A stretch of 28,877 bases of DNA from a virus, in IMG/VR virus record IMGVR_UViG_3300042560_001950, positions 1-28,877 of that record; one strand, written 5' to 3'. Within the stretch, counting starts at the first letter, position 1; each line of letters opens with the position of its first letter. A program made the translations under genes and the position numbers. This document shows positions 1 through 28,877 of the stretch, in pieces. The notes beneath the pieces were generated by a model that had not been told where the DNA came from, ran no database searches, and saw nothing but the letters and a program-made list of their open reading frames with translations.

Positions 1-1720
1 ACTTTGAGAAGTTGTCGCCGAGAACGTCGGCCTCGTCGATTTTCATCTGGCGAGAGAATCGGTAGACCTGAGCCTTTTCCGAAGTGACCACGCGACCGGT
101 GTGGGCCGCTTCGCCGCCGACCGGATGGTAAACCAGCGACTGGGCCGCTTGCGTGCGATTGCGGTTGTGTTGCTCGAGGTCAGGGTTCTCGTCTTCGCTG
201 CACCAGCCTGCGGAGAAGTCGTCGACTTCGGCGTAGCTTTCCAACATCTTCGCGCCGATCGTTGCACCGAACAATGCGGCAGCGGAACCGGTCGAGAATG
301 CGGCTTGGATCATGTCCATGCGTCCGGCGGGCACATCATGCCCGCGAGCTTGCAAGCTGAGTCGGCAGGCGTCGACCAGGGACAGGTCGGAGACGGCGTG
401 GCCGTGGTCCATCGTGCGTTGACGGATCGGATCGTTGATGCCGGCTTGCAACCACTTGGGCAGCTTGGCCTTGACCCAACGGTTTTCGAATTGCTTGGTG
501 TCCAGATCACAACCCGCGCGGAGCAGCATCCCGGCTTGTAGCACGTCAAGGGACTGCCGCTCGTCGCGCGAGTGAGAGTGAATGGCGGGCCCGCGAGGGC
601 GTGATTCGCGGGTCGCCTCGAGATCCAGATGGCGTCGGGCCTCGAGTTCGGTTTTGTCTTTGTCCCAGCCGTTGGCGATCGCATGCGCGGCGAGGTCGAC
701 GTTCTTGCCGTCGATGCTGATTTGTGGGCTACCGAATTTGGCGCACAGGTCGCGGACCTGGTTTGATCGCTCGACCTCGGCTGCGAGTGCGGCGCGGTAG
801 GTGGAGACATCAGCGGCAGCGAGATCGACGGGCGAATGGGCGTGGGCCATAGCGGGCTTTTCCTTGTCCTGCGGGACTTCGGGCGACGGTTGGGCCGATT
901 GCATCGGCATTGGGGCGGGACCCCCGCCGCCGGCATCCATGCCAGACGGTGAGGGCGGAGGAGGTTCGGGGGAATCGCTGGGCTCGATCGATTCGGCGTA
1001 AGCCATCTGCAGAGCCTGCAGCAGTTCGGGCGAGGCGGCGGCGGGATCGACGCCGAGGGATTGGCAATACTGGGCGAAGTCGGGCATGGGCGTGCCTTGC
1101 GTTGCAGCGATTGAAATTGTGGCGGAATCGTCGCCGGGTATGGTGACGAGGGAGATTTCTTTAAGGACGCTTCTCTTGACCCATAGAGCTGGGCCTTCGA
1201 CGATGCGACCGTTGATGCTGGCCGTTTGACCGGCCTGGAGCGTGGTGTAGGACACGATCTTGACGCCCACAGATGGGCGCCATGGGAATCCCTGCCTGGC
1301 CGACTGCACGATCTCGGAGGTATCGCTCGAGTTGACCGAAAAAACCCCGGAGCAAACCAATCGCGTGCCGTCGTTGTCCACGGACACGGAATGACCGATT
1401 GGCTTCCCCTCGTCATGGTCGCGGTGAATGGGATTCGTGCTCACCGATTCCATGCCAGCCAAATCGACGTACACCGGTCCATTCCAGGCGATAGCCAGCT
1501 TTGGAAACATTGGCCCGCCCGTATAAGCCACCGCAGAAAAGCGCGGCAGCGTGGGCGTGTCCAATGTCTCCGAGGCACACAACGACAGAGGCTCACCGGT
1601 GGCTCGCAGGTCGAGCCCACGATCCTCGGCGGCGTGGAGCCGATCGCGATTTCGGGCGAGGCGCTTCTCGCGTCGTCGCCGGGCTTGCTCAAGGCGAGCC
1701 CGTGTGGTCGATTTGGTCAT
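1..1720 (-). CDS. Prohead protease fused to major capsid protein (3' end cut by window edge)
   Basis: The frame is open from an ATG at 1720 to the window edge, giving 573 residues without a stop. Residues about 60-205 look like a phage prohead serine protease: the stretch NPIHRDHDEGKPIG contains His102 and the stretch PWRPSVGV contains Ser150, matching the spacing of the catalytic His and Ser in S78-type proteases. Residues about 215-310 are a Pro/Gly/Ser-rich linker. From about 310 on, an Asp/Glu-rich helical region leads into a segment resembling Mu gpT-type major head subunits (SRQMKIDEADVLGDNF near the cut end). Protease-capsid fusions are a known head architecture in which the protease releases itself from the shell. 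A weak AAGG lies about 10 bp before the ATG, and no better start exists upstream. The rest of the capsid domain lies outside the window. Confidence 0.85.
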   Translation of the reverse strand, partial: MTKSTTRARLEQARRRREKRLARNRDRLHAAEDRGLDLRATGEPLSLCASETLDTPTLPRFSAVAYTGGPMFPKLAIAWNGPVYVDLAGMESVSTNPIHRDHDEGKPIGHSVSVDNDGTRLVCSGVFSVNSSDTSEIVQSARQGFPWRPSVGVKIVSYTTLQAGQTASINGRIVEGPALWVKRSVLKEISLVTIPGDDSATISIAATQGTPMPDFAQYCQSLGVDPAAASPELLQALQMAYAESIEPSDSPEPPPPSPSGMDAGGGGPAPMPMQSAQPSPEVPQDKEKPAMAHAHSPVDLAAADVSTYRAALAAEVERSNQVRDLCAKFGSPQISIDGKNVDLAAHAIANGWDKDKTELEARRHLDLEATRESRPRGPAIHSHSRDERQSLDVLQAGMLLRAGCDLDTKQFENRWVKAKLPKWLQAGINDPIRQRTMDHGHAVSDLSLVDACRLSLQARGHDVPAGRMDMIQAAFSTGSAAALFGATIGAKMLESYAEVDDFSAGWCSEDENPDLEQHNRNRTQAAQSLVYHPVGGEAAHTGRVVTSEKAQVYRFSRQMKIDEADVLGDNFSK

Positions 1721-1730
1721 GCAATCGACC

Positions 1731-1773
1731 TTACCACCACACCCTAAAAACCCGCCCAACGGGTGTTACAAAT
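1731..1773 (-). promoter_or_regulatory. Late-operon leader element A (T-tract hairpin before the capsid gene)
   Basis: Read on the minus strand this holds TTGTAAC, then a small hairpin ACCCG-TTGGG-CGGGT (1764-1750) followed by five T, then GGGTGTGGTGG, ending about 10 bp before the capsid ATG. The same succession of blocks occurs at 8303-8345 before the lipoprotein operon. The hairpin plus T-tract looks like an intrinsic terminator inside a leader. The shared blocks suggest a common control element, but its mechanism is not known. Confidence 0.5.
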
Positions 1774-1795
1774 GATGTTCCCCGCCAACCCGACC

Positions 1796-1817
1796 ATTTT
1801 GCCGACGTCGGCAAAAT
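1796..1817. promoter_or_regulatory. Perfect 22-bp palindrome between divergent units
   Basis: ATTTTGCCGAC followed by its exact complement GTCGGCAAAAT, with no central spacer. It lies between the divergently read capsid gene (start 1720) and the plus-strand promoter at 1860. A spacer-free dyad of this length suits a binding site for a dimeric regulator better than an RNA hairpin. The binding protein is unknown. Confidence 0.55.
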
Positions 1818-1859
1818 CGATCCCCAAAAAATCTTCCCCTATTTTTCTTGATTTAGGTA

Positions 1860-1887
1860 TTGCCGGGAATCAAGCAGCCGATATAAT
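1860..1887 (+). promoter_or_regulatory. Sigma70-type promoter for the plus-strand cassette
   Basis: TTGCCG at 1860-1865 and a consensus TATAAT at 1882-1887 are separated by 16 bp. Transcription would start near 1894, leaving a leader of about 50 nt before the ATG at 1944. Confidence 0.65.
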
Positions 1888-1943
1888 CACGTGTACAAGC
1901 GACGCACAGTGCGACGCGGGAAACGAAAACGGGAGATGAAAAA

Positions 1944-2123
1944 ATGACGTTTACCAAAGGTCAGACAGTTCGCGGCAAAGTAGTTGGCAAGTTCATTGTG
2001 GTAAAGTGTGAGATCAGAACGGTCGACGGAACGGAAGTTGTTACCGTCAATCAAGTGAGTCCAGAAGGCTTGGTATCAAAAAGCAAATTGCGATTTCCCG
2101 CAGACGTGTTGGTCGCCGAGTAA
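1944..2123 (+). CDS. Small hypothetical protein (59 aa)
   Basis: The ATG at 1944 follows GGGAGA with suitable spacing and lies about 50 bp downstream of a good promoter. The product is 59 residues rich in Val, Thr and Lys, with the alternating pattern of a small beta-barrel (repeated V-V and T-V-D strands, almost no helix). No family is recognised. It is the first gene of a three-gene cassette running against the late genes, so it is likely expressed from the prophage on its own promoter. Confidence 0.65.
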   Translation: MTFTKGQTVRGKVVGKFIVVKCEIRTVDGTEVVTVNQVSPEGLVSKSKLRFPADVLVAE

Positions 2124-2129
2124 CAATCA

Positions 2130-2163
2130 CCCGCCCTTCCGCCGGGTGGGCTCCGGCTTTTTT
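2130..2163 (+). terminator. Intrinsic terminator with an overlapping alternative hairpin
   Basis: GCCGG (2141-2145) pairs with CCGGC (2153-2157) across a 7-nt loop and is followed by six T (2158-2163): an intrinsic terminator. Its left arm overlaps an alternative hairpin, CCCGCCC (2130-2136) with GGGTGGG (2144-2150), and the two cannot form together. It sits between the first and second genes of the cassette and could attenuate read-through. Confidence 0.65.
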
Positions 2164-2181
2164 AATCGAGGAGAAAACCAA

Positions 2182-2577
2182 ATGAGCGCGGTACAACTAA
2201 ACAAAACGACCAAAGACGGTCTCACAATTTACGATCTTGACCCGCAGGGTCCCGAACTGTGGGCAGTCGCTGGGCCTGCTGGTCACGATCCGAAAGCGAT
2301 TGACCCAGACAATTTGCCAGCAGGGTTCCGCTGGCTGGAAGATTTTGAATGGGAATTTCTTCAAAACGATCGCTACGATTATTGCGCCGACGAAGTCTGC
2401 GAATACACGTACCGCACGGACGCGGGCCTCGGCGTGATTATTTCTCGCGATTTCCTCGAGGCAAAAGTCATGCTTCGATCAATGATTTCGCCATCCGCGC
2501 AGGACGACGGTGCGTGGGGGTGGGTCGAAGACCAAGATGGCAATCGATACTGGATCGCGGAGGAAAACAGCCGCTAA
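2182..2577 (+). CDS. Acidic hypothetical protein (131 aa)
   Basis: The start at 2182 is chosen because GAGGAG lies about 8 bp upstream; an earlier in-frame ATG at 2146 lies inside the terminator. The protein is clearly acidic and aromatic-rich (clusters such as WLEDFEWEFLQNDRYDYCADE), with a C-terminal strand-rich stretch WGWVEDQDGNRYW. No family is recognised. Acidic, Trp/Tyr-rich small phage proteins include DNA mimics, but nothing here proves that role. Its stop overlaps the next ATG by one base (TAATG), so the two are translationally coupled. Confidence 0.7.
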   Translation: MSAVQLNKTTKDGLTIYDLDPQGPELWAVAGPAGHDPKAIDPDNLPAGFRWLEDFEWEFLQNDRYDYCADEVCEYTYRTDAGLGVIISRDFLEAKVMLRSMISPSAQDDGAWGWVEDQDGNRYWIAEENSR

Positions 2578-2792
2578 TGCCGCGCAAGAAAAAAACACCC
2601 ACACACGGCGGCGCTCGCGAGGGCGCTGGCCGTAAGAAGATGGCTAACGCAAAGCGACCCGTGACATTCAAACTCGCGCGTCCGATCGTGGAGTACCTCG
2701 ACACGGTGCCAAGCAAGGTGGCGGCGGTCGAGTCGGCAATCACGGATTCGGCGGGGTATCGGCAGTGGCAGTCCGCCAATGCTCGTCCGTGA
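2577..2792 (+). CDS. Small basic GGAREGAGRKK protein (71 aa)
   Basis: The ATG at 2577 is formed within the stop of the preceding gene. The N-terminus is strongly basic (MPRKKK) and carries the GGAREGAGRKK motif seen in many small phage and plasmid proteins thought to bind nucleic acid. The remainder (VTFKLARPIVEYLDTV) resembles a short ribbon-helix-helix segment, as in arc-type regulators, which is a tentative assignment. The last 53 bp overlap the 3' end of the opposing integrase gene. A partner role with the acidic upstream protein is possible. Confidence 0.7.
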   Translation: MPRKKKTPTHGGAREGAGRKKMANAKRPVTFKLARPIVEYLDTVPSKVAAVESAITDSAGYRQWQSANARP

Positions 2793-3804
2793 CGAGGGCA
2801 TAGCTGCGCATTGCGACGGCGGCGCTGTTGCCGATCCACTGCGACGCGGTGGCGAGTCCATACTGCTCAATCAATTCCGTTTCGCGGGTGGCTCGCATCG
2901 AGTGCCACGGCGCAGGCCATGGCGTCACGCCGGCGATCGCGATCAGATTGAGCAACCGACAGGCCATACCGGAATCGCTGCCGTCGATCAGATCGTCGCA
3001 CAGCGGGACATCGCGCGGATGACGCTCGAGGGCCGCGGCGATCTCGGGGAATAGCGGGATGGTGCGCGTGGTGTTCCGTTTGTGGTCACAGATGGCGATC
3101 CGTTTGCGGTCCCAGTCGATCGCGTCCCAGGTGAGGGATCGCAGCTCGGACGGGACGCGGATTCCACCGAATCGGCTCATAGCGATCGCGACCGCCATCG
3201 AGGGCGTGGCGATCTCGATCAGCTTGGCCGCAACACCGACCGGGACAAAATGCTTCTCACGGACGTTGATCTTGGTCGATAGCTCCCGAGCGGGATTGTC
3301 GGCAATGAGCTTGCGATCCTGGCACCAATGGAAAAACGCGCGCCATCCGGCGGCGATCTTGCCACGGGTCGATTCGCCCACGGTCAGGGATTGATGGCAC
3401 TCGGTGACATCCTCCACAGCGACGCGATCGATGGGTCGCTGGTCAAGTGTTTCTCGCAGCAGTTCGAGGGACCGCTGCCGATCGTTCCAGGTGGCCATCG
3501 CCAACCGCTCGCGCGTCTCGGTGACATAGGCGTCGATAGCGGTCCCAACGGTGTGGGTCGCGCCGAGGATCGCGGAGAGCTTGCGCCGCAGCGATGGCGT
3601 GACCTGGTCCAGCCATCGCACGGTTTGGCGCGGCAGCGGCAGATCGGCGGTTTGTGCGGCGAGGATCTCGTCGACGTGACGCTGGACAGCGACCGCGTCG
3701 GCCTCGGGGATGTCCCCCAACCAAATCGATTTGCGACCGGTGGCCGTGTACGCTCGCAGCCGCCACCCGGTGCGTGACTTGGTCTCACGCGTCAGGGATG
3801 ACAC
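2740..3804 (-). CDS. Tyrosine recombinase/integrase 1 (354 aa)
   Basis: Site-specific recombinase of the phage integrase family. The catalytic residues are visible: Arg216 in GGIRVPSELRSLTW, His301 and Arg304 in WHSMR, Trp323 in WIGNS (where many relatives have His) and the nucleophile Tyr335 in RSYALV. Residues about 80-170 form the SAM-like core-binding domain; the N-terminus resembles an arm-binding domain. The start is a GTG at 3804, overlapping the methylase gene by 13 bp, so it is translated as the last gene of the portal operon, which is unusual for an integrase. It is a distant paralogue of the integrase at 8618-9766, with similar C-termini (YALVTDEHW and YLLVTAEHW). Confidence 0.9.
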   Translation of the reverse strand: MSSLTRETKSRTGWRLRAYTATGRKSIWLGDIPEADAVAVQRHVDEILAAQTADLPLPRQTVRWLDQVTPSLRRKLSAILGATHTVGTAIDAYVTETRERLAMATWNDRQRSLELLRETLDQRPIDRVAVEDVTECHQSLTVGESTRGKIAAGWRAFFHWCQDRKLIADNPARELSTKINVREKHFVPVGVAAKLIEIATPSMAVAIAMSRFGGIRVPSELRSLTWDAIDWDRKRIAICDHKRNTTRTIPLFPEIAAALERHPRDVPLCDDLIDGSDSGMACRLLNLIAIAGVTPWPAPWHSMRATRETELIEQYGLATASQWIGNSAAVAMRSYALVTDEHWRTATADTPPNP

Positions 3805-4244
3805 ACTTTGCTCGCTTTCGTGTACTCGCGAAATCGAGCAAAAGCATCACGTGCTGCGCTGCCTATTCCGAACAAACCAACAGCCGTAAAGATGGAGTGC
3901 TGCCTGCCGTCCTTCGTGAATCGTATCTTTGGATCGAGCACTGCCAACAGTGGATCTGTTTCGAGTAGATCGTTGAACCACTGAGACTTAGCGAATGGCA
4001 ACAACGCTATCCCGTTGCCGTGTGCCATGAACTTTTCTACCCATGGTCGTGGCTTACTGAATGGCGGATTCATCCAAACACACCCCCCCCATGGCATAGA
4101 TAGACCATCATCTTCGATGGTGTACGTTTTCAACGCAGGAACACACGCGCCGGTTTTCGGACCACACACATCCAAGTCGAACTGCACACCCAACGCATCA
4201 AAGACCCACGCTGGCGTGTAGCATTCGTCACTATGCTTGACCAT
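3792..4244 (-). CDS. Phage N6-adenine DNA methyltransferase, Dam family (150 aa)
   Basis: Matches small phage-type Dam methylases: the N-terminal DECYTPAWVFDALG block precedes a D-V-C-GP strand, and the catalytic motif appears as NPPF at residues 59-62 (NPPFSKPRPWVEKF). The length of 150 aa fits this compact family. It would methylate adenine in phage or host DNA, protecting against restriction or altering gene control. Its start overlaps the portal stop by 14 bp and its end overlaps integrase 1, so all three are coupled. The target site cannot be read from sequence. Confidence 0.85.
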   Translation of the reverse strand: MVKHSDECYTPAWVFDALGVQFDLDVCGPKTGACVPALKTYTIEDDGLSMPWGGCVWMNPPFSKPRPWVEKFMAHGNGIALLPFAKSQWFNDLLETDPLLAVLDPKIRFTKDGRQHSIFTAVGLFGIGSAARDAFARFREYTKASKVCHP

Positions 4245-6165
4245 TGCTTTCCTCCGATGGTGCCAGCTCGTATTCGCTCAAAAGATTGTCGATTGTCTGC
4301 TGAGTCAGTCCGATCGACCCATAGAACACGCGAGCGCGTTGGGCTGTCCACTCACCCGATTTGACTTTGTTGAGCCCGTCATCGATCGCGGCCATCTGGC
4401 GCTTGAGCTGCTGCCGAGACAGGTTCGCGAACTCGCCAGGCGGTGGTTCGGCGCTTGGCACCACTTCGCCATCTGGTCCGATGGGTGCCTCGGCCGCGAC
4501 GGGTGCTGGGGTGCCATCAGGTGTCACGCTACCCGGCTTGATCGGGTCGACGATGGAATCGATCATGGCCGAGTCCATCGTCGGGAACGCGGACGCGATT
4601 ACCGCCTTGGCCGTGTCGGGTGGCATGGTGCCCATGGCAATCGCGTTGACTATCTGCACCAAGCTGGCGACCTGGGCACCATTGAGCGCGGATTTCGCAA
4701 CGTCGTCGACCGGTGCCAACGGATCGGCATCGGTGGCGATCGGTGCCTCGGTCGGCTCGGGTGCGTTGGGATTGACCCACCCCTCCTCGTCGAGCTGCTG
4801 CATGTGCGACTCGGGGTCGATGTTCTGCTCGATCAAGTATTGTTGCCGAGTCTTGAGTCCGGCATCGATCAAGCGGATGTTGGCGTCGGCGACCTCGCTG
4901 GGGGTGACGTCGCGATTGGGCGGCCATCGCCACACGTGCGGGATCTCGTCCATCGGCTCGAGTGCCGGCAGGTAGCCCGTGAGCATCAGGGCCTCGTCAA
5001 GCCACCATTCGAAAATGCGGTCGAGGCATTCGATTTCCCATTGGGAGCGTTCAACGCTGATCGCTTCGTAGTAGGTCTGATGATCGAGGCGACCCGAGCT
5101 GTAGTTGTATTTGGATGAGTCCGCCAGGGCCTTGTTGGATGGCATGTGGACGCATCTAGCAATCTCGTTGAGAATCGCGTTGCGGAATCCCTCATAGGTG
5201 GTGGTGGGTTGCTCGGGCTTGAATTGAGTCAGATCCCAACCGCGTGGAAGCGAAACCATCATCCCGCGATCGATTTGCACACCGTCGAATGGATCGATGT
5301 CGTCGATCCCATCGGTTGCCGAATCGAACGCGCTGGATTGTGTTTTCAGGACCGCAGAGAAATCGGCGGCATTCTCTGCGGCGGCGATGACGGCGAGGGT
5401 GTAGCGTCGCAGCTGAGCGAACAGAGGCAGGGCCGGAGTCATCTCGGGGATGCCACGTTGTTGACCAGGTCGCTCGCTGCGGAACAGATGGATCAGATCC
5501 TCGGGCGCGATCGTCTCGTAGTCCCACGCCTTCCACGGCCACACGTCGCCAGGGTGACCTTTGAGGACGTGGTACTCGATCGGTTGCCCCCACTCGTCGA
5601 ATACGATGCCATCGACCTGGTTGGGGAAACCGTCCATGTAATTCGGCGTCGCGAGCATGTCGGCTTCGATCACGCGGACGTCGAGCTGCACCGGGTTTCG
5701 CGATCGGCGATTGTTACCCTTGAGGATGACCGTCTCGCCATCGACTAGTTTGGCCAGGCGTGCCGTCCGCAGTTTGTCGGCGAGCTTGACGTCCTTGCAC
5801 CATTTGCGCCACCGCTGCTCGATGGCTCGCGATGCCGAGGTGTCAGGTAGCATGACCTGGAGCGATGGCCCGGTGCTGATGGTGTCGTTGGACAGCGTAA
5901 GCGCGATCCCCTTCGCAAACGAATTGGATTCGAGGATCTCGTAGCGCGATCGCTGGCGCAGGGTTTTTCGGACGCTGGACGAATTGGCGGCAGCGGCAGA
6001 GTGATGATCGGCCCATCGCCAATGCTTGGCGGATTCTTTGGTCTCGGCGGCTGCGTCATACGAGGCACTGAGCGAATCGCGGCGGGCGCGTTGCTTAGCG
6101 ATGCGCTGCGCAATCGCGATCGATTGGGTGTCGATCGTTTGGCCGTACTGGTCAAGAATTGGCAT
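4231..6165 (-). CDS. Portal protein, lambda gpB type (644 aa)
   Basis: Dodecameric portal through which DNA is packaged, located at one head vertex. Family features include an N-terminal helical region with SASYDAA and W-W-DHHSA-like blocks, R-NSFAKGIALTLSNDTISTGP near residue 90, an IEADMLATP strand, FDEWGQPIEYHV and HLFRSERPGQQRGIPEMTPAL. The C-terminal 150 residues are a low-complexity Pro/Ala/Glu tail followed by a helical end. The length is usual for the family. It follows the gpW-like joiner gene, as in lambda, although a small membrane protein gene sits between them. The start overlaps that gene by 14 bp. Confidence 0.93.
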   Translation of the reverse strand: MPILDQYGQTIDTQSIAIAQRIAKQRARRDSLSASYDAAAETKESAKHWRWADHHSAAAANSSSVRKTLRQRSRYEILESNSFAKGIALTLSNDTISTGPSLQVMLPDTSASRAIEQRWRKWCKDVKLADKLRTARLAKLVDGETVILKGNNRRSRNPVQLDVRVIEADMLATPNYMDGFPNQVDGIVFDEWGQPIEYHVLKGHPGDVWPWKAWDYETIAPEDLIHLFRSERPGQQRGIPEMTPALPLFAQLRRYTLAVIAAAENAADFSAVLKTQSSAFDSATDGIDDIDPFDGVQIDRGMMVSLPRGWDLTQFKPEQPTTTYEGFRNAILNEIARCVHMPSNKALADSSKYNYSSGRLDHQTYYEAISVERSQWEIECLDRIFEWWLDEALMLTGYLPALEPMDEIPHVWRWPPNRDVTPSEVADANIRLIDAGLKTRQQYLIEQNIDPESHMQQLDEEGWVNPNAPEPTEAPIATDADPLAPVDDVAKSALNGAQVASLVQIVNAIAMGTMPPDTAKAVIASAFPTMDSAMIDSIVDPIKPGSVTPDGTPAPVAAEAPIGPDGEVVPSAEPPPGEFANLSRQQLKRQMAAIDDGLNKVKSGEWTAQRARVFYGSIGLTQQTIDNLLSEYELAPSEESNGQA

Positions 6166-6340
6166 TTGGGCGACTCAACAAAAAAAACAACAGAGCACCA
6201 CCAAAGACGACCGTGGCCGTGGACCCAAGCAGGATGCCAAGCAGGATCAGAAACAACGCCGCACCAATGGCCATTTGCCGACCGGTCGATTTGCTAAGCC
6301 ATTGCAATACGGCAGCGACGAGCGTGGTCCACCAATGCAT
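6152..6340 (-). CDS. Small membrane protein, holin-like topology (62 aa)
   Basis: The start at 6340 shares a base with the stop of the gpW-like gene (TAATG). Two closely spaced hydrophobic segments cover most of the protein (AIGAALFLILLGILLG and ATVVFGGALLFFLLS), and the C-terminus is short and polar. Size and topology suit a holin, but there is no specific family match and a lysis function is only a possibility. It lies in the same operon as two further membrane proteins and a lipoprotein with a peptidase-like fold. Confidence 0.65.
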   Translation of the reverse strand: MHWWTTLVAAVLQWLSKSTGRQMAIGAALFLILLGILLGSTATVVFGGALLFFLLSRPNANS

Positions 6341-6540
6341 TACTGGCCTCGGGCAGATCCGGGGATCAATCGAGAAAACAACAGACCGCGACGAGGCGTT
6401 TCGGCCTTGCGTTGCGATAGCTCGTTTTGTGCGTCGGTCAATTCCTTGAGCGAACGCTGATTGACGTTGACGCCATCGACGCTCATGGATTGCGGTTGAG
6501 CGGCGGCGTCGGCAATTTGCTGGTCGGTGATTTCGGCCAT
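6340..6540 (-). CDS. Head-tail joining protein, gpW-like (66 aa)
   Basis: Small helix-strand-strand-helix protein with the gpW pattern: an N-terminal ITDQQIADAAAQP helix, a SMSVDGVNVNQRS beta hairpin, then SLKELTDAQNELSQRK and a basic tail with PRRGLLFSRL. Lambda gpW (68 aa) sits directly before the portal gene and completes the head for tail joining; this gene has matching size and near-identical placement. A stop-to-ATG gap of 3 bp separates it from the preceding gene. Confidence 0.8.
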   Translation of the reverse strand: MAEITDQQIADAAAQPQSMSVDGVNVNQRSLKELTDAQNELSQRKAETPRRGLLFSRLIPGSARGQ

Positions 6541-6543
6541 TGG

Positions 6544-6786
6544 TTATTCCTCGGCAAGAAGATCCTTGAGGCGTGCAAGAGCTTCGGCTTTTCGCTTGGC
6601 TGTATCACGTTCACGCAACGCGGACGCGATGATCTCGATCTCTTGCTCGAGCGGTGTACTCGGTCGCGAAACGATCCGATCCATCGCCGATTGAATCACG
6701 GCAGGACCGTTCGACTTGTTTGGCTTCCACCAAATCACGACCAAAAAAACAGCACACAACAACATCAGGACAATGGCCCACATCAT
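6544..6786 (-). CDS. Small membrane-anchored coiled-coil protein (80 aa)
   Basis: The start at 6786 (ATGATG) forms an ATGA overlap with the preceding stop and is preferred to the longer frame from 6843. An N-terminal transmembrane segment (MMWAIVLMLLCAVFLVVIWW) is followed by a soluble helical part rich in Glu, Arg and Leu, consistent with a coiled coil. The topology is compatible with a spanin-like or envelope-anchored helper protein. No family is recognised. Confidence 0.65.
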   Translation of the reverse strand: MMWAIVLMLLCAVFLVVIWWKPNKSNGPAVIQSAMDRIVSRPSTPLEQEIEIIASALRERDTAKRKAEALARLKDLLAEE

Positions 6787-7691
6787 GATTTCCAGACCTT
6801 GATCGTGACAACGAGAGCGATGGCAACAAGCAACGCGGCGCAAAGCAGGGCGAGAACCGCCTCGCCAGGATTCCAGAGCCAGTACAGGATCGATTCGATC
6901 GATGGCGGTTCATCGGGTCGCAGTGCCGGGAACAGTGGCTTGCGATCGGGATTGATAAACGGGACGCGATCGTTGGGCCGACAGGATCCATCTGGGCAAT
7001 TGTCTGGCCCAGATTGCAGGACTATCGACGAGTCTTGTGATTGCTCGCGGACCTGTTGCTGGGTCTTATAGGCGGATCGCATTGCGTCGAACAACGCTCG
7101 GGCTGAAGACGGCATTTGCGACTTGCCAGCGACGTACACATGCCCGCCCTCAGGATCGCAAAACACAATCGCCGGGAAATCGTCAGGCGAAACGATGGAG
7201 CTATATCGTTCTCGATACAGTGCGTTGTCCTTGGTGTAGACGTGGAAGTTGCAATTCGCTTTGATTTCCTGCAGCACAGCCTCGCGATTGAACCAGTCGA
7301 GAACCTGCGTCGATTTCGGATCGACACCGGCAAACAATGCAATGCTGTACCGTTTCGCGGTGGGTGTTGGCTCGAGGCTAGATGGCGTTTTGCTTGATGG
7401 CGGTGCAGCGTTACCGATGTCGATTTGTTGTTTCTTAATCTCACGCGCCGCTTGCTCGTTGACCGGCATTTGGTTGAGCGGTGCGTTTTTCAACGAGTCG
7501 TAGTTGATCCCTCCGGCTGGGACGTCGGCGGACTTGACTCCTTCGATTCCGAGGGCTCTTTCCACGCGCGGAGCCATTCGCTGGCCAATGACCACAAACA
7601 CAGCACAAAGAAAAGCCACAACCACCAGGCCGAAAGAAAGAACGACCTTAACTTTGTGTTCTTGCGAGTCACAATTGCCTACCATGGCCAC
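6783..7691 (-). CDS. Two-pass membrane protein with thioredoxin-like domain (302 aa)
   Basis: One transmembrane segment near residues 13-36 and another near 270-297 frame a soluble domain. Residues about 112-190 read as a thioredoxin fold: the strand YSIALFAGVDP, helix LDWFNREAVLQEIKA, strand FHVYTKD, and DFPAIVFCDPEG with the cis-proline position before a strand. The CxxC redox pair is absent, so thiol-disulfide chemistry is unlikely and a binding role is more plausible. The N-terminal linker is rich in Pro, Ser and Thr. The gene overlaps its upstream neighbour by 13 bp and its downstream neighbour by 4 bp. It may take part in lysis, superinfection exclusion or envelope remodelling; none of these is shown. 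Confidence 0.7.
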   Translation of the reverse strand: MAMVGNCDSQEHKVKVVLSFGLVVVAFLCAVFVVIGQRMAPRVERALGIEGVKSADVPAGGINYDSLKNAPLNQMPVNEQAAREIKKQQIDIGNAAPPSSKTPSSLEPTPTAKRYSIALFAGVDPKSTQVLDWFNREAVLQEIKANCNFHVYTKDNALYRERYSSIVSPDDFPAIVFCDPEGGHVYVAGKSQMPSSARALFDAMRSAYKTQQQVREQSQDSSIVLQSGPDNCPDGSCRPNDRVPFINPDRKPLFPALRPDEPPSIESILYWLWNPGEAVLALLCAALLVAIALVVTIKVWKS

Positions 7692-8293
7692 GATTCCTCA
7701 ACAGGTGCAAACGATTTCCAGACAGGCGGCGACGGCGGGTCAAACAAAGGCATCAGCGCGAAACCGCCAAACCCAGCCCATCGTCTATGAAACTCCGAGC
7801 GCTCGACAAACTCGTATTGATTTGTTCGATTGTTGTCCAAGATGGTGGCGTACACCGTTCCGCTCTGATCCTTGGCCCAACCGCAAAACGTGCAGCAATG
7901 GTTAGGCTTCCACCAAAGCAAGGCACCACGGCGCGAGCTGTGCGCGTCGTCGAGAAGTTGCAAGTTCGCTTTCTCGGTGTAGGCGTACTTGATTCCGGCC
8001 GCATCGAGTCGCTGCCGCAGCCGGTCGCTGTACTCGCCGCCGCTGAACTGAGATCGCCATTGCTTGGCCAGGTCAAACTGATTTTGCCAATGCAGACACG
8101 ACGAGAGCGACGCGTGGACGCATGACCCTTCCCGCTGCGGACTGAGCCAATTGGTTTGGCGGATCGCATACGGTGGATTAACCGCTGGCACCTCGGCAGC
8201 AGGTGCGGGCATGGCGCGGTATTGCCGAGGAACGGAGCATCCGCCCAAGGCAAAAACGACGAAAACGCAAGCACAACGAAAAAAGGTGGTCAT
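7679..8293 (-). CDS. Lipoprotein with papain/C39-like cysteine peptidase fold (204 aa)
   Basis: The N-terminus is a lipoprotein signal with lipobox LGGC (lipidated Cys19). The mature part contains a plausible cysteine-peptidase catalytic set in the right order: Gln53 and Cys58 (QREGSCVHASLSS), His132 (KPNHCCTFCGW) and Asp153/Asn154 (TILDNNR). C39-like and papain-like folds in this setting cut peptides or peptidoglycan cross-bridges. It is the first gene of a co-transcribed membrane-protein set that leads into the portal gene. It could be an envelope-attached lytic enzyme or a lysogenic conversion factor. It is preceded by leader element B. Confidence 0.65.
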   Translation of the reverse strand: MTTFFRCACVFVVFALGGCSVPRQYRAMPAPAAEVPAVNPPYAIRQTNWLSPQREGSCVHASLSSCLHWQNQFDLAKQWRSQFSGGEYSDRLRQRLDAAGIKYAYTEKANLQLLDDAHSSRRGALLWWKPNHCCTFCGWAKDQSGTVYATILDNNRTNQYEFVERSEFHRRWAGFGGFALMPLFDPPSPPVWKSFAPVEESWPW

Positions 8294-8302
8294 GGGACCA
8301 CG

Positions 8303-8345
8303 CTACCACACCGGCAAAAAAACCCGCCCCAGCAAGGTTACAATT
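8303..8345 (-). promoter_or_regulatory. Late-operon leader element B (matches element A)
   Basis: On the minus strand this reads AATTGTAAC, then a GGGGCGGG block, seven T, and GGTGTGGTAG, ending about 10 bp before the lipoprotein ATG. Order and spacing match 1731-1773 before the capsid gene. The hairpin potential is weaker here (AACC/GGTT). The resemblance of two leaders about 6.5 kb apart suggests a shared late control sequence. Confidence 0.5.
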
Positions 8346-8465
8346 GCCGCCCGCAAACCGTCGGCCTCCGCGCGAAAGAAAGTGTGTTTTGGTTTGCGAT
8401 TGTTCCCATTGGGGTCGGGAACGTGGGAGGGCAAGGAAGGACCCGAGCGACGTTGTCGATTTTGA

Positions 8466-8490
8466 GCGCCGTGCGCTGCGCCGTGCGCGA
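8466..8490 (+). repeat. Left copy of a GCGCCGTGCGC double repeat (candidate attP arm site)
   Basis: Two units of GCGCCGTGCGC separated by one base and followed by GA. The same 25-bp arrangement, with one mismatch, occurs at 8630-8654. The gap between the lipoprotein operon and integrase 2 (8294-8617) holds no credible gene; it contains leader element B, this repeat and the hairpin at 8555-8586. Confidence 0.6.
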
Positions 8491-8554
8491 CCTCAAAACC
8501 ACAATGATTTCCCGTGTAGGTTCGGCCCTTGCCTGGGGTATTTAGGTTGTTTTC

Positions 8555-8586
8555 AAACCCTGCGATTCGCGAGAATCGCAGGGTTT
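8555..8586 (+). terminator. Perfect 14-bp hairpin with T-tract, or attP core
   Basis: AAACCCTGCGATTC pairs perfectly with GAATCGCAGGGTTT around a GCGA loop, and the plus strand continues in a run of T to 8589. It has the form of a strong intrinsic terminator for plus-strand transcripts, yet no plus-strand gene precedes it. It lies 32 bp beyond the integrase 2 stop and is flanked on both sides by GCGCCGTGCGC repeats, so it may instead be the crossover core, with host sites at terminator hairpins. Confidence 0.6.
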
Positions 8587-8617
8587 TTTGTTTCCTAGGA
8601 CTACCTATCACCACCGG

Positions 8618-9766
8618 TCATCCCTTTGCGCGCCGTGCGCCGCGCCGTGCGCGAGGCTCGCGCGCCGTGCGCGCGGCTTGCCAGTGCTCAGCGGTGACTA
8701 GCAGGTAATGATCCTTGGCGACCTTGGCGCTGTGGCCGATCCACGCGTCGCAAACGTGGCTGGGGAATCGATCCTCCAGATCGGTTCGGCATGAACGACG
8801 CAGGTTGTGCCACAGGTGTGGCCATGGTTGCAGTTTGGCGTGACGAATGGCGTCCTCAAGCCATCGACGCCATTCTGTCGCAGCAGATGCGCGGCCGCGG
8901 TTGAACACGTAAACCGCTCCGGTTGGTGCCGTTTCTTGCAGAACCCGCAAATGCTCCAATGCGACTGGAAACAATGGTACGACTCGATGCCCCGTTTTGG
9001 TGTTTGCGGCGATCGTCAATCGCTCGGCTGACCAATCGATGTCGGTCCACTTGATCGCGAGCGGCTCGTGCGGGATTCTCAGACCGCACCAACGAGCCAA
9101 CGCAAACAGGGCCCGTCCATCGAGCGAATTAAACGCGTCGAGCACCTGCGACGCCGTTTCCTCGCTGATGTATTGGTATCGGGTCTTGTCCGTCTTGGCG
9201 GAGATTTTGCAATCGGCGAATGGGCTCGAGGCGATTACGCCGGCATCGATGGCGTCCGTAAAAACCATCCTCAACCTGTTCAGGATCTGCCTTGCATGGG
9301 TTGAGGCCGCGCAACTGCACAGGTCGCGCGTAAAATCCTTGGCGTCGGCTACGGTGATTTGGTCCAGTGTGCGGGCGCCAAATCGAGGGCCAACATGGGC
9401 CCATGCGGTTCGCCATCCTCGCCGCGTTCCCTGGCTGTAGTCAGTTCGTTTGCCGACGTACGCATCCCATGCCGTTTGTACCGTCGGCATCGCGCCAGGA
9501 CGGTTCCATTGCTGCAGCAGCCCATGTTTTGCCAATTGATCGAGCAACGGTGATTTATGCATCGCCAGCGTTGCCAACCATGTCGCAACCTCGGCCGTTG
9601 CTGGTTCGCCCACGCGGTTGGTGGCTATAATCGAGTCCAGTTTGCTGGCGATCGTTTGCGCCGTGGCCTTGTTGATTTGGCCCAGGTAGATTTTTGCTCT
9701 CGTTCGAGCTGGCAGAGTGACCGCCACATACCACCCCCCGCGTTTGTGTCGCCAGATGGTGCTCAT
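8618..9766 (-). CDS. int: Tyrosine recombinase/integrase 2 (382 aa)
   Basis: Phage integrase family member. Catalytic residues are Arg230 (CGLRIPHEPLAIKW), His320 and Arg323 (LWHNLRRS), His345 (WIGHS) and Tyr354 (DHYLLVT). An N-terminal arm-type DNA-binding domain (YVAVTLPARTRAKIYLG) precedes the core-binding domain at about 95-185. The start overlaps the excisionase stop (TGATG), so int and xis form one operon, the classical lysogeny arrangement. The Arg/Ala-rich tail is encoded by GCGCCGTGCGC repeats shared with the non-coding side (8466-8490), so the gene's end probably doubles as part of the attachment region. Confidence 0.92.
   Translation of the reverse strand: MSTIWRHKRGGWYVAVTLPARTRAKIYLGQINKATAQTIASKLDSIIATNRVGEPATAEVATWLATLAMHKSPLLDQLAKHGLLQQWNRPGAMPTVQTAWDAYVGKRTDYSQGTRRGWRTAWAHVGPRFGARTLDQITVADAKDFTRDLCSCAASTHARQILNRLRMVFTDAIDAGVIASSPFADCKISAKTDKTRYQYISEETASQVLDAFNSLDGRALFALARWCGLRIPHEPLAIKWTDIDWSAERLTIAANTKTGHRVVPLFPVALEHLRVLQETAPTGAVYVFNRGRASAATEWRRWLEDAIRHAKLQPWPHLWHNLRRSCRTDLEDRFPSHVCDAWIGHSAKVAKDHYLLVTAEHWQAARTAREPRARRGARRAKG
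8630..8654 (+). repeat. Right copy of the GCGCCGTGCGC double repeat
   Basis: Same two-unit arrangement as 8466-8490 with one base changed in the spacer; a third single unit follows at 8662-8672. The copies fall inside the last codons of integrase 2. Pairs of direct repeats on both sides of an inverted-repeat core next to int resemble arm-type sites of an attP. Confidence 0.6.
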
Positions 9767-9960
9767 CAGTGGTAGGTGCCCTGAAATCGATCCAGCTCCC
9801 GCTGGCTGACCATTAGTTTGCGCCCGACCCGTTTAGCCCGCAGCTCGCCGGCATTGATCAGACCCTCAATGGTGCGTTTACTTACGCCCATTAGCTGCGC
9901 CACTTCGGCCAGAGACCACATGATCCGCCGCATCGGCGGCGTCAGGTCCGAGTCATTCAT
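9766..9960 (-). CDS. xis: Excisionase / MerR-type helix-turn-helix protein (64 aa)
   Basis: The ATG at 9960 follows TGAGGG at good spacing; a longer frame upstream is not supported. The protein carries a winged-helix HTH of the excisionase family (WSLAEVAQLMGVSKRTIEGLINAGEL followed by a basic wing and RELDRF). It would direct integrase 2 toward excision and may also act as a regulator. Its stop overlaps the int start by one base. Confidence 0.85.
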   Translation of the reverse strand: MNDSDLTPPMRRIMWSLAEVAQLMGVSKRTIEGLINAGELRAKRVGRKLMVSQRELDRFQGTYH

Positions 9961-9993
9961 AGAAAAACCCTCAGGCAAAATCGTCTTGAAATT

Positions 9994-10010
9994 GCTGAGG
10001 GCGGGGTAGC
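9994..10010 (+). repeat. 17-bp direct repeat, copy 1
   Basis: GCTGAGGGCGGGGTAGC lies just upstream of the excisionase gene. An identical copy in the same orientation is at 11373-11389, after the first early gene. The surrounding bases differ, so the identity is confined to the 17 bp. Confidence 0.6.
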
Positions 10011-10049
10011 TGAGGATCCAGTCTATCGCATTCGCAGCCCTGCGCCAAA

Positions 10050-10253
10050 TCACACCAATCGTCCCTTGCCGCATTGCTGGCAACGGAACGGGCGGAACGG
10101 CAGAATGAGCGTGCTGTAGAGCAGCCAGATCGGCAGGAATAAACCGAGTGTTAGGATGCTTATGATGCACCCCATGCTGTTGGGCATCTGTTCTTTTGCG
10201 TGCAATGTCTGCGCGTTGCAGGTCTTGCAAAATCGGGAAACTTGGCTTGGCAT
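10050..10253 (-). CDS. Small zinc-ribbon membrane protein (67 aa)
   Basis: The start at 10253 is chosen for the AGGAAAAA ribosome-binding site upstream. The layout is CKTC near the N-terminus, a hydrophobic segment (ILTLGLFLPIWLLYSTLILPF) and CQQC near the C-terminus, so the two CxxC knuckles can close one zinc ribbon around a membrane hairpin. This layout is widespread in bacterial small proteins of unknown role. It precedes xis on the same strand. Confidence 0.75.
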   Translation of the reverse strand: MPSQVSRFCKTCNAQTLHAKEQMPNSMGCIISILTLGLFLPIWLLYSTLILPFRPFRCQQCGKGRLV

Positions 10254-10279
10254 TTGCTTTTTCCTGTTTGAGACCGAAC

Positions 10280-10300
10280 GTGTCAAAACCGCAATGACAC
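10280..10300. promoter_or_regulatory. Dyad GTGTCA-N9-TGACAC (candidate operator)
   Basis: A 6-bp inverted repeat with a 9-bp spacer, upstream of the zinc-ribbon gene (start 10253) and facing a possible plus-strand gene (start 10349). Its position between divergent starts suits a repressor site. Confidence 0.4.
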
Positions 10301-10348
10301 TAGACCCAAAAGCAAGCAATTTAGAATCGCAGGAAAAGGGCGTGTATC

Positions 10349-10552
10349 ATGCGAGTGACGTTGTGCATTGTGGATCTGGTTGACGACACGATTTTGGCAT
10401 CGTTTGAAAAAATTTCCCTTGCCAGAGCGGCCCGAATCCAGCGAAGTTGGCGTCGCCGGCGAGTGCCGCAGACTAGGGTTTTCGTTTCCGTTTCGGAGCG
10501 TACGTTGCCGCCTTCTCCGCCGCATTTAACACCGCATCGTCCGCAGCCTTGA
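10349..10552 (+). CDS. Possible small regulatory-region gene (67 aa)
   Basis: The ATG at 10349 has AAAAGGG about 8 bp upstream. The first 40 residues look protein-like (VTLCIVDLVDDTILASFEK, then LARAARIQRSW), resembling small phage proteins with a beta-strand pair and a basic helix. The C-terminal third is low-complexity and overlaps the opposing gene at 10473-10832, which weakens the case. If real, it is divergent from the zinc-ribbon gene and may belong to the lysogeny control set. Without it the gap 10254-10472 holds only the dyad at 10280-10300. Confidence 0.35.
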   Translation: MRVTLCIVDLVDDTILASFEKISLARAARIQRSWRRRRVPQTRVFVSVSERTLPPSPPHLTPHRPQP

Positions 10553-10832
10553 CGGCTTGGGCTTTGCGTTTTTTTTCTAGGTGGTGGTCCATCAAAATCG
10601 CGTCGACGTCCAGGGTAACCGCTTTAGACGTTGGGCCTGCGATTTTGCGGACCTGTCGCATGATGTACACCAATCCACGGTGCAGTGTCTGCCAGCCGTC
10701 CATCTTGGCCGAATCGATCCCGGCCGCCTCGTAATCTTCAACGGCTTTTTCGAGCGACTCATGCAGCACCCTCAAAGCGGTGCTCAGTTGTTTGATCTTT
10801 TCGATCGGAATCTTTTCGGCTGGTTGCGACAT
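10473..10832 (-). CDS. Helical hypothetical protein in the control region (119 aa)
   Basis: AGGAA lies about 6 bp before the ATG at 10832. The product is predicted mainly helical, with an acidic first half (LRVLHESLEKAVEDYEAAG) and a basic Lys/Arg/Ala-rich C-terminus (ending KRKRKP) fit for nucleic-acid contact. No family is recognised. It is read divergently from the early operon across the operator region, the usual place for a repressor or its partner, but no clear HTH is visible. Confidence 0.65.
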   Translation of the reverse strand: MSQPAEKIPIEKIKQLSTALRVLHESLEKAVEDYEAAGIDSAKMDGWQTLHRGLVYIMRQVRKIAGPTSKAVTLDVDAILMDHHLEKKRKAQAVKAADDAVLNAAEKAATYAPKRKRKP

Positions 10833-10905
10833 GGTTCCTATGTTTGCAGAAATTTTTTTACTTGCAATCCATCAAGCAAAACATTGCTCAAAACGCTTCT
10901 CCATG

Positions 10906-10922
10906 TGCACACCTTGTGTGCA
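10906..10922. promoter_or_regulatory. Operator-like palindrome TGCACAC-N3-GTGTGCA
   Basis: A perfect 7-bp dyad with a 3-bp spacer, in the gap between the minus-strand gene at 10473-10832 and the plus-strand early operon. A related palindrome lies 22 bp downstream, so a dimeric repressor probably binds both sites. Confidence 0.65.
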
Positions 10923-10939
10923 AAATGTGAAAGTAGCTA

Positions 10940-10968
10940 TTGCGTGTGCACACGTGCACCGATAAAGT
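10940..10968 (+). promoter_or_regulatory. Early promoter overlapping a second operator
   Basis: TTGCGT (10940-10945) and TAAAGT (10963-10968) with a 17-bp spacer form a reasonable promoter. The spacer is filled by GTGTGCACAC (10944-10953) and a second palindrome GTGCAC (10954-10959 region). A repressor bound here would block the early operon directly. Confidence 0.5.
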
Positions 10969-11044
10969 ACCCACGTCAGCATTTGGCACGGATGCGCGAC
11001 CGGGGACGGATCCCTTTTTGGATCTTCCACGAAAGGTGGTTGCC

Positions 11045-11362
11045 ATGATGAGTGGGCGAGAGCATTTGATGATGGTTTTGCGAGCACAACGAACGAAGCG
11101 AGTGCAAAGGGCGGTGGTTGAGCGTGTACGCGCTGGTCAGTGTCTAGGCACAACTCGCAAGGGGGACGAGTGCACGGCTGTGGCGGTGAAATGTGGTCTT
11201 TGCATGAATTGCTACGCGGCCCTCCGCAGTGCCATTCGAGGCATGGACGAAGTCACCGAGGCGACGTATCGGCAACGGTTGCTCACAGCCGGTCGTTTGT
11301 TGGCCAACCACGAGGTCACGAAACTAAAGACGCAATCGATTTACCAACGGATGGCCGAGTAA
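11045..11362 (+). CDS. First early-operon gene, zinc-binding Cys cluster (105 aa)
   Basis: The ATGATG at 11045 follows AAAGGTGG; the longer frame from 10940 would start inside the promoter. The N-terminal half is basic (LRAQRTKRVQRAVVERVRAG). A four-Cys cluster QCLGTTRKGDEC...CGLCMNC suggests a zinc knuckle, and a helical C-terminus follows. As the first gene after the operator-controlled promoter, an early regulator is likely. No family is recognised. Confidence 0.7.
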   Translation: MMSGREHLMMVLRAQRTKRVQRAVVERVRAGQCLGTTRKGDECTAVAVKCGLCMNCYAALRSAIRGMDEVTEATYRQRLLTAGRLLANHEVTKLKTQSIYQRMAE

Positions 11363-11372
11363 CAACTTTTCC

Positions 11373-11389
11373 GCTGAGGGCGGGGTAGC
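11373..11389 (+). repeat. 17-bp direct repeat, copy 2
   Basis: Identical to 9994-10010. It falls between the stop of the first early gene and the hairpin terminator at 11390. Confidence 0.6.
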
Positions 11390-11432
11390 GTGGCCGGGTT
11401 TGGCCAGGGATGGCCGACCGGCCACATTTTTT
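11390..11432 (+). terminator. Terminator after the first early gene
   Basis: GTGGCCGG (11390-11397) pairs with CCGGCCAC (11418-11425), with extra internal GGCC pairing in the loop, followed by a run of six T. It would end most early transcripts after the first gene unless read through, similar in position to tR1 of lambda. Confidence 0.7.
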
Positions 11433-11450
11433 CAAACGGAGGACTCACGG

Positions 11451-11933
11451 ATGGGAACCGCAGTGCATCAATGCGATGCGTGCCAGCGCTCAACGGAAAA
11501 AGTGATCCGGTCGATGTGCCCGCGTTGCTATCGGCGGCATTGGGTGCAGACCCCAGCCGGTAAGCGCCGGCAGAAGGCAAAAGCGGAGGGCAGAAAACTG
11601 CCACCGACCGCGGCGAAGCGTCTGTACAACGGCGACGAGTCGGAGCCGACGTCCGGCATCTGGAAGGTCGGGTTGTCGCTGATTCCCGAACAGAAGCAAC
11701 GTGAAGCTATGGCCCGGTATCTCGAGGGTGAGGATGCCAAATCGATCGCGGCGTCGTTCGGGCTGACAGCCAGTCAAGTGCAAGCGGTGATCGATCGCGG
11801 CACGATCAGCCCACAACAACTCCCGACCCCTCGCCGCTGTCCGGGGTGCCGCAACCTAACGCGAACAGAACCCTGCTTTATGTGCGAGGCGAAGGCGATG
11901 GCCAGTAGACGCAAGCTAGCGAGGCAAGCATGA
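11451..11933 (+). CDS. Early regulator with two zinc ribbons and a sigma-like HTH (160 aa)
   Basis: The start at 11451 follows GGAGGA at good spacing. The first Cys cluster is CDACQ...MCPRC near residues 8-25. The middle holds a helix-turn-helix resembling sigma region 4 (ARYLEGEDAKSIAASF then TASQVQAVIDRG). A second cluster CPGC...CFMC lies near the C-terminus. This mix fits a DNA-binding transcription or antitermination factor for phage genes, which is inference from domain content. It lies directly after a terminator and overlaps the next gene by 4 bp. Confidence 0.7.
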   Translation: MGTAVHQCDACQRSTEKVIRSMCPRCYRRHWVQTPAGKRRQKAKAEGRKLPPTAAKRLYNGDESEPTSGIWKVGLSLIPEQKQREAMARYLEGEDAKSIAASFGLTASQVQAVIDRGTISPQQLPTPRRCPGCRNLTRTEPCFMCEAKAMASRRKLARQA

Positions 11934-12271
11934 GCACGCACAGCCAGCCATTCTTGCCACTCGACGACGACGCAGGCCAGCAGCGGGCGATCCTGCGCGA
12001 GACTCGCAACGATGCAGCTCGCAAGGAACAGCGTCTGATCCGTGGCAAACGGATGGACGTCTTTCAAGCGATGTCGCGCATGAAATCGGTCGGCCTCACG
12101 ATGGCCGAGATGGCTGCGATGTCGGGGCGTGGGATCCACTGCTGGACACAACCATTTACCGAACTGCGGGACTGGGGCGTGATCATGGCGACAAACGAAC
12201 GACGCGGCGGTGGTACGGTCCACCGGCTGCGAGAGACGGTGAAGGTCAAACCGGATGGGAGCTGGGAGTAA
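11930..12271 (+). CDS. Winged-helix DNA-binding protein (113 aa)
   Basis: The ATGA overlap with the preceding gene sets the start. After a polar N-terminus, residues about 42-105 form a winged HTH (VFQAMSRMKSVGLTMAEMA, then a second helix and WGVIMATNERRGGGTVHRL as strand-wing). The exact family is not recognised. It likely regulates early transcription or replication together with its neighbour. Confidence 0.65.
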   Translation: MSTHSQPFLPLDDDAGQQRAILRETRNDAARKEQRLIRGKRMDVFQAMSRMKSVGLTMAEMAAMSGRGIHCWTQPFTELRDWGVIMATNERRGGGTVHRLRETVKVKPDGSWE

Positions 12272-12272
12272 C

Positions 12273-13688
12273 ATGATTGATTTAACACCAGCACCGCACG
12301 TGCTGTTTTCTATGATGAACACAAAAATGCCTTGGTGGCAAGCACTGGCGGAGTTGATTGACAACTCACTTGAAGCCGGCGCAACACGTGTGGAAATCGT
12401 CAACGAAAAACACCTCGTGAAGATCATCGACGATGGTCGCGGTGTGACGGATGTAACGGCTTGTTTCCGTTATGGCGATCATCGTCAGAACGACAAGGAT
12501 GGCATCGGGCAATATGGCGTTGGGGCCAAGGATGTTTGGCTGGCGTGGGCCAGCACCATGCGCATCACAACGGTTCACAACGGCATCAAAACGATTGCGG
12601 AAGCTAATTGTGAGAGCATGGCCGGAAGGGCTTTTGAGATGCCGGACCCCGTATCGCATTCTACTGATGAGCCTTCCGGGACAACCATCGAACTGCATTT
12701 GCGATCCGGCAAAAATGGTCCCGGCGAAGACGCATTTGAGGCAATACGGTGGCGCTTCACGCCGGGATTAAGAAGCGGTCGACAGATTGTCACGACGCGA
12801 ATTAGGAATAAAGGACGCGTTTCGAGAAACGTATTGAGTGCTGTCGAAATGCCGCTTCTAACTGACGTCGTTGAGTCTTCATTCGACATCGATGGCAAGT
12901 CTGTTTGGATTCGTATTGGGATTTTGGCTGATGGGCACAAAATGCCAAACGGCAATGGGCCGCTGTGGATTATTCGCAAGCATCGCGTTATCGAGGCAAA
13001 CAGCCTAGGGATCGGCCCGTACAGTGCTCGACGTATTGGTGGAGAGGTTCACATCGGCAAGGAGTGGAAGCTGGCGAAACATAAGGACTCATTGACCGAA
13101 AACGCAGATCGATTGGCGGCCGCGATCCACACCCGTATTCGCGGCATTCTTGAGAAAGCGGATCAACTCGCGGACACGTTTGAATCGTTAATGCTGCGTA
13201 ATCAAATTCAAACAATGCTGGATGATGCGATCGGTGGAGTCGCAAAGAAAAAAGAAGCGAGAGACAAGGGTGACAAAAAAGGAACTGTAACCGCAAAGAA
13301 CACAGGCCGCGAACGATTGCGTGCAGCACGGACCAGTGACCTGGGTGGAAAAATTAGCGTGCGAGGATCGACGCATCCGCAATCGAAACGAGGAGTCGTA
13401 TTTGATTGGGTTGAACTTGAGGGGGAACGGATCGGCAGTGTGGATCCGACTGGAAAACGCATTTCATTAAACATCAATAACCCGTACGTGGCGTCTTTGA
13501 AGTCTCGCGGGGATTGTCTCCAAACATTTTTATTGGTCGCGTCATTGATTGCTGATCACGATTGCCGGCATGAATCGAATGGTCAAAAACTTTTAAGTTT
13601 TGAATTCGGCGATTTCTCTGAAGCGATGGGCGCAATTGTAAAAGACTACAAGGAGGTCAATGATAATGAGCAAACTCGGGTCGTTTGA
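12273..13688 (+). CDS. GHKL-type ATPase (471 aa)
   Basis: The start at 12273 has GGGAG just upstream and lies after the previous stop. The Bergerat ATP fold is clear: N-box Glu27 and Asn31 (AELIDNSLEAGA), G1 box D53-x-G-x-G57 (DDGRG) and G2 box G79QYGVGAK86. This family includes MutL, Hsp90, MORC and many defence ATPases. The C-terminal half has a basic Lys-rich segment near 330-350 and a strand-rich end; no MutL endonuclease motif is seen. The gene is more AT-rich than its neighbours, a sign of separate acquisition. It overlaps the ParB-like gene by 23 bp. The role in the phage is unknown; DNA repair, conformational switching or counter-defence are possible. Confidence 0.85.
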   Translation: MIDLTPAPHVLFSMMNTKMPWWQALAELIDNSLEAGATRVEIVNEKHLVKIIDDGRGVTDVTACFRYGDHRQNDKDGIGQYGVGAKDVWLAWASTMRITTVHNGIKTIAEANCESMAGRAFEMPDPVSHSTDEPSGTTIELHLRSGKNGPGEDAFEAIRWRFTPGLRSGRQIVTTRIRNKGRVSRNVLSAVEMPLLTDVVESSFDIDGKSVWIRIGILADGHKMPNGNGPLWIIRKHRVIEANSLGIGPYSARRIGGEVHIGKEWKLAKHKDSLTENADRLAAAIHTRIRGILEKADQLADTFESLMLRNQIQTMLDDAIGGVAKKKEARDKGDKKGTVTAKNTGRERLRAARTSDLGGKISVRGSTHPQSKRGVVFDWVELEGERIGSVDPTGKRISLNINNPYVASLKSRGDCLQTFLLVASLIADHDCRHESNGQKLLSFEFGDFSEAMGAIVKDYKEVNDNEQTRVV

Positions 13689-14391
13689 AATTCACCCGTT
13701 GGCGGAGTTGTTTCCGCCGATGTCTGACGAGCAGTATCAGGCATTGAAGGCAGATATTGCAGAGAACGGGCAGCATGAAGACATAATGATTTGGCAAGGA
13801 ATGCTCATTGATGGCCGGCATCGATTGCGAGCATGTCTTGAGCTTGGCATTCAACCAGACACGGCAGAACTTGACGATTCTTGCGACCCGTACATTTATG
13901 TCATTACCCATAACCTCCATCGTCGTCATCTCACCGAATCTCAGAGGTCGTTGGTTGCTGGGAAGTTGGCGACATTGAAACGTGGTGAGGTTGGCAATGG
14001 AAGAAAAGTAGAAGTGCAAATTTGCACTCCTACTATTGACGATGCAGCAGGCTTGCTAGGCGTGTCGCGAAGATCAGTGGCTTTGGCAAAGCGAGTCATC
14101 GAACACGGCAGCAAGGCTATCGTCGATGCGGTTGAGTCAGGCCAGATACCCGTATCGTTCGCGGCCAAGTTTGTCACCGAGGAACCGGACAAGAAGACGC
14201 AAACGGAGTTGGTTCGCAAGGGACGCGAGGCGATGAAGGAACACATCACCGAGCCCAGCCCGTACGCGGACAACAAAGACGAGCTGCGGGAGTCGGCGGT
14301 CAAGACGCTGCAGAAGCTGTGGAAGAAATGGGACGACGTGCAACGTGCCGCCGTCCGTGTTTGGATCGATGAGAACTATCTCAACGGTTAG
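13666..14391 (+). CDS. ParB/Srx-fold protein (241 aa)
   Basis: The start at 13666 has AGGAGG nine bases upstream; the ATG at 13660 is too close to it. The N-terminal ParB-like domain contains the IDGRHRLRA motif (Asp49-Arg53) and the following HNLHRRHLTESQRS block. A helix-turn-helix comes next (AAGLLGVSRRSVALAKRVI), then a helical C-terminus. Proteins of this type bind specific DNA or act as CTP-dependent clamps, and phage versions often regulate early genes or methylation. It overlaps the GHKL ATPase gene and probably works with it. Confidence 0.8.
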   Translation: MSKLGSFEIHPLAELFPPMSDEQYQALKADIAENGQHEDIMIWQGMLIDGRHRLRACLELGIQPDTAELDDSCDPYIYVITHNLHRRHLTESQRSLVAGKLATLKRGEVGNGRKVEVQICTPTIDDAAGLLGVSRRSVALAKRVIEHGSKAIVDAVESGQIPVSFAAKFVTEEPDKKTQTELVRKGREAMKEHITEPSPYADNKDELRESAVKTLQKLWKKWDDVQRAAVRVWIDENYLNG

Positions 14392-14416
14392 TTTTTTTAC
14401 CAAAGGAATTGAGCAG

Positions 14417-15028
14417 ATGAACACAGACTTGATGGAACCCATGCACCAACCGTTGGTGATAACCGGGGCCGACAAGTGGGACCTCGTGCAACGTAAAGCG
14501 ATGGCGTATTCGGCGTCGAGCATGGTCCCGAAGGAATACCAAGGGCCCAAGGGGTCGCAGGGGTTCGCCAATTGCATTATCGCAATCGAAATGGCGGATC
14601 GCATGAACGCGCCCATTTTGCAAATCATGCAGAACATGGACATCATCCACGGCCGGCCTTCCTGGCGAGCCCAATTCCTGATCGCGACCTGGAACCAGTG
14701 CGGTCGATTCTCTGCGATCCGTTACAAGTTTACGGGCGAGAAAGGGACCGACTCGCATGGGTGCATTGCATGGGCGATCGAACGGGACACGGGCGAGGTG
14801 CTCGAAGGCACCGAGATCACCATCGGCATGGCCAAAAAAGAAGGCTGGGCGACCAAGGCCGGGTCGAAATGGCAATCGATCCCCGAGCACATGTTGCGAC
14901 TGCGTGCTGCGGCGTGGTTGGTTCGCGCGTATGCCCCAGAACTGTCGATGGGCTTGGGCAACGTCGAGGAAGCGCACGACACCGTCGAGGGGGAGGTCGT
15001 GTCATCCGACACGCGTCGGCTGCCTTAA
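14417..15028 (+). CDS. RecT-like single-strand annealing protein (203 aa)
   Basis: AAAGGA precedes the ATG at 14417. The pattern GFANCIIAIEMADRMNAP, then QIMQNMDIIHGRPSWRAQFLIA and a later region with WQSIPEHMLRLRAAAWLVRAY matches the RecT core, in which the protein anneals complementary strands during replication-linked recombination. At 203 aa it is shorter than typical RecT (about 270). No exonuclease partner of the RecE type is adjacent; the metallophosphoesterase at 16701 may fill that role. Confidence 0.7.
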   Translation: MNTDLMEPMHQPLVITGADKWDLVQRKAMAYSASSMVPKEYQGPKGSQGFANCIIAIEMADRMNAPILQIMQNMDIIHGRPSWRAQFLIATWNQCGRFSAIRYKFTGEKGTDSHGCIAWAIERDTGEVLEGTEITIGMAKKEGWATKAGSKWQSIPEHMLRLRAAAWLVRAYAPELSMGLGNVEEAHDTVEGEVVSSDTRRLP

Positions 15029-15061
15029 TTTTCATTAACCAATTTGAGGAGGGCTCGGCCA

Positions 15062-15331
15062 ATGTTGACCCAATTGATCACAGAGGAAATCGCGGCTCGC
15101 AACGAAGCGGACGCGGTCGCGATTGCGGAGGAAATGCTCGCCGATGGCGAGGCGGTTCGGATCGTGCAATATCTCGAGCTGGTCGCTCGGGACTCGGATC
15201 CGCACAAGTTGATCAAAGCTCTGTTTGCGTCGGTGCATGAGGCCATGCGGCTGGGTGCGCTGGCCGGCATTGAGCATGGGATCGAGATCACGCACGACGG
15301 ATACCGCATGGTGCGGCCGCTGCACAATTGA
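15062..15331 (+). CDS. Hypothetical helical acidic protein (89 aa)
   Basis: GAGGAGGG lies about 9 bp before the ATG at 15062. The product is acidic and helical (AIAEEMLADGEAVRIVQYLELVA). No family is recognised. It sits between the annealase and the replisome-organiser-like gene, so a part in replication is likely but unproven. Confidence 0.65.
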   Translation: MLTQLITEEIAARNEADAVAIAEEMLADGEAVRIVQYLELVARDSDPHKLIKALFASVHEAMRLGALAGIEHGIEITHDGYRMVRPLHN

Positions 15332-15363
15332 TTTGAGTTTGTAACCAGAACAGGACCACAATT

Positions 15364-15507
15364 ATGAGCTTGGCGGTTAAACCTGAGGATGCACCGGAGG
15401 ACGACGGCCCGATCTCGCGAGATCAATGGTACGCGTGGTTCGTCATGGCCTGCGCGGTCGCCGCTGCGGCGATCATGGCAGCCGGGGCGTGGGACGCTTT
15501 GCGGTAA
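15364..15507 (+). CDS. Small single-pass membrane protein (47 aa)
   Basis: An acidic 20-residue N-terminus is followed by one hydrophobic segment (WYAWFVMACAVAAAAIMAAGAW) and a two-residue tail. The start at 15364 has only a modest ribosome-binding site (GGACC). No family is recognised. Confidence 0.5.
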   Translation: MSLAVKPEDAPEDDGPISRDQWYAWFVMACAVAAAAIMAAGAWDALR

Positions 15508-15518
15508 GGAGAGCCACG

Positions 15519-16358
15519 ATGGCCGGCGATTGGATCAAGATCGAAACGACAATCCACGACAAGCCAGAGGTCTGGGCAATAGCAGCAGCACTCCAAATTG
15601 ATTCTGATGCCGTTGTCGGAAAGCTCGCTAAGGTGTGGATCTGGTTCGACAAACACACGTCCACGGGTAACGCCAATAGCGTTACATCGAGCGTTGCGAA
15701 AGCGTTGCTCGATCACTCGGTCGGCGTTTCTGGGTTTTGCAATGCGATGGTGGAAGTCGGCTGGATGCAGGACGATGGGGTGTCGTTGTCGCTGCCGAAG
15801 TTTGATCGCCACAACGGCCAGACCGCAAAAACCCGTGCGGAAACCAATAAACGCGTGGCAAAACACCGTAACGCAAAGTGCGTTACCGATGTAACGCCAG
15901 AACCGTTACCAGAGAAGAGAAGAGAAGAGAAGAGAACAGAAGAGAAAAGAAGAGAAGATATTCCTCGTCGTCGATCGATCGACTGGACGACGACGACGAA
16001 AAATGATTTTTGGGATCCGTTGGTCGAGGACGTCAAAAAGCTTATGGCGTTCAAGGACAAAGGAAAACTAATCGGACTTGATCGCGACACTATCTGGAAC
16101 GCTCACGCGATTGGAAGCTATCTCGACCGGGATCACGTGCGAGACATTTTTCGTTGCTTGGTCGAAGATCGCAAAGACAATCCAAAAAACTATTTGGCAA
16201 CGTGCATGAAGGACATGTGCGACGCCCACGGGTACAGCTGGGACGCGTGTAAACATTCCGTGCCCAAGCCAACCATCAAAACCGAGGCACCCAATCCACA
16301 CCATCACGGAGGACCACGCAATGGGCAAGCGAGCCCGCAAACCATCCCCGCGGCATAG
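15519..16358 (+). CDS. Replisome-organiser-like replication protein (279 aa)
   Basis: AAGGAG precedes the ATG at 15519. Residues 1-110 resemble the winged-helix N-terminus of phage replication initiators of the Lin1244/O-like type (GDWIKIETTIHDKPEVWAIA and the FDRHNGQTAKTRAETNKR block). A Glu/Lys/Arg linker at about 132-147 is encoded by a pentanucleotide repeat. The C-terminal part (DRDTIWNAHAIGSYLDRD) resembles a helicase-loader-interacting domain. It probably binds the origin or recruits helicase. Its last 38 bp overlap the next gene. No helicase gene is in the window. Confidence 0.7.
   Translation: MAGDWIKIETTIHDKPEVWAIAAALQIDSDAVVGKLAKVWIWFDKHTSTGNANSVTSSVAKALLDHSVGVSGFCNAMVEVGWMQDDGVSLSLPKFDRHNGQTAKTRAETNKRVAKHRNAKCVTDVTPEPLPEKRREEKRTEEKRREDIPRRRSIDWTTTTKNDFWDPLVEDVKKLMAFKDKGKLIGLDRDTIWNAHAIGSYLDRDHVRDIFRCLVEDRKDNPKNYLATCMKDMCDAHGYSWDACKHSVPKPTIKTEAPNPHHHGGPRNGQASPQTIPAA
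15911..15960 (+). repeat. Tandem AGAGA pentanucleotide tract
   Basis: Ten pentamers, five perfect AGAGA copies followed by five that mostly differ by one base. The tract lies within the linker of the replication protein. Because five is not a multiple of three, gain or loss of one unit would shift the frame. Confidence 0.75.
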
Positions 16359-16704
16359 CCCGGAACGTGACCAGCGTCGAGCGGAGCGGCAGACGGTCCG
16401 GCGCAAGCTGGCGATCGTCAAGACGCTGCAAACAAAAACCGATTCGATCATTGCTCGGGCTCGCGAGTCGGCGGCCAAGTACGCGGCACCGGGTCGAGAA
16501 ACCTGGTTCACGCGATTCGCGGCCAAGTGCCCAGACCGCGCGGCCGAGCTGAGGGAGGTCGTTGTCGACTGGATCCAGAAGGGGGAGATGCGAGACGCGT
16601 ATCCGACGCTGTCGCATCTGCATCGATTCGTCGATCACGAAGTCATCCGGGTCGATCGCCAATCGTTTAACGCTTGGGTGGCCAAGGTCGAGGCCAGCCT
16701 ATGA
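16321..16704 (+). CDS. Hypothetical early protein (127 aa)
   Basis: The start at 16321 has GGAGGA upstream and overlaps the end of the replication gene by 38 bp. The N-terminus is very basic (GKRARKPSPRHSPERDQRRAER), and the rest is helical with an HTH-like region (YPTLSHLHRFVDHEVIRVDRQ). The downstream gene overlaps its stop (ATGA). A DNA-binding replication accessory is the best guess; no family is recognised. Confidence 0.65.
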   Translation: MGKRARKPSPRHSPERDQRRAERQTVRRKLAIVKTLQTKTDSIIARARESAAKYAAPGRETWFTRFAAKCPDRAAELREVVVDWIQKGEMRDAYPTLSHLHRFVDHEVIRVDRQSFNAWVAKVEASL

Positions 16705-17963
16705 GCATTTCACGCAACGCGACCAAGGAACGAGCCCAAGAATTTGCCGAACGAAGGGACTCCGAACACAGAGCGGAAATGGAAAGTAAGGCCAAATCTG
16801 ATTTGACGCTGACATTCGGAGACAGCGATGGGCAGGTTGTTTACGTCGGAACAAAAATTACGACCGTCGAGGAACTGCTCGAAGACGCAAAAGTGGATTT
16901 GCGAATCTGGGAGGTTGCCGAGGTTCAAGTCAATAACTGGGAGACGGCTGGCAAACGCAAGTTAGACCAAGATGCAGACGGGAAACGACGTCCGGACCAG
17001 TTGTGGAAAACGGGCCTCCGTCAAATCCGGGTCAAGTTGCGACGCAAGGCTCCGAAATTGACGCAGGATGGTATTCTCGCCTTGCTCGCCAATTTCCCAA
17101 AAGCCAGCGTTGTTTCCAGGCCGCGTCCCAAAGGCAACACAAAACACCTCTTGGAACTCAGTCTTGTCGATGTCCACCTAGGCAAATTGGCTTGGTCGTC
17201 AGAGACCAACGCTAGGCGTCAGTTGGACGTCATCATCGACGACTACAGGCACGCCGTCAGCGACATGATAGACCGATGCGCCGGTTTTCCGATCGAGAAA
17301 ATTGTTCTTCCGATCGGGAACGATTTTTACAACGTGGACAATTGGGCAAAGACGACAGCGAGAGGGACGTTGGTAGATTGCACCGACGACCCGTTCCAGA
17401 CGGTGTGGAAAGCTGGGTTCGAGCTTATTCGCGATACGGTGGACCGTTGCCGGCGGATCGCGCCAATTCGTATTGTATGGGTTCCGGGAAATCACGATCC
17501 AGCCACTAGCTGGTATTTGAGCGAATGCGTCAAAACGCATTTCAATAACGACTCAAAGGTGGAGGTCGATAACGGAAATTCGCCGCGCAAATACATGGTT
17601 TACGGCAAGAACTTAATCGGTTGGCATCACGGCGATCACATAAGCCTTGACAAGCTAGCTTCACTGATGCCAGTTGAGGCGGTGCATGATTGGTCGAGGA
17701 CTTGCTTCCGGTTTATTCGCGTCGGCCATTTCCACAAGGCTAAGCAAATCCGGTTCATCAATCGCGATACATCGCATGGCGTGGAGGTTTCGGTAATCCC
17801 ATCGCTGAGCGTTACGGATCGTTGGCATCATGAAAACGGGTATGTCGGGAACTTACGGACCGCGGAATGCACGTTATGGCATCGCGAGGCAGGCCATGTA
17901 GCGACGTTTACAGTGGAGGCTCGCTCGGCCTCCGTTTCCAGAAAAAAAGGAGGAGCAGCATGA
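16701..17963 (+). CDS. Metallophosphoesterase, SbcD/Mre11-like core (420 aa)
   Basis: The ATGA overlap sets the start at 16701. All metal-binding motifs of calcineurin-type phosphoesterases are present in order: D157-x-H159 (LVDVHLG), N207-D208 (IGNDF), GNHD at 263-266, His310 (WHHGDH) and G-H-x-H at 342-345 (VGHFHKA). The first 145 residues are a coiled/basic region of unknown function. It may be the nuclease partner of the RecT-like annealase, although no SbcC-type ATPase is present. It is somewhat more AT-rich than the preceding genes. Confidence 0.85.
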   Translation: MSISRNATKERAQEFAERRDSEHRAEMESKAKSDLTLTFGDSDGQVVYVGTKITTVEELLEDAKVDLRIWEVAEVQVNNWETAGKRKLDQDADGKRRPDQLWKTGLRQIRVKLRRKAPKLTQDGILALLANFPKASVVSRPRPKGNTKHLLELSLVDVHLGKLAWSSETNARRQLDVIIDDYRHAVSDMIDRCAGFPIEKIVLPIGNDFYNVDNWAKTTARGTLVDCTDDPFQTVWKAGFELIRDTVDRCRRIAPIRIVWVPGNHDPATSWYLSECVKTHFNNDSKVEVDNGNSPRKYMVYGKNLIGWHHGDHISLDKLASLMPVEAVHDWSRTCFRFIRVGHFHKAKQIRFINRDTSHGVEVSVIPSLSVTDRWHHENGYVGNLRTAECTLWHREAGHVATFTVEARSASVSRKKGGAA

Positions 17964-18349
17964 GTGATAGCATGAACTACGACCACATCCCAGACCGCCG
18001 GCCGCATGTGTACACGGTGGGTATGGACGGGACTGATCAGCCGTTGCCTATGGCGGGCGATCCTATTTTCCGTGCTTGCGACCGCCAAGTCGCAGATGCT
18101 TGTTTTCCGCCAGGTAACGACCGTTACGAGGTGCGCATCAGGTCGATCCAGATTGCTCCTTGCGGCGATCCTGTTTTTTCCGAGATGGCCACTACGATTG
18201 CGATCGATGACGATGGCGGCGGGGAGTATTTGCGAATAGAGCAGTCGACGCTTTCTAAAGGCTCCATCCGGTTAGATCCTAATGAATGGCCCGTGGTGCG
18301 CGACGCGATCAACTGGATGGCTGCCCAGTGTCGAGCGGAGGAGAAATGA
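17960..18349 (+). CDS. Hypothetical early protein (129 aa)
   Basis: The ATG at 17960 overlaps the preceding stop (ATGA) and follows AAAGGAGGAG. The product has an N-terminal Pro/His-rich region and strand-rich middle (YEVRIRSIQIAP, then TTIAIDDDGGGEYLRIEQS), suggesting a small beta-fold protein. No family is recognised. Confidence 0.6.
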   Translation: MSDSMNYDHIPDRRPHVYTVGMDGTDQPLPMAGDPIFRACDRQVADACFPPGNDRYEVRIRSIQIAPCGDPVFSEMATTIAIDDDGGGEYLRIEQSTLSKGSIRLDPNEWPVVRDAINWMAAQCRAEEK

Positions 18350-18462
18350 TGGATACCGAAGCAGTTCCGAGCGGAGAAATGCTAGTCACGATTTTGGTTG
18401 CCCTCGTCGCGTGTGTTGCGGTCTGGGCGTTTTTTCGTTGGTTCGATCAGGAGATGGATTAG
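18346..18462 (+). CDS. Micro membrane protein (38 aa)
   Basis: The ATGATG at 18346 overlaps the preceding stop, with GGAGGAG upstream. One transmembrane segment (LVTILVALVACVAVWAFF) fills most of the protein, followed by an acidic tail. The stop TAG abuts the next ATG. No family is recognised. Confidence 0.6.
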   Translation: MMDTEAVPSGEMLVTILVALVACVAVWAFFRWFDQEMD

Positions 18463-18681
18463 ATGAATCGATGGATTTTTGTTGCGGTCGGTTTTGTGTG
18501 GTCAGTGATGCTCATGGCGTCGGCTGGGCTGGCTCAAGAGTGCAATGGCACAAGCTGCACGTTGCGACCTGTGGTCGCTAGCGCGGTGGTCACGGCCACG
18601 GCACCGGTGGCCAAGCTTCATGCGGCAGCGGCCAAGCGAGTGACGACCTGGTCGCCACGGCGTTGGTTGCGCCGGCGGTAG
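18463..18681 (+). CDS. Small secreted protein with Cys pair (72 aa)
   Basis: The ATG directly follows the preceding TAG. A signal peptide (residues about 1-24, cleavage near GLAQ) is followed by ECNGTSCTLRP and an Ala/Val-rich then Arg-rich tail (ending RWLRRR). Small exported proteins with this C-x-G-x-x-C-x-L start are common in planctomycete genomes. The mature peptide is cationic. The function is unknown. Confidence 0.6.
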   Translation: MNRWIFVAVGFVWSVMLMASAGLAQECNGTSCTLRPVVASAVVTATAPVAKLHAAAAKRVTTWSPRRWLRRR

Positions 18682-18685
18682 AAGG

Positions 18686-18812
18686 GGATCGGCGGCGTGG
18701 TGGGAACACGCTGACAAACGAAGATGCTACCTACCGTCAGCGTAAGTCGTTTCAGTACGTTGCTGGAGGTCAGAACGGTGTGCAACAGTAGGTTCGAATC
18801 CTGCTCGATCCA
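18686..18812 (+). ncRNA. tRNA-like cloverleaf element, oversized and without a clear anticodon
   Basis: GGATCGG (18686-18692) pairs with TCGATCC (18805-18811) as a 7-bp acceptor stem, one pair being G-U, with A as the discriminator base. A D-arm-like hairpin GCGT/ACGC spans 18695-18711 with a GG-rich loop. The T-arm GTAGG-TTCGAAT-CCTGC (18788-18804) is canonical. Between them lie two further hairpins: GCTGAC/GTCAGC (18710-18741, 20-nt loop) and GTTGC/GCAAC (18759-18786, 18-nt loop). The total of 127 nt and the loops are too large for a normal tRNA. It could be a degenerate or intron-bearing tRNA, a tRNA mimic, or a captured tRNA 3' end serving as an attachment site. Confidence 0.45.
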
Positions 18813-18878
18813 TTGAGGTTTTTCGACACGTTTTTGGGATGTGTTGATCGGTTCGACATGAAGAAGAGGAGGGAGATT

Positions 18879-19124
18879 ATGACATGGATTTCGATTGCCG
18901 AGCGGTTGCCACCTCTTAACGTGCCTGTTCCGTTTTGCTGCTGGATCGATGATGAGTTTACGGATATTGATTTTGGCCGGTACACTGGCGAGAAAACACT
19001 AGGGGACGCAGTCGTGATGAACGTGATGGATTTCGGCGACCAAGACTGGGAGCCGTGTTCACACTGGTTTGAGCTTCCTTTGATACCTAACGTCAGCGAT
19101 GACCCAGCCCGAAAGGATAGTTAA
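18879..19124 (+). CDS. Hypothetical small protein with W-x-P pattern (81 aa)
   Basis: The ATG at 18879 is chosen for the strong AGGAGGGAG just upstream. The protein opens MTWISIAERLPPLNVPVPF and continues with strands ending WEPCSHWFELPLIP. This is the DUF551-like pattern of many phage early proteins (W-I-x-x-x-x-x-L-P near the start, HW near the end). The function of that family is unknown. Confidence 0.7.
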   Translation: MTWISIAERLPPLNVPVPFCCWIDDEFTDIDFGRYTGEKTLGDAVVMNVMDFGDQDWEPCSHWFELPLIPNVSDDPARKDS

Positions 19125-19126
19125 AA

Positions 19127-19411
19127 ATGTCAGAACTGACAGACAACCAAGAGATCGAAGCCACTGAACTGGCGATACGAGCCGAGGATCGATCGTTGCT
19201 TATCCCAGCATCAGAGGTGGAGATAGCCGAGTCCATCCGTGAGAATCAGGCCCACGTCGGGAGTCCAGTCAGTGCTGACGTGTTGCGAAGACTGGCGTTT
19301 CAGCGGGACAGATGGCGTGATGAGATTCGGGAAACGATTCGGATTCTAAATTGGAACGGGCATACCACAGCGATACGAAAGCTGGAAATGCTTCTCGGTG
19401 ACAAATCGTAG
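19127..19411 (+). CDS. Hypothetical helical protein, last early gene (94 aa)
   Basis: AAAGGA precedes the ATG, which follows the previous stop by 2 bp. The sequence is strongly acidic in its first half and Arg-rich in the second (LRRLAFQRDRWRDEIRETI), consistent with helices. No family is recognised. It ends the plus-strand early block. Confidence 0.65.
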   Translation: MSELTDNQEIEATELAIRAEDRSLLIPASEVEIAESIRENQAHVGSPVSADVLRRLAFQRDRWRDEIRETIRILNWNGHTTAIRKLEMLLGDKS

Positions 19412-19487
19412 TCACGATAACAATCAATTCTCCCCGCCCGAGCCGTTGAGAATGTCGCGAAAAACTCGACTGAGGTGAGGATAATGT

Positions 19488-19509
19488 CCGGCCAGCTTAT
19501 GCTGGCCGG
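19488..19509. terminator. Perfect hairpin after the early operon, no T-tract
   Basis: CCGGCCAGC-TTAT-GCTGGCCGG is a perfect 9-bp hairpin 77 bp beyond the last early gene; a second perfect hairpin (GGCGCGG-TGGT-CCGCGCC) is at 19588-19605. Without T-tracts they are not standard terminators, but they lie in the convergent gap 19412-19725 and may block read-through from either side. That gap of 314 bp otherwise holds only repeat copy 1. Confidence 0.4.
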
Positions 19510-19636
19510 GGGTGGCGTCGGGCTGCGGTTTGTAGGGTTTGTGAGTCTTTGCACGACTCGCAGCGGGCGGAGATCGCAACGCAAATCGGCGCGGTGGTCC
19601 GCGCCGTGGTCCTGTCGGGCGTAGCCCGCAAATAGT

Positions 19637-19724
19637 AGCCGAGATGCGCGAGCATCCGGGTTGAAGCGTGGCAAACGTCGCGTGGTGTCGAGCGGTTCGA
19701 CCCGGGGGCTTTCGCCCCTCGGCT
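19637..19724. repeat. Cloverleaf-forming intergenic repeat, copy 1
   Basis: Outer arms AGCCGAG and CTCGGCT enclose two hairpins (ATGC-GCGA-GCAT and GGGGC-TTTC-GCCCC) and an inner stem from CCGGGTTGA with TCGACCCGG. It abuts the terminase stop codon. The same architecture appears at 21922-22010 and 22805-22892. The hairpin arm ATGC/GCAT replaces CGGC/GCCG of the other copies, a compensating change. Confidence 0.8.
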
Positions 19725-19725
19725 T

Positions 19726-21912
19726 TCATTGCCGCTTCGCGGCTCGCATCTCGGAGAGACTCATCTTGCGCGGACGCGGTTCGGCGACGGCGGTGGCGGA
19801 TGAGCTGCTGACCGGCGAACTGCTCGGGATCGATGCCACGAGATGGGCGTCGGGGTCGGTGGCCACGGATCGGTCGTCGCGTCGCATGGCGACATGCCGT
19901 CGAGCGATCCGACGATCCGATTCGCCCGGGATCCGCACCCCCTGGAGCGATCCGCCGACCGCGGCCAAGAGCAACGCGTCAAGGAGGTGATTGTCCCGGT
20001 TGGGCCGGACCGCCCACTCGTACAGCTCACGGCCCTGGCCGGCCGTCTTGGCCGGGTACTCGCTCGACAGATGGTCCGCGATCATGCGATGACGCAGGGC
20101 GGCGGCCTTGAACAGGAACCAAGCACCTGGCGAATCAGACCCCTCGATCGTCCAGGACTCGTTGAGTTTCGTTTTCCACGTGTTGGTGTCGATCAGCACA
20201 TAACGCGGCGCACGGGTGCCACGCGTCGGTGGCATCCGCCACCCGTAACCGATCCGCTCGCCCCGCTTGGGCCGGTCCAGCGACCATGGCCGTTGCCGTG
20301 CCGTGACGCCTCGACCGTGCGATGGGATGACGTTGGGGTGTGCCTGGCTGAATTGGTAGACGGTTTCGGCTTGGTAGCCCGAGTCGACCACCATCTGCGA
20401 GATTCGCATCATGGCCCCATCGTCGCGAGTGTACTCCACCGCCAGCCGTTCGGCCCGCAATCGGTTGAGCCCCTCGAGCAGTGCCGCCGTGGGCGACCGC
20501 AGCCCGGTCACCCGCAACATCGTCCGTTCGACTTCGGAGAGTGTCAGGTAATCGATCCCCTGATCCGGCCACACACCGTAGTCGAGGACCAGGCCGCGAA
20601 AATCGGACCCGATGCCGCACACGACCCACCACAGCGATGAGCCCTGGACGTCGACCCCAAGGGTAACATGGTCGACCCAGTCCGGGCATTCGCCCCGCTT
20701 GTGCGTGGGCAGCGTCCGCAGGCAGTACTGGTCGGAGGTCAGGCAGACGATACCCTCGACCGGCGCGATCAGCGGGCGGGGGCTGTTTTGATACTCCGCG
20801 TCGAACGTGTCGGGCGAGTCATACCGCAGGTCCATGGCGTGCTGCAATGCCGACAGCTCATGCGGAGCCTTGCGCGCGGGCCATCCGACGATCGAACTCT
20901 CGTCCATCGCCGCGCGGTGCTGGCGGTAGAACTTTGTGGCCTTGGGATGGTCATCGATCCCCTCCGCGATCTCGTCGGCGCGGATTTCGAAATAGTCTTT
21001 CCACAGGTCGGTATTCGTCGGCCATTCGTAAACCAGCTTGCAGCGTTCGCCATGCCACTTGGGCATGAGCGCCCGGTTGAGCATCCGGTCCGCCATGTCC
21101 CCCTCGCGGATCACGGTAACGGCCGAGAATCCCGCGATCCGTTTGCCTGGTCCGGCCAGGCCAAGGATCGCACCGCCGACGACCTTTTCCCGTTTGGCGC
21201 ATTCGGCATCCGAGAGCGCCGAGCTGTCGGTCTGCGGATCGTTGACGATGACAAAATCGGGGCGGAGGGTTTTGCCGTCGGCCAACGTCTTCATCATGCC
21301 GCGGATTCGGCCCATGATTCCGGCAACGCGGATCGTCGCGCCCGATGCTTTGCTGCCGGCGATCGTGGGGAAAATCAGTTCCTTGCGCTTCCACCCGATC
21401 AATGTCCGAGCTCCCTCGGTCGTCTGCGCGTTACCGCGCTGGGTGATTCCCTCGAGGCATCGGATGGGGTAAGCGATCTCGGGAAAATCCTCCAGCAACA
21501 GCGGGTTGGTTTCCCACTCGATCTTGATCGTGTCCAGCGATTCCTCGGCGGCCCCTTCGTCGGCTTCGACCAGGACACCGAATCGACGGTGAGCGTAGGC
21601 CAGGACCCACATCATGGCCCGCAGCAGGATCGTCGTTTTGCCCGATCCGCGCGACATCGCGATCGCCTTGAGCCCCCCCTCGATGGCTCGCTGCTCGATG
21701 TCCTTGAGAATCCGCAGATGGTCGTCCGAGAACGGCAGCGGGAAGGACTCGGGGAAGTAGGTGAGGAGGAATTTCTTGAGGTCCCGTTCACAGGCCGCGC
21801 GGCGTTTCGCGTTTACGATTTTGGGGATCGGGCCGATGTCGCGAGCTTCGGTCGATTGCTCGGAGGACTTGGCCGCCTGGCGGTTGCGGTGTTTGGTGTA
21901 GGCGTCGGTCAT
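19726..21912 (-). CDS. Terminase large subunit, GpA type (728 aa)
   Basis: DNA-packaging motor ATPase and nuclease. The start at 21912 (MTDAYTKHRNRQ) is preferred to 21963, because the extra codons would come from repeat copy 2. Visible motifs are Walker A in AMSRGSGKTTILL (near residue 85), Walker B-type DFVIVNDPQ, and the RNase H-like nuclease with VTLGVDVQGSSLWW, VVDSGYQAETVY and DNHLLDALLLAA. It is long but within range for GpA relatives. The last 60 residues are variable Ser/Pro/Arg-rich. No small terminase subunit is recognised nearby; the two genes upstream are candidates only by position. Confidence 0.93.
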   Translation of the reverse strand: MTDAYTKHRNRQAAKSSEQSTEARDIGPIPKIVNAKRRAACERDLKKFLLTYFPESFPLPFSDDHLRILKDIEQRAIEGGLKAIAMSRGSGKTTILLRAMMWVLAYAHRRFGVLVEADEGAAEESLDTIKIEWETNPLLLEDFPEIAYPIRCLEGITQRGNAQTTEGARTLIGWKRKELIFPTIAGSKASGATIRVAGIMGRIRGMMKTLADGKTLRPDFVIVNDPQTDSSALSDAECAKREKVVGGAILGLAGPGKRIAGFSAVTVIREGDMADRMLNRALMPKWHGERCKLVYEWPTNTDLWKDYFEIRADEIAEGIDDHPKATKFYRQHRAAMDESSIVGWPARKAPHELSALQHAMDLRYDSPDTFDAEYQNSPRPLIAPVEGIVCLTSDQYCLRTLPTHKRGECPDWVDHVTLGVDVQGSSLWWVVCGIGSDFRGLVLDYGVWPDQGIDYLTLSEVERTMLRVTGLRSPTAALLEGLNRLRAERLAVEYTRDDGAMMRISQMVVDSGYQAETVYQFSQAHPNVIPSHGRGVTARQRPWSLDRPKRGERIGYGWRMPPTRGTRAPRYVLIDTNTWKTKLNESWTIEGSDSPGAWFLFKAAALRHRMIADHLSSEYPAKTAGQGRELYEWAVRPNRDNHLLDALLLAAVGGSLQGVRIPGESDRRIARRHVAMRRDDRSVATDPDAHLVASIPSSSPVSSSSATAVAEPRPRKMSLSEMRAAKRQ

Positions 21913-21921
21913 GGAATGAGA

Positions 21922-22010
21922 AGCCGAGCGGCGCGAGCCGCCGGGTTGAGGCGTGGCAAACATGGCGGGGGCGCGAGCGGTTCAGACCCGGGGGCTTGCG
22001 CCCCTCGGCT
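21922..22010. repeat. Cloverleaf-forming intergenic repeat, copy 2
   Basis: Same outer arms AGCCGAG/CTCGGCT, hairpin CGGC-GCGA-GCCG, inner CCGGGT stem, and hairpin GGGGC-TTGC-GCCCC. It fills the gap between the terminase start (21912) and the stop of the upstream mini-gene (22012-22014), leaving little room for a ribosome-binding site for terminase. Confidence 0.85.
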
Positions 22011-22011
22011 A

Positions 22012-22218
22012 CTATTGGGAGCGTTGCGGGCGTAGCCGCACGATGCCCGATCGTGGTGCGCAGTCGCACGTCGGGTAGTACCACGTGATCTGCTCCCGCG
22101 TGGATGAGGCTCGGTAGCGAGCGTCGCAATGCGCGCAGCGTGGGGCCCGGTCAGCGGGTTGGCGCTGGTAGCGACCGAACGATTTCGACGAGTGGGGTTT
22201 GATGTGGGTGGGGATCAT
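22012..22218 (-). CDS. Zinc-ribbon mini-protein (68 aa)
   Basis: The ATG at 22218 forms an ATGA overlap with the preceding gene. The second half contains CAHCDARYRAS and CDCAP, four Cys suited to one zinc site, inside a basic protein. The stop TAG abuts repeat copy 2. It is co-transcribed with terminase, so a packaging or DNA-binding role is possible. No family is recognised. Confidence 0.65.
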   Translation of the reverse strand: MIPTHIKPHSSKSFGRYQRQPADRAPRCAHCDARYRASSTREQITWYYPTCDCAPRSGIVRLRPQRSQ

Positions 22219-22652
22219 TCCGCATCCTCCAACGAATAGCCATCGAACAGTTTTGAGCTGGGCAACGCCTGGTCGGGCGTCGCGTGTTGCGACTGGATCA
22301 GATACTCGTTGAGCGTCAGTTCCGGCGTGATCCAGAGGTAGCCCGGTTGTTTTGAACAGGGCCGCAGATTGCGGAACCATTCCCGGGCGTTCTTGGGGAC
22401 AGGCAGCCACATGCGCAGCCACTGCGGCGAGCGGTCGAGGATGTCCACGGTGGCACGATACGCCGCGATCCCGCGCGGGCATTCCCTTGCCCGCCCAGAA
22501 TCGTCGGTCGTGTACAGCGGTGGCGCGAAACAATCCGCGAGCACCAAATCGATCTCCGAATCGCACTCGAGGATCACTCGGATGAGATTCGTTTGCAGGA
22601 CCTGCATCACACGCACGCGCGCGAGCAGGCCGAGCCGGGCCGGGCACTTCAT
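22215..22652 (-). CDS. Protein with staphylococcal-nuclease-like OB fold (145 aa)
   Basis: AAGGAA lies upstream of the ATG at 22652. The order of elements recalls SNase-fold proteins: strand RVILECDSEIDLVLADCFAPP, then GIAAYRATVDILDRS helix, strand LRMWLPVPKN and a final TLNEYLIQSQHA helix. The usual catalytic Arg-Asp-Glu set is not clearly present, so activity is uncertain. Planctomycete-type phages often carry such a protein beside terminase. It could be an inactive SNase-fold DNA-binding protein. Confidence 0.5.
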   Translation of the reverse strand: MKCPARLGLLARVRVMQVLQTNLIRVILECDSEIDLVLADCFAPPLYTTDDSGRARECPRGIAAYRATVDILDRSPQWLRMWLPVPKNAREWFRNLRPCSKQPGYLWITPELTLNEYLIQSQHATPDQALPSSKLFDGYSLEDAE

Positions 22653-22675
22653 CAGGTCGATTCCTTGACCAACAG

Positions 22676-22721
22676 AAAAAACGCCCCCAACGGCTCGGAT
22701 CCTTCCGAGACCGCCGGGGCG
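22676..22721 (-). terminator. Intrinsic terminator/attenuator before the packaging operon
   Basis: On the minus strand, CGCCCC...GGGGGCG forms the base and CTCGGA-AGGA-TCCGAG the top of a long hairpin, followed by a run of six T (22681-22676). It lies about 25 bp before the nuclease-fold gene and directly downstream of a TATAAT promoter, so a transcript from that promoter meets it at once. Confidence 0.75.
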
Positions 22722-22729
22722 ATGTGTTC

Positions 22730-22760
22730 ATTATATGCAACAAAATTGCAGTTAGCGAAC
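22730..22760 (-). promoter_or_regulatory. Promoter for the packaging operon
   Basis: On the minus strand a perfect TATAAT occupies 22735-22730; the -35 (TTCGCT-like, about 18 bp upstream) is weak. Directly upstream, GTAACAAA and TTTGTTAC form an 8-bp inverted repeat (22769-22796) that may bind an activator. The start of transcription would fall at or just before the terminator hairpin. Confidence 0.5.
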
Positions 22761-22804
22761 GGGCGTTTGTAACAAACTCATGGGCGAATTTGTTACGGGA
22801 TGAA

Positions 22805-22892
22805 AGCCGAGCGGCGCGAGCCGCCGGGTTGAGGCGTGGTGGACGTGGCGGGGTGGTGGGCGGTTCAACCCGGGGGCTTGCGCCCCTCGGCT
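22805..22892. repeat. Cloverleaf-forming intergenic repeat, copy 3, with partial tail
   Basis: Arms AGCCGAG/CTCGGCT, hairpin CGGC-GCGA-GCCG, inner stem CCGGGTTGA/TCAACCCGG (perfect here) and hairpin GGGGC-TTGC-GCCCC. A degraded duplicate of its 3' half (GGGGCTTGCGCCC and TACTATGGG) follows at 22898-22925, up to the stop of the next gene. Confidence 0.85.
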
Positions 22893-22918
22893 ACTATGGG
22901 GCTTGCGCCCGTCAAGTA

Positions 22919-23272
22919 CTATGGGCGCCAGATGGCTCGGGCCTCGTCGAGCGTGAGGGTGGGTTTCCCGAGCTTGACGTTGACTAGGTTGTGATACTGC
23001 ACGGTCCACGCGAACCAGTCTTCGGGCGAGTCGTAGCGGGGCGGGCATTGGGCGAGCAGGTCGTTCGCTCCTTGCTGGCACGGGCAGCCGGTCGGAATCA
23101 GCGGCTTCCACTTGGTCTCGAACCATTCGGGGGTGCCGAAGTGTTGGGAGTGCAACGCGGCCCAGGCAGCACGGCCGGCGGCGGCGATTCGCTCGGTATG
23201 CTCGGCAGCGTTCAACTTGTACCTAGATGGCAATACAAAATCACCGTCCGGGCCAATGTAAATAATCGGCAT
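22919..23272 (-). CDS. ERV/ALR-signature small protein (117 aa)
   Basis: The C-terminal half carries WFAWTVQYHNLVNVKLGKP, which matches the His-Asn-x-x-Asn-x-x-Leu-Gly-Lys-Pro signature of Erv1/Alr FAD-binding sulfhydryl oxidases (His94 to Pro104). A CPC pair (Cys63, Cys65) and Cys76 lie before it, where the oxidases have CxxC. A short four-helix protein that could bind FAD and make disulfides is plausible; activity is uncertain because the CxxC is altered. Its neighbour encodes a protein with 17 Cys, a possible substrate. The start is 1 bp from that gene's stop. Confidence 0.55.
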   Translation of the reverse strand: MPIIYIGPDGDFVLPSRYKLNAAEHTERIAAAGRAAWAALHSQHFGTPEWFETKWKPLIPTGCPCQQGANDLLAQCPPRYDSPEDWFAWTVQYHNLVNVKLGKPTLTLDEARAIWRP

Positions 23273-23273
23273 T

Positions 23274-24047
23274 TTAAAAATTTACGGTCCAACTTGGTGG
23301 ATCGAAACAATACTCAAGATGTTGCGAAGCCGTGCATGGGCTACCAAGTAACGTGAAAGCATCTTTTGAGGAAACGCATTGCTGGTCTAATTCAAAATTG
23401 AATGGAAACCAAAAATTCCCTGTTCCATAATCACACGATGGGTTGGGATTACTTGGCGGATCGCAATAACACGTTGACACGGCCTCCGAATCGAAAGTGA
23501 AACTGCCGCTCGGCAGGGAGGGAAATGGTTTAGAAATTCTATTCCATATTACATTGAACTGAAACCTCCACGGCCACGTTGATGCAAACGCATCCGTCGC
23601 CAGTCGTGGACAGGGTAAAGGTTCAAGCCGATAGCCGAAATAAAAGATAACTCGGCTAATGTGTCTCGACATCAGGACGTATTTACACCCATCGAACGCT
23701 GTCTCCGTGTTGTTGTCTGGGTCGCAAGCGGGAAACAATTCGTCGCCGTACCGGTATCGAATCAAGAGAAATTGAATGTTTGTAGCCGGCGAAACCTCTA
23801 ATTCAAAAAACCCAGTGTAGGGCCCTCCAAGATACAATATTTCGCAAATGTCCTGGCATTTGTAGTCGTAGACAAGCGTGTTTTTACTATAGCTTCGCCA
23901 GTAAGCACACAAATCACTATTGCCTGTAACGCTCTGCCACGGCCCTTGAGGAGTGTATCCATCGACGGTTCCGAGTTGCAGACCTACCCACTCATTTAAC
24001 TGCGTGCAGCGACAGCAACAACAAGCCAATCCACCACCGGACGACAT
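23274..24047 (-). CDS. Cys-rich structural or tail-tip protein (257 aa)
   Basis: AGGAGG lies 8 bp before the ATG. The protein begins MSSGGGLACCCCRC and has 17 Cys in all, many in close pairs, with a high share of Trp, Tyr and Phe and strand-rich stretches (FELEVSPATNIQFLLIRYRY). It is more AT-rich than adjoining genes. Its place at the end of the tail operon fits a tail-tip or receptor-binding protein stabilised by disulfides or metal. No family is recognised. Confidence 0.6.
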   Translation of the reverse strand: MSSGGGLACCCCRCTQLNEWVGLQLGTVDGYTPQGPWQSVTGNSDLCAYWRSYSKNTLVYDYKCQDICEILYLGGPYTGFFELEVSPATNIQFLLIRYRYGDELFPACDPDNNTETAFDGCKYVLMSRHISRVIFYFGYRLEPLPCPRLATDAFASTWPWRFQFNVIWNRISKPFPSLPSGSFTFDSEAVSTCYCDPPSNPNPSCDYGTGNFWFPFNFELDQQCVSSKDAFTLLGSPCTASQHLEYCFDPPSWTVNF

Positions 24048-24059
24048 CGAATCGACCTC

Positions 24060-24812
24060 CTAACAAAACGGAATCGTCACGATCCATTGTTCGCCCCGCC
24101 ATTCGCAAAACCCCTTGTTTCCTTCGCGTTGGACAGTGGCGGCGATGTTGTAATAGTCCATGACTTGGGTGTCCCAGGTGTGACCTCCTTCGCCAAGCGT
24201 GGCTAGGGCGGTGTTGCCGATGAAATTTTGCTTCAGTTTGTAGGCCACTTGCAAATGCGGTGAACTCAAATCGACCAGAGACATGGGACCGTCGACATCG
24301 ACTTCCTGTTGAACTTGCCGCGACAACACGCGAGCAAACCCCCAGTAGGAAAACCGGATCTGATTATCCACGTTGGGCGCGAGGTAACGCCAATTTCCTT
24401 TGCCGGCAACTTGATCCGCCACGCGGTTGACCAGCGCGAGACCAGAAACGGCCACGCGTCCGAGGTCGTTCATTAGAATCGGCTCCAACGCAACGGCCAT
24501 TCCGCCGAACCGTCCGTTTTGGCCTACGTTGGATTTCAAGGTGTCCGCACGACTCAACCGCAACACATCTCGCCGGACATCCCACTCGGTCCACTGGTTG
24601 GTGGAGGTGTACGACCGCTCGATAAACATGGCCGGTTCGCCGCGTTCGAGATTCTTTGTCGTCTCGTTCCGCGCCAGCATGTGCCCCATCGGCAGCGGTT
24701 CGCCAGGCCCGGCTCCAAACGCCAATCGACCCGCGCGGTAATCGCGCAGCATCCGGTCGATCTCGTTTTCCCGAGCTGCGGAGGGTTTGAATTTCTGGCC
24801 AGGTGCAAACAT
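24060..24812 (-). CDS. Tail-module protein (250 aa)
   Basis: The ATG at 24812 lies one base past the preceding stop and is preferred to 24941. The product has a soluble helical N-terminus (KPSAARENEIDRMLRDYRAG) and a strand-rich middle (FGGMAVALEPILMNDLGRVAVSGLALVN). No family is recognised, but its position between two other tail genes makes it a minor tail or distal tail component. Confidence 0.6.
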   Translation of the reverse strand: MFAPGQKFKPSAARENEIDRMLRDYRAGRLAFGAGPGEPLPMGHMLARNETTKNLERGEPAMFIERSYTSTNQWTEWDVRRDVLRLSRADTLKSNVGQNGRFGGMAVALEPILMNDLGRVAVSGLALVNRVADQVAGKGNWRYLAPNVDNQIRFSYWGFARVLSRQVQQEVDVDGPMSLVDLSSPHLQVAYKLKQNFIGNTALATLGEGGHTWDTQVMDYYNIAATVQREGNKGFCEWRGEQWIVTIPFC

Positions 24813-24813
24813 G

Positions 24814-25683
24814 CTAGATCTGCAGTGCGGTAAAGTCGGCGTAGGGGTAGACCTGATGAACGTGCACGCTCCGAGGTTGGCGAATGACAAAGCCACTCGA
24901 TTCGGCAGCGACGTAATCCACCCACAAATACTCGTGTCCAAGTTTCTCGACGTTGGTGATGTCGCCGAACGTCAAGGCGTTTCCGTTCGCCGTGGTACGA
25001 TTGGGCGAGCCGACGAACTTGTGATTGAACGCGGTATCACCTCCACCCTTGACCGAGAAATCGGCACCCAGGTACAGGACCTCGCCACGCGCAAACGGCC
25101 CGAAGGGAGCAGCATTCACGGAGCCGGTCAACGCCATCAGGACCTTGAGGTAGGCAAAGTAAAGCGTCCCTTTTGGTAACACCTTGTCGATCGTGAACTC
25201 GAATTTGGGTACCACAATTTCAACACCGTCGACCCCGTTGGGACTGACGTTGATCGCACCCTGATAATTCGGGCCGGTCCCGTACGCTTGATAATTGAGT
25301 CCCTGCGTGATGTTTTGCGATGCGCCCGAGGTTGTGCCCGACAACGTGTAGTCGACCGCGTTGCCGTCGTCGTCGCGTAGGAGGGATTTGTATTCGCCGA
25401 CAATTGTCCACACCTCGGGGGTGTCCGTGGCACGTGCACGGATCGAACGAAGGAGCATGGCCGGATTGTTGGTCGCGAAATCGTACGGTATGTACGTAGG
25501 CAGTCTGCCCTCCGTCCCTTCGGAGAGACTCAGGACGTAATTGAGAGCCTCCTCGGCGGTGGTATAGCCGGTGACCATCACCTCGCGCGTTTGCTCCTTG
25601 GTCGAGCCCTCGGCGGTCCAGGTCGATTCGCGCGACGTCGGCAGCTCCCACGCATCGATGGGCAAGATCGGAAATGCACTCAT
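24814..25683 (-). CDS. Tail protein, possible distal tail or baseplate component (289 aa)
   Basis: ATGA overlap with the tape-measure stop. The sequence is beta-rich and Gly/Asn/Thr-rich (VVPKFEFTIDKVLPKGTLYFAYLKVLM), with few Cys or Lys, as in structural phage proteins. It follows the tape measure in the slot where distal tail proteins are usually encoded. No specific family is recognised. Confidence 0.6.
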   Translation of the reverse strand: MSAFPILPIDAWELPTSRESTWTAEGSTKEQTREVMVTGYTTAEEALNYVLSLSEGTEGRLPTYIPYDFATNNPAMLLRSIRARATDTPEVWTIVGEYKSLLRDDDGNAVDYTLSGTTSGASQNITQGLNYQAYGTGPNYQGAINVSPNGVDGVEIVVPKFEFTIDKVLPKGTLYFAYLKVLMALTGSVNAAPFGPFARGEVLYLGADFSVKGGGDTAFNHKFVGSPNRTTANGNALTFGDITNVEKLGHEYLWVDYVAAESSGFVIRQPRSVHVHQVYPYADFTALQI

Positions 25684-27929
25684 GCTCCAAACTCCAGGGC
25701 TTCCGAATCGGACGCGGTATTCTCCGCGATCTCGTCTAGTTTCTTATTGGCGTTGGATTGCAGTTTGACCATCGACTGCAGCGAGTTGTTCACTCCGCCA
25801 CCGCCGGCCAATCCCGCACCGAAGCCCGAGAACGTACCGACCGCTTTTTGAGCCTCGCCCATGGCGGATTGCATGGCGGGCGCGGTCAAGTCGGGAAGAT
25901 TGAATTGCGGTTTTTCCAGGTCTTGCTGCTTGGCCGCGTCGCGAGCTGCTTGGCGGGCTGCGGCCTCGCGGTTGACATCCTCGAGCGTGGTTGCGATCTC
26001 GGAGCCGAGCTGCTGGATCCGCGCATCGAATGCGGATTTGCGTTCGTTGGCTTGTTCGCGGATCCCTTGGGTAACGCCGGTTGCGAATTCGCTGCGTCGC
26101 GCGTTGGCGTCGGCGAGCGCCGCGTCCCGTTTTGCGTTCGCGTCTTGGAGAGACTTGAGCCGGTTGGCGTTTGCCTTGTCCGTCTCGGTCTGCAGTTTAT
26201 TGTTCGCCGTGTCAAGTTGTTTCTGGCGAGCGTCGGCCCGCGCAGCGGCATCGACGTCCATCTGCTTGGCGGCCGCTTCGTAATCCACCGACTTGTCGAA
26301 TAGCGAGTACAGGTAGAGCAGTTTTTTCGCGATGTAGTTGACGGTCGAATCCCACGCACCGGTCAGCCAGGTGATCGCGGTATTGAAGCCTTGCATGAGC
26401 GTGCCGGGGATGGACGCGAAGATGTTCGTTAGCCACGTCGTCGCGGTCGCAAACCCGCTCACGACACTGGTCCAACCGGACGCGAACGTGTTGGCGATTG
26501 TCGCCATCAGCGATACGGTGGTCGTCGCGAGGAACGAATAGACATCGGTCCAGATGTTGTAGATAGGTTGCGTGCCGACGCGGATCGCTTGCTCGAGCGC
26601 CAGCATCGCAATTTTTGCCGCCGCAGCCCATTGCCCACTCATCAGGGCGTTCGTCACCCCCTCGATGATTGGGCCGATCCAATCTCGCAATTGGGAAAAC
26701 TGGTCGGAGATGTATTGGATTGCGGTCGCGCCGGCGCCGGAGAAGTGGACAAACGCACCGGCGGCACCGATCACGCCAGCGAGGACCAGACCGAGCGGGC
26801 TGAGGACGAATGCGAGCGCACCGCCGATGAGCGTGAACACGGTGGCCACTGCGCCACCGATCGCGGCTAGTCCGGTCATCATGGCGGACAGGGCGAGTCC
26901 AGCGGTTCCGATCGCGGCCAGTCCTGCGAGCAGACCAGCACCGAGCATACCCCACTTAGCGAGCGTCATCAGCAACTCGCGATTTTCGGACACGAACGCG
27001 GAGACGTTGATGACCACGTCGGTGATAATTTCCGCAAGCCGAATCAGCAGCGGCGTGAGTGCGGACCCGATCCGGTTCCACAGAGCCGACATTGCAATCG
27101 TCAGCTTGTCGATGCCGTCCCCCAACTCGGCAGCGGCAGCGGCGTCGGTGCCGCTCATGACGACACCCATGCGAGCCGCTTCGGCGTTCAGTTTGCGGAT
27201 CCCGTCCGAACCCCCTTTTAGCATCGGCAGGAGCGACGCGCCGGACTTGCCAAAGATTTCGATCGCCATCGCAGTCTGTTTCGCGGGATCCTGGATCGCA
27301 GCGATTTGATCGGCGTAGTGCATGAGCGACGCCATCGCGTCGGAGGGGATGGCGGCGGATGTCGCAGGCGGTGCCGGAGGTGTGGGCTGTCCGGGGAGCG
27401 AGGGCGCAGGTGGTGCCGGAGGTGTGGGCTGTCCGGGGAGCGAGGGCGCAGGTGGTGCTGGAGGTGTGGGCTGTCCGGGGAGCGAGGGCGTGATTACAGG
27501 CCTCTGTGCAAGCACCTTGCCCGATTGCTGCATCTTGCGGATCGCCTTCTCGACCGCGCCGATGTCGGTGCCGGACATCTTGGCCGCGAACCCGAGGGCA
27601 CTGAGTTCATCAACCGCGACGCCGGTACGCTGCGACATGTCGTCGAGTGCGGAACCAGCGTCAGCAAACTGCTTGACGATCATGCCGACACCTGCCGATC
27701 CGACCATGGCGACGAGCATCGATCGCGTGTTCATCAGACCACCGGCCATCGTTTTCAACGCGCTGTTGGCAGCGCCGAATCCCGACGAAAACGAACGGCC
27801 GATGGTCGAGGCACTTGCAGCCAGGCGAGTCATGGATGCGCGCACGGCCTTGATGCCACGATCAAAGAGCGTTTGATCGGTGCCGATCTCGACGAATGCG
27901 CGTCCTGCGCGAATGCCGGCTGCGGACAT
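25680..27929 (-). CDS. Tail tape measure protein (749 aa)
   Basis: The largest tail gene. A helical N-terminus (residues 1-110, RAFVEIGTDQTLFDRGIKAV) and DQIAAIQDPAKQTAMAIEIFGKSG are typical of siphovirus tape measures. Several hydrophobic segments at about 320-400 may span the host membrane on injection. A long coiled-coil region (about 560-690, Ala/Asn/Asp/Lys-rich) follows. Length implies a tail of roughly 110 nm at 1.5 angstrom per residue. A Pro-rich repeat of three 14-residue units interrupts the protein near residue 148. AGGAAC lies upstream of the ATG. Confidence 0.9.
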   Translation of the reverse strand: MSAAGIRAGRAFVEIGTDQTLFDRGIKAVRASMTRLAASASTIGRSFSSGFGAANSALKTMAGGLMNTRSMLVAMVGSAGVGMIVKQFADAGSALDDMSQRTGVAVDELSALGFAAKMSGTDIGAVEKAIRKMQQSGKVLAQRPVITPSLPGQPTPPAPPAPSLPGQPTPPAPPAPSLPGQPTPPAPPATSAAIPSDAMASLMHYADQIAAIQDPAKQTAMAIEIFGKSGASLLPMLKGGSDGIRKLNAEAARMGVVMSGTDAAAAAELGDGIDKLTIAMSALWNRIGSALTPLLIRLAEIITDVVINVSAFVSENRELLMTLAKWGMLGAGLLAGLAAIGTAGLALSAMMTGLAAIGGAVATVFTLIGGALAFVLSPLGLVLAGVIGAAGAFVHFSGAGATAIQYISDQFSQLRDWIGPIIEGVTNALMSGQWAAAAKIAMLALEQAIRVGTQPIYNIWTDVYSFLATTTVSLMATIANTFASGWTSVVSGFATATTWLTNIFASIPGTLMQGFNTAITWLTGAWDSTVNYIAKKLLYLYSLFDKSVDYEAAAKQMDVDAAARADARQKQLDTANNKLQTETDKANANRLKSLQDANAKRDAALADANARRSEFATGVTQGIREQANERKSAFDARIQQLGSEIATTLEDVNREAAARQAARDAAKQQDLEKPQFNLPDLTAPAMQSAMGEAQKAVGTFSGFGAGLAGGGGVNNSLQSMVKLQSNANKKLDEIAENTASDSEALEFGA
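27363..27488 (-). repeat. Three 42-bp tandem repeats in the tape measure gene
   Basis: Each unit encodes PSLPGQPTPPAPPA, and the three units are almost identical at DNA level. They are in frame and insert a proline-rich spacer between two conserved helical parts of the tape measure. Confidence 0.9.
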
Positions 27930-27938
27930 GGATGGTTC

Positions 27939-28481
27939 CTACTTGATGCTGTTCCCGAACAGGTCTGGGAATTTGGGGGCCTCGGCTGCGAGTGCTGGGG
28001 CCATGAACGGACGGGCTGGGTATTTCGCGGTTCGGCGGCGGGTTTCCGTGCGAATGGTTGCGGTGGGGCGAGCGCGTCGCCGGGGAGCGATTCGCCACGG
28101 AGTTGGTTGGCCAACACTCGGGACGCGTCGCGATTCGAGGATAGCCGCGGATTGTCCGAACTCATGCAACGCCGGGACGGTGGTTTGGGCAGTGATGGCG
28201 TTGGTGGATTGGTTGAGTTGTACCGGCCCGACGATCACGGAATCTTTGCCGCCATCAAACGCGAACAAAATCGTTTTCAGGCTCGGCCCATTCGTCGCGC
28301 GTGCGGTCGGCGGTTGACCAGGTGCGGACGATTGTTTCCGTCTTCTCATGCTCGAGCGTGCGCGCCGGCGAACAAAGGAACCAGCTTTTGATAGTGCACG
28401 GGATCGAGCACGACCCAGAGCCGCGACGATCTTGGGTCGATCGAAAAAGGATTCCTTGATGGCAAACGTGATCCGCATCAT
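27939..28481 (-). CDS. Tail-completion protein, HK97 gp10-like (180 aa)
   Basis: The ATGATG at 28481 overlaps the preceding stop; the frame further upstream is not supported. Features of the family are basic helix ARSRALSKAGSFVRRRAR, a strand with GKDSVIVGPV, ALHEFGQSA, and the closing YPARPFMAPAL. Such proteins join the head or neck to the tail tube. Just before the tape measure is earlier than normal for a long tail, as no tail-tube or chaperone gene lies between them. Confidence 0.7.
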   Translation of the reverse strand: MMRITFAIKESFFDRPKIVAALGRARSRALSKAGSFVRRRARSSMRRRKQSSAPGQPPTARATNGPSLKTILFAFDGGKDSVIVGPVQLNQSTNAITAQTTVPALHEFGQSAAILESRRVPSVGQPTPWRIAPRRRARPTATIRTETRRRTAKYPARPFMAPALAAEAPKFPDLFGNSIK

Positions 28482-28877
28482 GTGAACTTGTCCGCGACGA
28501 TCACGCTGCGGCCGGACCGGACCTGGGTGACCTCCGCGCCGCCGGATCCGACGATCTCGACCGACCAATCGTATTGAGGTGCGGTCAAGCCTGCGGTCTG
28601 TCCCTTCGTCAAATCAAACGACGCGGTCCATGTTCCGTTGCCGTTGTCGGTCACGGTGCCAGTCGCGACCAATGTCGATGTCCCCGACTTGAACCCAAGT
28701 TGTGCAGTGCTGGTCCCCGCACTCATGCCAGTGATGGCGGAGAATGTCCAAGTCAACGCGCGACCGTTGGCAGCGAGGTAATCGTCGCCACGAATGATCG
28801 GCGAGCGGATGACACCCGTCGGATCGACTGGCCCGGAGTAACTGACGGACCCAACCACGAGCAGATCCAGTTTACTG
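28478..28877 (-). CDS. Strand-rich head-tail region protein (N-terminus outside window)
   Basis: The frame is open to the window edge, so a GTG at 28858 need not be the start; residues SKLDLL precede it in frame. The product is Gly/Ser/Thr-rich with Ig-like strands (TWTFSAITGMSAGTSTAQLGF and GNGTWTASFDL). It overlaps the tail-completion gene by 4 bp. A connector or decoration protein is likely; no specific family is recognised. Confidence 0.65.
   Translation of the reverse strand, partial: SKLDLLVVGSVSYSGPVDPTGVIRSPIIRGDDYLAANGRALTWTFSAITGMSAGTSTAQLGFKSGTSTLVATGTVTDNGNGTWTASFDLTKGQTAGLTAPQYDWSVEIVGSGGAEVTQVRSGRSVIVADKFT

Follow-up and report, generated by a model that had tools for sequence, protein, structure and literature searches.

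The window analyzed here, a 28,877-nt stretch of viral DNA (positions 1 to 28,877 of IMG/VR record IMGVR_UViG_3300042560_001950), carries members of an authentic REPIN set in a phage lineage. We consider it likely that the copies are nonautonomous REPINs that entered this lineage and then moved or recombined, probably by means of a host RAYT acting in trans. Such elements are known as a kind; what appears to be new is their occurrence as populations within phages. Repeats so far described as chromosomal can accordingly be hosted, and possibly also spread, by phages.

Architecture and gene context of the window copies

A repeat search of the window returned exactly three direct copies of 88 nt each, at 19637-19724, 21922-22010, and 22805-22892, the same three that a preliminary description of the sequence had listed. 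Each is an inverted REP dimer (REPIN/BIME) built of two inverted 25-nt units, AGCCGAG-N4-GNNA-N4-CCGGGT, and a spacer with complementary ends (GGTTGA/TCAACC). The unit pattern matched 6 times in the window and 0 times in 100 dinucleotide shuffles, and 6/6 units have full 5-bp inner stems. Opposed REPs and a common spacer were also evident in an alignment of 13 copies, with a mean column identity of 74%. In every window copy, only one of the two ends bears a strict GTAG; the other reads AAAG or GAAG. Published GTAG REP dimers and REPINs show the same traits, namely, a GTAG-like tag, a stem-loop, inverted pairing of the units, and a conserved spacer (PMC3733652, PMC3116915), which bears out the initial assignment to REP-type repeats. 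No Rfam model matched the window at the gathering score, and a tRNA search of the window found none.

The single-stranded fold energies of the window copies lie below those of shuffles (z of -2.5 to -5.9 over both strands), with RNA fold energies of ~ -39 to -66 kcal/mol. The four-way junction proposed in the preliminary description is not the lowest-energy fold, which is one long hairpin; as an alternative fold it is nevertheless better supported by covariation. Over 13 copies, 96.8% of the pairs in the four-way structure are standard and its covariation score is 0.090 (0/500 shuffles as high); the long hairpin reached 85.6% and a score of 0.004. The signal comes wholly from two neighboring pairs in the downstream hairpin, which are CG/GC in 7 copies and AU/UA in 6. 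In the window, copy 1 has the ATGC/GCAT hairpin variant and copies 2 and 3 have CGGC/GCCG, so that the base exchange noticed at the outset is real. This compensating change supports the hairpin and favors the four-way form. Covariation survived the addition of copies but is confined to two linked pairs. Instead of a series of separate changes, their joint change may reflect a single event or the existence of two REP subtypes.

All three copies and the genes beside them lie on the minus strand. Copy 1 (site S1, 19632..19729) directly follows the large terminase gene (GpA-like, 728 aa, 19726..21912), which ends CAA-TGA in the tail of this copy (stop TGA at 19726-19728). Copy 2 (site S2, 21917..22016) lies between the terminase start and a small Cys-rich ORF of 69 aa (22012..22221), which ends CAA-TAG in the copy 2 tail (stop TAG at 22012-22014). 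Copy 3 (site S3, 22800..22897) adjoins a truncated extra REP on the same strand, GGGGCTTGCGCCCGTCAAGTACTATGGG (22898..22925; repeat family D2, 82% identity), apparently an older element that copy 3 has cut. The gene that precedes this copy (22919-23272) ends CCA-TAG (22919-22921) within the truncated REP. The early remark that every copy touches a stop codon therefore holds for 3/3 copies, in the third case by way of the adjoining truncated REP.

The start of the terminase gene is likely the ATG at 21912 and not 21963, as homologues match from residues 14 to 22 on. We rejected the start at 21963 in the ORF list as an artifact of copy 2, given that homologues begin at ~21912. The small protein encoded at 22919-23272 matches Pfam Evr1_Alr (sulfhydryl oxidase; E value, 1.4e-07), which is unusual beside phage packaging genes. 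A palindrome, GTAACAAATTCGCCCATGAGTTTGTTAC, at 22765-22800 between copy 3 and the next gene is possibly an operator. The window contig also carries two different tyrosine integrase genes (2740-3804 and 8618-9766), both of which match phrog_1.

As GC-rich hairpins at gene ends, the copies could also act as intrinsic terminators of packaging-gene transcription, a reading that we find very improbable. In none of the copies did the terminator scan detect a hairpin trailed by a T run in the sense of the operon, and its one terminator-like match on a REPIN was on the opposite strand. The region contained 2 matches versus 3.9 in shuffles, and the copies stand between tightly packed genes that run in the same direction.

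Filled, empty, half, and nested sites in related phages

Relatives in IMG/VR were collected by window protein, with the terminase yielding 8, the portal 72, and the tape measure 3. Comparison of their junctions revealed five insertion sites in empty, full, half, and nested states. All five are intergenic, between a stop and the next start, near ORF 3' ends, and the upstream gene often takes its stop codon from the tail of the repeat. Filled and empty versions of the same site, a comparison that the preliminary description had suggested, were found between close relatives at S1, S2, and S4, with flanks that are ~79 to 92% identical.

Site S1, after the terminase, is filled in the window, L017, and L020 and empty in L015 and L016; L021 perhaps holds a remnant there. 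Site S2, before the terminase, is filled in the window, L016, and L021 and holds other sequence in L015; in L022 it is empty, and the upstream small ORF ends in a TGA that overlaps the terminase ATG. The S3 element is present in the window and L147 with 99% identity. Site S4 is empty in the window, where an uninterrupted TGATG stop/start overlap remains (28478..28481, minus strand). The same site is full in L042 and L119, nested in L040 and L120, and occupied by a half REPIN in L126, L139, and L147 (flanks, 84 to 89%) and by a decayed half in L038. Site S5, which was looked for in the window contig and not found, is full with a 17-nt spacer expansion in L042, L051, L052, and L148 and half in L126 and L147. 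The S5 junction holds other repeat types in L038, L040, L060, and L057. These filled/empty comparisons are undirected. Polymorphic phage REPINs at defined junctions would offer a natural filled/empty series for studying movement, loss, and effects on neighboring genes.

At S5 of L038 (9977-10051), the occupying repeat is a different GTAG...CTAC palindromic pair, GTAGCTATCACCGCCAGGTGATGG...CAGCTAC. Beside the S1 REPIN of L017 (2040-2120), a terminator-like inverted repeat, AAAACGGGAGGAAATA...TATTTCCTCCCGTTTT, precedes a tandem duplicate of the 3' end of the terminase gene.

REPs affect mRNA stability, and the copies might instead be vertically inherited phage RNA elements, i.e., selected gene-end hairpins whose movement is old or absent. 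Their role would be to protect the upstream mRNA from 3' exonucleases or to uncouple the translation of neighboring late genes. The exact placement at gene ends, the near-identity of copies at the same site, the fold energies, and the compensating stem changes are all consistent with this alternative, as is the single orientation of all copies relative to transcription (5/5 sites), although that argument is based on five sites only and has a chance probability of ~0.06. We regard such an origin as rather unlikely, given that close relatives have no element at S1, S2, or S4, that different repeat types occupy the S5 junction, and that nested and half copies exist. Moreover, folding is not limited to one strand and is more stable on the one opposite the operon, so the transcribed strand bears no sign of selection.

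Copies at the same site are often near-identical (S1, 94 to 99%; S3, 99%; S5, 99 to 100%), which argues for inheritance with loss rather than frequent jumping. S2 copies are only 84 to 87% alike across phages, and similarity across sites is as high as within a site. For example, G002_S2 is 91% like G008_S5 but 86% like win2_S2, win1_S1 is 91% like G008_S4, and win2_S2 is 91% like the S4 copy of L120. The S4 element of L120 contains an insert like window copy 2 inside an S4-type element, of which the old right REP remains. At window S3 and L040 S4, a REPIN adjoins a truncated older REP. The cross-site likeness and the nested and adjoining copies show that copies have been inserted or have recombined with one another.

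The compared phage sites yielded neither a sequenced excision product nor a target-site rule, and simple recombination of one repeat with another could account for the exchange between sites. Homologous recombination and template switching between repeats, and between coinfecting phages or prophages, may have spread the copies with no transposase involved. The composition of the L120 element (S4-type left part, window-copy-2-like insert, and old right REP) and the otherwise mosaic nature of these phages fit this account. Recombination as the whole explanation seems doubtful to us: it leaves unexplained how the first copy arrived at five unrelated junctions and why different REP families occupy the same kind of junction.

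Host, transposase, and relation to known REPINs

The preliminary description had suggested looking for an associated RAYT. None was found in the phage records: the RAYT-type Pfam domain Y1_Tnp (PF01797) was absent in 34 different records (0/34), many of them fragments, while control genomes were positive. The window portal protein is 34 to 49% identical to homologues in 19/289 Verrucomicrobiota genomes and at most 30% identical to homologues in 22/299 Pseudomonadota genomes, with homologues in 0/198 Bacteroidota genomes at the threshold used. These portal matches point to a PVC bacterium as the probable host and do not single out Planctomycetota.

Across 388 Verrucomicrobiota genomes, the corrected unit pattern revealed no repeat family and gave four isolated matches of the kind expected by chance. 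A covariance model, R1, returned noise (best E value, 0.027) in the 19 Verrucomicrobiota genomes with portal homologues and no match on two planctomycete plasmids. The sequences inspected among the R1 matches in Verrucomicrobiota were not REPINs of the window family and were rejected. Also discarded was pattern AGCCGAGNNNNGCNNGNNNNCCGGGTTGA, which is one base longer than the unit; its matches are due to chance, and its negative result in 84,980 genomes is no evidence.

The clover form and excision of REPINs have been described (Bertels and Rainey 2011, PMC3116915). Like those elements, the phage copies comprise two inverted REPs and a conserved spacer in roughly 70 to 100 bp, with clover or long-hairpin folds, loss from sites, and presumed RAYT mobilization in trans. 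Unlike them, they reside in phage genomes, at few copies per genome, rather than in bacterial chromosomal populations, and their tags are partly degenerate. The bacterial GTAG superfamily, represented in PVC bacteria (for example, R. baltica and O. terrae), is known to supply stop codons and to form inverted dimers and heterodimers (Di Nocera 2013, PMC3733652). The phage copies share with the HH dimers of that superfamily outer GTAG termini (strict at only one end in the window copies), heterodimers with different stems, complementary spacer ends, and a position adjoining an ORF 3' end where the TAG of the tag is the stop, a likeness of described features (PMC3733652). The word "phage" is absent in the text of PMC3733652, and a literature search for REPINs in phage genomes found no report, which is not proof of absence.

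The E. coli BIME/TnpA-REP system has a comparable GTAG tag, imperfect hairpin, and alternating orientation, but its sequence differs, and GTAG is intact at only one end of the window copies (PMC8266576). The E. coli enzyme needs strict GTAG (PMC8266576), and the window copies may therefore be immobile now.

We suggest that REPINs entered the phage lineage, probably at a time when these phages resided as prophages in a host of the PVC group, and that they then moved or recombined among a handful of stop/start junctions. A host RAYT (HuH Y1 transposase) would bind the single-stranded cloverleaf during replication and cut near the tagged ends, excising or inserting the element. Insertions would survive where a stop and a start meet, since the tail AATAGTAG and its variants would provide a stop codon and no gene would be broken. 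Losses would leave half elements or clean junctions, and insertions into old copies would produce nested elements. Involvement of a transposase, its derivation from the host, the order in which sites were gained or lost, and any influence on gene expression are inferred. The motor of movement is hypothetical, the sampled phage records having yielded no RAYT. If insertions at other places were lethal, the same placement at stop/start junctions would be expected.

Range among viral contigs and other REP families

Among the 2.9 million contigs of IMG/VR, the corrected unit pattern matched 42 stretches, and inverted pairs with perfect stems occurred only in this phage group. All other full-stem matches were from this phage group or were single units without the rest of the element (L127, and L163 with wobble pairs). 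A relaxed pattern added only matches without the full stem in viral contigs. REPIN queries against plasmids and INPHARED phages gave no match, and short queries of other REP families against plasmids gave one weak match or none.

Distant relatives carry other REP families. A second family, GTAGCCGANNTCGNNAGANNTTGG, is present in L103, L105, and others and has the dimer form GTAGCCGA..TCG..AGA..TTGG, and L113 has another REP type, GAGCCGNNGGGCGCTAGCCC. The unit ACCCGANGCGNNAGCGAGGGA occurs in 27 viral stretches, most of which have no detectable relation to the window phage (four proteins tested). On IMGVR_UViG_3300017666_000003 (L233-L235), which encodes a terminase, a portal, and a head protease/capsid protein, there are 26 GTAG-tagged units in 42,332 bases versus 0 in ten triplet shuffles; the units were found by a GTAG-anchored pattern, so their GTAG is partly by construction. 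In this family, the stem covaries at two pairs among distinct unit sequences, and the TAG of GTAG is the stop of an upstream open frame of at least 100 codons in five units. With about one REP unit per 1.6 kb, several of them arranged as inverted heterodimers, this contig has the highest REP density among those analyzed.

More tentatively, PVC phages may maintain REPIN populations of their own (up to 26 units per 42 kb), use the host RAYT, and carry REPINs between hosts, a broader reading that we hold with less than even confidence. Phage genomes with REPINs are a possible vehicle for transfer between hosts, and such a vehicle, if real, would open a path of transfer that REPIN theory at present holds to be unlikely.

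The other REP types of viral contigs may resemble planctomycete repeats. Tandem arrays of four ACCCGACGCGTAAGCGAGGGA units at ~32- to 33-bp spacing were seen in L188 (1990-2130), L195 (4873-4992), L204 (4530-4649), and L205 (5401-5520), and many other contigs have this unit as a single copy at gene junctions.
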